NCBI GenBank assembly: GCA_947449315.1
Contig: CANFRC010000013.1
Coordinates: 1 to 64,000 of the forward strand
Source of the DNA: Bacteroidota bacterium
Lineage (GTDB): Bacteria > Bacteroidota > Bacteroidia > 2-12-FULL-35-15
Length of the DNA stretch: 64,000 bases
Direction: 5' to 3'
Positions 1-64,000 of the stretch are shown piece after piece (the stretch's first letter is position 1; each line of letters opens with the position of its first letter). The notes under the pieces are model-generated. The model was not told the origin of the DNA. It saw nothing but the letters and a program-made list of their open reading frames with translations, and searched no databases. A program made the position numbers and the translations under genes.

Positions 1-1
1 A

Positions 2-2119
2 ACAGTCGGTTCTGTGAACGTGGCGGATGAGGCCATTGCATTGGCATATCATATTATCAATTTAGCACCAGGAGCAACAGAAACATTTAAATTTGTTGTG
101 ATTCTAGATGATGCATCCGCAACTGCTGCGGTGAATAACTTATTATATTTGAGTTATCCAGGTTCATTAACGGCACCCCCTGCAGTTTGTACGCCATACA
201 GTGATACGGTAAGAACATGTGGAGGACCAGTGCCAATCACCATCAGTGGACCAATTGTTAGTAATTATACATGGACATGGTCCCCTACAACAGGTTTGAC
301 ACCTCCTACTGGGCCTTCTGTTGTTGCTAATCCGGCAGTAACAACCACTTACACGGCAATAGGCACACCAATAAGTGCATGTTTAACACCTATAACCATT
401 CCATTCGTTGTTCAAGTCACCCCTGCTAGTGGTACAAATCCTGTTATAACGCCTGTTGGCCCTGTTTGCGAGTCAACGCCTGCTTTTAATTTGACAGTCG
501 ATTCTACGGGCGGAACTTGGATGGGTCCCGGCATTACAAATACCACGTTAGGCACCTTCGATCCTTTAGCAGCAGGACCTGGAACACATTTAATTACGTA
601 TTATACAAGTGCATGGTGTAACTCTACAGATACGATGAATATCACCGTTCTTGGTTCAGCGAGTGCAACAATTGTTCAACCTGCAGCAGTTTGCGCTGGT
701 TCAGCGGCATTTAATTTGACAGCAGGAGCAACAGGTGGAACATGGTCAGGAACAGGTATTACGAGTGCTTCCGCAGGGACTTTTAATCCTACAACTGCTG
801 GTTCATTTATTGTTAACTATGCAATTGCAGGTACTTGCCCTTCTAGCGATACGGTTGTAGTCACGGTGAATCCTACTTTAAATTCCACTATCACGCAACC
901 TGGTCCAATCTGTGTAACTGCTGCTCCTATTACATTAACAGCCGTTGATCCAGGAGGAGTATGGTCTGGAACAGGAATTACGAGTGCTACTTTAGGAACA
1001 TTTAATCCAACAACTGCTGGAGTTGGTACACATATTATTATGTACACTATTTCCGGTCCTTGTCCTTCAGTTGACACTGTTAACATAAATGTGTCGTCAA
1101 TTTATAATGCAACGATTACGAATGTAAATCCTGTTTGTATTAGTGCAGCTTCCTTCAACATGACTGCAGCAACTCCAGGTGGTAGCTGGACAGGTACGGG
1201 GATAATCAATGCCGCTTCTGGTACTTTCGACCCTGCAACTGCCGGAGCTGGTGTTCATACGATTACATATACAATCTCAGGATTGTGCGGTTCTGTTGAT
1301 ACTACAGTGGTAACAGTCATAGCACTTCCTGTCATATCTATTGTTGCCGATACTACGCAAGGCTGTGAACCAACAACAATTACTTTTACAAGTACTGCTG
1401 ATCAGCCAGGAGGAACCAATGCTTGGGATTTTGGTGTTCTTACATCTTCTAGTGATACTTCAATTCTGGCCAATCCTTCGTATCAATATCAATCTGCAGG
1501 AATATATACTGTTACGTATACCTACACGAATACAATAGGTTGTGTAAGCACATCAGTGAATACAAATTTAATTACGATTCATGCTTTGCCAATTGCGGCA
1601 TTCGTTGCATTGCCACAACCGGTTGATGTATTAAATCCTACCATAAATTTTATTGATCAATCAGTTGGTTCTGTTAATGCTTGGGTATGGTCATTTGGAA
1701 CAGGTGCAGGTTCAATCATTCAAAATCCTTCCTACGATTATCCAGGTATAGGTGTGTTTCCTGTTCAGCTTGCGGTGATGAATATTTATGGTTGTGTTGA
1801 TACTGTTTCAGATTTTGTGACAGTTGATCCTGTCTATCTGTATTATGCGCCTAACGCATTTACACCTAATGGTGATGGAAAGAATGATGTATTCATGATA
1901 AAAGGGGATAATATTGATCCGAATAAATTTGAAATGAGTGTTTTTGACAGATGGGGTGAATGTATTTTTAAAACAAACGATCTGAATATTGGTTGGAATG
2001 GTGCAAAACATAATACTGGCGCCTTAGTTCAGGAAGATGTTTATGTTTACAAGGTCGATTTGAGAGATTGGCAAGGGATACGCCACCAATACATTGGTCA
2101 TGTCACTATTGTAAAATAG
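2..2119 (+). CDS. Large secreted/surface protein with tandem repeats, PKD-like domains and C-terminal gliding-motility/T9SS type B sorting domain; 5' end truncated by window
   Basis: Reading frame is open to the window edge (TVGS precedes the GTG at 14). Four repeats of the form VC..AAFNLTA..GGTWSGTGI...GTFNPTTAG. Type B CTD signature APNAFTPNGDGKNDVFMIKG...FDRWGECIF...GWNG...DVYVYKV. Confidence 0.9.
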   Translation, partial: TVGSVNVADEAIALAYHIINLAPGATETFKFVVILDDASATAAVNNLLYLSYPGSLTAPPAVCTPYSDTVRTCGGPVPITISGPIVSNYTWTWSPTTGLTPPTGPSVVANPAVTTTYTAIGTPISACLTPITIPFVVQVTPASGTNPVITPVGPVCESTPAFNLTVDSTGGTWMGPGITNTTLGTFDPLAAGPGTHLITYYTSAWCNSTDTMNITVLGSASATIVQPAAVCAGSAAFNLTAGATGGTWSGTGITSASAGTFNPTTAGSFIVNYAIAGTCPSSDTVVVTVNPTLNSTITQPGPICVTAAPITLTAVDPGGVWSGTGITSATLGTFNPTTAGVGTHIIMYTISGPCPSVDTVNINVSSIYNATITNVNPVCISAASFNMTAATPGGSWTGTGIINAASGTFDPATAGAGVHTITYTISGLCGSVDTTVVTVIALPVISIVADTTQGCEPTTITFTSTADQPGGTNAWDFGVLTSSSDTSILANPSYQYQSAGIYTVTYTYTNTIGCVSTSVNTNLITIHALPIAAFVALPQPVDVLNPTINFIDQSVGSVNAWVWSFGTGAGSIIQNPSYDYPGIGVFPVQLAVMNIYGCVDTVSDFVTVDPVYLYYAPNAFTPNGDGKNDVFMIKGDNIDPNKFEMSVFDRWGECIFKTNDLNIGWNGAKHNTGALVQEDVYVYKVDLRDWQGIRHQYIGHVTIVK

Positions 2120-2141
2120 AATTTAGTATAGAAAAGCTTTT

Positions 2142-2177
2142 AACCTCTGCGGCAAAAATCGCAGAGGTTTTTCTTTT
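2142..2177 (+). terminator. Rho-independent terminator
   Basis: AACCTCTGCG-gcaaaaat-CGCAGAGGTT followed by a T-rich tract, just after the stop at 2119. Confidence 0.85.
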
Positions 2178-2268
2178 TAGTCCATTTCCAACAATAAATT
2201 TGATTTATTATATTTACAGAAATTACATTCATGACATATCAGGCGATATGTAAAAAAAATATTATACC

Positions 2269-3558
2269 ATGAAATATTCAAGCATCGATAAAAATTTATT
2301 CATTGAAAATAGAAAACGTTTTGCAGCCAGCTTAAAACCTAACTCCATTGCTCTATTTACTAGTAACGATATTCTTCCTACTAATGCGGATGGCTCAATA
2401 GGGTTTGTTCAGAATTCCGATCTGTTTTATCTAAGCGGAGTTGATCAGGAAGACACTATTTTATTGATTTATCCAGATGCTGTAACAGGGGCTCACAAAG
2501 AAGTTCTGTTTGTGAAAGAGACAAGTGAGCTTATCGCAATTTGGGAGGGTGCAAAATTGAATAAAGAACAAGCAACGGCAACTTCAGGCATTAAAAATAT
2601 TATGTGGGTAAATGGGTTCGATGCTTTTTTGAAGTCGGTGATCTTCCAGGCCGAAACTATTTATTTGAACAGCAATGAGCATACGCGCAGATATATTGAT
2701 ACGGAAACAGCAGAGATGCGTTTCAACAAAAATATCATGGCAAAATTTCCTTTGCATAAAATAGATCGCTCCGCACCGATCATGCATAAACTAAGAGCGA
2801 TCAAATCGAAATTTGAAGTTGATCTTATTCAACAGGCATGTAATATTACTGAAAAAGGGTTACGAAGATTATTAGGTTTTGTGAAGCCGGGTGTGATGGA
2901 ATATCAAATAGAAGCAGAATTGGTTCATGAGTTTATTTCTAATCGTTCTCGTGGATTCGCGTATGGTCCAATTATCGCTTCTGGCGGAAATGCATGTGTT
3001 TTGCATTATGTAGAGAACAATAAAGAATGCAAAGCAGGAGATGTTATTTTATTAGATGTAGCTGCTGAATATGGAAATTATGCCAGCGACCTGACGCGTT
3101 GTTTACCGGTAAGTGGAAAATTCACAGATCGTCAGAAGCAAGTATACAACGCAGTTTTAAGGGTTATGAAAGCAGCGACTGCAATGTTGGTTGTTGGAAA
3201 TAATATTCCTGATTATCACAAAGCTGTGGGCTTATTGATGGAAAAAGAATTGGTTGATTTGGGTTTAATCACGATGGAAGACATAAAAAATCAAAATCCT
3301 GATTGGCCAGCGTATAAAAAATATTTTATGCACGGCACTTCTCATTTTCTTGGGTTGGATGTTCATGATGTCGGAGATTTCAATCGCAAACTCGAAGCAG
3401 GAATGGTGTTTACCTGTGAGCCAGGAATTTATATTCCGCAGGAAAATTTAGGTATTCGTTTGGAGAATGATATTCTCGTTACTGCAAATGGACCTGATGA
3501 TCTCATGAAAAATATTCCATTAGAAGCCGATGAAATTGAAGCATTGATGGCAAAATAA
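2269..3558 (+). CDS. pepP: Aminopeptidase P family protein (Xaa-Pro aminopeptidase, M24)
   Basis: 429 aa; AMP_N-like N-terminus (SIALFTSNDILPTNADGSIGFVQNSDLFYLSG) and M24 motifs (LLDVAAEYGNYASDLTR, HGTSHFLGLDVHD, GMVFTCEPGIYIP). Confidence 0.9.
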   Translation: MKYSSIDKNLFIENRKRFAASLKPNSIALFTSNDILPTNADGSIGFVQNSDLFYLSGVDQEDTILLIYPDAVTGAHKEVLFVKETSELIAIWEGAKLNKEQATATSGIKNIMWVNGFDAFLKSVIFQAETIYLNSNEHTRRYIDTETAEMRFNKNIMAKFPLHKIDRSAPIMHKLRAIKSKFEVDLIQQACNITEKGLRRLLGFVKPGVMEYQIEAELVHEFISNRSRGFAYGPIIASGGNACVLHYVENNKECKAGDVILLDVAAEYGNYASDLTRCLPVSGKFTDRQKQVYNAVLRVMKAATAMLVVGNNIPDYHKAVGLLMEKELVDLGLITMEDIKNQNPDWPAYKKYFMHGTSHFLGLDVHDVGDFNRKLEAGMVFTCEPGIYIPQENLGIRLENDILVTANGPDDLMKNIPLEADEIEALMAK

Positions 3559-3582
3559 TTTGCTGAATAGCACATCAAAATA

Positions 3583-4383
3583 ATGGTTGCTGAATTTAAA
3601 AAATCAAAAATTCATTATACAGATTCTGGCAAAGGTCGAGTGATCGTTTTGCTGCACGGCTTCTTGGGCTCTCTAGAAGTATGGAGTGAATTATGTAAAA
3701 AGCTTTCAAAAAGATTTCGCGTCATTGCAATTGACCTTCCTGGTCATGGGGAAACCCCGTCTATTGGATATTATCATAGTATGGAGCTGTTGGCCCAATC
3801 AGTAAAAGCGGTATTGGATAAAGCGGGCGTGAGGCGTTATGTCATTGTGGGTCATTCAATGGGCGGATACGCAGCGTTAGCTTTTGCAGAATTATATCCT
3901 GATAATGTCAGCGGACTTTGTCTGTTTAATTCAACATCCTATGCTGATTCTGAAGAAAAGAAAAAGGAACGCGAAAAAGTAATACGATTAGTTAAAAAAG
4001 AACATAAACATTATGTAGCAGAGGTAGTGACATCCTTATTTGCTTCTGAGAATATTAGTAAGATACCAAATGAATTAGAAAAAGTAAAACGGATTGCTTC
4101 TCTAGTTTCAAAACAGTCTATTATTAATAGTTTAGAAGGAATGAAAGAACGAAAGAGTCGAGACCTAATCCTAAAGTTTGCGGAATTTCCAGTTCTATTT
4201 ATTGTAGGAAAAAAGGACAGTGTCATAAACTATGAAACAATGTATGCTCAAATGGGCTTGTGTAAATATCCTTCCATATTAATGTTGGAAAATTGCGGAC
4301 ATATGGGATTCTATGAAGCTCCGAAAGAAACTGCGAAAGAGCTATTGTTATTTGCGGATAGAAGTTTCAGAAAAACATATTAG
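3583..4383 (+). CDS. Alpha/beta hydrolase
   Basis: LLHGFLGSLEVW, GHSMGGY nucleophile elbow and C-terminal GH(M) motif; 266 aa. Confidence 0.88.
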   Translation: MVAEFKKSKIHYTDSGKGRVIVLLHGFLGSLEVWSELCKKLSKRFRVIAIDLPGHGETPSIGYYHSMELLAQSVKAVLDKAGVRRYVIVGHSMGGYAALAFAELYPDNVSGLCLFNSTSYADSEEKKKEREKVIRLVKKEHKHYVAEVVTSLFASENISKIPNELEKVKRIASLVSKQSIINSLEGMKERKSRDLILKFAEFPVLFIVGKKDSVINYETMYAQMGLCKYPSILMLENCGHMGFYEAPKETAKELLLFADRSFRKTY

Positions 4384-4633
4384 TTTTTTTGAAAGCAACT
4401 TTACCTCACTTCATCACCATCAATTATACTGCGCGGAAGAGCAAGTAAAATACTATTAAGAATTGATGGCTGCTCTTGTTGTATTTAATCAAATTCTTTC
4501 GAAAGGGCGCATTGGAATAGCTTGATTTTAGATCACGGTCAGATAGTAAGATTAAATGTGTTGCTTTCTGAGTATTCGTTGAACAATCGATTGAAAAGGA
4601 TCAAATAATTTCTTGCTTCGTTTATAAAAAGTA

Positions 4634-4665
4634 AAAGCGACACCTGCTCTCAAAGGTGCCGCTTT
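4634..4665 (-). terminator. Rho-independent terminator downstream of the small minus-strand ORF
   Basis: Minus strand: AAAGCGGCACCTTtgagagcAGGTGTCGCTTT followed by TACTTTTTAT. Confidence 0.75.
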
Positions 4666-4703
4666 CGGGTTTAACCAAACTAAACTAAACAAACTAATTA
4701 CTC

Positions 4704-4874
4704 TTAAATCGCATTATAAATACTGTAAAAAATTATAAATACTGTTGCTATTGCTAGCAAAATGGTTACAGTTCCTATACCATCTTGGTGGTAGTTTTGA
4801 CTGTTTCTGATTGATGTTTTTCTGTTCATGGCGATTGAATTTAAAATGTTAAAATCGTGTAGTGTTGTTGCCAT
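4704..4874 (-). CDS. Small single-pass membrane peptide, 56 aa (MATTLHDFNILNSIAMNRKTSIRNSQNYHQDGIGTVTILLAIATVFIIFYSIYNAI); absent from the ORF track
   Basis: Continuous minus-strand ORF read from the sequence (internal ATG at 4829 possible), strongly hydrophobic C-terminal segment, good terminator 40-70 nt downstream. Confidence 0.6.
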   Translation of the reverse strand: MATTLHDFNILNSIAMNRKTSIRNSQNYHQDGIGTVTILLAIATVFIIFYSIYNAI

Positions 4875-5164
4875 CGTGTAAATATTTAATTCAATAATAA
4901 TATCTATTTCCAGTGCTGGAGTGTTTTTATTTTTTAGAGTTGAGGTGCGGGTGGTTTGCCAACTAATTTAAACAACATCCCCATGTGCCAATTAATTTTT
5001 TTACAAACCTCCCAGCACCTTCTCTTAGTCTTAATTTATTTAGAATCAGTAATTGAATGAACTTCTGCTCAATAGTACGCTGTTAATTACAGAAAGTATA
5101 CCCATAATGAGTAAATGGCAGGTTCAATTATTTAACGGTAGGAATTAAAATTTAAGCGGTGAGA

Positions 5165-5914
5165 CTATAAATGGGATAATTTTTCAAGAAAGTCGGTTTT
5201 ATTTCTTCTGGATACCTCCACCTGAGAATCATCGGCCATTACAACATATCCCCCTTCTCCTTTTATGTACTTTTTTACATGTTCCAGATTGATAAGATGG
5301 GATCGATGAATCCTGAAAAAGTTGTCTTCAGCAAACATGTGTTCGTATTCACCCAATGTTCGTGAAGCAATGATTTTTTTGCCGTTGGTGAGTATAAAAA
5401 ATGTATAGTTGCCATCTGAGTCGCAGCGAATAATATCGGAGAGCTGGATGAATATTAATCCGTCACCATCAGGAATTCCAACTTTTTTTAGTTTATTTTC
5501 AGGTCGTATATTGGATAGGAGGGTCTTGAATTGTTTGTCAAGAGATTTCTTCTGGCCGATGTGTTCTTCAAATCGTTTAACAGCTTGTACTAATTCTTCG
5601 GGGTCAATAGGTTTTAAAATATAATCTACAGCACTGAATTTGATTGCTTTTATTGCATAATGGTCGTAGGCGGTTGTAAATATGATATTAAAATTGATCT
5701 CTTTAAATTTTTCAAGAAGGTCAAATGCATTTCCGTTAGGCATTTCAATGTCTAAAAAAACCAGATCGGGTTCTTTGTTTGTTATGGCTTCAAATGCAGT
5801 TGCGATAGAGTCAACTTTTGCAACAACTTCAACTTGTTTACATTTTTTTTCCAACATTTTAGACAATGATTCCCGCGCTCCTAATTCATCATCTACAATT
5901 ATTGCTTTTATCAT
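5165..5914 (-). CDS. LytTR-family DNA-binding response regulator
   Basis: Receiver domain (IIVDDELGARESL, DLVFLDIEMPNGNAFDLL, KPIDPEEL) plus LytTR domain (FFRIHRSHLINLEHVKKY). Confidence 0.95.
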   Translation of the reverse strand: MIKAIIVDDELGARESLSKMLEKKCKQVEVVAKVDSIATAFEAITNKEPDLVFLDIEMPNGNAFDLLEKFKEINFNIIFTTAYDHYAIKAIKFSAVDYILKPIDPEELVQAVKRFEEHIGQKKSLDKQFKTLLSNIRPENKLKKVGIPDGDGLIFIQLSDIIRCDSDGNYTFFILTNGKKIIASRTLGEYEHMFAEDNFFRIHRSHLINLEHVKKYIKGEGGYVVMADDSQVEVSRRNKTDFLEKLSHL

Positions 5915-5943
5915 TTTCTATTTGAATTTATACGAATATACAA

Positions 5944-8943
5944 TTAGTTTTCATTTGCCTCGAATGGAATTATCAATTTTATTTTTGTGCCTGATGCTTG
6001 CCCATTTTCAAAAAGGTCGATTATTTCGGCATGAATATTACTGTTTAAACTAGAGTTTAAAATATCTAATCGTTCTTTGGTAATACTCATCCCCATCGAT
6101 TTATGTTGTTGTACTCTGTTCTTTTTGAACTCCATTGATTTTTCACGACCTATTCCATTGTCTTCTATTTTACACAAAATTGTATCGCCTTGTTTTTGAA
6201 TGAAAATAAAAATTTTTCCATTACCTTGTTTTGGCAATAAACCATGTAAAATAGCATTTTCTACATATGGTTGTATTAACATGGATGGAATCCGGTCGTA
6301 GGTTTGATCAATTTCAAGATCTACATATATTTTGTATTCAAATTTTTTATCAAACCTCATTACTTCTAATTCCAAATATAACTCGAGTGCTTTTATTTCC
6401 TCCTCAACAGGAATCATTTGCAGTTTGGAGTTGTCCATAATTCTGCGCATTAATTTCGCAAATTTTGAAAGATATTTTAACGCAGAATCTGTGTCGTTAT
6501 TCGAAATATAATGTTGAATCGAACTCAATGTATTAAATATAAAATGAGGATTCATTTGAGCACGCAATGCTTGCGACTCTATATTTGCAATTTTTTTATT
6601 TAATTCCGTTTTACTCTTTTCACGATTTTGGATTCTTCTGATTCGTAAACGGATTGAAAATAATAAAGCCAAAATGAAGATAATTGTTATCGACAAAAGG
6701 AAAAACCATGTTCTCCAGAATGGCTGATCAATAATGAATGTAAAGGTTGCGGGGGTTCTGTTCCAAACGCCTTCGTTGTTAGAGCTTTTAACTTTAAAGG
6801 TATAGGTCCCTGGAGGTAAATTGGAGTACATTGCTAATCGGTCTTTCGACTCTGGTGACCATTTTTTTTCAAATCCTTCTAAGAGGTAGGAGTAATTTAC
6901 TTTTTCGGGATTCGTTAAGCATATACCGGAGAAATTAAATGTGATGTTATTATCATCATAGGCTAAGTGCGTTTTGTTCTTTAAAACAGTATCCTTGTAA
7001 TACAATTGAAAGTTGGTAATACTTATTTTTGATTCATAAGTGTTTTCAATGTATTCTTTTGGATCGTATTTTATAAGTCCATAAACTGTACCAAACCAAA
7101 TTGCACTGTCTGCATCTACGAAAGATCCATTTCCGTTACATTCCACTCCGGAAAAACCTTCTTGCTTTCCGAATTGAATAATATTTTTTTTCTTATTTTT
7201 TTTGTATTGTTCAAGATCAATTTTATTCAATCCTTGATTGGTGCCAACCCAGATTTCATTTTGTGAGTTGCCGAATGAGAGGGAGTATATTAAATCAGAA
7301 CTCATGCCGTCATTTTCATTAAAGTTCACGGGTTTTTTATCAAGTGCATTCGGATTCAACATCCATAATCCACTGAGTGATCCAAAAAATAAATTTCCTT
7401 CAGAGTCGACCAGTGATGCTAAATAGGAATCGTTTGTTAATCCTAATTGTCTGGAGCACTCTACAAATTCCCTTCCGTCGTATTTTATTAAACCTCCTAG
7501 ATAGGTTCCGATCCAAAGGGTTCCGTTTTTATCTTCAACAAATGTCCATACTTCAGCATTTTCTGAAAGACTATTTATTTTATATTGTATAAATTTTAAA
7601 CCATCGTACTTAAATATTTTGTTGTGACTTCCAAGCCATAAATTATTTTTCGAATCTTTGTAAATACAATTAATATTGCTTTTCCATACTTCAGAGGCGT
7701 CTTCTCCTTTAATAAATTTTTTTCTGTCATAAATTGTTAAACCTTGATCCGTCCCTAACCAAAGAACTCCGGGGCTATATTCAAATATTTTATTTACTCC
7801 ATTTGCATTTAGACCATTATTTTTATCATACTGAATAAATTTATTTTTTTCATATTTAAACAATCCTCCTCCTTGAGAACCTACCCAAAGTGTTTTTTTT
7901 GAATCGCGTAAAATGCCGAAAATAAAATTATTTGTTAACCCATCTTGTATCCCATATGTTATGAAAGGGTTTCCGCGATATTTGAATAATCCGGAATAGG
8001 TTCCAATCCAAAGGTTGTGTTCAAAATCTTCGTATAGACTATTTACTAAATTGCTATTTTGATCCCTTTTTATGGAATAAGTGGTGAATTGCCCATTTAA
8101 AAATCTTACAAGTCCTTTGTTAGTCCCTATCCAAATAGTGTTTTTGTAATCGGTTAGAATTGTTTTTGCATTTCTGTCCGGTAAACCATCTTTTTCAGTA
8201 AAACAGGTTAAGGTGTTATTACTTAATTTACATATTCCATTCGAGGTAGCAATCCAAATATTGTTTTCTTTGTCTTGTGTGATTCCGTTTATTGATGCGA
8301 AATATATTCCAAAATTGTCGTGGAACGAGGAGAATTCTTTTCCATCAAATTTGCTGAGCCCATTAGTTGTGCCAATCCAGATGTTTCCTGAACGGTCCTG
8401 AAAAAGACATTTAATTTCGTTACAAATTAATCCTTCTTTTATGCTGTAATTAATGAAGGTGCCATCTGATAGTTTGCTTATCCCTTTGTTAGTACCGAAC
8501 CATATGTTTCCTTTATTATCTTTTAATGAGCAGGAAATTAAATTGCTGATCAGGCCGTTTTTTTCTACCGTGTATCCTGAAAAATTTTTCCCGTCAAATT
8601 TATTTATTCCGCTGATGGTTCCTATCCATAGATTACCAATATTATCTTCATTGATGCAGCTGACGAAATGGTTTAGCAGTCCTTCTTTAGGAGAATAGTT
8701 TGTGAAGGAATTTCCATCAAATTTACTGAGCCCACCATAACCACCACTCCATAAATTACCTTTACTATCTTGAAAAATTGTAGAAACATCAATGAATGGT
8801 AATCCGTCTTCAACAGAATAATTTCGAAAAAAATAGGATTGCGCATTGCAATTGAAAGTGAGCAATTGCACTATTAAAATACAAAAAGGCAGGAAAACTA
8901 TTTTTGCTTTACGCATTCTAATTTGATTGATTGATTCCTTCAA
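5944..8943 (-). CDS. Two-component sensor: periplasmic propeller repeats, Y_Y_Y domain, TM, LytS-type histidine kinase
   Basis: About 14 NLWIGT..GL.KFDG..F repeats; YSYLLEGFEKKW...YSNLPPGTYTFKVKSSNNEG (Y_Y_Y); LRAQMNPHFIFNTLSSIQHYI and HATPase motifs. Immediately upstream of the LytTR regulator. Confidence 0.93.
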   Translation of the reverse strand: MKESINQIRMRKAKIVFLPFCILIVQLLTFNCNAQSYFFRNYSVEDGLPFIDVSTIFQDSKGNLWSGGYGGLSKFDGNSFTNYSPKEGLLNHFVSCINEDNIGNLWIGTISGINKFDGKNFSGYTVEKNGLISNLISCSLKDNKGNIWFGTNKGISKLSDGTFINYSIKEGLICNEIKCLFQDRSGNIWIGTTNGLSKFDGKEFSSFHDNFGIYFASINGITQDKENNIWIATSNGICKLSNNTLTCFTEKDGLPDRNAKTILTDYKNTIWIGTNKGLVRFLNGQFTTYSIKRDQNSNLVNSLYEDFEHNLWIGTYSGLFKYRGNPFITYGIQDGLTNNFIFGILRDSKKTLWVGSQGGGLFKYEKNKFIQYDKNNGLNANGVNKIFEYSPGVLWLGTDQGLTIYDRKKFIKGEDASEVWKSNINCIYKDSKNNLWLGSHNKIFKYDGLKFIQYKINSLSENAEVWTFVEDKNGTLWIGTYLGGLIKYDGREFVECSRQLGLTNDSYLASLVDSEGNLFFGSLSGLWMLNPNALDKKPVNFNENDGMSSDLIYSLSFGNSQNEIWVGTNQGLNKIDLEQYKKNKKKNIIQFGKQEGFSGVECNGNGSFVDADSAIWFGTVYGLIKYDPKEYIENTYESKISITNFQLYYKDTVLKNKTHLAYDDNNITFNFSGICLTNPEKVNYSYLLEGFEKKWSPESKDRLAMYSNLPPGTYTFKVKSSNNEGVWNRTPATFTFIIDQPFWRTWFFLLSITIIFILALLFSIRLRIRRIQNREKSKTELNKKIANIESQALRAQMNPHFIFNTLSSIQHYISNNDTDSALKYLSKFAKLMRRIMDNSKLQMIPVEEEIKALELYLELEVMRFDKKFEYKIYVDLEIDQTYDRIPSMLIQPYVENAILHGLLPKQGNGKIFIFIQKQGDTILCKIEDNGIGREKSMEFKKNRVQQHKSMGMSITKERLDILNSSLNSNIHAEIIDLFENGQASGTKIKLIIPFEANEN

Positions 8944-8959
8944 ATATAGAACTAATAGA

Positions 8960-10021
8960 TCAATTTTTCAATAGTGAATCCCATCCTTGGGCAGTAAGTG
9001 TAATTGACGTGCCTCCTTTTGTGATTAAATTGACCCCGTCTTTGCTTGCTGTGATATGACCAATTACAGTGATGTCGGGGTTTGCTTTGATTTTTGGAAA
9101 GTCTGCTGCATCGATTGTAAAAAGTAATTCATAGTCTTCGCCACCATTTAATGAGCAAATGGTGGGGTCCATATTAAATTCACGCGCCATGTTGTAGGTA
9201 GATGGGTCGATTGGAATTTTTTCCTCATATAAATTACATCCTACATTCGATTGCGAGGTAATGTGAAGAATCTCTGAAGCTAATCCATCTGAAATGTCAA
9301 TCATAGAAGTTGGTTTCACTTCCAGCTTTTTTAAAAGAACAGGAATATCTTTCCTGGCTTCCGGTTTTAATTGACGTTCCAGTATATAGTCATTCCCTTC
9401 CAGATCAGGCTGAACACCTGGAGATTCAAGAAATATTTGTTTCTCGCGTTCTAACAATTGTAATCCTACATAGGCTGCTCCTAGGTCACCAGTTACACAT
9501 AATAAATTTCCTTCTTTTGCTCCGTTCCTAAAAACGAGCTCATCACTTTCTGCTTCACCAATTGCGGTGATGCTTATTACTAATCCCGATTTAGATGTTG
9601 TCGTGTCTCCACCAATTATGTCAACGTTATGTTTTGCACAGGCCATCATAAATCCAGCATATAATTCTTCCATTGCTTCAACAGAAAAACGGTTGGAGAT
9701 GGCTAATGAAATAGTTATCTGTTTGGGTGTCGCATTCATAGCATAGATATCTGATAAATTAACCGATACCGATTTAAAGCCCAAATGTTTGAGTGGTACA
9801 TATGCCAGATCAAAATGTACTCCTTCTACTAACATGTCTGTTGAAACAACAGTTTGCTTTCCTTTGTAATCAATAACTGCCGCATCGTCACCAATTCCTT
9901 TAATGGTGCTTTCATTCTTAATTTCAATAAATTGAGTAAGGTGTTTGATCAATCCAAATTCGCCTAAACTGCTCAATTCGGTGCGTTCTGTGTTTTCTAA
10001 CATGGGATTATTTTTTTGCAA
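8960..10021 (-). CDS. thiL: Thiamine-phosphate kinase
   Basis: GIGDDAAVIDYKGKQTVVSTDMLVEGVHFDL, GGDTTTSKSGLVISITAIGE, DISDGLASEILHI, GGEDYELLFT. Confidence 0.95.
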   Translation of the reverse strand: MQKNNPMLENTERTELSSLGEFGLIKHLTQFIEIKNESTIKGIGDDAAVIDYKGKQTVVSTDMLVEGVHFDLAYVPLKHLGFKSVSVNLSDIYAMNATPKQITISLAISNRFSVEAMEELYAGFMMACAKHNVDIIGGDTTTSKSGLVISITAIGEAESDELVFRNGAKEGNLLCVTGDLGAAYVGLQLLEREKQIFLESPGVQPDLEGNDYILERQLKPEARKDIPVLLKKLEVKPTSMIDISDGLASEILHITSQSNVGCNLYEEKIPIDPSTYNMAREFNMDPTICSLNGGEDYELLFTIDAADFPKIKANPDITVIGHITASKDGVNLITKGGTSITLTAQGWDSLLKN

Positions 10022-10139
10022 AAGTACATTTTAAATGTGAATAGGTAAAACTTTGCTGAACAAGAAAGTATGGCTAATTATTTTTAATAAACCATTTATT
10101 TTTTCCTTAATTTTAGGGATGTTAAAATACAAATAGAAT

Positions 10140-11834
10140 ATGTCTAAAAAGGATAAGGCTCAAATAAAAAGTTCGGTTTCATCAAAAAATCCGACAGCAC
10201 GAACAGCAGTTCAATTAACACTTCTGGATAGATTAAACAATTGGTTCGAGAAGAATGACAAAAAAGTATTTTATACATTACTTTTTCTTTCAACATTGTT
10301 TTCTTTATTGCTCTTTGACTCAAAGGTATCTGACGGAGGTGATGATTCCAGTTATATTGAACGTGCATGGTCTTTTATTCATGAAGGTAAATTCCCTTAT
10401 TTTCAGGGGCCAGGGTACCCTTTGGCGCTTTCTTTTTTTGTAAAAATGTTTGGATTAAATGTAATAGCACTCAAATTCTTTTCGGTTGCTTGTCAGTTTG
10501 GATTTGTTTGGGTTACTTATTTAACTTTTAGGAAGCGGATACCTTATGTTGTTCTTTTTGCTCTTATCTCCTTTATTTCCTTCAATAATTTTATTCAGTA
10601 TTATGCCAGTCAAACATTTACGGAATCCTTTTTCCTTTTTCTGCAATCTATTTGTTTGTATGTCACCTTTAAAATAATAGATGCTATAAACAATGATTCA
10701 ACTTTGATCAAAGGGTTTCAGGAAAACTACGGGAAATGGCTTTTGTTCGGATTCATGTTTGTTTTATTAGCGATCTCTAAAAGTATTGGATTTGTTGCCG
10801 TTGGAGGAGTTGTGTTGTATTTTTTATTTACAAGAAATTACAAGCAAATCGTTTATGCCATATTGATGTTTTTGGCTTTTAGGTTTTTATATCAGATCAT
10901 CACTACTGCTGAATTTGGAGCTAATACAAGTAATCAATTGGAGATGATGTTAAGAAAACAGTTGTATAAACCACAAGGCGGACACGAAGATTTCTCAGGA
11001 ATGATCGATCGTTTTTTTAATAATTTCGACACGTATATTTCATTACACATCTATCGCATATTAAATCCGGTTTACAAACATGATTATGCAATAACTGATA
11101 TAGTTCCTCCTTTAGCATACATTACTACAGTTGTTTTAGCAGTTTTTACTTTTTTAAGTTACAAAAAAAATAAGTATATATTTTTTTCCAGCATCTATTT
11201 AATCTCTCTTTGCGGAGGGATATTTTTGGGAGTACAGGCGCAAAATATGCAAGACCGATTAATAATTATTGCCATGCCTTTGATTTTTCTTGTTTTGTTT
11301 TATGGGATGTATGAGCTTGTCAAGAAATATTCCATGTTGCAAACTGTATTTATTTTATTTGCAAGTATCATGTTGTTGGTTACAATTGGAAAGTCTACCG
11401 TTTTAGCGAAACAAAATGCAACAGCGTTGAAGAAAAATTTGGGTGGTGATGTTTATTACGGGTTTACACCCGACTGGGAAAACTTTTTAAAGATGAGTAA
11501 ATATTGTGCTGATAGCTTGCCTGATAGTGTAAATGTATTGTCACGCAAACCTAGCATGAGTTTTATTTATGGCAATGGTAAAAAATTCATCGGACAATGG
11601 GATTCCCCCGAAAATCCAAATGCTGATAGTGTTTTAATGGGTTGGCAAAAACAAAATGTAAAATATGTGATTTTACCAAATTTAAGAATGAATCCCAAAA
11701 AGAACAATGGGAAGATCATTAACAATATTCACCGCATGATCCTTCCTGTTTATCAGAAATATCGTGATAAAATAAGATTAGTTAAAACAATAGGTACAAT
11801 CGAAAAGTGCGAGTTGTACGAAATTATTTACTAG
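10140..11834 (+). CDS. Multi-pass membrane protein, GT-C/glycosyltransferase family 39-like
   Basis: 564 aa with many hydrophobic segments; GDDSSYIERAWSFIHEGKFPYFQGPGYPLALSFFVKMFG resembles the first periplasmic loop of GT39/ArnT-like proteins. Confidence 0.7.
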   Translation: MSKKDKAQIKSSVSSKNPTARTAVQLTLLDRLNNWFEKNDKKVFYTLLFLSTLFSLLLFDSKVSDGGDDSSYIERAWSFIHEGKFPYFQGPGYPLALSFFVKMFGLNVIALKFFSVACQFGFVWVTYLTFRKRIPYVVLFALISFISFNNFIQYYASQTFTESFFLFLQSICLYVTFKIIDAINNDSTLIKGFQENYGKWLLFGFMFVLLAISKSIGFVAVGGVVLYFLFTRNYKQIVYAILMFLAFRFLYQIITTAEFGANTSNQLEMMLRKQLYKPQGGHEDFSGMIDRFFNNFDTYISLHIYRILNPVYKHDYAITDIVPPLAYITTVVLAVFTFLSYKKNKYIFFSSIYLISLCGGIFLGVQAQNMQDRLIIIAMPLIFLVLFYGMYELVKKYSMLQTVFILFASIMLLVTIGKSTVLAKQNATALKKNLGGDVYYGFTPDWENFLKMSKYCADSLPDSVNVLSRKPSMSFIYGNGKKFIGQWDSPENPNADSVLMGWQKQNVKYVILPNLRMNPKKNNGKIINNIHRMILPVYQKYRDKIRLVKTIGTIEKCELYEIIY

Positions 11835-11863
11835 TAGAATAACATTAAAATCGGAAAGCATCT

Positions 11864-12598
11864 TTATAACGTTGGCCGTTTACCTCTTAATCGTAACAAG
11901 AAATAATAGAATAAAGTTTGGTATGCATTTTTAATTGCATTCTTTGAAACCCTTGGTGATGGTGCTTGGTAGTGGATTGGCACTTCAAAAATTCTTCTTT
12001 TACGAAGGAGATACCTTAATTCTGTCTGGTAAAAATGAGCTTTCGATTTAAATTCGTGTGCTATTATTTTTCCAACCACATCGCGGTGAAATCCTTGAAA
12101 CCCCGATGTCATATCTCTCAGGGTAGTTCCTAATAAGATGTTAGCTAAAACAGTTCCCGTTTTGGAAAGCATACGTCTTTTAAATGGCGAGTCTCCCATG
12201 GAGCCTCCATTAATAAATCGGCTGCCAAAAGCACATTCGTTACCTTCATTTAAAACTCGTAAGAACATTGGAATAGCTCTTGGATCGTGTGATAGTCCGG
12301 CATCCATCTCCACAATAATATCATGTCCAGCTTCATAGGCAGCGCGCAATCCTCGGACATATGCATCTACAACATTTCTGTTTTCCGGTGCCCACACGGT
12401 CACATATCTTGGATCTTTTGCAGATAATTCCTGACAAAGTTCAAGTGTTCTATCATTAGACGCGTTATCAATTACAAAGTAAACATTGCCGGGATGCAAT
12501 TCGTCAATAACAAAATTGAGCATCTCTATGAATGGCTTAAAGTCTGCTTCTTCGTTTGCCATTGGTATAACAATAGCCCATTTTTTATAATAAAACAT
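11864..12598 (-). CDS. Glycosyltransferase family 2 (dolichyl/polyprenyl-phosphate sugar transferase-like)
   Basis: AIVIPMANEEADF, VIDNASNDRTLELC, DIIVEMDAGLSHDPRAIPMFL, GSRFINGGSMGDSPFKRRMLSKTG. Confidence 0.88.
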   Translation of the reverse strand: MFYYKKWAIVIPMANEEADFKPFIEMLNFVIDELHPGNVYFVIDNASNDRTLELCQELSAKDPRYVTVWAPENRNVVDAYVRGLRAAYEAGHDIIVEMDAGLSHDPRAIPMFLRVLNEGNECAFGSRFINGGSMGDSPFKRRMLSKTGTVLANILLGTTLRDMTSGFQGFHRDVVGKIIAHEFKSKAHFYQTELRYLLRKRRIFEVPIHYQAPSPRVSKNAIKNAYQTLFYYFLLRLRGKRPTL

Positions 12599-12609
12599 TG
12601 TAATAGATT

Positions 12610-14406
12610 TTAAATTTTCGCTAAAGCACTTAAAAATATTCCTTCACGCACTTTGTCATCGTTATGTTTGAAGTAATACAAATAAAAATTATCATAATCA
12701 GCTTTTAATGCTTCCTTCGTTTCTAAAGGTAGTTTATTTTGAATATAGTCATCTAAATAAGCTTGGAAATCAGTGTATTTAAAACCATCTCCCAGCCTTT
12801 GTTTCAATTGACCAATAATCACATTGTTGTACGTAATAATTTCCGTTCTAATACTGTATGGCGGAACATCTAGCTGGGCGTATTTAAATTGATCCTTCGA
12901 TAGTGGAGTTCTATTGAATAAAAAATGAATGCCTTTATTCTGAAAGTATTCTGTAGTGCCGTGTTTTTCGTGGCCGATCCTTCCTCTTGTTTTAATTACC
13001 GAATGAGCGATCAGCGTATCTGTTAATCCATGAAACTCTTGTACATAAGGAAAGTTGGCATAATATCCCATACAAGCTTGTCCGCCTCGGATTAATAATT
13101 TTGCATTAATGCCGTCAAAGGCTCGGTGTATTGCTTTTCCTAATTTTATCTCCTCCTCAATTTTAAAATAGCTGGTATAAACATAACGCTCATCAGCGAT
13201 GTCTCGATTTAGGGTAGTGATTTCTTTTCCATTTTTATCCAGTGCCTGAAAAATAGCTAATCGCAATTTGGTTTCAACAAAACTACCACATAGTAAAAGA
13301 ACAAAAATGATATTTAAATACGTTGGTTTCGATAATTTTAATATGGAATAAAAAATGATGAAATAAATAAATGGAGCGATAGGAATAATAAAGCGGGCGT
13401 ACATAAAATCTCCGCCTACTTTTGCAACAAACCCTAGTAAGTAAGAATAAACAATAGCAATACAAGTTGCGTAGGCGGCATTCCAATTGTCGGATAAAAA
13501 TTCTTTTAATTTTAATAATGGTTTATTTTTTAGTATCGGAAAAAAAATAAATGGAGGAAGAAATAGAATTAAAAATGAAATAAAGTGAGGTTTAAAATAA
13601 AGCCAGATATAATAAAACCCTTTGCTGAAAAGAGATTCGTTACCAAGTTTGTCATAGTAGGTATTCGGAAAAATAAAGCCATAATAATTATATCTCCAAA
13701 TAAAATAGGGGATATATATAAAAATGATCGATAAATTAAATAGAAAAAGGAGAGAGATTATTTTAGGAATACTATTTTTATTTATCAAATGATACAGAAC
13801 GATCAATCCGTTAGCTACAAATAGTATTAACAAGGTGTCTGGTCTTGTAAGTAATGCAAGGCATATGAATAAACCAGACAATACGAGTTTTTTCTTTTCC
13901 AAAAAAGCGGAGAAAAAATAAATATAAAAAGACGAAGAAAGTAAAAAGCTAAAAAAAGAAGCTTCTAATCCACTTGTAGACCATGTATTAAAGTCGTAAT
14001 TGAGTGCTAATGCCAGTGTTACAAAAGGAATAATGAAGATGGCGAGTCGTGAAGAGATCTTATAAATGATTACGGAAAAGATGGTCAATGTTCCAACTGC
14101 AGATACTATTCCAAGCGTTTGAACTGTGGTTAGCGGGTTGCATTTCATCCAAGAAAAAAAACTGATCAGCATGATCCATAAAAAGTCGGTGAAGCCTTCT
14201 ACTTTCTCCCCTTTATTATAAACGAGCCCATTCCCATCCAAGAAATTCTGAACATACCTCAGTCCGATGAAGATATCGTCTCCCAGCCATCGTAATTTAT
14301 ACGAATAGACAATACTGATAAAAATAGCAATGGCGGCTAGTACAATGAAACGACCTTTAATATTGGTTTTTTCAGGTTCATTTATTTTCGTTTTTACTTT
14401 AGCCAT
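12610..14406 (-). CDS. Multi-pass membrane protein, GT-C/mannosyltransferase-like
   Basis: 598 aa, multiple TM segments; LGDDIFIGLRYVQNFLDGNGLVYNKGEKVEGFTDFLW is a typical GT-C loop 1. Confidence 0.72.
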   Translation of the reverse strand: MAKVKTKINEPEKTNIKGRFIVLAAIAIFISIVYSYKLRWLGDDIFIGLRYVQNFLDGNGLVYNKGEKVEGFTDFLWIMLISFFSWMKCNPLTTVQTLGIVSAVGTLTIFSVIIYKISSRLAIFIIPFVTLALALNYDFNTWSTSGLEASFFSFLLSSSFYIYFFSAFLEKKKLVLSGLFICLALLTRPDTLLILFVANGLIVLYHLINKNSIPKIISLLFLFNLSIIFIYIPYFIWRYNYYGFIFPNTYYDKLGNESLFSKGFYYIWLYFKPHFISFLILFLPPFIFFPILKNKPLLKLKEFLSDNWNAAYATCIAIVYSYLLGFVAKVGGDFMYARFIIPIAPFIYFIIFYSILKLSKPTYLNIIFVLLLCGSFVETKLRLAIFQALDKNGKEITTLNRDIADERYVYTSYFKIEEEIKLGKAIHRAFDGINAKLLIRGGQACMGYYANFPYVQEFHGLTDTLIAHSVIKTRGRIGHEKHGTTEYFQNKGIHFLFNRTPLSKDQFKYAQLDVPPYSIRTEIITYNNVIIGQLKQRLGDGFKYTDFQAYLDDYIQNKLPLETKEALKADYDNFYLYYFKHNDDKVREGIFLSALAKI

Positions 14407-14510
14407 AACTAGACGGTTGCGTGCATCAGCACTTTTAACAGATATCCCCCCAAAATTATAAAAGTAATCAGCACTTTACGTTTAATAATGAAATATTTAC
14501 CGTTAAAATA

Positions 14511-14542
14511 CTTGTTACACTACCTTATTTTAGGTATTTTTG
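14511..14542 (+). promoter_or_regulatory. Bacteroidota-type promoter for the suf operon
   Basis: CTTG (14511-14514), N20, TATTTTTG (14535-14542), upstream of the SufA-like ORF; matches TTTG/TAnnTTTG architecture. Confidence 0.55.
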
Positions 14543-14608
14543 TGTTCGATTTAGATTCAATCTAAATAAGGATAACACGTAATAGTCTCATTTTTAATAC
14601 TATATAAA

Positions 14609-14935
14609 ATGATAACAGTTTCAGAAAATGCAAAACAACACGCATTAAATTTAATAAAAAATGAAAATCGCCCAACGAACACATTCATAAGAGTTGGAGT
14701 TGACGGGGGTGGTTGTTCTGGCCTTTCTTATAAATTAGAATTTGATGACCAGATGCAAGAGGGAGATCAGGTGTTTGAAGATAAAGGCATTAAGATAGCC
14801 GTTGATAAAAAAAGTTTTCTGTATTTAATAGGTACAGAGTTAGATTATACCGGCGGCTTAAATGGGAAAGGTTTTGTATTTAATAATCCGAATGCTTCTC
14901 GCACATGTGGTTGCGGAGAAAGCTTTAGTGTATAA
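14609..14935 (+). CDS. sufA: Iron-sulfur cluster assembly accessory protein (SufA/IscA/HesB-like)
   Basis: [19 protein letters not shown] and C-terminal [12 protein letters not shown] cysteine motif. Confidence 0.9.
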
Positions 14936-14940
14936 ATAAG

Positions 14941-16392
14941 ATGGCAAACGAGATATTAGAAGAGCAGATAAGCGGGGAATATAAATACGGTTTTGTTACT
15001 GATATTGATGCTGACAATGCTCCAAAAGGGTTGAATGAAGAGATCATTCGTTTTATTTCTTCAAAGAAAAACGAACCGGAATGGATGTTAGATTACAGAC
15101 TAAAAGCGTTTCGTTATTGGCTAACTTTAGATGAGCCTCATTGGGCGCATGTTTCCTATCAAAAACCAGATTTTCAAGAAATAATTTATTATTCGGCACC
15201 CAAACCAAAAGTTCAATTAAATAGTCTTGATGAAGTAGATCCTGAATTATTAAAAACCTTCGAAAAGCTCGGTATTTCTATTGAAGAACAGAAACGCTTA
15301 AGCGGTGTTGAAAGTAGAATAGCTGTTGACATTGTAATGGATAGTGTATCTGTTAAAACCACTTTTAAAGAAACGTTATCAGAAAAAGGAATCATTTTCT
15401 GTTCGTTTGGAGAGGCCGTTCAAGAACATCCGGAACTTGTGAAAAAATACATGAGCTCTGTTGTTCCCTATACCGATAATTTTTATGCAGCATTGAATTC
15501 GGCTGTTTTTACCGACGGCTCTTTTTGTTATATTCCCAAAGGAGTTCGTTGTCCAATGGAGTTATCTACTTATTTCCGTATCAATGCTTCCGGAACCGGA
15601 CAATTTGAACGCACATTAATTATTGCAGATGAAGACTCTTATGTTAGTTATCTGGAAGGGTGTACAGCACCCATGCGTGATGAAAATCAATTGCATGCAG
15701 CTGTAGTAGAAATTGTTGCACATAAAAATGCTGAAGTAAAATACAGTACTGTTCAAAATTGGTATCCTGGCGATAAAGATGGTAAAGGAGGGATTTTTAA
15801 TTTTGTTACCAAACGCGGAATTTGTTTAGAAGACAATTCAAAGATCTCTTGGACACAAGTAGAAACTGGTTCAGCAGTTACCTGGAAGTATCCTTCCGTT
15901 ATTTTAAAGGGAGATAATTCAATCGGGGAATTTTATTCCGTTGCTGTAACAAATAATTACCAGCAAGCTGATACAGGAACAAAAATGATGCATCTTGGAA
16001 AAAATACAAGAAGCACGATCATATCAAAAGGGATTTCTGCAGGCTTTAGCAATAACAGTTACAGAGGGTTGGTGCGTATTGCAAAAGGTGCGAGCAATGC
16101 TCGTAATTTTTCGCAATGCGATAGTTTATTGATGGGTGATAAATGCGGAGCACACACCTTTCCCTATATAGAAATAAAAGATAAATCGGCTGTGGTGGAG
16201 CATGAAGCAACGACTTCTAAAATAGGTGAAGATCAATTGTTTTATTGTAAACAGCGTGGTATCGATAATGAAAAGGCAATTGGTCTTATCGTAAACGGAT
16301 ATTGCAAAGAAGTGCTAAATAAATTACCAATGGAATTCGCTGTTGAAGCTCAAAAATTACTTGCAGTTTCATTGGAAGGAAGTGTTGGATAA
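14941..16392 (+). CDS. sufB: Fe-S cluster assembly protein SufB
   Basis: [44 protein letters not shown] and [38 protein letters not shown]. Confidence 0.97.
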
Positions 16393-16403
16393 AAAATAAA
16401 AGT

Positions 16404-17156
16404 ATGTTAAGTATAAAAAATTTACACGCCTCAATTGGAGGTAAAGAAATTCTGAAAGGAATTAACTTAGAAGTAAAAGCAGGAGAAGTACATGCAATCA
16501 TGGGGCCGAATGGCTCTGGAAAAAGCACGCTATCTGCAGTTTTGGCTGGTCGTGAAGATTATGAAGTAACGGAAGGTGAAATTATTTTCAATGGAAAAAA
16601 TTTATTGGAATTATCACCTGAAGATAGAGCAAGAGAAGGTGTTTTTCTTGCATTTCAATATCCGATCGAAATTCCAGGTGTTAGCAATGTTAATTTTTTA
16701 AAAACTGCTTTAAATGAAATTCGTGCATACAAAGGTTTGGAACCTATGGAAGCAAAAGATTTTCTTGCACGATTAAAAGAAAAACAAAAACTAGTTGAGT
16801 TAGATGGAAAACTTGCAAATCGTTCGGTGAATGAAGGATTTAGCGGTGGAGAGAAAAAAAGAAACGAAATTTTTCAGATGGCTATGCTGGAGCCCAAGTT
16901 GGCAATTTTAGATGAAACGGATAGCGGGTTAGATATTGATGCATTAAGAATTGTTGCAGGTGGAGTAAATAAATTGAAATCGAACGACAATGCAACCATT
17001 GTGATTACACATTACCAACGTTTGTTAGATTATATCGTTCCGGATGTGGTTCATATTCTTTATAAAGGTAAGATTGTTAAATCAGGACCAAAGGAATTAG
17101 CGCTAGAATTGGAAGAGAGAGGGTATGATTTTATTAAAGAAGAGATTGGCGCGTGA
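16404..17156 (+). CDS. sufC: Fe-S cluster assembly ATPase SufC
   Basis: ABC ATPase: GPNGSGKSTLSAVLAGRE, FSGGEKKRNEIFQM, LAILDETDSGLDIDAL. Confidence 0.97.
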   Translation: MLSIKNLHASIGGKEILKGINLEVKAGEVHAIMGPNGSGKSTLSAVLAGREDYEVTEGEIIFNGKNLLELSPEDRAREGVFLAFQYPIEIPGVSNVNFLKTALNEIRAYKGLEPMEAKDFLARLKEKQKLVELDGKLANRSVNEGFSGGEKKRNEIFQMAMLEPKLAILDETDSGLDIDALRIVAGGVNKLKSNDNATIVITHYQRLLDYIVPDVVHILYKGKIVKSGPKELALELEERGYDFIKEEIGA

Positions 17157-18451
17157 TGGAAACGATTTTAAAAGAAAATTCAATAAAAGCGAAGCTGATC
17201 GCTGAATATGAGTCATCCAAAAAATCACTTTTTGGTAGCCTGCTCATTCGTGATAATGCCATTGAAAATTTTTCAAGGCTCGGTATCCCTCAACGTAAAA
17301 GTGAAGAATATAAGTACGTGAATATGGAGCTAGCGTTGAAAGGCGATTATTCTTTTGAAACAAATGCTTCTTTGACTTCAAAACAAATAGATCATACTCA
17401 ATTTTTAAAAAATGCAATTGTTGTCGTAATAGAAAACGGAGTATTTTCAAAAGACGTATCAAAAATTAGTAACCTACCCCAAGGGATTAAAATTTCGAGT
17501 ATCTCAGACGCTTCATCCGACAAGATTTTTGAAACACATTTTTCAAAATATGCGGATGTCGTAAACGACCCTTTTGCTGCTTTGAATACAGCTTTGTCTA
17601 AAGGAGGTGTGTATATTCATGTATCAAATGGGGCAATAATAGAAACACCCATTCATATTATTCATGTTTCTTCTGCAAATAAAAATTTAATAATAAACCC
17701 TCGTAATTTGGTTGTGATTGAATCTGCGTCGCAAGTTAAAATTATTGAATCCTTTGAAACAGTTGATGCGAAGTCTAAAGTGTTTAACAATGCTTTAACA
17801 GAAATTGTTGTTGAAGAAAACGCTATTGTCGATCATTATAAAATTCAAAATGAAAATGATTTAGGTTATTTGTTAAGTACTACAGTAATTACTCAAAAAA
17901 AACAAAGTGTTTTCTCAACGAATACAATCATATTAAGCGGATCTTTGGTTCGTAATAATCTGACGATTGTTTTAGATGGAGAATTTATTGAATCACATTT
18001 AAATGGGTTGTACTTAACGAATGGATCTCAGGTAGTCGATAATCATACGTTAGTTGATCATCGAAAACCTAATTGCAACAGCAATGAGTTGTATAAAGGA
18101 ATTATTGAAGATAAGTCAGCAGCCACTTTTAATGGGAAGATCTTTGTCAGAAAAGATGCTCAGAAAACAAATGCTTTTCAATCCAACAAAAATATTTTGT
18201 TAAGTGATGATGGAACAATAAACACAAAGCCGCAATTAGAAATTTATGCTGACGATGTCAAATGTTCTCATGGTACATCAACCGGTAAACTAGATCCTGA
18301 TAAAATATTTTATTTGCGAGCGCGTGGGTTAAGTGAAACAAGCGCTAAGAAATTATTGATGCACGCATTTGCATCAGAGGTTGTTGATACAATTAAAATA
18401 GAAGAGTTAAGAGAGTATGTCGAGGGAGAAATAGCGAAGCGATTTGAGTAG
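17156..18451 (+). CDS. sufD: Fe-S cluster assembly protein SufD
   Basis: SufD C-terminal motifs (KCSHGTSTGKLDPDKIFYLRARGLSETSAKKLLMHAFASEV). ATG at 17156 overlaps the sufC stop (TGATG), more plausible than the GTG at 17153. Confidence 0.95.
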   Translation: METILKENSIKAKLIAEYESSKKSLFGSLLIRDNAIENFSRLGIPQRKSEEYKYVNMELALKGDYSFETNASLTSKQIDHTQFLKNAIVVVIENGVFSKDVSKISNLPQGIKISSISDASSDKIFETHFSKYADVVNDPFAALNTALSKGGVYIHVSNGAIIETPIHIIHVSSANKNLIINPRNLVVIESASQVKIIESFETVDAKSKVFNNALTEIVVEENAIVDHYKIQNENDLGYLLSTTVITQKKQSVFSTNTIILSGSLVRNNLTIVLDGEFIESHLNGLYLTNGSQVVDNHTLVDHRKPNCNSNELYKGIIEDKSAATFNGKIFVRKDAQKTNAFQSNKNILLSDDGTINTKPQLEIYADDVKCSHGTSTGKLDPDKIFYLRARGLSETSAKKLLMHAFASEVVDTIKIEELREYVEGEIAKRFE

Positions 18452-18483
18452 TTTTTATTTTTTTCTTAATTAAATGACCATCT

Positions 18484-19380
18484 ATGTTTTTTAAAAATAA
18501 AAATCTTCTATTACTTCATTTTATTGTTTTCATTTGGGGCTGGTCACCAATACTTGGCAAGCTGATCAACATAGAAGGCATTATTGCATATCAATTGGTT
18601 TGGTTCAGGATGTTGTTAACGGTTGTAACAGTTGCAATTTATTTGATCATCACCAAGCAGAACATAAAACTTCCTAGAAAAGATATTTTACAATTAGTTG
18701 GAATAGGCGCTATCATTGCATTTCATTGGTTTTGCTTTTATAATGCTATTAATGTTTCTAACGTGTCTGTTACATTAGTGGCGTTTGCTACCGGTACACT
18801 TTTTACTTCCATCATCGAACCTCTTTTTTATAAAAGAAAATTTATCCGATATGAAATTATTTTCGGTATGGTCATAATTGGTGCAATTGCCATGATATTT
18901 AAAGTAGAGACACGTTATACACTTGGGATCATCTTTGGAATGCTGGCAGCACTCACGTCCTCTTTCTTCACTGTTTTCAATGGGCTTTTAGTCAGACGGA
19001 TTCCATCTTCACTTATTGCAATCTATGAATTGTCTGGTGGGTTTCTTGTGTTGACGGCCTATTTGTTTTTCAAAGGTGAGTTTACACCAATTTTTTTTAC
19101 ACTATCAACCAAAGGGTTCGCTTGGCTTGCAATTCTTTCTGTTGTAGGAACTGCCTATCCATTTATTGCGAGCGTGAATCTTATGAAAAAAATTAGTCCG
19201 TATACAGTAACGCTCACTGTTAATTTAGAAACAATATATGGAATTATTATTGCTTTTATTCTTTGGAAAAAAGAGGAAGCCATGACTCCCGGTTTTTATA
19301 TAGGGACACTTATTATTCTTGCCACCATTTTTGGAAATAGTTTGTTAAAGCAATACATGAAAAAGACGCTAGATATTTAA
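18484..19380 (+). CDS. EamA/DMT superfamily transporter
   Basis: 298 aa, about 10 TM segments, two EamA-like halves. Confidence 0.85.
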   Translation: MFFKNKNLLLLHFIVFIWGWSPILGKLINIEGIIAYQLVWFRMLLTVVTVAIYLIITKQNIKLPRKDILQLVGIGAIIAFHWFCFYNAINVSNVSVTLVAFATGTLFTSIIEPLFYKRKFIRYEIIFGMVIIGAIAMIFKVETRYTLGIIFGMLAALTSSFFTVFNGLLVRRIPSSLIAIYELSGGFLVLTAYLFFKGEFTPIFFTLSTKGFAWLAILSVVGTAYPFIASVNLMKKISPYTVTLTVNLETIYGIIIAFILWKKEEAMTPGFYIGTLIILATIFGNSLLKQYMKKTLDI

Positions 19381-19416
19381 AATTAAAATGGCAATCCTTA
19401 GATTGCCATTTTAATT
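19381..19416. terminator. Bidirectional terminator between convergent genes
   Basis: Perfect 16-bp stem AATTAAAATGGCAATC-ctta-GATTGCCATTTTAATT. Confidence 0.9.
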
Positions 19417-19435
19417 TATAGGATCGAGAATAGGG

Positions 19436-20593
19436 TTATTTACTAATGACAAGCTTTTTAACTGAAACACTATTGCCTGCTTTTAAATGAAGCAAATACA
19501 TTCCATTTGCTACGCCATCTGAATTCCATGTTGTTGTGAACATTCCAGTTTGTTTGTTGCCGTTCTCAATTGACGCAATTTTATTCCCTAGTAGATCAAA
19601 AATAGCTAGTTCTACAAATGCATCTTTTTTAATGGAATAAGAAATTGTAGTCATATCACTCAATGGATTCGGATAATTTTCAAGTGATGAGATGGTCGAA
19701 ACGTCTTCTGTAACACCCAATGGCAATACATTAATTGTGAATGTGCTCGACATCATCAAGCCTGGTGTAATTGAATCACAGAAAGTATCAGTACATCCTG
19801 TTCCATCAGCAATTGTTAAACAAAGTACAACTGGTGTTGTTGATGCGTAGGTGTGTGAAGGATAAGCACCAGTGGATGTAGTTCCATCGCCGAAATCCCA
19901 AAGGTAGGTAAGTGCCGGTGCTAATGCAGAGGATGTGTTGTAAACAAAGTAATTGAAAAGGTTGGTAGAATCTTGAACAATTATGAAACTCGCGTTACAT
20001 GTTGCAGCTCCAGGAACAATAACCGAACTGCAATACGTATCCGTGCATGAAGTACTTGTATCTGAAATTGTTAAACAAACTGTATAGGTCCCCGGACTGG
20101 TATATAAATGGGTTTCGTTGCCAACCGTAGATGAGGTGCTGCCATCACCAAAATCCCAAGAATAGTTATATGTTCCAGTTCCTGTTGAGTAATCATAAAA
20201 TTGCGTGAAGGAGGAGGAGTCATTAGAAACAAAGTATGCATTGCAGCTTGACGTTGGAGACAAGATGGTGATTGAATCACAAAAAGTAGAAGTACAAGAT
20301 GAAATAAAACTGCTTACGGTCAGACACACATAATAGGTACCTGGAGAGGAATATAAATGGGTGATATCACCAACACTTGTCCCCGATGTTCCATCACCAA
20401 AAGTCCATGTACTTGTTAAGCTTGTTCCAATGGATGTATTCGTGAAATAACCATATCCCGCCGAGTCGAAAGGCATAAATGATGCAGTGCATTGTGCTTT
20501 TGATGAGAAGCTGATGCAAAGGAATACCCCCGAAAATAAAACCTTAATTATTTTTGAATTGAGTTGATTTTGAAAATTTTTAAATTGTTTCAT
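19436..20593 (-). CDS. Secreted PKD-domain protein with T9SS type A sorting domain
   Basis: Signal peptide, three or more PKD units (WTFGDGTSGTSVGDITHLYSSPGTYYVCLTV), CTD ENYPNPLSDMTTISYSIKKDAFVELAIFDLLGNKI...GMYLLHLKAGNSVSVKKLVISK. Confidence 0.92.
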   Translation of the reverse strand: MKQFKNFQNQLNSKIIKVLFSGVFLCISFSSKAQCTASFMPFDSAGYGYFTNTSIGTSLTSTWTFGDGTSGTSVGDITHLYSSPGTYYVCLTVSSFISSCTSTFCDSITILSPTSSCNAYFVSNDSSSFTQFYDYSTGTGTYNYSWDFGDGSTSSTVGNETHLYTSPGTYTVCLTISDTSTSCTDTYCSSVIVPGAATCNASFIIVQDSTNLFNYFVYNTSSALAPALTYLWDFGDGTTSTGAYPSHTYASTTPVVLCLTIADGTGCTDTFCDSITPGLMMSSTFTINVLPLGVTEDVSTISSLENYPNPLSDMTTISYSIKKDAFVELAIFDLLGNKIASIENGNKQTGMFTTTWNSDGVANGMYLLHLKAGNSVSVKKLVISK

Positions 20594-20810
20594 TTTTATA
20601 AGGAGTTAGTTGTGTTTGTTTTTCTATGAATTTTTTTGTTCTTCGAAAAAAAAGGTTGACATAAACTTCTGTCGAATGTTTACAACTCTTTTTTCAATAC
20701 GATAAAAATAATTCATTTTTTTGATTTAACCTCTTAATTGTTATTTGGTGATTAAAAAAAAGTGGCAAGATATCTCAATTATCTTAAATTTGTGAAACAA
20801 TAATAGCTCT

Positions 20811-22748
20811 ATGAATACAAAACTTTATTGCAATAGCCTTACACAATTTTCCCGATATAAAACACGAGTTGTTACCATTGGTGATGTGCCATTGGGAGGC
20901 GACCATCCCATTCGTATTCAATCGATGACCACAACAGATACAATGAATACCATTGCTACTGTTGAACAATGTATTCGGATGATAGATGCGGGTTGTGAAT
21001 ATGTTCGTATCACTGCACCAAGTATTAAGGAGGCGCAGAATTTGGAAATTATTAAAAAGGAGTTGAAGGCGAGAGGCTATACGACTCCATTGATTGCAGA
21101 TATTCATTTTACTCCTAACGCGGCTGAATTAGCGGCTCGTATAGTTGAAAAGGTTCGTGTGAATCCAGGCAATTACGCGGATAAGAAAAAGTTTGAGTCC
21201 ATAGAATACACAGATGCTACTTATATTTCAGAATTGGATAGAATAAGAGAACGTTTTACACCGCTAGTTAAGATTTGCAAGGAATATGGAACAGCTATGC
21301 GTATTGGAACGAATCACGGTTCATTAAGCGATCGTATATTGAGCCGTTATGGCGATACGCCACTGGGAATGGTTGAAAGCGCCTTAGAATTTTTGCGTAT
21401 CTGCGAAGACAATAATTATTACAATATTGTTCTTTCCATGAAAGCGAGTAATCCGCAAGTAATGGTTCAGGCATATCGTTTACTGATAAAAACGATGCAA
21501 GAAAACAATATGAATTATCCCTTGCATTTAGGTGTAACAGAAGCAGGTGAGGGGGAAGATGGACGCATTAAATCAGCAATTGGTATTGGAGCATTGTTAG
21601 AAGATGGTATTGGGGATACTGTGCGTGTATCGTTAACAGAGGATCCTGAATTTGAAATTCCTGTTGCGAAAAATCTCGTGGAAAGATATTCCAATCGAAA
21701 AAATCATCCATCGATCCAAGAAATAAAAAATGAGTTGCCCTATTCACCTTATGACTTTAAAAAACGCATTTCAAATGAAGTAATTAATATTGGAGGGCAC
21801 AATGTCCCTCGTGTTATTGCTGATTTTATTGGAAAACAAACAATAAATCCAGCTTCATTTTTTGCTACAGGTAATAATTATTCTGTGCCATTAGATAAAT
21901 GGAATTTAACCGACCAAGCTTGCGATTATGTTTTTGTGGGCGATAATAAAGTTGATTTTCAAACTCCCGGAACATTGGGTTTGATCTACAATGCAGCAAC
22001 TTGGTGGGAATTAAAAAACAAAACTCGATGTTATCCTTTCTTCACCTGGAATGAATTTTTAAAGTGCGAAAAAAAATCTGAAATTTTAAATTTTGTTTCT
22101 GTTACGATCGACGATGTTTTAAATTTTTCTAATCTTTCACTATCGGAATCTTCTGATCCGATAGTTTTGGTTTTTCAAACTTCCAATTTGCATGGGATGG
22201 CTGAGCAACGCAGAATGTTTATTGAGTTGATGCAAAAGAATAGCAGGTTGCCCGTTATCATCAAAAGGAATTACGAAAATTTATCGGAAGAGCAATTTCA
22301 GTTGCATGTATCAACAGATCTGGGTGCATTATTTTTAGATGGCATGGGAGATGGTGTTTGGATCAATCAGGTCAATTGTTCTTCCCCTAAGAATGTAAAT
22401 TCAACAGCATTTGGAATCCTTCAGGCGACACGAACCCGCATTTCAAAAACAGAATATATTTCTTGTCCATCGTGTGGTCGAACCTTGTTCGATCTTCAGG
22501 AAACTACGGCTAAAATTCGCAATCGAACCGATCATTTAAAAGGGGTAAAAATTGGAATTATGGGTTGTATTGTAAATGGACCTGGTGAAATGGCTGATGC
22601 CGATTATGGATATGTGGGAACCGGTATTGATAAGATCACGTTGTACAAAGGAAGAGAAGTGGTAGAACGGAATGTGAACTCCGAAAAAGCGGTAGATGCC
22701 CTTGTGGATCTTATTAAGAAACATGGCGACTGGGTGGAGAAAGTATAA
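20811..22748 (+). CDS. ispG: 4-hydroxy-3-methylbut-2-enyl diphosphate synthase, long (three-domain) form
   Basis: GDVPLGGDHPIRIQSMTTTDT, ADIHFTPNAAELAA, SCPSCGRTLFDLQETTAKIR, GCIVNGPGEMADADYGYVG. Confidence 0.97.
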   Translation: MNTKLYCNSLTQFSRYKTRVVTIGDVPLGGDHPIRIQSMTTTDTMNTIATVEQCIRMIDAGCEYVRITAPSIKEAQNLEIIKKELKARGYTTPLIADIHFTPNAAELAARIVEKVRVNPGNYADKKKFESIEYTDATYISELDRIRERFTPLVKICKEYGTAMRIGTNHGSLSDRILSRYGDTPLGMVESALEFLRICEDNNYYNIVLSMKASNPQVMVQAYRLLIKTMQENNMNYPLHLGVTEAGEGEDGRIKSAIGIGALLEDGIGDTVRVSLTEDPEFEIPVAKNLVERYSNRKNHPSIQEIKNELPYSPYDFKKRISNEVINIGGHNVPRVIADFIGKQTINPASFFATGNNYSVPLDKWNLTDQACDYVFVGDNKVDFQTPGTLGLIYNAATWWELKNKTRCYPFFTWNEFLKCEKKSEILNFVSVTIDDVLNFSNLSLSESSDPIVLVFQTSNLHGMAEQRRMFIELMQKNSRLPVIIKRNYENLSEEQFQLHVSTDLGALFLDGMGDGVWINQVNCSSPKNVNSTAFGILQATRTRISKTEYISCPSCGRTLFDLQETTAKIRNRTDHLKGVKIGIMGCIVNGPGEMADADYGYVGTGIDKITLYKGREVVERNVNSEKAVDALVDLIKKHGDWVEKV

Positions 22749-22798
22749 AATACTATTGTAATTTTTCTTAAATTTGTTTAAATATAAAATTAATACCC

Positions 22799-23692
22799 AT
22801 GAAAAAAATCTTTACATTAATTGCATTTTTCAATTTGTCCGCTGTAGGCATGTTTGCTCAGGCAACACCAAATAACGGATTTGAAACATGGACACACAGT
22901 ACGTTCCCAGTTTATGATACTCCTAATAGTTGGGATAATTTGAACGCTTCAACAGGAGCCCTTGGTGTTATTACCTGCATTAAGGCCACTGCTGCCGATG
23001 TTCATTCAGGTGCAGCTGCCATAAAGCTTATTACAAAAACTGTTTTGACACAAACAGCCAATGGGATAGCAACTACTGGTACTATCAATACCACTACACA
23101 AACAATCGGAGGTGGAATTTCTTATACCTTGAGCCCTGATAGTATTGTTGGTTTTTACAAATATACTTCTGTTTCTGGAGATAATGGATTTGCAGAAATT
23201 CAATTGTTGGGAGCCGGTGGTGATACTGATACGATTGGGTATGTTCGTTTTGTTACTCCTTCTTCGACAGTAGGAACTTACACCCGTTTCTCAAAGGCAA
23301 TTGTATATCGCTCAGCTAATCCAGTTGTGAAATCAATATGGATACTTTCTTCAAGTAAAGACGCTACAACACATTTTGTTGGCAGTACTGCTTTTTTTGA
23401 CGATATTAATCTTGTTTTTGCATCTGCTACGGGGATTGCTAATCCATCCAACCTTGAATTAACAGTTGGACCAAATCCGGCTACCGATCACTTGATAATA
23501 AATAATACATTGATTAACCGCGGAACATTTGTTTTGTTCGATGTTACTGGTCGTATTGTATCAGAGAGAAAATTTGAGGGAATATCAAATGTTATAGACT
23601 TGTCGGAATTACCATTAGGATTATACTTGTACTCAATAACTGATGAAAAAAATACAGTAATAAAAACGGATAAAATCGTCATAAAAAAATAA
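22799..23692 (+). CDS. Secreted protein with PCMD-like N-terminal region and T9SS type A sorting domain
   Basis: Signal peptide; NNGFETWTHSTFPVYDTPNSWDNLN; CTD LELTVGPNPATDHLIINN...GLYLYSITDEKNTVIKTDKIVIKK. Confidence 0.85.
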   Translation: MKKIFTLIAFFNLSAVGMFAQATPNNGFETWTHSTFPVYDTPNSWDNLNASTGALGVITCIKATAADVHSGAAAIKLITKTVLTQTANGIATTGTINTTTQTIGGGISYTLSPDSIVGFYKYTSVSGDNGFAEIQLLGAGGDTDTIGYVRFVTPSSTVGTYTRFSKAIVYRSANPVVKSIWILSSSKDATTHFVGSTAFFDDINLVFASATGIANPSNLELTVGPNPATDHLIINNTLINRGTFVLFDVTGRIVSERKFEGISNVIDLSELPLGLYLYSITDEKNTVIKTDKIVIKK

Positions 23693-23708
23693 AATTAAAC
23701 GTATTCAG

Positions 23709-23750
23709 AAACTGTTCTTTTAACTTTTTTGTTAAGGAACAGTTTTTTTT
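23709..23750 (+). terminator. Rho-independent terminator
   Basis: AAACTGTTC...GTTAAGGAACAGTTTTTTTT, inverted repeat followed by a T run after the stop at 23692. Confidence 0.8.
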
Positions 23751-23781
23751 GTACAATTTCTTTATCTTAAATAACATACAA

Positions 23782-26169
23782 TTGAGAAAAATTACATTTC
23801 AGATTTTTATTTTTTTATTCCTTTCTTCCCAACTCTATTCCCAAAAGTACGGTATACTTAAAGGTGTTGTGATGGATGCTGCAACGAAGGAAGGGATTAT
23901 AGGAGCAACCATTTATGATGCAAGTGATATTTCACGCGGTGTTGTGAGTGATGTTAACGGGAATTATGAATTGAGATTGAATCTTGGAAGACACAAAATG
24001 ATCTGCTCTTATATAAGTATGAAATCAGATACGTTTTCTGTGATCATTGATTCAATGAAAATATCCGTTTATAATGTCCTTTTAAAATCTACAGCAACGC
24101 AGTTGCAAACAATGGTCGTGTCTGCAGGAAGGTATGAGCAAAGGGCAGAAGAGATCACGGTTTCCATGGAGATTTTGAAGCCATCTCTTATTGAAAATAA
24201 AAACTCTGCGAATATAAAAGGCGCCCTTGAGCAGGTTCCGGGATTGAATATACTGGATGGTGAACCCCAAATTCGAGGAGGTAGTGGGTTTAGCTTTGGT
24301 GTTGGTAGCCGTGTGGCTATATTGATTGATGGATTGCCCGCTTTGGCAGGTGATGCAGGTCGGCCAGAATGGAATTTTATTCCAGTTGAAAATGTCGAAC
24401 AGGTGGAGATCATTAAAGGAGCCTCATCTGTTACTTATGGCTCATCTGCTTTAAGTGGAAGTATTAATATTCGTACCGCTTATGCAAAAGACAAACCGAT
24501 CACAAAGGTGAATGTTTCATCAGGAATTTACGATTCACCTTCTATTGATAGTGCTAAATGGTGGAAAGGAACTGCAAATTTTTCTAATGTAAATTTTGTT
24601 CATGCTGAAAAATTCGGGCAGTTTGATCTTGTAGTTGGCGGAATGGGAATCTATGATCACGGATATATTGGACCGCCATCCTATCATGCTAATTTGGGTT
24701 CTGGTAATGATACGATATCAGAAAAGCAAGTTGGAGAGAGGACGGGACGATTTAATTTTAATATGCGCTATCGTCCCAAAAAATATACTCGGATTGATTT
24801 TGGTCTCAATGGTAATATTATGAGATCGACAAATAATTTTTCATTAGTTTGGGATAATGATAGCAGTGGAATATATCGCGCCTTTCCAAAAACAATGACT
24901 CTTCAAGATCAAACAATCCTTTATGTTGACCCCTTCATTAATTTCCTTTCCAAAGGTGGACTCAAACATAGTTTAAGAACTCGGTATTTTTATACTAAGA
25001 ATGCACTTACAAATAATCAGTCAAATGAAACTAACGTTGTTTACAGTGAATACCAATTTACAAAGCAGTTAGATTTGTTAGAAGGGTTGAATATTACTGG
25101 TGGAATAATAATGAATCAGACGTATTCTCATGCCGACCTTTATAATAATGGCATTTCACCTGATAACCATCTTCAAAATTTTGCTGCATACACACAGCTG
25201 GATAAGAAGTTATGGAAAGCATTGAATGCATCTCTTGGATTCAGGGGCGAATATTTTAAAATGAACAATGAAGAAAATGTTGTAAAACCAATTTTTCGCT
25301 CGGGGCTGAATTTACAATTAGCAAAGGCAACTTACCTTCGTTATTCTTATGGACAGGGTTATCGTTTCCCAACAATCACAGAAAAATTTATAAAAACAAG
25401 AACAGGAGGATTGGATATTTTTCCTAATCCTCAATTGCAACCCGAGACAAGTTGGAATACTGAAGTTGGTTTAAAGCAAGGATTTAAAATAAATAACTTC
25501 TTTGGCTTTGTTGATTTTGCCGCATTTTGGCAGGAATATTCTAATACAATTGAATTCACATATGGATTTTGGGATAAAAACAAGGATATTTATGGCGATG
25601 ATAGTTTATCAGCAGGTTTTAAATTTGTTAATACCGGAGATACAAGGGTGCGAGGGCTTGAAGTTTCTATTGCAGGAGAAGGTAAAATTTCTAACAATTG
25701 GAAAGTAGATGTCTTATGTGGTTATACTTATGTATTTCCACAAGCAGTTTATCCGAATCGTGTATATGCACTAGATAGTACTCCCCAGGCTATGACCTAT
25801 AATTTTACAAGCACAGATACTACTGATAATATTTTGAAATACCGTTTTAAGCATATTGCTAAGGCTGATTTTCAGCTCTCTTATAAGATTTTTTCTTTAG
25901 GCGCCAGCTGGAGGTATTTTAGTCCGATGCAGAATATTGATAAAACATTTTACAGATTGGAAACAGTTCTGCATTCAGGCATAGAAGAATACAGAATCGA
26001 ACATAATTACGGTACCCACATATTTGATATGCGAATAGGAACGGAAGTAACAAAAAAAATAAAAGTAGCCTTTGTGGTGAATAATTTATTCAATAAAAGT
26101 TATTCTTTACGTCCACTGAAAATAGAGTCCCCGCGTACCTTTGCTTTACAGCTTTCTTTGAAGGTTTAA
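23782..26169 (+). CDS. TonB-dependent outer membrane receptor with carboxypeptidase-regulatory-like N-terminal domain
   Basis: GVVMDAATKEGIIGATIYDASDISRGVVSDVNGNYEL; plug motifs (QVPGLNILDGEPQIRGGSGFSFGVGSRVAILIDGLPAL, VEQVEIIKGASSVTYGSSALSGSINI). Start moved from TTG 23749, which lies inside the terminator, to TTG 23782, giving the signal peptide LRKITFQIFIFLFLSSQLYSQ. Confidence 0.88.
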   Translation: MRKITFQIFIFLFLSSQLYSQKYGILKGVVMDAATKEGIIGATIYDASDISRGVVSDVNGNYELRLNLGRHKMICSYISMKSDTFSVIIDSMKISVYNVLLKSTATQLQTMVVSAGRYEQRAEEITVSMEILKPSLIENKNSANIKGALEQVPGLNILDGEPQIRGGSGFSFGVGSRVAILIDGLPALAGDAGRPEWNFIPVENVEQVEIIKGASSVTYGSSALSGSINIRTAYAKDKPITKVNVSSGIYDSPSIDSAKWWKGTANFSNVNFVHAEKFGQFDLVVGGMGIYDHGYIGPPSYHANLGSGNDTISEKQVGERTGRFNFNMRYRPKKYTRIDFGLNGNIMRSTNNFSLVWDNDSSGIYRAFPKTMTLQDQTILYVDPFINFLSKGGLKHSLRTRYFYTKNALTNNQSNETNVVYSEYQFTKQLDLLEGLNITGGIIMNQTYSHADLYNNGISPDNHLQNFAAYTQLDKKLWKALNASLGFRGEYFKMNNEENVVKPIFRSGLNLQLAKATYLRYSYGQGYRFPTITEKFIKTRTGGLDIFPNPQLQPETSWNTEVGLKQGFKINNFFGFVDFAAFWQEYSNTIEFTYGFWDKNKDIYGDDSLSAGFKFVNTGDTRVRGLEVSIAGEGKISNNWKVDVLCGYTYVFPQAVYPNRVYALDSTPQAMTYNFTSTDTTDNILKYRFKHIAKADFQLSYKIFSLGASWRYFSPMQNIDKTFYRLETVLHSGIEEYRIEHNYGTHIFDMRIGTEVTKKIKVAFVVNNLFNKSYSLRPLKIESPRTFALQLSLKV

Positions 26170-26252
26170 AATCTAGCTTTCAAAAATTACTATAAATTAT
26201 TATTCTGTTCTTTATCTTTTAATTTCTATAGCAGATCTAAAAAATATAAATA

Positions 26253-26474
26253 ATGAAACCACTTCTTCATTTCCCACGATTGTCTCGATTAAGTTTAGCC
26301 CTGTTTTTAACGGTAGGGATAATTTTAGTTTCTGATACAGGCTGTAAACCAAAACCTGCTTGTGGAAGCAGACGCGACCACATAAAAAGAAAAAAGAAAG
26401 TGCATAAGATTGCTCCAAGTATGGGAATGAATAATAAGCGTGGATTGAAGGGTAATGAAATCACTTTTTCATAA
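26253..26474 (+). CDS. Small lipoprotein-like protein with basic tail, 73 aa
   Basis: Hydrophobic N-terminus followed by DTGC lipobox-like site, then KPKPACGSRRDHIKRKKKVHKIAPSMGMNNKRGLKGNE; downstream bidirectional terminator. Confidence 0.6.
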   Translation: MKPLLHFPRLSRLSLALFLTVGIILVSDTGCKPKPACGSRRDHIKRKKKVHKIAPSMGMNNKRGLKGNEITFS

Positions 26475-26493
26475 TTGATTTTTTTCTTACTAC

Positions 26494-26540
26494 AAATTAT
26501 AATCCCCAAACAGTTTTTTCTGTTTGGGGATTTTAATTTA
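26494..26540. terminator. Bidirectional terminator between convergent genes
   Basis: AATCCCCAAACA-gttttttc-TGTTTGGGGATT with A/T-rich flanks. Confidence 0.85.
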
Positions 26541-26550
26541 CTTAGAAATT

Positions 26551-28602
26551 TTATTTTGATCTCAACGCATCTTCTTTAATGGGGCGGAAAGCTGTTCTTC
26601 TGTTTTTCTGATGTTCTTCTTCTGTTTTCGCATGAAGTACTAATAATTTTGTTTCACCATATCCTTTCGCAAATAAACGTTCTGGAGCAATGCCTTTTGA
26701 AATTAAATAATCTACACAGCACTTCGCTCTTTCCTGAGAAAGTTTCATATTGTAGGTGTCACTGCCTCGCTCATCTGTATGGGAGTTTATCTCCACACTT
26801 AAGTTGTTATTCAGATTAAGAAAGTCGGTTAAGTTGTCCAATATCTTTTTTGAGGAAGGACGTAAAGTTGCTTTATCCAAATCGTACTCAATACCCGGAA
26901 TAACAATATCTCCTTGAGGAATTGGTGATAAGAAAAAGTCTTTTTTCAAATGCGCAGACTCGGTCAGTCCTAATGTTGTAAGGTAAAAAGCGTCTCCAAA
27001 GAATGATTTCTTTTGCGCTTTTAGGTATAACTCCATTCCTTCATCAAGAGTTGTGAAATAATTACCTTCATTATCGGTAAATAAGTAAAATGGTTCTTCT
27101 TCTCCACGGATATCTTTAACCGTGATCAAAGCATTTGGAATCACCTCGCTGTTCTCCGAGTTGTAGACCGTTCCTTTTAAGTCAAATACTAATGGGTCCT
27201 TATCAATTGCATATACTTTATAACACGCCCCGCCATTACAATCTTTGCACTCTTGACGGTCTGAAGTTAAAAAGCCTTGTTGCTGACTGTGCTCTAAAAC
27301 AAAGTATGCGTCATCTTTACTTGAGTTAAAAGGCGAACCTAAATTTTTTGGGGCAGACCATAATGAATCGCTGTTGAAGGATGATTTGAAAATATCCAAT
27401 CCTCCGAATCCCGGATGACCATCTGAACTGAAATATAAAGTAGCCGTATAGTAATGAAAAAAAGGTGTTACCTCATCACCTGGTGTATTAATCAATGGAC
27501 CCATATTTACAGGAGGAGCAGTAGGTCTGCTGTCTTCATCTAAATTCACGTACCAAAGATCCATCTTCCCAAAACCTCCTGGTCTGTTAGAAGAAAAATA
27601 CAATACACTTCCATCTGGAGATAAAGTGGGGTGCATCGTTTTGTATCCTGGAAGGTTGATGTTGTCATTTAATTTCTCTGCAGAAAGCCATTTATCATTT
27701 AATAATTTACATACATAAATGCTGCACTCATTTTTGTTGGTTGTTGACCAACGCGTGAAAAAATAATGACTTCTGTCAAATGTCAAAAATCCAGCACCCT
27801 CATGGGCGTCCGTGTCAACAGGACCTGATACTTTTTTAATATCATTCCAGCCTGTTGCCGTTTTTGTTAAAGTATAGATGTCACAAATGAATTTAGAATC
27901 TTGTTTCTTAGGGTCGATAACTGTTCCTCCTTCACGAGCAGAAGTGAATTGAATGGTATTGGCATCGCCATAATAATTCACGGCAAAACTGGAAGTTCCT
28001 GAATTAATTATGGAATCTAACAAGGTAACGTTTACTCCTGATTTATTATAGGCAGTGTCCGTAGCCAAATAACATCCTGCAATTCCAAGCTTTGCTTGTT
28101 GATACATAACAGAGTCTTTTTTCTCAGCGTCATTCATGACTTGTTCAAATTGGAATGCGGCAGCTGAATAACGCTGGTTCTTCATTAAGGCATCACCATA
28201 CCAAAAACGTTCGTATGGATATGCATTGGGTGTGTTATCTATAGCTTTTTTAAACCAAATCTCAGCATTTACATAATCATGATTCAAACGGTAACAATCC
28301 GCTATTTGATGAATGACATATTGTTCTGCAGGGTCAGAAGAAACAATTGTAATGGTATCTTTTGTAATGCTTAAATTGTCTTTGCTCTTTTTGTGAGGGG
28401 GCGTATAGGATTTAATTTCATAAGGATGCGTATAATCAATTGATGTTCCTTTGTTCACGACATTCAAATAAAATGCTACGGCCGTTTTGTAGTCGCCATT
28501 CTTATAGGCTGCATCACCATATTCTGTATACTCTCTCTTGCCCTGAGCAAACGATGCAGCGGTAATAAAAAATAAAAAGGATAATGCTATAATACGTTTC
28601 AT
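26551..28602 (-). CDS. OmpA-family protein with TPR, PD40-like propeller and carboxypeptidase-regulatory-like domains (PorE-like)
   Basis: PD40 motifs (HPTLSPDGSVLYFSSNRPGGFGKMDLWYV), OmpA C-terminal (YDLDKATLRPSSKKIL...INSHTDERGSDTYNMKLSQERAKCCVDYL). Confidence 0.9.
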   Translation of the reverse strand: MKRIIALSFLFFITAASFAQGKREYTEYGDAAYKNGDYKTAVAFYLNVVNKGTSIDYTHPYEIKSYTPPHKKSKDNLSITKDTITIVSSDPAEQYVIHQIADCYRLNHDYVNAEIWFKKAIDNTPNAYPYERFWYGDALMKNQRYSAAAFQFEQVMNDAEKKDSVMYQQAKLGIAGCYLATDTAYNKSGVNVTLLDSIINSGTSSFAVNYYGDANTIQFTSAREGGTVIDPKKQDSKFICDIYTLTKTATGWNDIKKVSGPVDTDAHEGAGFLTFDRSHYFFTRWSTTNKNECSIYVCKLLNDKWLSAEKLNDNINLPGYKTMHPTLSPDGSVLYFSSNRPGGFGKMDLWYVNLDEDSRPTAPPVNMGPLINTPGDEVTPFFHYYTATLYFSSDGHPGFGGLDIFKSSFNSDSLWSAPKNLGSPFNSSKDDAYFVLEHSQQQGFLTSDRQECKDCNGGACYKVYAIDKDPLVFDLKGTVYNSENSEVIPNALITVKDIRGEEEPFYLFTDNEGNYFTTLDEGMELYLKAQKKSFFGDAFYLTTLGLTESAHLKKDFFLSPIPQGDIVIPGIEYDLDKATLRPSSKKILDNLTDFLNLNNNLSVEINSHTDERGSDTYNMKLSQERAKCCVDYLISKGIAPERLFAKGYGETKLLVLHAKTEEEHQKNRRTAFRPIKEDALRSK

Positions 28603-28610
28603 ATTTATAA

Positions 28611-29636
28611 CTATAATCTAGGGCAATTTGCTAATGGATTTGGTTTGTTTCTATTAGAAATGTATGTTAATGATATTTCAAACCCGCCTCTATGCTCTGA
28701 AACTGTTTTTAGATTCGAAGTATTAATATCGTAACTTATTCGTGCAGTATAATTTCCTTTCTTAATGCCTCCTTCTATAATAGTAGCATCCTTACTTCTA
28801 AAAGTTGGGCCGAGGATCAAATATGAATTTGAATTTTTTAAGAAATAATGTAACAATAAGGTTGCTGTATATTCCTGATCATTAATTTGTTTCATATAAA
28901 TAAACTTAGGCATCAATTGTATCTTTTCATTGATGTTGATATTCGTTCCTCCATGCAAATAATATCTGATAGGTAATTTATTTGTTACACCAAAGAATGT
29001 TTCACTAGGTTGAGTCAAATGGAAGGCTGAAAATCCAATGAATGGATTGAATCTAGCATTTTCTTTTGCAAAATAATACAAAGCCCCAGCATTGATATCA
29101 TGTGTCCATATACTTGTATTGCTGAAGATTTCTGCGTTTGAGATGCTAGGATCAAATCCTCCGCCATTCGCGCTAGTGTACTGATTTCCAAATGTAAGTT
29201 TGTTAAGATTCACACTCTTCTGAAGAATCCCTCCTTGAAATCCAAGTGCAAGGTGATGATTTTTTTTTCTGTCGAATACAACATCATATCCTAAAGAAAG
29301 TAAGGCACTGAAGACATTGTAATCCCCTGTCCCTGCTCTGTAATTCATTAGTTGTAACCCTGCACCAAATTTTTTAATCGGCATATCAACTGAAAGACCA
29401 GTAGTTGTATATGGATGTGTTGCGATCACAGACCATTGAGTTCTGTAATGTCCATGAATGCGATATTGTCCATCAAACATTCCTGTCATAGCAGGGTTTA
29501 AAAATAATGGAGGTGCATCGTATTGAGAAAGGTGGAAATCCTGAGCCATCAATACCTGAGATGCTATCAAGAATATCAAACCCAGCAATAACTTTTTAGG
29601 TGATCCTAATAATGTATGTATAAAAAAGTGTTTCAT
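28611..29636 (-). CDS. PorP/SprF family type IX secretion system membrane protein
   Basis: QDFHLSQYDAPPLFLNPAMTGMFDGQYRIHGHYRTQWSVI is the characteristic PorP/SprF N-terminus. Confidence 0.93.
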   Translation of the reverse strand: MKHFFIHTLLGSPKKLLLGLIFLIASQVLMAQDFHLSQYDAPPLFLNPAMTGMFDGQYRIHGHYRTQWSVIATHPYTTTGLSVDMPIKKFGAGLQLMNYRAGTGDYNVFSALLSLGYDVVFDRKKNHHLALGFQGGILQKSVNLNKLTFGNQYTSANGGGFDPSISNAEIFSNTSIWTHDINAGALYYFAKENARFNPFIGFSAFHLTQPSETFFGVTNKLPIRYYLHGGTNININEKIQLMPKFIYMKQINDQEYTATLLLHYFLKNSNSYLILGPTFRSKDATIIEGGIKKGNYTARISYDINTSNLKTVSEHRGGFEISLTYISNRNKPNPLANCPRL

Positions 29637-29669
29637 AAAAATCGTATACTCTCAGTACTTAAATAATAA

Positions 29670-32600
29670 TTATCGTAACAATGTTACGTCCCCATGCAAT
29701 TCATGTGTCACATCATCTTCGGTAATAACGCTTAAGGTGTATACATAAACTCCGATTGCCTGATCAACTCCTTTTCGCTTTCCATCCCAACCCAATGATT
29801 GTTTGTCGGATTCGAAAATTAATTCACCCCAGTTATTGTAAATTTTAAAATCTAATTTCTTGAATGGTCCTCCACAAACGTAGAATTCATCATTTATGCC
29901 ATCACCATTCGGACTGAATCCATTTGGAACGTCAGGAGGCATAGAAATAATTTCTTGTTGACAGATAGTATCTGAACAGCCATTGATATCTGATACAATT
30001 AAACAAACATCATAGAATCCCCCAACACTATAAACGTGAGATGGATTTTGCGAAGTGGATGTAGAATTGGTTGTTGCATCACCAAAATCCCACAACCATG
30101 ATACAGGTGAGTTGTAAGATAAGTCACTGAATTGAATTATCTGATTAACATTTCCATTGTAATCATCGGATGAAAAATTTGCTCCGGGTCCAGGCAAAAC
30201 AGAAACGATTTGACTTGTTGTATCAACACAACCTTGTGCAGATTGCACCGTCAGAATAACTGTATAAGAACCGTTTTCAGGATAACTATGCGTTGTGTTT
30301 TGAGTAGTTCCATTGACACTGGCATCGCCATAATTCCATATCCAAGATGTAAGGTAGGAGCCAGTCACTGTAGACAGATCGGTGAAATTGGTTCCGTCTG
30401 TTAAGCAAATTCCATTTGCATTAAAGTTAGCCACAGGAGGGTTGAACACATTCAGGGTTTGCGTCAATGTATCTGCACAACCATAATTTGATAGTACTAT
30501 CAATGAAACATTGTAAGCGCCCCCGGCACCGTAAATATGAATAGGGTCTTCAATAGCACTTGTGCCTGCATCTCCAAAATTCCAGCTCCAGCTTGCTATC
30601 GAACCTGAAGCTATCGTTGAGCCGTCAGTGAATGAAACGGTATCCAGCGAACAGGCATTTGTACTTGTAAATAAAGCTGTTGGAGAAGGGGTCAAAAAAA
30701 CCTGTAATGTATCGGCATTTGACCTACATGCGCCATTATGTGTAGAGGTAAAGATCATTGTCACTGTCCCAGCAACACCATCCGCAGCACTTGGAATATA
30801 GGTTGCAGAAAGAGTGGTGTCGTTAGGAGCAAATGTTCCTGTTCCATTGGTTGTCCAGATACCTGCGTTATTCGTTGTGATCGCACTTATAGATAGTGGA
30901 ATTCCAGCACATGAGCTATCCTTTGATGTGATCAATGATATTGGTGTTGAAGTGAATGTCAATATTGTTGAATCGTTGGTTGCGATACAATTACCATTCC
31001 CAGTGGAAGTGATATATAAAATAACAGAACCAGCAGTTGTGTCTGCGGAGCTTGGTAAATAATTGGTGCATAATGAAGCAGGATTTACAAACGTTCCAGT
31101 TCCTGTTGTTCCCCATAAACCACCTGAAGCGACTGTAACTGTTGCGCAAACAGGAACAAATGTTGTATCTTTACATACAAACAAGTCTGCGCCAGCATTT
31201 ATTGTTGGCCCTCCATAAAAATTAATGATTACTTGATCGGTGTCTGCCGGACATAATGCATTACTTGTTGTGTATAATATTAATGTATCTGCGCCACTTG
31301 CAATTGCAGCTGCTGTAGGGGTGTATGTTGGATTTAATGTTGATGTGCCAGCCGTGGTGCCTGGTGTAAAATTACCTCCCGTACTTCCTGTCCAATAACC
31401 GCCACCGGCATTTAAGATTGTTCCACCTAAATTGATGGATGCATTATTTGAACAGCTAACTGTATCATTACCTGCATTCGCAATTGGAAGGGTTTGAATA
31501 GTTACAGTGTATACAATCGTGTCTTTACAACCCGCAGAGGATGTGCTAATAAGCTGTACGTTAAAAGATCCTCCTGTTCCATATGAATGAATAGGATTTG
31601 GTAAGGTGGAAGTAAATCCATCCCCAAAATTCCAGCTCCATGCTGAAATGGAACTGCTGGCAACAAAGGTAGAATTGTCAGTAAAATGGATTGGAACGCC
31701 TTTACATGCAGGTGCATCGCTAGCAAAATCTGCATTAATAGTAGATAAATTGATAATTTGAATAGCCGTATCTGCACAAGGTGTTCCCCTATTAATAATA
31801 AGGGTAGCCGTGTAAACCCCTAAGGAAGGATAAGTATGCACAGGGCTGGTAACAGCAGTTGTTGGGGAACCATCTCCGAAATTCCACAAGTAAGTGTTTG
31901 CCGAAGGAGTTGTCGTATTTGTGAATGTAATCGTTGTTCCATTACATGGGTTAGATGGACTGAAACTTGCATCCGCAACGGGTGGACAGTTTACTACGTT
32001 GAATTGAAAATCTCGGTAGATCTCTCCAATTTTTACTCCTCTTCTCCACTCGGTGCATTTTATACCTGCAACAAATTGACCTATCAATGCCGGAATACCA
32101 TGAAGAATACCTGTTGGTGAAATCGTCAATGATCCGGGCGTTGCTGCATCCAAAGGGTTGTTAGGGCCAAATGTACTTGTCCATGTTACTGGACTTGCCG
32201 TAAATATACAGCCCGGCCATGTTGGTGACAAATCTGTAAATGGGCTATACAAGGAATAAACAAGAGAATCTCCGTCAGCGTCCGTTGCGCTTTGGTCAAC
32301 TGTCATATCTTGTCCTTGACAAACAAATACAGGTGGAGGGTTGACCCATTTCGGACTGCTATTTGAAATCACAACCCCATTGTCAGGAATATGCGCATAC
32401 CACATATCACCAACAAGAGTAGGAGTGGTGATATTTAATATGGTGCTGTTTCTGCAGCAGAGGCTAAAAAATAAATCATATCCGCCAGAAGTGGGAGGTA
32501 AACCACTTACTACTTTCGTGTAAGTTGCATCTTCCAGACAAATACCCGGATTAACAGCACAAGTATCAATGTTTGGAGGCACAGAAAGCGCTCCGGGAAA

Positions 32601-32837
32601 GGGAATGTTGACTGTGGTTACCAATGTTGCTCCGCAGTTTTTTCTTATTGTAATATCTACACTGGCAGGAAAGGCTATGCTACCTGTCTTGCAATCGCGG
32701 TATAGATGTAACGTAATGCGATAAGTAGAACCGCTCAATTGCTCATATGTTAGTGATCCTCCAACAATGTGAGAAGCACGGGAGGCAAAGCTTAAAAAGA
32801 AAACAAAAATAATCTGGAATAAAAATCGATTCTTCAT
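29670..32837 (-). CDS. Large PKD-repeat surface protein with T9SS type B (gliding-motility) sorting domain
   Basis: Signal peptide, SHIVGGSLTYEQLSGSTYRITLHLYRDC N-terminal domain, multiple PKD units (WSWNFGDG), CTD VPNGFSPNGDGINDEFYVCGG...IYNNWGELIFES...GWDGKRKG. Confidence 0.93.
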   Translation of the reverse strand: MKNRFLFQIIFVFFLSFASRASHIVGGSLTYEQLSGSTYRITLHLYRDCKTGSIAFPASVDITIRKNCGATLVTTVNIPFPGALSVPPNIDTCAVNPGICLEDATYTKVVSGLPPTSGGYDLFFSLCCRNSTILNITTPTLVGDMWYAHIPDNGVVISNSSPKWVNPPPVFVCQGQDMTVDQSATDADGDSLVYSLYSPFTDLSPTWPGCIFTASPVTWTSTFGPNNPLDAATPGSLTISPTGILHGIPALIGQFVAGIKCTEWRRGVKIGEIYRDFQFNVVNCPPVADASFSPSNPCNGTTITFTNTTTPSANTYLWNFGDGSPTTAVTSPVHTYPSLGVYTATLIINRGTPCADTAIQIINLSTINADFASDAPACKGVPIHFTDNSTFVASSSISAWSWNFGDGFTSTLPNPIHSYGTGGSFNVQLISTSSAGCKDTIVYTVTIQTLPIANAGNDTVSCSNNASINLGGTILNAGGGYWTGSTGGNFTPGTTAGTSTLNPTYTPTAAAIASGADTLILYTTSNALCPADTDQVIINFYGGPTINAGADLFVCKDTTFVPVCATVTVASGGLWGTTGTGTFVNPASLCTNYLPSSADTTAGSVILYITSTGNGNCIATNDSTILTFTSTPISLITSKDSSCAGIPLSISAITTNNAGIWTTNGTGTFAPNDTTLSATYIPSAADGVAGTVTMIFTSTHNGACRSNADTLQVFLTPSPTALFTSTNACSLDTVSFTDGSTIASGSIASWSWNFGDAGTSAIEDPIHIYGAGGAYNVSLIVLSNYGCADTLTQTLNVFNPPVANFNANGICLTDGTNFTDLSTVTGSYLTSWIWNYGDASVNGTTQNTTHSYPENGSYTVILTVQSAQGCVDTTSQIVSVLPGPGANFSSDDYNGNVNQIIQFSDLSYNSPVSWLWDFGDATTNSTSTSQNPSHVYSVGGFYDVCLIVSDINGCSDTICQQEIISMPPDVPNGFSPNGDGINDEFYVCGGPFKKLDFKIYNNWGELIFESDKQSLGWDGKRKGVDQAIGVYVYTLSVITEDDVTHELHGDVTLLR

Positions 32838-32873
32838 TCGAATGATAATTGGTCAATATTAAAATTCAGGATA

Positions 32874-32903
32874 CAAATGTAATAAATTTTTTATCCCGAC
32901 AAA
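32874..32903 (-). promoter_or_regulatory. Bacteroidota-type promoter for the 32837-26551 operon
   Basis: Minus strand TTTG (32900-32903), N18, TACATTTG (32874-32881). Confidence 0.65.
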
Positions 32904-32940
32904 TTTTTGTCTACAAAATTATTAACTTTGTAGACAAAAA
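32904..32940. repeat. Perfect 14-bp inverted repeat in divergent intergenic region (possible operator)
   Basis: TTTTTGTCTACAAA-attattaac-TTTGTAGACAAAAA. Confidence 0.8.
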
Positions 32941-32973
32941 ATATAACTTCGTCTAAAATTTATGAAATAAGCC

Positions 32974-35481
32974 ATGAAAAAATTATTGTTTTTTAGTATC
33001 GTTTCAACATGTTGTTTTTTATCAGTTAATGCACAGATAAACATTCAATGGCAAAAGCGCTATTCGAGTGCTGGGAGCAATGTTGACAGGGCCGAGGATC
33101 TGTTTATGGATGCTGCGGGAAATACATATGTGACAGGAATCGGAAAAGGTACAAGCGGTAACCTTGATTATGTTACTATAAAATATGATCCACTGGGGAC
33201 ACAGGTATGGAAATCTGAATACAACGGACCTGGGAATAGTATGGATGAAGCGCATGCCATCAAAGTTGACGCAGCTGGAAATGTTTATGTGACCGGATGG
33301 AGTTATGGTGGTACTGTAACAGGTTATGATTACGCTACAGTGAAATACAATTCAGCTGGAGTGCAGCAGTGGGCATCCCGCTATACAAATACTTCAGGCG
33401 GAACGGATGAGGCGTGGGATGTTGGTGTTGATAATGCGGGAAATGTTTTTGTAACAGGAAGCAGTGATGGTGCAGGAACGAATAGCGCTATTGCAACTAT
33501 TAGATATAATTCAGCAGGTGCGCAACAATTTGCTATCCGTCATGAAGGTGTAGGAGGAGGTATTGATGCTGGTTATAGCATCTTTGTTGATGCTGTTTCT
33601 GGTTTCTCATACGTTGCTGGTTATACCTTTCAAAGTGCTGCGCAAGATTTTAATTATGTTACACTAAAATATAACTTAGCTGGAGTTCAGCAATGGGTTA
33701 GCCGATATAACGGACCGGATTCAAAGTATGACGAAGCACGTTCTATTACAGTTGATGGATTAGGCAATGTTTATGTAACAGGATATTCTCAAAAAGCCAT
33801 TTTGACAAACTATGATTATGCAACAGTAAAATATAATTCGGCCGGTGTGCAACAATGGGCCATGCTTTACAATGGAACTGGCAACAATGTTGATAAGTCA
33901 AATGTCGTGAAACTGGATCCTCTTGGTAACGTTTATATTACAGGAAGAAGTGTTGGAGTTAGTCCTGCCGCAGAAGATATATTGACAATAAAATATAATA
34001 ATTCAGGTAGTTTAAAATGGTCGGCAAGGTATAATGGTCCTGCAAATGGATATGACGAAGGAAAGGACCTGGCAGTGGATGCTGCAGGGAATGTTTATGT
34101 GACAGGATATAGTTACACCATAGGCGCAAACAATGATTTCACCACAATAAAATACGATTCAACTGGAGTTCAACAATGGCTTACTAAATACAACGGGACC
34201 GGAAACAATACTGATCAGGCAGTTGGAATAGCTATTGATGGCATAGGTAATGTATTTATTGCCGGCCTTAGTGTTGGCGCAGGTACAGATGAAGATTATG
34301 AGACAATAAAATACTGTCAGCTCACTGCAAATGCAGGTGCTGATACAACAATTTGTAATGGGTCATCCGTTCAGTTGAACGCTTCAGCTCCAGGCGCTGT
34401 GAGTTACGCCTGGACACCTTCAACCGGCTTAAGTTTTACAGATATCGCTCATCCAATTGCTACCCCAACCGTTACTACTACCTATCAGGTTGCCATTACA
34501 AACGGCTCGGGCTGTGTGGATCTGGATTCAGTTGTTGTAACTGTTGTTCCCTTGCCCGCTCCTGGAATTACAACAAGTGGTCCTACCTCATTTTGTATAG
34601 GAGGCTCTGTTACTTTAAATTCAGTTTTAGCTACTTCCTATCAATGGAGTTCAGGTGTAAATGACACCCTGCAATCAATTACTGTAACTACTTCAGGCAA
34701 CTATGCGGTGACTATTACTAATGGTGCAGGTTGTTCAAGCCATGCTTCTGTAGACGTATCTGTATTTGACTTGCCGCCTGTTGATGCAGGTTTAAACGAC
34801 AGTATTTGTTTAAGTACTAATATTACTTTAGGTGCATCTGGTGGTGTTACTTATGTTTGGTCGCCAGCAGGTTCATTAAGTGATCCAACTATTGCAAATC
34901 CGGTGGCAGGCCCTACTGTTACTACTACATATACTGTGGTAGGCACTGCAACAGGTGGTTGCTCCAATACCGATTCCATTACCGTCACAGTTCTAGAAGA
35001 TCCGGATTTGCCAGCGATCATTCGGAATGTAGATACTTTGTTTTGTTCTAGCGATTATTCGGGATATCAATGGTATTTGAATGATGAAGCCATACCTGGA
35101 GCAACTCTTCAGGATTATACGTTCACAGCAAACGGGACGTATTATCTGCAGGTATTTAATGCATCAGGTTGTTCCACCTCATCAACAACTACTGTAATTA
35201 CAGATGTTGGAATTGATGAAAATTCAAATGCTATACATATGATCGCTTACCCTAATCCAACTTCAAGTGATGTCACACTTCAATTTAATTTAGTAAAACA
35301 AAGTGATGTGAAAATAAAAGTAACAAACATTGCGGGAGAGCTTGTTTATTCAGATGAGTTGCGCCATTTTATTGGAGCGTATAAAAGGCAGATAAGCTTG
35401 CATGAAAACGCAATAGGCGTTTATTATTTGCAAGTGACCACAAATGATGAGGTGATCAATAAGAAACTTATAAAACAGTAA
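32974..35481 (+). CDS. Secreted SBBP-type beta-propeller protein with Ig-like region and T9SS type A sorting domain
   Basis: About eight GNVYVTGYS...YDYATVKYNSAGVQQWA.RYNG repeats; CTD IAYPNPTSSDVTLQFNLVKQSDVKIKVTNIAGELVY...GVYYLQVTTNDEVINKKLIKQ. Confidence 0.92.
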   Translation: MKKLLFFSIVSTCCFLSVNAQINIQWQKRYSSAGSNVDRAEDLFMDAAGNTYVTGIGKGTSGNLDYVTIKYDPLGTQVWKSEYNGPGNSMDEAHAIKVDAAGNVYVTGWSYGGTVTGYDYATVKYNSAGVQQWASRYTNTSGGTDEAWDVGVDNAGNVFVTGSSDGAGTNSAIATIRYNSAGAQQFAIRHEGVGGGIDAGYSIFVDAVSGFSYVAGYTFQSAAQDFNYVTLKYNLAGVQQWVSRYNGPDSKYDEARSITVDGLGNVYVTGYSQKAILTNYDYATVKYNSAGVQQWAMLYNGTGNNVDKSNVVKLDPLGNVYITGRSVGVSPAAEDILTIKYNNSGSLKWSARYNGPANGYDEGKDLAVDAAGNVYVTGYSYTIGANNDFTTIKYDSTGVQQWLTKYNGTGNNTDQAVGIAIDGIGNVFIAGLSVGAGTDEDYETIKYCQLTANAGADTTICNGSSVQLNASAPGAVSYAWTPSTGLSFTDIAHPIATPTVTTTYQVAITNGSGCVDLDSVVVTVVPLPAPGITTSGPTSFCIGGSVTLNSVLATSYQWSSGVNDTLQSITVTTSGNYAVTITNGAGCSSHASVDVSVFDLPPVDAGLNDSICLSTNITLGASGGVTYVWSPAGSLSDPTIANPVAGPTVTTTYTVVGTATGGCSNTDSITVTVLEDPDLPAIIRNVDTLFCSSDYSGYQWYLNDEAIPGATLQDYTFTANGTYYLQVFNASGCSTSSTTTVITDVGIDENSNAIHMIAYPNPTSSDVTLQFNLVKQSDVKIKVTNIAGELVYSDELRHFIGAYKRQISLHENAIGVYYLQVTTNDEVINKKLIKQ

Positions 35482-35499
35482 AATATAAAAATGTAAATT

Positions 35500-35531
35500 A
35501 AAAAGGCGACTATATAGTTAGTCGCCTTTTT
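35500..35531. terminator. Bidirectional terminator
   Basis: AAAAAGGCGACTA-tatagt-TAGTCGCCTTTTT between convergent genes. Confidence 0.9.
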
Positions 35532-35571
35532 AGTTATACCAAAGATTTTTTATTCGATCATTTATTAACTA

Positions 35572-35829
35572 TTATTTATACATCGTTGCTCCTTTAAAAA
35601 TGTCGGCAAACGTTTTCCAATTTGCTTCGTCAGCATTTATTTTTATTCTGTTATTATCATAATAACCTTGAATATCTTCCGTGAACGTGGTAAATGCTTC
35701 TAAAAAATCTTTCAAGGTTCTATTTTCCCAGGTCTCAGGATTTGTAATAAGATCTTCCCTGAGCAGATCGATAAATTCAATGAATGTTTCTTTGTTCGTT
35801 ACTTTAAAATCGGATAACTCGTCATTCAT
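35572..35829 (-). CDS. Small DUF7660-like protein
   Basis: 85 aa; TWENRTLKDFLEAFTTFTEDIQGYYDN...ANWKTFADIFKGA recalled as the DUF7660 pattern, not searched; short gap to the upstream nfu gene. Confidence 0.6.
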   Translation of the reverse strand: MNDELSDFKVTNKETFIEFIDLLREDLITNPETWENRTLKDFLEAFTTFTEDIQGYYDNNRIKINADEANWKTFADIFKGATMYK

Positions 35830-35848
35830 AAAATTTAGTTAGGGATAA

Positions 35849-36472
35849 TTACATGGCTTCTGAAACTACTTCTTTTACATCAGGGATCATTCGTTTTAAT
35901 AAACCTTCGATTCCCGCTTTTAGTGTTAGTGTTGATGACGGACAACCACTGCAGGCGCCTCGCATTTGAACAGTTACAATTCCCTCAGCAAATCCTTTGA
36001 ACGTGATACTTCCGCCATCGCCTTCTACCGCAGGACGGATATATTGTTCGAGGATTTCAATGATCTTAACTTCTATTTCATTTGTTGGTGCCGCATGTTC
36101 TGTAAATACTTCTTTTTTTTCTGTGAACGTATTGTCGATTGCAACTTCCGCCTTTGGTAATTCGGTAATAATTGATTTTCCTTCACTGATGTAGATGCGA
36201 ATGAAATCTCTAAGTTCTAAGGTGATATCTTCCCATTGCACTGAATCAACTTTTGAAACAGTAATAAAATTAGCAGCCATAAATACAGCTTTCACAAATG
36301 GAAATTCAAATAATTTTGCTGCCAGCGGAGACCCTTTTGTTTCTGCTTTTGAAAGGTACTGCGCGGTTGCTCCATCATGAACCAATAATTGATTGGCAAC
36401 AAATTTCATGGATGAAGGATTAGGTGTGCTTTCAGCATATATAATGACCGGCTTTTTTACGAGGGTGTCCAT
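35849..36472 (-). CDS. nfu: NifU-family Fe-S scaffold/carrier protein
   Basis: Nfu N-terminal (ESTPNPSSMKFVANQLL) and C-terminal IRPAVEGDGGSITFKGF...GACSGCPSSTLTLKAGIEGLLKRMIP. Confidence 0.93.
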   Translation of the reverse strand: MDTLVKKPVIIYAESTPNPSSMKFVANQLLVHDGATAQYLSKAETKGSPLAAKLFEFPFVKAVFMAANFITVSKVDSVQWEDITLELRDFIRIYISEGKSIITELPKAEVAIDNTFTEKKEVFTEHAAPTNEIEVKIIEILEQYIRPAVEGDGGSITFKGFAEGIVTVQMRGACSGCPSSTLTLKAGIEGLLKRMIPDVKEVVSEAM

Positions 36473-36589
36473 CTTTTTCTGTAATTTTGAGTCACAAAGA
36501 TAAGAATAAAAAGCTCCCTCTGCTTTTTTCCTTCCGCTTCATTCAGGATAAGCAGCCAGAAAAGTTGTTGTAGAGAAAATAAAAAATGC

Positions 36590-38161
36590 ATGAAAAGAAA
36601 AGTAGATTTTTTAATCATTGGTTCGGGAATAGCAGGCTTGAGTTATGCACTTAAAGTGGCTTCGCATGGGAAAGTATGCATGATCACCAAAGCCAATGAA
36701 GATGAAAGCAATACGAAATATGCGCAAGGTGGAATAGCTGCAGTGATGTATAGTCCGGATAGTTACGAAAAACATATCAAAGATACGTTGATAGCAGGTG
36801 ATGGAATCTGTGATGAAGAAGTTGTACGTATGGTGATCACCGAATCTACCGACAGAATAAACGAGTTAATAGCTTGGGGTGCAACATTCGATAAAACCTC
36901 TAGTGGTGAATATGATCTGGCGAAAGAAGGTGGACACTCGGAACACCGTATCCTGCATCATAAAGACAATACTGGTTTTGAAATAGAACGGGCATTGCTC
37001 ACGGCGGTTCATAACCATCCGAACATTGAAATATTAGATCATCATTTTGCAATTGATATTCTAACACAGCATCATTTAGGTATTGAAGTAAATAGCCGTA
37101 CTCCGAATATAGAATGCTATGGTGCATATGTTTTGAATCTCCGTTCAAATAAAATTGAAACCGTTTTAGCAAAAACAATATTAATGGCAACCGGTGGTGC
37201 AGGACATGTATACAGTACCACCACCAATCCGACTATTGCAACAGGCGATGGTGTGGCCATGGTGTATCGTGCAAAAGGAAGAGTGGAGGGCATGGAGTTT
37301 TATCAGTTTCATCCTACATCGTTATATAATCCGGGTGAAAGTCCCTCCTTCTTGATTTCGGAAGCGGTGAGGGGCTTTGGTGGAATATTAAAAACCATTG
37401 ATGGAAAAGAGTTCATGCAAAAATACGATGCACGTAAATCATTAGCCCCTCGTGATATTGTTGCACGTGCAATTGACAATGAGATGAAGATTCGTGGTGA
37501 AGATTATGTGTATCTGGATTGCCGTCATTTGGATAAAGAAGAGTTAATAAAACATTTTCCGAATATTTATCAGAAATGTTTGAGTTTGGGAATTGATATG
37601 ATGAAAGATTATATTCCTGTTGTTCCTGCAGCGCATTATATGTGTGGTGGCGTGAAGGTGGATAAAAAAGGAAGAAGCAATATTAAGAATTTGTATGCAA
37701 TCGGTGAATGTTCTTCAACAGGATTGCATGGAGCAAATCGATTAGCAAGCAATTCGCTGTTGGAGGCGATTGTATACTCCCATCATGCTGCAATGGATGC
37801 AATAGAATCGTCTAAAAAGATAAACTACTGTGAATCAATTGCTGATTGGGATGCGGAAGGCACTGCTCATCCGGAAGAAATGGTATTGATGATTCAAAGT
37901 TTAAGGGAGGTGCAAGCAATCATGACCAATTATGTAGGAATTGTTCGTTCAGATATTCGTTTGCAAAGAGCATTTGATCGTTTGGAAATTCTCTATAAAG
38001 AAAATGAAGCGTTGTATTTAAAAACAACAATTTCTCCGAAAATATGTGAGCTGAGAAATATTATTAATGTGGCTTACATAATAATAAAACATGCACGTCA
38101 GCGAAAAGAAAGCAGGGGTTTGCATTACAATGTAAATTATCCGAAGTTGTTCGGGAACTAA
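36590..38161 (+). CDS. nadB: L-aspartate oxidase
   Basis: LIIGSGIAGLSYALKVA, NTKYAQGGIAAV, GGHSEHRILHHKDNTG, ARGRVEGMEFYQFHPT-like motif, GECSSTGLHGANRLASNSLLEA. Confidence 0.96.
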   Translation: MKRKVDFLIIGSGIAGLSYALKVASHGKVCMITKANEDESNTKYAQGGIAAVMYSPDSYEKHIKDTLIAGDGICDEEVVRMVITESTDRINELIAWGATFDKTSSGEYDLAKEGGHSEHRILHHKDNTGFEIERALLTAVHNHPNIEILDHHFAIDILTQHHLGIEVNSRTPNIECYGAYVLNLRSNKIETVLAKTILMATGGAGHVYSTTTNPTIATGDGVAMVYRAKGRVEGMEFYQFHPTSLYNPGESPSFLISEAVRGFGGILKTIDGKEFMQKYDARKSLAPRDIVARAIDNEMKIRGEDYVYLDCRHLDKEELIKHFPNIYQKCLSLGIDMMKDYIPVVPAAHYMCGGVKVDKKGRSNIKNLYAIGECSSTGLHGANRLASNSLLEAIVYSHHAAMDAIESSKKINYCESIADWDAEGTAHPEEMVLMIQSLREVQAIMTNYVGIVRSDIRLQRAFDRLEILYKENEALYLKTTISPKICELRNIINVAYIIIKHARQRKESRGLHYNVNYPKLFGN

Positions 38162-39454
38162 TTATCTTCCAATTGTTCTTTCAATGCCGTTACCTAAAGC
38201 GTAAGCCGTAACAACACCTTCCTCATTATAAGTAGGTTTAACTTCTAAGTTGCGACCGGTAAGTTTACTGATTCCTTTTGTAGCAATTTGTGCAATATCC
38301 CAACCGCTGAATCTTTTCAGTTTCCCGGTTTTCTTTTGAGTGTCAATAGTGTTTTCATCCAATGTCTTTTCCTTTATCTTCTCTACTGCTAATTCGCGGA
38401 TCGAAAGAAAGTTATTATCCTTTGTTGTTTCATTTTTGTTTTCAACTGGTGCAAGCGTTTGGTTGTTAGTAACAGGTTCTTCATTTTTGTTTGCAGGAAG
38501 AGCATTGTTTGCTAGAGGCTCCGCTTGGTTAGCAGGTGTTTGATTGTTCGCAATTGATGATTCATTATTTAATGAAGGAGTTGTTGGGAAATCTTTTTTC
38601 TCGATATAGTTATTTTCCTTTTTATTGGATGTGTTTTTTACAACAACATTTTTTTGTACTGGAACTTGAGCTAAATCCGTTGCTTCATTCTTGATGATTA
38701 CCTCTTGATTTTTCTTCGGAGTTAATAACTCATTTTTAATTTTTGGCTCATTGTTTTTTGCAAGATTCTGTTGTTTCGGATCGTTGTTGAACATAAAATA
38801 CAGTCCGAATAAAAACAATAAAGAAGCTGCCACAGCCACATAATAGAATAAAGGAATTGCTCTTCGTTCTTTGCGTTTTAGCTCTTCTTTATTTTCATAT
38901 ACAATGGTTGTATCAGCAACTAGTTTCGTTTGTTGATACAAATGCAGATGGTGTTGCATTTCTGAATCAACAGCTATTTGTTGATTCAACAATGCCGTTT
39001 CTGGTCTTGTTAAAAGCCCTTCCAAAGAAGCGATCAAAAGATCGTCTGTTGTGACAACTGTTTTCTTGAGTGCTTCTTTATTTTCAAAAACGATAGAAGC
39101 ATCAGCAACTAATTTTGTTTTTTGAAATAATTCTAAATCGTTGGAATAGTGGGGGTGTTGGTTAATGAAATCTGTAACTAATATTTTTTCTCCTGGAGAC
39201 AAAGTATTTTCGATAGATCTGATAAAGTACTCGTCTTTATTCTCAAGAGTGATCTCTTTTTTTAATCCTGATTTATTTTCAAAGGTGAAATCAGAAGAAT
39301 CTTCCAAAGTGATGTTCTCAAAACTTTCAAACTCCTCTCTTAATTCAGGATTTTGCTCAATGAACAATAACAAGTCAGCCACCTGTTGAGGTGAAAAATT
39401 CCCTTCATGATAATCAAGGAAAAACGCTTCGTAGTTATTTTTATTTATATTCAT
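38162..39454 (-). CDS. Membrane-anchored anti-sigma-factor-like protein with three tandem N-terminal repeats
   Basis: Starts 5 nt after an ECF sigma gene; cytosolic repeat region, single TM (IPLFYYVAVAASLLFLFGLYFMF), N/P-rich C-terminal region. Confidence 0.7.
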   Translation of the reverse strand: MNINKNNYEAFFLDYHEGNFSPQQVADLLLFIEQNPELREEFESFENITLEDSSDFTFENKSGLKKEITLENKDEYFIRSIENTLSPGEKILVTDFINQHPHYSNDLELFQKTKLVADASIVFENKEALKKTVVTTDDLLIASLEGLLTRPETALLNQQIAVDSEMQHHLHLYQQTKLVADTTIVYENKEELKRKERRAIPLFYYVAVAASLLFLFGLYFMFNNDPKQQNLAKNNEPKIKNELLTPKKNQEVIIKNEATDLAQVPVQKNVVVKNTSNKKENNYIEKKDFPTTPSLNNESSIANNQTPANQAEPLANNALPANKNEEPVTNNQTLAPVENKNETTKDNNFLSIRELAVEKIKEKTLDENTIDTQKKTGKLKRFSGWDIAQIATKGISKLTGRNLEVKPTYNEEGVVTAYALGNGIERTIGR

Positions 39455-39459
39455 TTTTG

Positions 39460-39945
39460 TTATATAACATTCTCCATTGCACCAATGTAGTTTTTCAGAA
39501 ATCCTCTTGCTCTGAAAATATATACTTTCACTTGCGATTCTGTTAATCCTGCAATTTCTCCTATTTCGGCATAATTATATCCTTCATAATCACGCAACAA
39601 CAATACTGTACGTTGTACCTCCGGTAATTTTGTCAATGCTTCATCCAGTATTTCTTTCAGATCGCTGTATTGTCGGTTGCTACTTAAGCTATACATGTTT
39701 GCTTCCGACATATCGCCTTGCTTTTTCTCACGTCTGATCTTGTCGATCATGGTTCTGTAGGCCGAGGTGAACATATACGATTTTGCATTGGTACTTTCTA
39801 CTTCCGAAACCTTAAGCCACAATTTTTCATACGTGTCCTGCACAATATCACGCGCCTTTTCCGAATCCTTAATATTCTTAAGAATGAACCGGTAGAGGTT
39901 GTCTGCATATAAATCAACAGTTTTGTTGAATTCTTCGACAGTCAT
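39460..39945 (-). CDS. ECF-type RNA polymerase sigma-70 factor
   Basis: NLYRFILKNIKDSEKARDIVQDTYEKLWLK (sigma2) and LPEVQRTVLLLRDYEGYNYAEIGEIAGLTESQVKVYIFRARGFL (sigma4). Confidence 0.95.
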   Translation of the reverse strand: MTVEEFNKTVDLYADNLYRFILKNIKDSEKARDIVQDTYEKLWLKVSEVESTNAKSYMFTSAYRTMIDKIRREKKQGDMSEANMYSLSSNRQYSDLKEILDEALTKLPEVQRTVLLLRDYEGYNYAEIGEIAGLTESQVKVYIFRARGFLKNYIGAMENVI

Positions 39946-40040
39946 TGTAGCTTTTTTTGTGCAATTTCTGGTTTAAGACGACTAAGAAAACGTAAAGTTA
40001 CAGAGTTTTAAAGTAAATTTTTAAGTTGTTGAAAATGTGG

Positions 40041-40126
40041 GCCTTCCCCTTCGGGTCGGGCTATTCACTTCAATCTTTTGTTCGTTCCTCTCAAAAGGAT
40101 TTCCGCTACTATCCCTAAGGCGGGCT
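40041..40126 (-). repeat. Structured intergenic element, copy A
   Basis: Minus strand: GGGATAGTAGCGGAAATCCTTTTG..CAAAAGATTGAAGTGAATAGCCCG; diverged copy on the other strand at 40156-40260. Confidence 0.7.
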
Positions 40127-40155
40127 TTAAAAAAATCTGGAGGAATTTAATTACA

Positions 40156-40260
40156 TGAATAGCCCCGATTGAAATGGAAATACTTTCCGCTTTTTTGCGG
40201 AAAGATTGGAATGTAAAGCGGGTGTGAGTTTTTAAAGAATAGGGGTGTAGCTGCTCCGAA
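40156..40260 (+). repeat. Structured intergenic element, copy B
   Basis: TAGCCCCGATTGAAATGGAAATACTTTCCGC-tttttt-GCGGAAAGATTGGAATGTAAAGCGGG...GTAGCTGCTCCGAAA; perfect 8-bp central hairpin. Confidence 0.7.
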
Positions 40261-40265
40261 AGATT

Positions 40266-42077
40266 TTAATCGTTCAGCTTCAGCACAGCCATAAATGCAC
40301 TTTGCGGAATTTCTACACTACCAACAGAACGCATACGTTTCTTACCTTCTTTTTGTTTTTCCAACAATTTACGTTTACGGGAAATATCGCCACCATAACA
40401 TTTTGCAGTCACATCTTTGCGAATTGCTTTGATGGTTTCACGGGCAATGACCTTCGCTCCGATAGCCGCTTGAATAGGGATCTCGAACTGTTGACGCGGA
40501 ATCAACTCTTTTAATTTCTCGCACATCTTTTTACCGAACTCATATGCATTGTCTCTGTGAATCAACGATGATAATGCATCCACAGGTTCTGCATTTAAAA
40601 GAATATCTAGCTTCACCAAGAAACTCTGACGATAATCCAGCGGTTGATAATCGAAAGAAGCATATCCTTTTGATATTGTTTTTAAACGGTCGTAGAAGTC
40701 AAATACAATTTCACCCAATGGCATGTCGAACATTAATTCCACACGGTCGGTGGTTAAATAAATCTGGTTGGTGATGATACCACGTTTGCCGATACACAAA
40801 CTCATGATGTTACCAACGTATTCAGATTTAGTGATGATCTGTGCTTTGATATACGGCTCCTCTACTCGGTCCAATTTGCTTGGGTCAGGAAGATCGGCCG
40901 GATTATTTACAATCATTAATTCGTTTTTGGTACTGTAGGCGTGATACGAAACGTTGGGAACTGTGGTAATCACGGTCATGTTGAATTCACGTTCCAATCG
41001 CTCTTGAACAATTTCCATATGCAACATACCGAGGAATCCACAACGGAATCCAAAGCCCAATGCTGCAGATGATTCCGGTTCCCATGTCAAGGATGCATCA
41101 TTCAATTGTAATTTCTCCATCGAGTAACGCAACTCTTCAAAATCTTCTGTGTCTACGGGATAAATTCCGGCAAACACCATTGGTTTCACCTCTTCAAATC
41201 CTTGAATCCCGCCTTCACAAGGGTTGTTAACGGTTGTAATGGTATCACCTACTTTTACTTCACGAGCATCTTTAATTCCGGAAATGATATAACCAACATC
41301 CCCTGTTTTTACTTCATTTCTTGGTTCTTGTTTTAATCGTAACACTCCAATCTCATCGGCATTGTATTCTTTTCCTGTGGCGAAAAATTTTACTTTATCA
41401 CCTTTTTTGATGGTGCCATTCACCACTTTAAAGTAGGCGATGATTCCTCTGAATGAATTGTATACCGAATCAAATATCAATGCTTGAAGCGGACCTGTTG
41501 TATCACCTTTCGGAGCAGGAACTCGTTCGACAATGGCCGCTAAAATGTCGTGCACACCCATCCCGGTTTTTCCCGAAGCAGCCAGAATATCTTCTCTTTT
41601 GCAACCTAACAATTCAACGATTTGATCTTTTACTAGTTCCGGTTCTGCACTAGGTAAGTCAATTTTATTTAAGATAGGAATGATTTCCAGATCGTTTCCT
41701 AGAGCAAGATATAAGTTAGAGATTGTTTGCGCCTGAATTCCTTGGGCAGCATCCACAATAAGCAATGCGCCTTCGCAAGCAGCAATAGAACGGGAAACTT
41801 CATACGAGAAATCAACGTGACCGGGAGTATCAATTAAATTTAAAACATACCTGCCTGCCGGACAGGCAGGCTTTTTGCCATCATAATTATAATCCATTTG
41901 AATAGCATGACTTTTAATAGTGATCCCTCGCTCTTTCTCCAAATCCATATCATCGAGTACTTGTGCTTGCATGTCGCGTTTATTGATGGTGTTGGTATAT
42001 TCCAATAAACGATCGGCAAGGGTACTTTTCCCATGATCAATGTGGGCAATGATGCAAAAATTTCTAATATTCTCCAT
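40266..42077 (-). CDS. lepA: Elongation factor 4 (LepA), carrying an in-frame 7-aa palindrome-encoded insertion
   Basis: [33 protein letters not shown]-like motif, [32 protein letters not shown], ending AVLKLND. Confidence 0.97.
41850..41870. repeat. GC-rich palindromic unit inserted in frame in lepA
   Basis: CCTGCCTG-CCGGA-CAGGCAGG (21 nt, 8-bp perfect arms) = codons 70-76 (PACPAGR). Confidence 0.85.
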
Positions 42078-42200
42078 TTCTATTATTTCGTCTTAAGGAG
42101 TGCGAATTTACTAAAATCTTGCGAATTAATTACTAAAAATCCCCTACACCTTATTTTTAAAGGCGTATTGTATTGAAGGGTATTTGCAGATAATATATAA

Positions 42201-42232
42201 TTTGGATATTAACCCTTCATGCCGTTACTTTG
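42201..42232 (+). promoter_or_regulatory. Candidate Bacteroidota-type promoter for metF
   Basis: TTTG (42201-42204), N20, TTACTTTG (42225-42232); the -7 box is imperfect. Confidence 0.4.
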
Positions 42233-42284
42233 CACCCGCATTTAATATAAACTTGTCGGCAGATAGATCTGCAATTACACCATT

Positions 42285-43238
42285 ATGAAGGTCATTGATC
42301 ACATCAAACAGGCAAAATCTACTTTATTTTCTATCGAGATTTTACCTCCCTTAAAAGGAAAAAGCATTCAATCTATTTTTGACGGTATCGATCCTTTGAT
42401 GGAATTCAAACCATCGTTTGTGGATGTTACGTATCACAGAGAAGAATATGTTTATAAAAAACGCGAAGGCGGATATTTGGAAAAAGTAAGTATCCGAAAA
42501 CGTCCGGGTACTGTTGGTATCTGTGCTGCCATCATCAATAAATATCATGTGGATACTGTTCCTCATATTATTTGTGGTGGTTTCAGTAAAGAGGAAACAG
42601 AGAATGCGTTGATTGATCTTCAGTTTTTAGGGATTGATAATGTACTGGCATTAAGAGGAGATTCTATTAAAAGCGAACCGGAATTTGTTCCAGAGCCGAA
42701 CGGACATGCTTATGCCATTGATCTTGTAAAGCAAATAGGAAGCATGAACAAAGGGAAATACATAGAGGATGATTTGGCAGATGTTGCACCGACCAACTTT
42801 TGTATTGGTGTGGCTGGCTATCCTGAAAAACATTTTGAAGCACCCAATATGATCTCGGATATGAAACATCTGAAAGCAAAGATCGATGCAGGTGCTGAAT
42901 ATATTGTTACACAAATGTTCTTTGATAATGCGCAATATTTCGACTATGTAAAAAAATGTGAGGACATGGGCATTCATGTTCCTATTATTCCAGGATTGAA
43001 AATCATCACCACAAAAAAACAAGCGATCATTTTACCGAAGATATTTAAGATTGATGTTCCTCAACCTTTGTTGGAACAGATTGAAAAATGTAAAACAGAT
43101 GCTGAAGTAAAAGAGGTGGGTATTGAATGGTGCATCAATCAATCGAAAGAATTGATCAAACACAAAGTTCCATGTTTACATTATTATACCATGGGTACTT
43201 CTGAAGTGACGAGAAGAGTTGCCAGTAAAGTGTTTTAA
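42285..43238 (+). CDS. metF: Methylenetetrahydrofolate reductase
   Basis: FSIEILPPLKG, FVDVTYHREE, LALRGDSIKSEPEF, IVTQMFFDNAQYFDYV, PIIPGLKIITTKKQ. Confidence 0.95.
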   Translation: MKVIDHIKQAKSTLFSIEILPPLKGKSIQSIFDGIDPLMEFKPSFVDVTYHREEYVYKKREGGYLEKVSIRKRPGTVGICAAIINKYHVDTVPHIICGGFSKEETENALIDLQFLGIDNVLALRGDSIKSEPEFVPEPNGHAYAIDLVKQIGSMNKGKYIEDDLADVAPTNFCIGVAGYPEKHFEAPNMISDMKHLKAKIDAGAEYIVTQMFFDNAQYFDYVKKCEDMGIHVPIIPGLKIITTKKQAIILPKIFKIDVPQPLLEQIEKCKTDAEVKEVGIEWCINQSKELIKHKVPCLHYYTMGTSEVTRRVASKVF

Positions 43239-43252
43239 ACACATCAAACCGA

Positions 43253-43397
43253 TTTTTAACCACATAGATTCATAGGTTAGGATAGGTAAAAGTAAGCATA
43301 GAAACACATAGCCCTGAACCGTTTTAACGATTCAGGGCTATGTGTTTCTAAAATCTTCTTCTTTAGCTTTCTATGTTCCTATGTGGTTAAATTTTTT
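43253..43397. repeat. Nested long palindromic intergenic element
   Basis: Outer arms TTTAACCACATAGATTCATAG / CTATGTTCCTATGTGGTTAAA; inner perfect 20-bp stem TAGAAACACATAGCCCTGAA / TTCAGGGCTATGTGTTTCTA. Confidence 0.85.
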
Positions 43398-43413
43398 ATT
43401 AATCAGTTTCTAA

Positions 43414-45081
43414 TTAGTCAGTTTCTACAATTCGTTTTGTATATACTTTACCATCAATAGTAACAGCCACTAAATAAATTCCTTTTGAATAGCCTTGTTT
43501 CTTAGCATTGAAATCAAAAGAATGATTGCCATTTTCTTGCAATTCATTGTCAGCAATTGTTTGAATTTTGTTTCCAAGAACATCATATACTGCAACCGAA
43601 ACGGTAGTTTTGTTTTTCAACTGATAAGAGATCTGTGTGTTATCACTGTATGGATTAGGGAATGCATTCAAATCAATTGAATTGTTGTTGTTGTATTCAG
43701 AAATGCCTGCCGTTGGTATTGGTGAACCCAATGTATACTGAACAAAATACAACATCATTTCATCATTTGTGGTCAATCCAAAAAATACAGGCGCTGTTCC
43801 GTAATTGTTAAATGTAGCTTTTTGAATTAACCCGTTTCTTGGATTCACGGATAAGAAAGGAGAAAAATATTCTACAGGAGGATGTTCCCATTCATAAAAC
43901 CCTTGATTGACATTGTTCACATAATCCATCCATCCTTCAAAAACTTGTGTTCCTGTTGTACCGCCTGGATTTCTTAAAAAGATATCGAAGTCTGTTCCAT
44001 ATTTATGTGTGTGTGATGATAGCATCCATATATTCCACATGTTAGGAGCGCTTGCATTAAAATCTGCTTTTGTAAATGTATGATCTACACCATCGTTATT
44101 AATAAAGATACTGGTGTTGGAAATTAGATCGCAATACATAATTGCTGCTGCTGTATGTTTTGGTTGCGTGTAGACATTGAAATACAATTCGGTCGCTTCT
44201 ACAGAATCATGGTTGGAATTAAAAAGATGATGGTTCAGATCTAATACTGTTCCTGTTTCCCATTGATAAGCTGTTCCGAGAGGAAGGGAATCATTTCTGG
44301 AGGTTTGGTAAGCACTAACTAATACATTATATCCGGTAGAGGAACCTGCTCCTGTTGTAGGATTCTGAATACGCATCCCGTCAGCAAACATACTTGCTGC
44401 ACCAGGAAGTAATTTGTAAATAATAAAATGATGTGATGCATTTGCAAGAAAAAGTTCAATACGGTTTACTTCAACAGTATCTGGTAATTTCAGATCATAT
44501 TTTAAAAAATATTCCATCTCAGATGCTGTGTCAGAAAATATTTTTCCAAGGTGAACTTGGTATGAACCAAGGTCAGTTGGCAATGGATGTGCAACAGGCA
44601 CTGCATCATAACCATGACCACTATAGTATCTGCTAATCATATTTGTGTCAACTACAGTTCCTGTTTGAGGAGCTCCTTTTAATACCCATTGACGAATCAA
44701 TTCAATTTCTTTGATGGTTAACGCTGGACCTGCTTGTGGACAAGCTAATCCTTCTGATGCAACAATGCCATTGTCGGCATCAATTCCATTTTGACATTTA
44801 CGCAATAAGAAACTACGGTGCGGATTTCCGGGCTCAATCAATTTATCGCCTTTTGCTAATGCTGCTGCATTTGCAGGATTTGCATTGACAATGCTTGTAT
44901 AAACAGTTGCCGAAGTGGCTGCAAGGTTTAATCCTCCAGCAGGACTTATTGCACCATGGCAAGAGGTACAGTTTGCCTGAAAAATAGAATAAACTGCAGC
45001 ATAAGTAGTTTGCGCATAATTAATTGATGTACTCAAAATAAACATCAATAAAATAATGGTAGATCTAGTAGTTTTTGTCAT
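43414..45081 (-). CDS. Secreted c-type heme (CxxCH) protein with copper type II monooxygenase-like region and T9SS type A sorting domain
   Basis: IFQANCTSCHGAISPAGGLNL; NASHHFIIYK, LDLNHHLFNSNHD, SSHTHKYGTDFDIF, TTNDEMMLYFVQY; CTD LNAFPNPYSDNTQISYQLKNKTTVSVAVYDVLGNKI. Confidence 0.75.
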   Translation of the reverse strand: MTKTTRSTIILLMFILSTSINYAQTTYAAVYSIFQANCTSCHGAISPAGGLNLAATSATVYTSIVNANPANAAALAKGDKLIEPGNPHRSFLLRKCQNGIDADNGIVASEGLACPQAGPALTIKEIELIRQWVLKGAPQTGTVVDTNMISRYYSGHGYDAVPVAHPLPTDLGSYQVHLGKIFSDTASEMEYFLKYDLKLPDTVEVNRIELFLANASHHFIIYKLLPGAASMFADGMRIQNPTTGAGSSTGYNVLVSAYQTSRNDSLPLGTAYQWETGTVLDLNHHLFNSNHDSVEATELYFNVYTQPKHTAAAIMYCDLISNTSIFINNDGVDHTFTKADFNASAPNMWNIWMLSSHTHKYGTDFDIFLRNPGGTTGTQVFEGWMDYVNNVNQGFYEWEHPPVEYFSPFLSVNPRNGLIQKATFNNYGTAPVFFGLTTNDEMMLYFVQYTLGSPIPTAGISEYNNNNSIDLNAFPNPYSDNTQISYQLKNKTTVSVAVYDVLGNKIQTIADNELQENGNHSFDFNAKKQGYSKGIYLVAVTIDGKVYTKRIVETD

Positions 45082-45192
45082 GTTTTATTTTTTTAAATAA
45101 TATAGCGTGTTTTATTCAAATGATATTTATAGCTAATGTAAGAAAATTTGCCAACTGGCAAACAAAATAATTTAGCAATTGACGAAGGGGGA

Positions 45193-45783
45193 TTAAGCGT
45201 TTCTATGCATCAGTTTGCTGATGTACTTTCCTAGGATATCAAATTCCAGATTTACGATTGTTCCTTGTTTGATGGATGAAAAATTGGTATGCTCGAACGT
45301 ATAGGGGATAATACATACTGAGAAGGAATTGGCAGTAGAATAAACAACTGTTAAACTAACTCCATTCACACAAATAGAACCTTTTTCTACCGTTACATTA
45401 TTCTTTGATGAATCATATTCAAATCCAAACAGCCAACTGCCGTTTGTCTCCTCCACTTTATTGCAAACCGCTGTTTGATCCACATGTCCTTGAACAATAT
45501 GTCCGTCAATTCGGTCACCCAATCTCATGCAGCGCTCCAGATTAATATTGTCGCCTACCTTCAGTAATCCTAAATTTGTTTTTTGGAGTGTCTCGTCAAT
45601 AGCCGTAACGGTGTAATTATCATTCATAATATCCACCACTGTTAAGCATACGCCATTATGAGCAATGCTTTGGTCAATTTTTAATTCAGAGGTGAAGGGA
45701 GATCTGACAGTGATATGCAGATTGCTTTGTTCTTTATTTATGGAAACAACTTTTCCTGATTCTTCTATAATTCCTGAAAACAT
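45193..45783 (-). CDS. ribE: Riboflavin synthase alpha subunit
   Basis: MFSGIIEESGKVVSI, HNGVCLTVVDI, GDRIDGHIVQGHVDQTA, KGSICVNGVSLTV. Confidence 0.96.
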   Translation of the reverse strand: MFSGIIEESGKVVSINKEQSNLHITVRSPFTSELKIDQSIAHNGVCLTVVDIMNDNYTVTAIDETLQKTNLGLLKVGDNINLERCMRLGDRIDGHIVQGHVDQTAVCNKVEETNGSWLFGFEYDSSKNNVTVEKGSICVNGVSLTVVYSTANSFSVCIIPYTFEHTNFSSIKQGTIVNLEFDILGKYISKLMHRNA

Positions 45784-45784
45784 A

Positions 45785-48520
45785 TTAACGGGTCGGCTTT
45801 GTTTTATCTTGTATCAATTGCACAAATCCTTTTATGATACGTGGTTTTATTCCATCAACGCGAATTTCATTGACGGTACATACATAGAAGTAAGTCCCAT
45901 CCGTACACATTTTTTTTGTTTCTTGATTTTTACCATCCCATAATACATCCGGGTTTTTGGTCTCAAACATTTCTAACCCCCAACGGTCATATATTTTAAT
46001 GTCGACATCTTTTACAAAACGATAGTTTGGAAGTGGCGTAAACAGATCGTTTTGACCATCACCATTTGGCGTAAATACATTTGGTAATTCATAAGAAGGA
46101 CAGTTATCTATACATATTTTATTCAAGATTGGACTTTCATTTGGGTTTAAGGCAGAGTCGACTGCTGTTACAGCATAACAACCTGCTACAGAAGGGATCA
46201 TTCCTTCAAACAAATAATTATGAATGTAGGTTGTAATACTCAAATTGGTTGATGTATAAATAATCTGCAGAGGATCGTTTACGCTTGGTGCAAAATAAAT
46301 AGTATACTGAACAGCATCGTTGCAACAATACGTATTCGGGTTGGTCCAGCTGATAACGTTTTGAAGATCGTCACAACTTGTTGTAACATCAAAATTAGGT
46401 TGACATGGTGGAATAAGGTCTACCGGTGAGTCACATTTTACTTCTGAGAAATTTCGCAGCGGTGACGGTAAAGAAGTGTCGGAATATTCACCAATGCTCA
46501 ATACGCGGTAGCAATAGTTCACTTCGTTTACTAAATTGCTGTCAATATAATTCTGATTTGTGGTGCTATCAATAAATGTAAATGTGCCGGGAGATGATGT
46601 TGCACCGCGGTAGATCTTGTACATGTAATTCACCCAAGGAACATATTGTTGCCAGGAGAGATTAATTTTTTTATCGCCTGGCGTTGTGGTGAGTAATACC
46701 GAAGAGGCCGTATTGGTGGATCCTTTGAATATACCATTCGAATAAAAATCAACTCGGTAAGTATATGGATTTGTATCCGTTATCAGCGCACTGCTGATAT
46801 AGCCTGTATCTGTCATTTTCCAGAAAGCAGGATAGGTATAAGTCGTGATCTCTGAAAAAGAACTAGCAGGAGGGTTGAAACCTACTGCGCGCATCAAATG
46901 GTATTCGTATGGTGGCGGATTAGCAATTGTATCCAGGTCGGTTGTTGTGCCGATTGGTTTTACCCAATGTGTCCAAATAGAATCATTTGTCCCTGTGCTA
47001 ATAACACTAACGTTTGTAATGATAGGCACATCTCGCACTAATCGTGCACAGACATGCTGCGAAGCAATACTTTGCGAACCGTCATTGTAATAGGCAACCA
47101 CGATATACGAATAATCAATCCCATTTGTCAAACCTGCCCCACCATTGTTATCGGTAAAGCTAAGGGGGGAAGCATTGTAATTCGTGGTTCCGATGAAGGA
47201 ATATCCTGTATAACTCGGAACGCCTGTTTCACAGGCACTTGGTATCCAAGGGTCGCAGGAGTTTTTACGATAGATGTAATATTTTTTTAATGGATTTGTT
47301 CCAGTAGAATCGCAAAAAGGGTGGTTCCAATTCAAGATGATACTTGCACCGCTTGGTGTTGCTGTTAATCCTGTTGGTGCCGGCGCAATCACTCTAATAA
47401 ATACAGATTCAAAATTTACCAATGTTGTGCCCGGGTCACTGTCTGCAGCTTTAAATGCCACCAAATATGGCAATAACCGAACTTCCTGACATCCTGGTGC
47501 CCAATGGAAACTTCCTGTTGCGGTGCTTGGACTTCCCGGAGTGGTGACAGATGAAAAGGTAGCGGCAGGGGTAAGAGTAAACGGACCACCTGAAGCTGTT
47601 AAGATGATGGCATTCGTTTCCGTATCGGTTGCATTCACATTAAAATCCAAATTGGTGCCTGCAACAACGCAGGTGTCGTTGATGTTATTGATTTGGGGCG
47701 GGTTGTTAGCACAGGAGCCAACAGTTATCTGCATATCACGCAAGATAGAACCAATGTAATATCTTGTTTTAGTAAGAGGTATCAATCGGTATTCTTTGAT
47801 CAAGATCGCTACATTGTATTGGCAGATCGAAGGAGGGGAGCACCAGACAAGATCTCCCGTGTTCGGATCGATACTAGCAGCCGACATGTTTGGCGGATAG
47901 GTCCATCCCGGAATAGGCGAACCAAACGCATAACAAGAACTCAAGCTGTAATACAAACTGTCTCCGTTATCGTCGTATGCACTTGGGTTGTGTTCAAAGC
48001 AAACCCCCACACAGGCATCGTCAATAGGAGGATTCAGTAAAACAGGAGAATCGTTATGTCCTAAGAAAGGTGAAATAATCAATTCAGAGCGAAGAAAAAA
48101 GGATTGATCAACAGAGCCGGGAATATTACAGATATCACTATTTCTGTTTTGATCTTCCATGGTAATGATGAAATTCCCTGGGCCCGCATAATTGTGATCT
48201 ACCTGATATATATTTAATCGGGTGGCTATGGCTGTTGGAATCATCACCCCTTCACCTGTGGAACAGGCAGTGGTAGAAATGCCATTAACTCTAGGAGCAA
48301 CAGCCGTATCTCCGTCTCCGAAATGAACAGATAACTCACACCTGTCAGTACTGCTGGAACCAGTCCATTTGGTGTAGGTAGTAACTGTAATTCTATATTT
48401 GTAAGGATGTGATGCGTCTCCGATATATTTATAACTGATTTCTCCAGCACGGTTGTGTGTTGCATATCCATTGGCTAAACCAACAAACAAGATGAATAAA
48501 GAAAGGAGAATTTTTTTCAT
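45785..48520 (-). CDS. Large surface protein with ATHNRAGEISYKY domain, FN3-like regions and T9SS type B sorting domain
   Basis: Signal peptide; ATHNRAGEISYKYIGDASHPYKYRITVTTYTKWTG; CTD LPNVFTPNGDGQNDLFTPLPNY...IYDRWGLEMFET...LWDGKNQET. Confidence 0.92.
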   Translation of the reverse strand: MKKILLSLFILFVGLANGYATHNRAGEISYKYIGDASHPYKYRITVTTYTKWTGSSSTDRCELSVHFGDGDTAVAPRVNGISTTACSTGEGVMIPTAIATRLNIYQVDHNYAGPGNFIITMEDQNRNSDICNIPGSVDQSFFLRSELIISPFLGHNDSPVLLNPPIDDACVGVCFEHNPSAYDDNGDSLYYSLSSCYAFGSPIPGWTYPPNMSAASIDPNTGDLVWCSPPSICQYNVAILIKEYRLIPLTKTRYYIGSILRDMQITVGSCANNPPQINNINDTCVVAGTNLDFNVNATDTETNAIILTASGGPFTLTPAATFSSVTTPGSPSTATGSFHWAPGCQEVRLLPYLVAFKAADSDPGTTLVNFESVFIRVIAPAPTGLTATPSGASIILNWNHPFCDSTGTNPLKKYYIYRKNSCDPWIPSACETGVPSYTGYSFIGTTNYNASPLSFTDNNGGAGLTNGIDYSYIVVAYYNDGSQSIASQHVCARLVRDVPIITNVSVISTGTNDSIWTHWVKPIGTTTDLDTIANPPPYEYHLMRAVGFNPPASSFSEITTYTYPAFWKMTDTGYISSALITDTNPYTYRVDFYSNGIFKGSTNTASSVLLTTTPGDKKINLSWQQYVPWVNYMYKIYRGATSSPGTFTFIDSTTNQNYIDSNLVNEVNYCYRVLSIGEYSDTSLPSPLRNFSEVKCDSPVDLIPPCQPNFDVTTSCDDLQNVISWTNPNTYCCNDAVQYTIYFAPSVNDPLQIIYTSTNLSITTYIHNYLFEGMIPSVAGCYAVTAVDSALNPNESPILNKICIDNCPSYELPNVFTPNGDGQNDLFTPLPNYRFVKDVDIKIYDRWGLEMFETKNPDVLWDGKNQETKKMCTDGTYFYVCTVNEIRVDGIKPRIIKGFVQLIQDKTKPTR

Positions 48521-48559
48521 TAAAAAAGATTACAAAAATAGAACTCTAAATTACAAAAT

Positions 48560-49645
48560 TTATTTCACAGAAGCGCCTAAAACAATAAATTTTCCTTGTT
48601 TAACGGTTTTTCCAGAGGAGTGAATGCTGTAAAAATACATCCCTGATTTTAGCTCCGTAAGGATAGCCGTTTTAGTAAATTCAATCTCTTTTATCATCTG
48701 CCCTAAAGAATTACTGATCTGCACCGAATAGTTTTTGTTTTCAGGGTTATCAGCAACGCAAAAATTGACAAGATCTGTTGCAGGATTTGGAAACACATCG
48801 ATCGAAATCGTTTCATTTTTGCTTTCTGAGATGCCGCTGGACAGGTTGTTTGGTCTGTTCCATCCATCTTGCATGGTGCTGCCCATATAATAAAAAGTGC
48901 CTCCTATTTCTCTCCACTCCGTTATTCTGATATCAAAGGTGTATTCGCAAATCAACATAGGCGTGTCCCATTTAATAATTCCAAAGCTATGATCTATACT
49001 GAATGAGGTGCTTGCTGCTGGATAAGTATAGCTCGGGATGTCCATTCCAAATCCCATTGCAGGAACCAGATCAAAATACATAGCATCTCCGTCTGCTTCT
49101 GTAACCATTGGGTTGTAGTATTGAATGATCCCGATAGAATCTGAAATGATAGGAATTTTTGTGTAAATAGGTCCGTTATTATTTCCTAAAAAAGGATTGA
49201 TTATTAATTCTGCTTGCAAATAAAAAGATTGGTCTCCAGAGGATGCAATATTGCAAATTCCTGAATTTCTGTTTTGGTCTTCCACAGAAATAAAATAATA
49301 GCCATTCCCCGGAAAATCATGATCTGTTTCATAGATATTTTGTCGGATGTCTGATAAAACCATCACCCCATCATGTGCGGAAGGGCAGTTTACAGAAGGT
49401 CCGTTTACTCTTGGAACAAGAGCGGTATCTCCATCACCGAATTTAAAAATTAATTCACATCTGTCAGTGCTGACCGATCCGACCCATTGGGTGTAGGTTT
49501 TAACCGTGACACGGTATCTGTAGGGATGCGAAATATCTCCCACGTATTTATAAGTAATATCGCCACCTCGGTTGTGTGTTGCATAAACATTTGTTAATCC
49601 AATAAACATGATCAACAAGGAAAGAATCAGCTTTTTCATTTTCAA
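48560..49645 (-). CDS. Surface protein paralogous to the N-terminal domain of 45785..48520, with T9SS type A sorting domain
   Basis: ATHNRGGDITYKYVGDISHPYRYRVTVKTYTQWVGSVSTDRCEL; CTD IDVFPNPATDLVNFCVADN...GMYFYSIHSSGKTVKQGKFIVLG. Confidence 0.9.
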   Translation of the reverse strand: MKMKKLILSLLIMFIGLTNVYATHNRGGDITYKYVGDISHPYRYRVTVKTYTQWVGSVSTDRCELIFKFGDGDTALVPRVNGPSVNCPSAHDGVMVLSDIRQNIYETDHDFPGNGYYFISVEDQNRNSGICNIASSGDQSFYLQAELIINPFLGNNNGPIYTKIPIISDSIGIIQYYNPMVTEADGDAMYFDLVPAMGFGMDIPSYTYPAASTSFSIDHSFGIIKWDTPMLICEYTFDIRITEWREIGGTFYYMGSTMQDGWNRPNNLSSGISESKNETISIDVFPNPATDLVNFCVADNPENKNYSVQISNSLGQMIKEIEFTKTAILTELKSGMYFYSIHSSGKTVKQGKFIVLGASVK

Positions 49646-49762
49646 TAGTATTTATCGTAAATGTAAAGCCATTAGAAGTACAAAACAAACCAAAATACAG
49701 CAATAATATACATGTCTGTGATGACTTTTGTCACCATGTTTTTAGAAAACCTACATTTTGCC

Positions 49763-49844
49763 GTCATTGCGAGGAACGAAGCAATCTTGCCTATTGATGG
49801 CTACTCTCCTCATTGTGAGAGATTGCTTCATTCCTCTCAACGAC
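49763..49844. repeat. Inverted-repeat (REP/MITE-like) element containing the GTCATTGCGAGGAACGAAGCAATCT arm
   Basis: Left arm GTCATTGCGAGGAACGAAGCAATCT (49763-49787); right arm AGATTGCTTCATTCCTCTCAACGAC (49820-49844) pairs with about 4 mismatches. Confidence 0.8.
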
Positions 49845-49865
49845 TTATTAAATTAGTAGTGATTT

Positions 49866-51014
49866 TTAATAGTTGATCACCTGTTCCACCATATTGGCAG
49901 GTAGTTCACGGTATTCGTATTGCTGCGTTCTTAACTGAGGTTCAAATCCTGCTTCAATAATTGCATCCTGAATTCCTTTCGCCGTGAATCGGTGAGGGGC
50001 TCCTGCTGCAGAAACAACATTCTCTTCCAGCATGATGCTTCCGAAATCATTCGCTCCGGCATGTAAACAAAGTTTCGCCACATCTTTTCCTACTGTCAAC
50101 CAGCTTGCCTGAATATTGATAATGTTGGGTAGCATTATTCTGCTCATCGCGATCATACGGATATATTCATCACCGGTCACATTATTCGTGATTCCTTTGT
50201 GACGTTTCAATAAGGTGCCGTCATCCATGAATGGCCATGGAATAAAGGCTAAGAAGCCTTTCGATTCTTTTGGTTTTTCGCTTTGTACTTCACGGATCAT
50301 CACTAAATGTTCGAAACGTTCTTCAATGGTTTCTATATGTCCGAACATCATAGTGCCGGAAGTGGTGATATTTAATTTGTGTGCAGCACGCATTACATCC
50401 AGCCATTCGCGGCCGGTACACTTCCCTTTAGAGATCAATCTGCGTACTCTGTCATTTAATATTTCTGCACCCGCACCTGGCAAGCTGTCCATGCCCGCAT
50501 CTTTTAATGCTTGCAATACTTCAGTATGTGTCGATTTTTCTAGTTTGGTAATGTGCGCTATTTCAGGAGGCCCTAGTGCATGTAATTTTATTTGTGGATA
50601 TAATTTTTTTAAGGAACGGAAAGTATCTACATAAAATTTTAATCCCAAGTCCGGATGATGACCGCCTTGCAATAACAATTGGTCGCCACCGAATTTAAGT
50701 GTCTCTTCGATCTTCGTTTTATACGTTTCTATGTCGGTGATGTATGCTTCTTTGTGTCCGGGGATACGGTAGAAATTACAGAATTTACAATTCGCGATAC
50801 AAACATTGGTTGTATTTACATTGCGATCGATTTGCCAGGTCACTTTTCCACCTATTCCATTCTCTTTCACAGAATCCGGCTTTTGTATTTTTCTTAACTC
50901 ATTGGCAACAAACATCAATTCACTTGTTGGCGCATTTTGGAATAAATAAACGCCTTCTTCGATCGATAAGAATTCAAAATTTAAAGCACGTTTTAATAAA
51001 TCATCAGTATTCAT
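49866..51014 (-). CDS. mqnC: Radical SAM dehypoxanthine futalosine cyclase
   Basis: NTTNVCIANCKFCNFYR, GGDQLLLQGGHHPDLGLKFY, TSGTMMFGHIETIEERFEHL, AGANDFGSIMLEENVVSAAG. Confidence 0.9.
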   Translation of the reverse strand: MNTDDLLKRALNFEFLSIEEGVYLFQNAPTSELMFVANELRKIQKPDSVKENGIGGKVTWQIDRNVNTTNVCIANCKFCNFYRIPGHKEAYITDIETYKTKIEETLKFGGDQLLLQGGHHPDLGLKFYVDTFRSLKKLYPQIKLHALGPPEIAHITKLEKSTHTEVLQALKDAGMDSLPGAGAEILNDRVRRLISKGKCTGREWLDVMRAAHKLNITTSGTMMFGHIETIEERFEHLVMIREVQSEKPKESKGFLAFIPWPFMDDGTLLKRHKGITNNVTGDEYIRMIAMSRIMLPNIINIQASWLTVGKDVAKLCLHAGANDFGSIMLEENVVSAAGAPHRFTAKGIQDAIIEAGFEPQLRTQQYEYRELPANMVEQVINY

Positions 51015-51117
51015 AGGCTGTCTAGCTATTTAATAAAGCGTTGATAAAAGACTCTTTTTGACGTTCGGAATTAGTAATTTCTTTTAGTACATTTACTTTC
51101 TCAAAAGTAAAAATTAT

Positions 51118-52575
51118 ATGACTACCATCTCCAAAAAATCTACAATTAATAACAACGACAACCTTGTTTTGTTGTGTAATAAGAACAATAGTTTTAATAA
51201 TTGTGGTTTATCAAAGCACGAAATTGATTTTGTAAAAAACGAGATTTCCAAAAAAGATAAAAAAAGTGTTTGTGTGAATCAATTGAATCGTTTGGTGATG
51301 ATACAATTGATTGATGTGAAGCCTGCCCCTGCCACCGGCGGGAAAGAAAAACATTTAACAATTGAAGCACTTCGCAAAGCGGCAAGTAATATTCATTCCT
51401 GGATCATAGATGCAAAAATAGAATCGGTGTCAATTGTTGATGCTGATAATAAACCTTTGGAAGTGTTAGCATTCGCAGAAGGTTTGGCCTTAAGCAATTA
51501 TCAGTTTTTGAAATACAAAAAGGACAAAGCCAAAGAAGAATATTCATTAAAAACGATTTCTGTTGTTTCTAAAAATGCCACACCAAAACAAATAGAGGAG
51601 TTAAATATTGTTGTGGAAGCAACATGCATCTCTAGAACATTAGTGAATGAGCCTGTTAATTTTTTAACAGCCACTCAACTTTCAAAAGAGTTTCAGAAGT
51701 TGGGAAAAGCCTCCGGATTTAATGTGGAGGTGTTCAATAAAGAAAAAATAAAAGCATTGAAAATGGGTGGCTTGCTTTCTGTGAATCTAGGAAGTGTTGA
51801 GCCACCAACATTTAGCATCATGGAATACAAGCCTAAAAATGCTAAAAATAAACAACCTATTATTTTAGTTGGTAAAGGTGTTGTGTACGATACAGGTGGA
51901 CTGAGTTTAAAGCCTACAGCAAATAGCATGGATATGATGAAATGTGATATGGCAGGTGCTGCCGCTGTTGCAGGAACAATGTATGCTATCGCAAAAGCCA
52001 AATTACCAGTTTATGTAATCGGATTAGTACCAGCAACGGATAATCGACCTGGTGGAAATGCTTATGTGCCGGGTGATGTAATCACCATGTATAATGGAAT
52101 GACCGTTGAAATGTTGAATGCAGATGCCGAAGGAAGAATGATCCTTGCAGACGCGTTGGCATATGCTCAAAAATACAATCCTAAGTTGGTGATCGACCTT
52201 GCAACATTAACCGGTGCAGCTGTTGCTGCTATCGGGACTTCCGGAATTGTTGCGATGGGAACGGCAGATGAGAAAACAAAAGATAAATTAAAACAAAGTG
52301 GTAATAATGTTTTTGAACGTTTAGCAGAAATGCCTTTTTGGGATGATTATGATGAAATGATCAAATCTGACATTGCTGACATGAAAAATTTAGGAGGTCC
52401 TTATGCAGGAAGTATTACAGCAGGAAAATTTCTAGCACGCTATATCCATTATCCTTGGATGCACCTTGATATTGCAGGGCCTGCTTTTTTAACGGCCAAA
52501 GATTCTTACCGTGTTAAAGGTGGAACAGGAGTAGGAGTGCGCCTGCTGTTCGATTACTTTAAAAATAACGCTTAA
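51118..52575 (+). CDS. pepA: Leucyl aminopeptidase (M17), with a GC-rich in-frame 7-aa segment near the N-terminus
   Basis: GKGVVYDTGGLSLKPTANSMDMMKCDMAGAAAV, NADAEGRMILADALAYA; codons 69-75 = PAPATGG. Confidence 0.95.
   Translation: MTTISKKSTINNNDNLVLLCNKNNSFNNCGLSKHEIDFVKNEISKKDKKSVCVNQLNRLVMIQLIDVKPAPATGGKEKHLTIEALRKAASNIHSWIIDAKIESVSIVDADNKPLEVLAFAEGLALSNYQFLKYKKDKAKEEYSLKTISVVSKNATPKQIEELNIVVEATCISRTLVNEPVNFLTATQLSKEFQKLGKASGFNVEVFNKEKIKALKMGGLLSVNLGSVEPPTFSIMEYKPKNAKNKQPIILVGKGVVYDTGGLSLKPTANSMDMMKCDMAGAAAVAGTMYAIAKAKLPVYVIGLVPATDNRPGGNAYVPGDVITMYNGMTVEMLNADAEGRMILADALAYAQKYNPKLVIDLATLTGAAVAAIGTSGIVAMGTADEKTKDKLKQSGNNVFERLAEMPFWDDYDEMIKSDIADMKNLGGPYAGSITAGKFLARYIHYPWMHLDIAGPAFLTAKDSYRVKGGTGVGVRLLFDYFKNNA
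51322..51342. repeat. GC-rich, imperfectly palindromic 21-nt unit in frame in pepA
   Basis: CCTGCCCCTGCCACCGGCGGG; same length and 5' CCTGCC as the lepA unit, both directly after an AAG codon. Confidence 0.55.
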
Positions 52576-52730
52576 TCAATAAACGAACGAGCATTTTAAA
52601 ATGTAGTTTTCTCTTTTTAAAAAAGAACTACCCTAGATATTTTTTCAATGGAAGGCATGCTTGCTTGGGTTGCGAATTGATTAAAAAAAGTACATTTGTC
52701 TAAAATTTTATTACCTCATTAAATTTAAAT

Positions 52731-53786
52731 ATGTCGGACGAAAAAATTATTGTTGGAATTTCACAGGGTGATATTAATGGAATTGGATTAGAAGTGATTA
52801 TTAAAACATTTTTAGATCCTCAGATGCTGGAAATATGCACCCCTGTTTTATATAGTTCTTTAAAAACTGCATCTTTTCACCGCAAGGCTTTAAACATTGA
52901 AGATTTTAGTTTTAATCAAATCAAAGACCTTTCAGAAATCAATCATAAGCGTGCCAATCTCATCAATGTGTATGAAGAAGATGTGAACATTGAGTTGGGA
53001 AAGCAAACTGAAACAGGTGGAAAATATGCATTGAAGTCACTGGAAGCTGCGGCATATGCTCTTGCTCAAGGCAAGATTCATGTTTTAATAACAGCTCCTA
53101 TTAATAAAGAGAACATACAATCACCCGACTTTAATTTTCCCGGACATACCGAATACCTGGAAGAGAAGTTCGGAGATGGGAATAGCTTGATGTTTTTAGT
53201 TAGCGATACGTTGCGTGTTGCGGTGGCTACCGGACATATTCCTGTAACCCAGGTTGCTCAGGCCTTGTCAACAGAAAAGATCCTTAAAAAAATACATGCT
53301 TTACATAAGTCACTGATCCAAGATTTCGAGATTCGTAAACCCAAGATCGCTATTTTAGGTTTAAATCCGCATGCCGGTGACAATGGCGTAATCGGTAACG
53401 AAGAAAAAGAAATTATCTTGCCTGCTATCGCCAAGGCAACTGAGGCAGGAATGTTGGTGTTTGGTCCTTATCCGGCAGATGGATTTTTTGGCAACGAGGC
53501 CTACAAGAAATTTGATGCGGTGTTGGCCATGTATCACGATCAGGGCTTAATTCCATTTAAAACAATCTCCTTTAATTCAGGTGTCAATTTCACGGCAGGT
53601 TTGCCAGTGGTCCGCACATCTCCCGATCACGGAACAGCGTATGATATTGCAGGAAAGAATATAGCTTCGGAAGAATCCTTTCGTAAGGCAGTGTATACCG
53701 CTATTGATATATATAATAGGCGCAAACAGTATAAAGAAATAAGCGCCAATCCACTGAAAATTAATCCAATTCGGAGAGAACGATAA
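52731..53786 (+). CDS. pdxA: 4-hydroxythreonine-4-phosphate dehydrogenase
   Basis: VGISQGDINGIGLEVI, ITAPINKENI, FPGHTEYLEE, LGLNPHAGDNGVIG, YHDQGLIPFKTI, VRTSPDHGTAYDIAGK. Confidence 0.96.
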   Translation: MSDEKIIVGISQGDINGIGLEVIIKTFLDPQMLEICTPVLYSSLKTASFHRKALNIEDFSFNQIKDLSEINHKRANLINVYEEDVNIELGKQTETGGKYALKSLEAAAYALAQGKIHVLITAPINKENIQSPDFNFPGHTEYLEEKFGDGNSLMFLVSDTLRVAVATGHIPVTQVAQALSTEKILKKIHALHKSLIQDFEIRKPKIAILGLNPHAGDNGVIGNEEKEIILPAIAKATEAGMLVFGPYPADGFFGNEAYKKFDAVLAMYHDQGLIPFKTISFNSGVNFTAGLPVVRTSPDHGTAYDIAGKNIASEESFRKAVYTAIDIYNRRKQYKEISANPLKINPIRRER

Positions 53787-53905
53787 GGCGTTAATCAGCA
53801 AAAAAGGAGAATTTATAGTTAAAAATCGGGTAAAAGGTGTATTTTTATCCGATTTTTGCATTAAAAAGGGGGAAATTTGCTTTGAAATTTAATTTCACTC
53901 ATTAT

Positions 53906-53935
53906 TTTGTAGTAAGGTAGATTTTTTTACCTTTG
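53906..53935 (+). promoter_or_regulatory. Bacteroidota-type promoter for the yceD-rpmF-plsX-fabH block
   Basis: TTTG (53906-53909), N18, TACCTTTG (53928-53935). Confidence 0.65.
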
Positions 53936-53961
53936 CCGTCTTTCTTAAAAACTTAAATAAG

Positions 53962-54498
53962 ATGCAGGCCCGAAAAGAATATATTATTCAGTTTGTAGGT
54001 TTAAGCTTAGGAGAGCATAAATTTGATTTCGAGGTTACAGATAAGTTCTTTGAAAACCTTGAGTTCAGTGAAATAAAACAGGCGAACCTTCACATTCATT
54101 TGAGCTTGTTAAAACAATCTCAAATGATGATTCTAAATTTTGAAATCGGAGGGACGGTTAATGTTTTGTGTGATTTGTGTGCAAATGAATTTGATCTGCC
54201 TATTCATGGCAACTATAAATTGATCGTAAAAGTGGGAGGTAGCGATACCGGCAATGAAGACGATGATATCATTACAGTTGCAGCAAACGAACATGAATTG
54301 GACCTGTCGGATTATTTGTATGAATACATTACTTTATCACTCCCTATCAAAAGGGTTCATCCATTAGATAATGATGGAAACAGCACCTGTGATATGGAAA
54401 CATTGGAGAAGTTGGAAGAGTTCATCATAGAAGAAGCGCCCAAAGAAGAAGAGATTGATCCACGTTGGAACGATTTGAAAAACATTAAATTAAATTAA
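53962..54498 (+). CDS. yceD: DUF177/YceD family protein
   Basis: VLCDLCANEFDLPIHGNYKLIVK...DLSDYLYEYITLSLPIKRVH; directly upstream of rpmF. Confidence 0.88.
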   Translation: MQARKEYIIQFVGLSLGEHKFDFEVTDKFFENLEFSEIKQANLHIHLSLLKQSQMMILNFEIGGTVNVLCDLCANEFDLPIHGNYKLIVKVGGSDTGNEDDDIITVAANEHELDLSDYLYEYITLSLPIKRVHPLDNDGNSTCDMETLEKLEEFIIEEAPKEEEIDPRWNDLKNIKLN

Positions 54499-54540
54499 AT
54501 CAGAAAATCAATAAAATAACATAATTTAAAATTAACAACA

Positions 54541-54726
54541 ATGCCACATCCAAAGCGAAAATTATCGAGAAGTAGAAGAGACAGCCGTAGAGGTCATGAC
54601 AAAGCAGTTGCGTCAACACTTTCTACATGTTCAAATTGTGGAGCGCCAACATTATACCACCGTGTGTGTGGAGAGTGTGGGTACTACAAAGGGAAACTAG
54701 CAGTAGAGAAAAAAGTTTCTGCTTAA
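54541..54726 (+). CDS. rpmF: 50S ribosomal protein L32
   Basis: MPHPKRKLSRSRRDSRRGHDK...CSNCGAPTLYHRVCGECGYYKGK. Confidence 0.97.
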   Translation: MPHPKRKLSRSRRDSRRGHDKAVASTLSTCSNCGAPTLYHRVCGECGYYKGKLAVEKKVSA

Positions 54727-54839
54727 TATAACTAATGCAGATGATGAATAGCAACGAATCAAGGAACAATTTACTCCCAGTTCGCTATTTAGTTTATTTG
54801 TTATTAGTAACATCTAAAAATTGTAATTCGTAGTAAAAT

Positions 54840-55778
54840 ATGAAGATAGGTATAGATATTATGGGCGGTGATTTTGCACCAGATGCAACCGTAGCAGGTG
54901 CTATATTAGCCCATAACGAATTACCAAAAGATGTTCGCCTTGTTTTAATTGGCGACAAAGATCAGATCAGTGCTGCCCTTTTGCAGTATGGCGCTGATGA
55001 ATCTAATTTTGATATCGTTCATTCTACCGATATAATAGGTATGGGTGAACATCCCACGAAAGCATTTTCACAAAAACCCAATTCAAGTATTGCTTTGGGT
55101 TTTTCTTTGCTCAAAGAAGGAAAAATCGATGGCTTTGCCAGCAATGGTAATACAGGTGCAATGCTTGTAGGATCTATGTTTAGCGTAAAAGCTGTTACCG
55201 GTGTTATCCGACCTTGTATCGCTTCATTACTTCCAAAAGAAAATGGAGGTACAGGATTGATCCTGGATGTAGGATCTAATGCCGATTGTAAACCGGATGT
55301 ACTGTATCAATTCGGAGTATTGGGTTCTATTTTCGCAGAATCTGTGTATGGAATAAAAAATCCAAAAGTTGCATTATTGAATATTGGAGAAGAGCCAGAA
55401 AAAGGGAATCTTGTTGCGCAAGCGGCACATGCATTAATGAAAGATTCAAAAGATTTCAATTTTGTAGGTAACGTGGAAGGTAGAGATATTTTTAATGACC
55501 ATGCTGATGTGATTGTTTGTGATGGCTTTACTGGTAATGTTGTATTAAAAGAAGCAGAAGCATTTTATACAATGATTCAAAAACGAAAAATACAAGATGA
55601 GTATTTTGACCGTTTTAATTATGAAAATTATGGTGGAACACCTGTAATAGGTATCAATTCAACTGTAATGATCGGACATGGGATTTCAAACAAAACAGCC
55701 GTAAAAAATATGCTTTTGCTAACAAAGAATATAATTGAAGCAAAGCTTGCGGATAAAATAAAAACTGCATTTCAATAA
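54840..55778 (+). CDS. plsX: Phosphate acyltransferase PlsX
   Basis: [53 protein letters not shown]. Confidence 0.97.
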
Positions 55779-56776
55779 TGACTAAAACTACTGCCGCCAT
55801 AACAGCCGTTGCAGGATATGTTCCCGAATATATTCTTTCCAATAACGAACTGGAAAAATTAGTTCCCACTACTTCCGAATGGATCGAAACAAGAACAGGA
55901 ATAAAAGAAAGAAGAATTTTAAAAGGTGAAGGATTAGGAACCTCTTATATGTGTGTGAAAGCAATCGAACAGCTTTTGCAGAAAAGAGGGATCTCTGCTT
56001 TGGATATTGACATGATCATTGTCGGAACTGTAACACCCGATTATGTTTTCCCATCCACTTCAAATGTTATTTGTGATGAAATAGGAGCAACCAATGCTTG
56101 GGGCTTCGATTTATCTGCAGCATGTTCAGGATTTATTTATGCATTAACAACCGGCGCTCAATTTATAGAGACAGGCAAATATAAGAAAGTGATTGTAGTG
56201 GGTGCCGATAAAATGTCGGCTATTCTCGATTATACCGATCGTTCAACCTGTATCATTTTTGGTGATGGTGCTGGAGCGGTATTGTTAGAGCCTAATTCAG
56301 AAGGACTGGGAATTCAGGATTCTATTTTAAGAGCCGATGGTTCCGGTAGAAAATATCTGCATCAAAAAGCAGGAGGTTCAGTAAAACCACCAACGCATGA
56401 AACCGTGGATGCAAAAGAACATTTTGTTTTTCAGGATGGTCAACCTGTTTTCAAACGTGCTGTAGTTGGTATGGCCGAGGTGTCGGCAGAGATCATGGAA
56501 AAAAATAATTTGAGTTCAGATGATGTTGCATGGTTAGTGCCACATCAGGCGAATAAAAGAATTATTGATGCTACCGCTGAACGGATGGGATTAACTTCTG
56601 AAAAAGTAATGTTGAACATTCAGAAATATGGTAATACAACAGCTGGAACTATTCCTTTGTGTCTGTGGGATTATGAAAAGCAATTGAAAAAAGGCGATAA
56701 CATTATTATCTCCACTTTTGGTGCAGGATTTACCTGGGGTGCTGTTTATCTGAAATGGGCATACGATTCCAAATAG
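55778..56776 (+). CDS. fabH: Beta-ketoacyl-ACP synthase III
   Basis: [61 protein letters not shown] overlap with plsX. Confidence 0.97.
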
Positions 56777-56839
56777 CAATATTAAAAAGCAATATCAAGC
56801 GCAATTAAAAACGAGTATTAATTAATAAATTACATAAAA

Positions 56840-57331
56840 ATGAAACTGAACGAAATTCAAGATTTAATAAAATTTGTAGCTAAATCAGGCGTAAGCGAAG
56901 TAGAATTAGAAACAAAAGATGTAAAGATTATTATTAAAACTCCTTCAGGTAAAAAAGAACAAGTGTTTGTTCAGTCAGTTGCACAACCTGTTATTCAAAC
57001 GTCTGCTTCTGCAGTACAGCAACTTTCTGCTCCATCTGCAGAGGCAAAAGCTCCTGAGGTGAAAGCAGAAAAAGGTTCGGATGATTCAAAATATGTTACT
57101 GTAAAATCACCGATGATCGGAACATTCTATCGTTCATCTTCTCCTGATAAACCTGCATTTGTAAATGTTGGTGATGATATCGCTACGGGAAAAGTGATCT
57201 GTATTATTGAAGCAATGAAATTGTTCAATGAAATTGAATCAGAAGTAAAAGGAAAGATTGTTAAAGTATTGGTGAATGATGCTACTCCAGTAGAGTACGA
57301 TCAACCCTTATTCTTAGTAGATCCTTCTTAA
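56840..57331 (+). CDS. accB: Acetyl-CoA carboxylase biotin carboxyl carrier protein
   Basis: KSPMIGTFYRSSSPDKPAFVNVGDDI...CIIEAMKLFNEIESEVKGKIVKVLV. Confidence 0.97.
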   Translation: MKLNEIQDLIKFVAKSGVSEVELETKDVKIIIKTPSGKKEQVFVQSVAQPVIQTSASAVQQLSAPSAEAKAPEVKAEKGSDDSKYVTVKSPMIGTFYRSSSPDKPAFVNVGDDIATGKVICIIEAMKLFNEIESEVKGKIVKVLVNDATPVEYDQPLFLVDPS

Positions 57332-57345
57332 TTAGGAAATTTGGA

Positions 57346-57363
57346 ACCTGCCTGCCGGCAGGT
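57346..57363. repeat. GC-rich palindrome between accB and accC, related to the lepA insertion
   Basis: ACCTGCCTGCCGGCAGGT; contains the perfect 12-bp palindrome CCTGCCGGCAGG (57351-57362). Confidence 0.75.
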
Positions 57364-57455
57364 AAGTGTGTGTATTTGAAAATGGGGAATCTCATTTGAA
57401 TTAAAATACATTTCATTTTCAAGTTTTCAAATTGTTTAATTTTCAAATTGATATC

Positions 57456-58796
57456 ATGTTCAAAAAAATATTAATAGCAAACAGAGGAGAAATTGCATTG
57501 CGCATTATTCGTACCTGTAAAGAAATGGGAATTAAAACAGTTGCTGTTTATTCAACTGCTGATAAAGATTCTCTTCATGTGAAATTTGCGGATGAGGCAG
57601 TTTGTATCGGGCCTCCACCTAGTAAAGAATCCTACTTAAATATCCCTAGTATTATTTCTGCAGCTGAAATTACAAATGCTGATGCGATACATCCTGGCTA
57701 TGGTTTTCTTTCAGAGAATGCAAAATTTTCAAAGATCTGTCAGGAGCATAATATAAAATTTATCGGTGCATCACCAGAAATGATTAACTCAATGGGCGAT
57801 AAAGCATCTGCTAAAGCAACCATGATTGCTGCGGGTGTTCCTTGTGTTCCGGGTTCTGATGGTTTGTTGGAAAGTGCTGAACAAGCAATGGAGTTAGCCC
57901 CTAAAGTTGGTTATCCAGTTATTATCAAAGCCACTGCCGGTGGTGGTGGAAGAGGAATGCGTATTGTTTGGAAAGCGGAAGAGATGGCTGCATTATATGA
58001 TTCTGCTTTTAAAGAAGCGGAAGCGGCCTTTGGAAATGGTGCCATGTATATGGAAAAGTACATTGAAGAACCGCGTCATATTGAAATTCAAATTGTTGGT
58101 GATCAATACGGAAAAGCCTGTCACTTATCTGAAAGAGATTGTTCTATTCAAAGACGTCATCAGAAATTAGCAGAAGAAACTCCTTCTCCTTTTATGACGG
58201 ATGAGTTGCGTGATGCGATGGGTAATGCTGCGATTAAAGCTGCACTGGCTGTTAAGTATGAAGGTGTTGGTACGGTAGAATTTTTGGTGGACAAACACCG
58301 TAAGTTTTATTTCATGGAAATGAATACGCGTATTCAAGTGGAACATCCGATCACAGAAGAAGTAATTGATTACGATTTGATCCGTGAGCAAATATTGGTG
58401 GCTGCAGGAGTTCCTATTTCCGGAAAAAATTATTTTCCTCAGTTGCATGCAATCGAATGTCGTATCAATGCGGAAGATCCTTTTAATAATTTCCGACCTT
58501 CACCAGGTAAGATCACAACTTTGCATACTCCGGGTGGACATGGTATCCGTGTAGATTCTCATATTTACGCTGGATATACGATTCCTCCGAATTATGATAG
58601 TATGGTTGCGAAATTAATTACTGTTGCACAAACACGAGAAGAAGCAATTGCAAAAATGCACCGTGCTTTAAGTGAGTATGTGATCGAAGGCGTAAAAACA
58701 ACAATTCCTTTTCATTTGAAGCTAATGAAAGATGAGAACTTCATCAAAGGAAACTATACTACAAAATTCTTAGAAGATTTTGATCTTACAGAATAA
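57456..58796 (+). CDS. accC: Acetyl-CoA carboxylase biotin carboxylase subunit
   Basis: [69 protein letters not shown] 57456 preferred over TTG 57432. Confidence 0.97.
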
Positions 58797-58812
58797 TAAG
58801 CAGTGTTCAAAC

Positions 58813-58849
58813 AAAAAAGCGGAGCTAAATTTTAGCTCCGCTTTTTTTT
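58813..58849 (+). terminator. Rho-independent terminator after accC
   Basis: AAAAAGCGGAGCTAAA/TTTTAGCTCCGCTTTTTTTT. Confidence 0.9.
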
Positions 58850-59024
58850 GTTTTAGGTTTAGTACATCTCTCCTAATAAGTGGATGATAGAGCCATTCCA
58901 TTGGTTTGGGCTTGGCGAAGGTCCGGTTTAAAAACTACCAAAGTTCAAATTTAGTTCAATAGCCAATAGAAAGTGCTAATGTTCAGACCAAACCCATGAA
59001 AGCGCTATGTGGCTTTCGTTTTTT

Positions 59025-59594
59025 TTAATTGTTCAGTTCAAAACAATTCAATGAAATTCCGCAGTCAAATTGTTTTGCAGTTTTCAATTTCAAGTTTAGA
59101 TTTTTTTCTAACCCTTTGAAAATTGTCATACCATTTCCAATTGCAGTTGGGTTTATGAATAAATGAAATTCGTCAATTAGTCTTGCGTTGATTAGCGCAG
59201 TAACAAATGTTCCCCCGCCATAAACAATAATATCTTTACCTATTTGATTTTTCAGACTAGTAATTTCTTCAACTAATTCCCCGTTTGCAACATTTGTGTT
59301 CTTCCAAATAGATTTTTTAATTGTTTTGGTAAATACAATTTTAGGTGTTGATGTATATTTTAATCCACCCTCATATTCTGGGTTTTGTGGATCTTGAACT
59401 ACACTTTCCCAATGTGGTATAAATCCTTCAGCTAGTTTTCTTCCTAAAATTATTGTGTCAACAGGCGCTGTTAGCTCTCTAACATAATTGATAATGTCGT
59501 CTGTCCAAGGAAAACACATCCAGTCCATTTCTCCATTTTGTCCTGAAATGAAACCATCAATTGTCATTTGTACTTGCAATTTTAATTTTCTCAT
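59025..59594 (-). CDS. Dihydrofolate reductase family protein (RibD C-terminal-like)
   Basis: MRKLKLQVQMTIDGFISGQNGEMDWM, DTIILGRKLAEGF, IIVYGGGTFVTALINARLIDEFHLFINPTAIGNG. Confidence 0.9.
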   Translation of the reverse strand: MRKLKLQVQMTIDGFISGQNGEMDWMCFPWTDDIINYVRELTAPVDTIILGRKLAEGFIPHWESVVQDPQNPEYEGGLKYTSTPKIVFTKTIKKSIWKNTNVANGELVEEITSLKNQIGKDIIVYGGGTFVTALINARLIDEFHLFINPTAIGNGMTIFKGLEKNLNLKLKTAKQFDCGISLNCFELNN

Positions 59595-59802
59595 TTTTAC
59601 CAATTTATTTTAATATCGTTTTTTCGTTGTCGTGTCGCTATGCCATTAGCGCTCACTTCTGGTTGATTTCGAACTGGCTGATTTTCCAATTGAGTCATGT
59701 CTCTTAAAATTTTTATAACAACATCTTTCTTTGGGATCACAAAAATTTTTTTCACATAACTGGTGTTATTTTTTGAGTGAATGTTCAATCACAAATTCAC
59801 TA

Positions 59803-60306
59803 CTATTTGGGTTCATAGAGTTCAATTTTGTTTCCCTCTATATCCAGGATATGAATGAATTTGCCGTAATCATAGGTCTCTAACGTATCAACAATTGTAA
59901 CGCCTTCTTTTTTAAGTTGCACCACAAGGTCGGACAGATTTTCAACGCTGTAATTGATCATAAAGTCTTTCGTCGAAGGTGAAAAATAGGTAGTACTTTC
60001 TGAGAACGGACTCCATTGAAGTCCCGCTTTCTTGGCTGTGTCGCAACCTATTTGCCATTCAAATCGAGCTCCGTAAGCATCTGTTTCCAAACCTAAATGT
60101 GTTCTATACCATTCTTTGACCTTCTTCGGTTCTTTGCATTTAAAAAAGATGCCCGCAACACCTGTTACTTTTTTCTTTTTAATGTTCACTTCTATTTTTT
60201 GGGAATCAACCTTGATGTTGTTTTTTATAGTGTTGTGTTCCTTAAAAAAGTAGCCCAATAAAAAAGATGCTACCATGCCAATAATTAATAATGCCGTTTT
60301 TTTCAT
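59803..60306 (-). CDS. VOC (glyoxalase/bleomycin resistance) family protein with N-terminal TM anchor
   Basis: MKKTALLIIGMVASFLLGYFF anchor, then GVAGIFFKCKEPKKVKEWYRTHLGLETDAYG...HILDIEGNKIELYEPK. Confidence 0.85.
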   Translation of the reverse strand: MKKTALLIIGMVASFLLGYFFKEHNTIKNNIKVDSQKIEVNIKKKKVTGVAGIFFKCKEPKKVKEWYRTHLGLETDAYGARFEWQIGCDTAKKAGLQWSPFSESTTYFSPSTKDFMINYSVENLSDLVVQLKKEGVTIVDTLETYDYGKFIHILDIEGNKIELYEPK

Positions 60307-62813
60307 TTAGATAGATGATTTTTTTCTTTTGTTCTTTTAATAAATTTCGCAATTTCAAACCATACGACGGAAACAAAACCTGTTGAAATACAAATTAGTA
60401 ATTGTAGGGAATTTAATGTTTCAAATTCAAAAAAGTCTGTCAGAGGTTTTACAAAAAGAAGCAGTGCTACAATTGTTACGGTTATAAAAATGATGATTAA
60501 AACCATGTTGTTCTTATACTTCAATGTTGTTAGAATGGAATAATAAAAGGAGCGGTTAATTAACGTTAAGAAAATGTTTGCTGCAATTAAAACTGTAAAA
60601 GTCATTGTTCTGGTTAGTGCTTCGTTGTAACCATTTTTAACAGCATATTGATACATCAATAAAGTTCCTCCAGTGATCACGATTCCTTGCAAGATGCTTA
60701 TGGATAATTCTTTCCAGCTAAAGAAAGTAGTTGAAAGAGGTTTTGGTTTTTGCAGCATGGTATTTTCTTCCATGGGTTCATTTTCATATATAATGGAGCA
60801 AGTAGGTCCCATAATTATTTCTAGAAAAATAATATGGATAGGCGAAAAAATTGTAGGGTATATCCATCCGAATGCTAACGGGAGGAATACTGTTAATAGG
60901 ATAGGGATGTGAATAGAAATAATATATTGAATTGCCTTTTTTAGATTAGCATATATTTTTCTTCCCATGGCAATGGCATCTACCATTTTCGACAGGTCAT
61001 CTTCAATCAATATAAGTGAGGCTGCTTGTTTTGCTATTTCTGTTCCCTTTTTGCCCATAGCAATTCCAATGTGAGCCGCTTTCAATGCTGGGCCGTCATT
61101 TACACCATCTCCGGTCATTGCTACAATTTGCCCCTTCGCTTTTAATGCGTTGATTATTTTTAATTTTGCTTCGGGAAACATACGCGTAAAAATAGTGGAG
61201 CTCATCACTGAATGTTGAAGATCATCGTCCTGCAATTTCATGAGTTTTTCACCGCTGATTTGTTTTTCATACGCTTGTAATCCTATTTGCTTCGCAATAG
61301 CTGCTGTTGTTGCTTCATTGTCACCTGTAATAATTTTTACTGCGATGCCAGCAGAATAAAAATTAGCTAATACTTTTTGTATGTTTTGTTTTGGAGGGTC
61401 GTAAAAGGCAACGATACCTTTAAATGTAAAAGGTAATTCTTGTTGCGCTTCTGGATAATTTTTTCCGGTAAAATTGGAAATACCTACTCCTAATACTCGG
61501 TATCCATCTGTCGCCAAAAAATCAATCGCCTTATGGATTGCTTGCTTTTCTGTTTCAGAAAGGTGTGAAACATGAATGAGCGCTTCAGGAGCCCCTTTAG
61601 CTGCGATGATGGTATTGCCATTCTTGTCTTCAAATAAATGTGTCATCATGGGTGGTTTTCCACCTAATGGGTATTCATGAATCAGTTTGTAATTATGCCG
61701 TTCGTCTTTTTCGATAAGCTCCTTGTAACTTTGGTGCAAAGCAATTTCCATTGGGTCAAAGGGGATAGGCTCACTGGCCCACATAGCCCAGTTGATTAAT
61801 TCTTTTTCATCGGCTCCTAAAGTGTCATCAAGTGAAGATATTTTTTCTGAAGACAAAACAAATAGTTTCGCCAAGCTCATTTTGTTTTCAGTGATTGTTC
61901 CTGTTTTGTCGGTGCAAATAACAGTAGCGCTACCTAATGTTTCAACAGTTTTCATTTGTTTAACAACAATGCCCATCTTCATCAAACGCCAGGCACCCAA
62001 TGCCATAAATGTGGTGAACGCAACAGGAATTTCTTCAGGCAAAATACTCATTGCCAATGTGAGTGATTGCAACAAACTGTTTAATAGGTTTTGAGAATGG
62101 TAATAATTAATTGCCCAAACAATCGAAAAAACGATAGCTCCAGCAATAGCCATCTTTTTTACAAAATTGGTGATCTGTATTTCTAATGGTGTTTTTTCTT
62201 CATCGATACTTTCTAAACTGGTTCCTATTTTACCCAATTTAGTTTCATTGCCTATAGCGGTGATGGTTGCAATTGCCATGCCGCTGGATACGGTCGTGCC
62301 GCTATAAATAAATTTATCCTCTTTTTTTATATTCTTGAAAACGGAAAGTGATTCGCCAGTAAGAATCGATTCGTTTACTGAAAAATCAGTAGCGTGAACA
62401 ATTGTTCCATCTGCAGCAATAGACGTTCCTTCCTCTATTATCATGCTATCTCCTACAACCAGCTCTTCACGCTTTATTTCTTCCACTTTCCCATTGCGAA
62501 CGACTTTGCATTTCGGTTGTGAAAAATCTTTAAGTTGATCCAATGCATTTTTGCTTCTTGAATATTGATACAAAGAAATGGACGTTTGGAAAACAATGGC
62601 AAAAAGTAGAAAAATTCCGTCTCCGATTTTCCCGCTTATAAAATAAATGGAAGACGCAGCCAATAGTAAGATCACCATCGGGTCTTTGGCTATTCGTTTT
62701 ATAGCCGCTATAAATTCACTTTCTTTTTTATAATCTAATTTATTTTGTCCAAAATTTTCCCTTGCAAGTAGCACTTGCTCATCTGTTAAACCTGATATGT
62801 TGTGTGGGATCAT
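60303..62813 (-). CDS. Cation-translocating P-type ATPase (P2-like, specificity unclear)
   Basis: VICTDKTGTITENKMSL, LPEEIPVAFTTF, MTGDGVNDGPALKAAHIGIAMGKKGTEIAKQAA; N-terminal cation ATPase domain GLTDEQVLLARENFGQNKL. Confidence 0.93.
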   Translation of the reverse strand: MIPHNISGLTDEQVLLARENFGQNKLDYKKESEFIAAIKRIAKDPMVILLLAASSIYFISGKIGDGIFLLFAIVFQTSISLYQYSRSKNALDQLKDFSQPKCKVVRNGKVEEIKREELVVGDSMIIEEGTSIAADGTIVHATDFSVNESILTGESLSVFKNIKKEDKFIYSGTTVSSGMAIATITAIGNETKLGKIGTSLESIDEEKTPLEIQITNFVKKMAIAGAIVFSIVWAINYYHSQNLLNSLLQSLTLAMSILPEEIPVAFTTFMALGAWRLMKMGIVVKQMKTVETLGSATVICTDKTGTITENKMSLAKLFVLSSEKISSLDDTLGADEKELINWAMWASEPIPFDPMEIALHQSYKELIEKDERHNYKLIHEYPLGGKPPMMTHLFEDKNGNTIIAAKGAPEALIHVSHLSETEKQAIHKAIDFLATDGYRVLGVGISNFTGKNYPEAQQELPFTFKGIVAFYDPPKQNIQKVLANFYSAGIAVKIITGDNEATTAAIAKQIGLQAYEKQISGEKLMKLQDDDLQHSVMSSTIFTRMFPEAKLKIINALKAKGQIVAMTGDGVNDGPALKAAHIGIAMGKKGTEIAKQAASLILIEDDLSKMVDAIAMGRKIYANLKKAIQYIISIHIPILLTVFLPLAFGWIYPTIFSPIHIIFLEIIMGPTCSIIYENEPMEENTMLQKPKPLSTTFFSWKELSISILQGIVITGGTLLMYQYAVKNGYNEALTRTMTFTVLIAANIFLTLINRSFYYSILTTLKYKNNMVLIIIFITVTIVALLLFVKPLTDFFEFETLNSLQLLICISTGFVSVVWFEIAKFIKRTKEKNHLSK

Positions 62814-62926
62814 TTTTTTCTTTTGAAATGGTTACTCAAGTAGCTTAAACGATAATAAATGCGGATTCAGATTTATATGTTTCAGTACGTTTCACTTGTT
62901 TTCCAATTCGTTGTGGCCCAGAAATG

Positions 62927-63520
62927 CTAATCATTTAATCCTTTTCCAGCAAGAATTTGTTTCATGCATTTTTCAATTCTCGCTTCCCTGGTTTGTGATT
63001 GTTTGGCAGCTGTAAAAAAAAGATTGTATGCTCTTTGTCGACCCGGTGTCAAAGCAAAAAATGCTTTTTTCAATGCAGGTGTCTTTTCTAATTTTTTCTG
63101 AAATTCTTCCGGAAAGAGGAGCTCCGTACTTTTTTTTAATTCCACTTTCAAGCCCGCTTTCTCTATTTGAATAGCTTCTTTTATATAGGCTTTTATAATG
63201 GAGGCGTTTTGAATAACCTCTTTTATATTGGTGAACCGAATCTGACGTGCCGCTTGCACATGTTCGGTTTGTTGGATAAGAACCCCTTTGGAATCTTTTA
63301 ATAAAGCACCTTTGACAAATAAGATTGCGCAGTATTTTTTAAAGCCATGAATTAAAACGACATTGCTTTTTTCTAACGTGTAACAAGGAACGCCCCATTT
63401 TAATTCTTCATCTAGACCAGATTCAAGAATAATCATTCTCAAATGTTCTAATTCATTTTGCCACTGCTTATTTTTAATAAAATAAAAATCAACTTTTGGG
63501 TTTGTCTTGCTTGTCGCCAT
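62927..63520 (-). CDS. DUF1801/YdeI (OmdA)-like protein
   Basis: LRMIILESGLDEELKWGVPCYTLEKSNVVLIHGFKKYCAILFVKGALL; C-terminal FALTPGRQRAYNLFFTAAKQSQTREARIEKCMKQILAGKGLND. Start set to MATSKTNPKVDFY. Confidence 0.82.
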   Translation of the reverse strand: MATSKTNPKVDFYFIKNKQWQNELEHLRMIILESGLDEELKWGVPCYTLEKSNVVLIHGFKKYCAILFVKGALLKDSKGVLIQQTEHVQAARQIRFTNIKEVIQNASIIKAYIKEAIQIEKAGLKVELKKSTELLFPEEFQKKLEKTPALKKAFFALTPGRQRAYNLFFTAAKQSQTREARIEKCMKQILAGKGLND

Positions 63521-63593
63521 CAGTGTTATTTTATTCAACAATTTTTATGATTACATGATCAGTTTTTTGTCCTGATTTAACCGGCTGTATTTT

Positions 63594-63866
63594 TTATTGA
63601 TTAATGCTGTTAACCACTCTCACCGGAATAATTTCAATTTTCATATACGGGTAATACGGTAAAGTAGAAAGTTTTGCATGTACATCATCCGAGTCGGTGG
63701 CCATCATCACCATAAATATTCCTGACATATCTAGTTTAATAAAGTTGTCTACCAGCGTCCCATTTTCTTCTAATTCTTTTACTATTTCCTGTTCTTTTGG
63801 AAGAAGTTTCATACGTGTTTCGTTGTCTAATCCGTGTAATTCGATATTCAGCATAAATTTTTTCAT
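63594..63866 (-). CDS. Small YciI/muconolactone isomerase-like protein
   Basis: 90 aa MKKFMLNIELHGLDNETRMKLLPKEQEIVKELEENGTL...LSTLPYYPYMKIEIIPVRVV, dimeric alpha/beta-barrel-like pattern. Confidence 0.5.
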   Translation of the reverse strand: MKKFMLNIELHGLDNETRMKLLPKEQEIVKELEENGTLVDNFIKLDMSGIFMVMMATDSDDVHAKLSTLPYYPYMKIEIIPVRVVNSINQ

Positions 63867-64000
63867 AGTATCAATTTTTATATTTAGTCTTCATTCGTTT
63901 CTTTTTTTTGAGTAATAAACAAATACAACACACATCACCGAAATAGTTCTCTTCTAATTGAATACAGTCGTTATGGATAAAGGTTAATTTGTATTTTTTT

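Follow-up and report, generated by a model that had tools for sequence, protein, structure and literature searches.

We examined the gap between two minus-strand genes in a 64-kb stretch of Bacteroidota DNA (the window), namely lepA (40266-42077), an open reading frame (ORF) with a LepA_C profile match at 8.7e-53, and an ECF-type sigma factor gene (39460-39945). The gap (39946-40265) contains two elements, both of which are members of Flavo-1 (RF01705), an already described family. A cmscan search of the whole window returned RF01705 twice only, at 40157-40229 on the plus strand (58.7 bits, E=3.3e-10 for the 64-kb search) and at 40050-40130 on the minus strand (53.2 bits, E=1e-8 for the same search), and both scores exceed the gathering score of 42 bits. 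The closing stem, the two-base-pair islands in the internal loop and the tip hairpin of the Rfam model are present in both copies. An earlier sequence-only reading had placed two oppositely oriented copies between these genes, where we found them, and its conserved flank consensus and pairing hairpin tips match what is there; given that both copies match a family published in 2010, however, the element itself is not new, an outcome that the reading had itself listed as counting against novelty. The same genome carries a third Flavo-1 copy (G000:C5:120314-120386). Directly downstream of the sigma factor gene, a 430-aa protein (38162-39454, minus strand) has no Pfam match and, judged by its position, is probably the anti-sigma factor of the ECF sigma factor.

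Weinberg et al. (2010, PMC2864571) described Flavo-1 in Bacteroidetes and put it forward as a structured RNA candidate, and Rfam files it as "Gene; sRNA". A review gives no function for it (PMC9029176), and our search of the literature on Flavo-1, RF01705 and Flavobacterium repeats found no explanation of the element.

Two architectures share one core

The sequence-only reading had treated the two copies as one element, which holds for the family but not for the structure, as the window pair comprises one copy of each of two architectural types that have the same core. The minus-strand copy is type B and spans about 40039-40121; the plus-strand copy is type A and spans about 40160-40261, including a recurring 3' tail. 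They lie head to head, and 38 nt of spacer (40122-40159) separate their facing 5' ends. The type B copy consists of the outer helix GCCTT/AAGGC, an inner GGG/CCC, the core double repeat, the tip CTTTTG/CAAAAG and a side hairpin, ACCC-GAA-GGGG. The 5' strand of its outer helix (GCCTT, 40117-40121, minus strand) has its reverse complement downstream on the same strand (AAGGC, 40041-40045), the latter assigned from covariation and the RNA minimum-energy fold. The type A copy consists of a TAGCCCC foot, the core double repeat, the tip CTTTCCGC/GCGGAAAG and a closing CGGG, followed by the tail AGCTGCTCCGAAA (40249-40261, plus strand), which recurs in other type A copies and here adjoins the lepA stop codon.

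Comparison of copies with their flanks gave a general layout for each type. Type A reads TAGCCN-GATWGNARYGGAAATCC-tip-GATTGNARYGGAWAGC-N'GG-A..., then a AGCTCCTAAAA-like tail, and is closed by CCN/N'GG, in which the N/N' pair is C-G in 55 copies, T-A in 20, A-T in 5, G-C in 2 and non-Watson-Crick in 4 (n=86). Type B reads NNNNN-AGG-[core]-CC-side hairpin-N'N'N'N'N'-CC and forms a three-way junction. The reverse complement of a copy's own outer 5-mer was found downstream in 74 of 85 type B copies, compared to 19.5 copies on average, and never more than 30, with shuffled partners, and 18 different 5-mers occur among the copies. The type B outer helix thus covaries strongly, beyond the Rfam model. 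That model shares the core, tip and closing stem with the window copies but ends short of the side hairpin and outer helix found in type B and of the tail found in type A, and it merges the two types into one. When the sense strand of the window type B copy was folded alone with RNA energies, the full three-way junction was recovered, including the outer helix, at a folding energy that was ordinary compared to shuffles (z = -0.55); with DNA energy parameters, the junction was not the best fold.

One strand is selected to fold

What the Rfam structure draws as an internal loop consists of two direct repeats of GATTGNAGCGGAAA opposed to each other. Placed antiparallel, the repeats form Watson-Crick pairs interrupted by G.A and purine-purine mismatches, including a step, 5'-GNA-3' opposite 5'-GGA-3', that occurs twice and that, by analogy with known nucleic-acid structures, may consist of sheared G.A pairs. 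The inner core pairs, already drawn in the Rfam structure, are Watson-Crick in 183 (pair W), 180 (R) and 168 (Y) of 185 copies and comprise several pair types; the exceptions at Y include 15 U.G and one C.A. Together with the strand specificity of the fold, these counts strongly support the earlier proposal of a selected nucleic-acid structure.

Mismatches in the tips and inner pairs were distributed unequally, with 78 G.U against 13 A.C. Leaving out the G005 and G015 families gave 61 against 13, and the named-genome scan alone gave 43 against 7; binomial p-values for these counts are too small because the copies are related, but the direction was the same in every subset. Given this excess of G.U, it follows that one strand folds, whether in RNA or in single-stranded DNA (ssDNA), and the fold is selected on the Rfam sense strand. 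A duplex-DNA cruciform would make no distinction between G.U and A.C, so the asymmetry rules out a symmetric cruciform.

Copy number, range and retained sites

Copy number within the genus of the window's genome ranged from 0 to 66 per genome. Copies of one genome are alike, often with similar end points; those of G055 end near the TAGCCC foot and an AGCTCC tail, and the type B family of G005 ends about 21-24 and 36-38 nt past the core. The lepA-sigma site carries no element in six relatives, while G031 and G006 (L158, L159) carry a head-to-head B/A pair there that is reversed as a whole relative to that of the window's genome. In a tree of lepA and sigma, the window's genome, G031/G006 and G017/G011/G035 form an unresolved fork. 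Since the pairs lie in opposite orientation, they likely arose by two insertions. Empty and occupied lepA-sigma sites yielded no alignable exact junction, and therefore no target duplication was readable.

The sequence-only reading had also stated that similar words recur between genes in many Bacteroidota, and this proved accurate: a genome scan with the pattern GATWGNARYGGAAATCCTTT found at least 120 loci, nearly all in Bacteroidota among the matches listed. Those matches also include about ten gut-type Spirochaetota MAG contigs (L211, L220, L224, L232, L238, L241, L246, L283, L297 and L317) and two of a Leptospirales MAG (L221 and L312), which are mostly clear type B and whose outer helices pair too. 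The Spirochaetota copies could be MAG contamination, though several separate bins agree in carrying Flavo-1. Hits in two MAGs, one from Oscillospiraceae and one archaeal, were attributed to chance and discarded. The IMG/VR scan matched 17 contigs, with genuine type B Flavo-1 on four (L319, L330, L331 and L332) and a partial one on L328; with only four genuine elements among them, we rejected a phage element.

In Flavobacterium, the gap that separates an Nramp transporter gene from a DtxR/MntR-type repressor gene contains an intact type A element in 7 of 30 species, adjoining the stop codon of the transporter; several of the other species have a decayed Flavo-1, and the rest have no element or an unrelated palindrome. 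The retained elements are closed by A-T, T-A or C-G, with a T-A to C-G double change seen by eye in L412. The remnant in L402 has no middle, which was apparently lost by deletion between two GGAAAT words. This site indicates selection after insertion, or else replacement by related copies, and the likeness between the L401 and L403 tips favors descent in place. Relative to both neighboring genes, the selected strand is the antisense one. At the same place, the Nramp gaps of L408, L415, L416, L421-L427 and L429 have long AAGNTTCTAAG-type palindromes and no Flavo-1; these are possibly another repeat family.

Gene context

Only 6 of 150 Flavo-1 copies with gene context lay inside a long ORF. The strands of the neighboring genes relative to the element were random for type A (++18, --19, +-16, -+16) and near-random for type B (++21, --23, +-17, -+7), the latter being rare between divergent genes (7/68). 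Bacteroidota-type promoter motifs were not enriched upstream of copies (17, vs 21 and 23 in controls), and RNA-type tetraloops (GNRA/UNCG) showed no excess (2 of 38 tetraloops). The "sRNA" label is thus without support from the gene-orientation and promoter counts. In the F. psychrophilum transcriptome, Flavo-1 matches show no sense/antisense preference and many lie outside transcribed regions, while some coincide with transcribed leaders (PMC9723704). The orientation, promoter and tetraloop counts together with that transcriptome favor DNA over a standard RNA role, without proving it.

No consistent replication-strand bias was seen in the two measures used. About 35 of 60 G059 copies among the matches listed were on the lagging strand, with the origin placed roughly from sampled GC skew, and the oriented local GC skew at Flavo-1 (+0.017, t = 2.3) had a sign opposite to that count.

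Search for a mover

A link to RAYT/IS200-type transposases, raised in the sequence-only reading, was not borne out. Relatives do carry transposases of IS200 type (YxxNQ) and of a subclass 2.6-like kind (Y[IL]H[NQ]NP), but Flavo-1 lay within the fetched flanks of only 2 of 60 Y1-transposase loci, and its copy number was not associated with RAYT presence (12/18 vs 14/26, Fisher p = 0.54). Two genomes with 27 and 21 copies (G044 and G012, respectively) have no RAYT, many RAYT-bearing genomes have no Flavo-1, and no RAYT was found in the window's own genome. With both linkage and co-occurrence negative, we rejected RAYT/IS200 as the mover. The ORF lists between head-to-head copies in G005 contained no transposase or other cargo, and no mover or binding protein for Flavo-1 was found in these searches. 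As a separate observation, TnpA_REP genes of the subclass 2.6-like kind (Y[IL]H[NQ]NP) occur in the Bacteroidota relatives represented by L381-L400 and L431-L460.

Discussion

What this analysis adds is the split into types A and B, the covarying outer helix, the combination of strand asymmetry with an orientation to genes that is close to random, and the negative outcome for RAYTs. The reading that we prefer, to which we give an even chance, is that Flavo-1 is a dispersed intergenic DNA repeat of which one strand folds when single-stranded, and that the window holds a head-to-head pair of it. In this reading, the strand folds into a long irregular hairpin: two opposed GATTGNAGCGGAAA strands, joined by A-T and G-C pairs that G.A and purine mismatches interrupt, form a core beneath a freely varying tip, and type B adds the outer helix and side hairpin. 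The folded strand may then be read by a putative protein, perhaps in a dimer-like manner given that the core is a direct repeat opposed to itself, and this protein might copy or move the element on the model of REP or attC hairpins. The active form would thus be ssDNA with a protein reader, and the uneven occupancy of sites would reflect movement rather than repeated loss. Old copies may sometimes be kept in place for use by the host; their in-place pairing counts against a purely selfish repeat, since such a repeat need not keep its pairing. The negative results on a mover or binding protein, on RAYT/IS200, on replication-strand bias and on exact junctions at empty sites count against this reading too. 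Two further points count against ssDNA in particular, as RNA also tolerates G.U and the type B junction is best under RNA, not DNA, energy parameters.

These last two points feed the main rival, in which Flavo-1 acts as an RNA, either a small RNA or a UTR structure read in the Rfam sense direction, whose role would be to bind a protein, or to protect or regulate transcripts. A strand-specific fold tolerating G.U, the full junction in the RNA fold of the window type B copy, the structure kept at the orthologous Nramp site and the matches at transcribed leaders in F. psychrophilum (PMC9723704) would all be accommodated by such a role. However, an RNA would not readily account for the random or near-random orientation to genes, the lack of promoter enrichment and of an RNA-type tetraloop excess, a selected strand that is antisense to both genes flanking the Nramp site, or the lack of consistent transcription in F. 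psychrophilum (PMC9723704). We therefore rank the RNA role behind the ssDNA model, whose chances we put at about even, and regard it as a serious but distinctly less probable explanation.

The distinction matters: Rfam has listed Flavo-1 as an "sRNA" since its 2010 description with no function attached, and a transcriptome study from 2021 was unable to place it. Should the element prove to be DNA, its Rfam label would be misleading for the annotation of many genomes, and the enzyme behind a common repeat system of Bacteroidota would still have to be found. One-strand selection, near-random orientation and the type B junction make both the choice between ssDNA and RNA and the search for a reader protein directly testable.

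We consider unlikely a reading in which the host maintains Flavo-1 as an intergenic signal, for example a terminator or else a nucleoid or recombination site, that acts through duplex DNA or a cruciform and spread by ordinary duplication. Copies are almost always intergenic and often adjoin stop codons, type B is depleted between divergent genes, and unrelated palindromes occupy the same Nramp site in other species, all of which would fit such a signal, but type A has no preference for gene ends and the strand asymmetry is not expected of a duplex-DNA site. An intrinsic terminator was rejected on anatomy, given that, in the copies inspected, neither strand shows a conserved T-run following the hairpin and the type A tail is A-rich.

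Flavo-1 resembles the REP/REPIN partners of RAYTs (TnpA_REP) in being intergenic, multi-copy, uneven in number, found as head-to-head pairs and built of hairpins with conserved mismatches, and as a multi-copy intergenic palindrome it agrees with how REP elements are defined. It differs in having no RAYT linkage or co-occurrence and no conserved GTAG-type foot, in its far greater length, and in combining an invariant core that contains mismatches with a tip that is hypervariable. That it is a REP-type substrate of a RAYT, for instance of the Bacteroidetes subclass 2.6, whose partners are reported to be "atypical secondary structures" (PMC6006769), is very improbable despite this repeat-like behavior and the RAYTs in many relatives, given the 2 of 60 loci, the copy-rich genomes without a RAYT, the RAYT genomes without Flavo-1 and the window's own genome.

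We also entertain, as a tentative extension of the ssDNA model, that Flavo-1 is a widespread, mobile or copyable ssDNA structure of Bacteroidota and some Spirochaetota that depends on a non-RAYT recombinase or endonuclease, with types A and B as two recognition forms able to travel together head to head and some copies adopted by the host. Integron attC sites likewise fold in a strand-specific way, vary in their terminal part and share little sequence identity, and their consensus boxes, RYYYAAC ... GTTRRRY, lie around the folded strand. Flavo-1 has no such conserved boxes, and its outer helix varies freely (18 types); we rejected an attC reading on anatomy, the R boxes showing no conservation in type B copies. 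The STAXI motif came from the same 2010 screen, and its authors suggested an ssDNA structure for it (PMC2864571). It is a repeated pseudoknot, located near genes for DNA handling, and its architecture is unlike that of Flavo-1.
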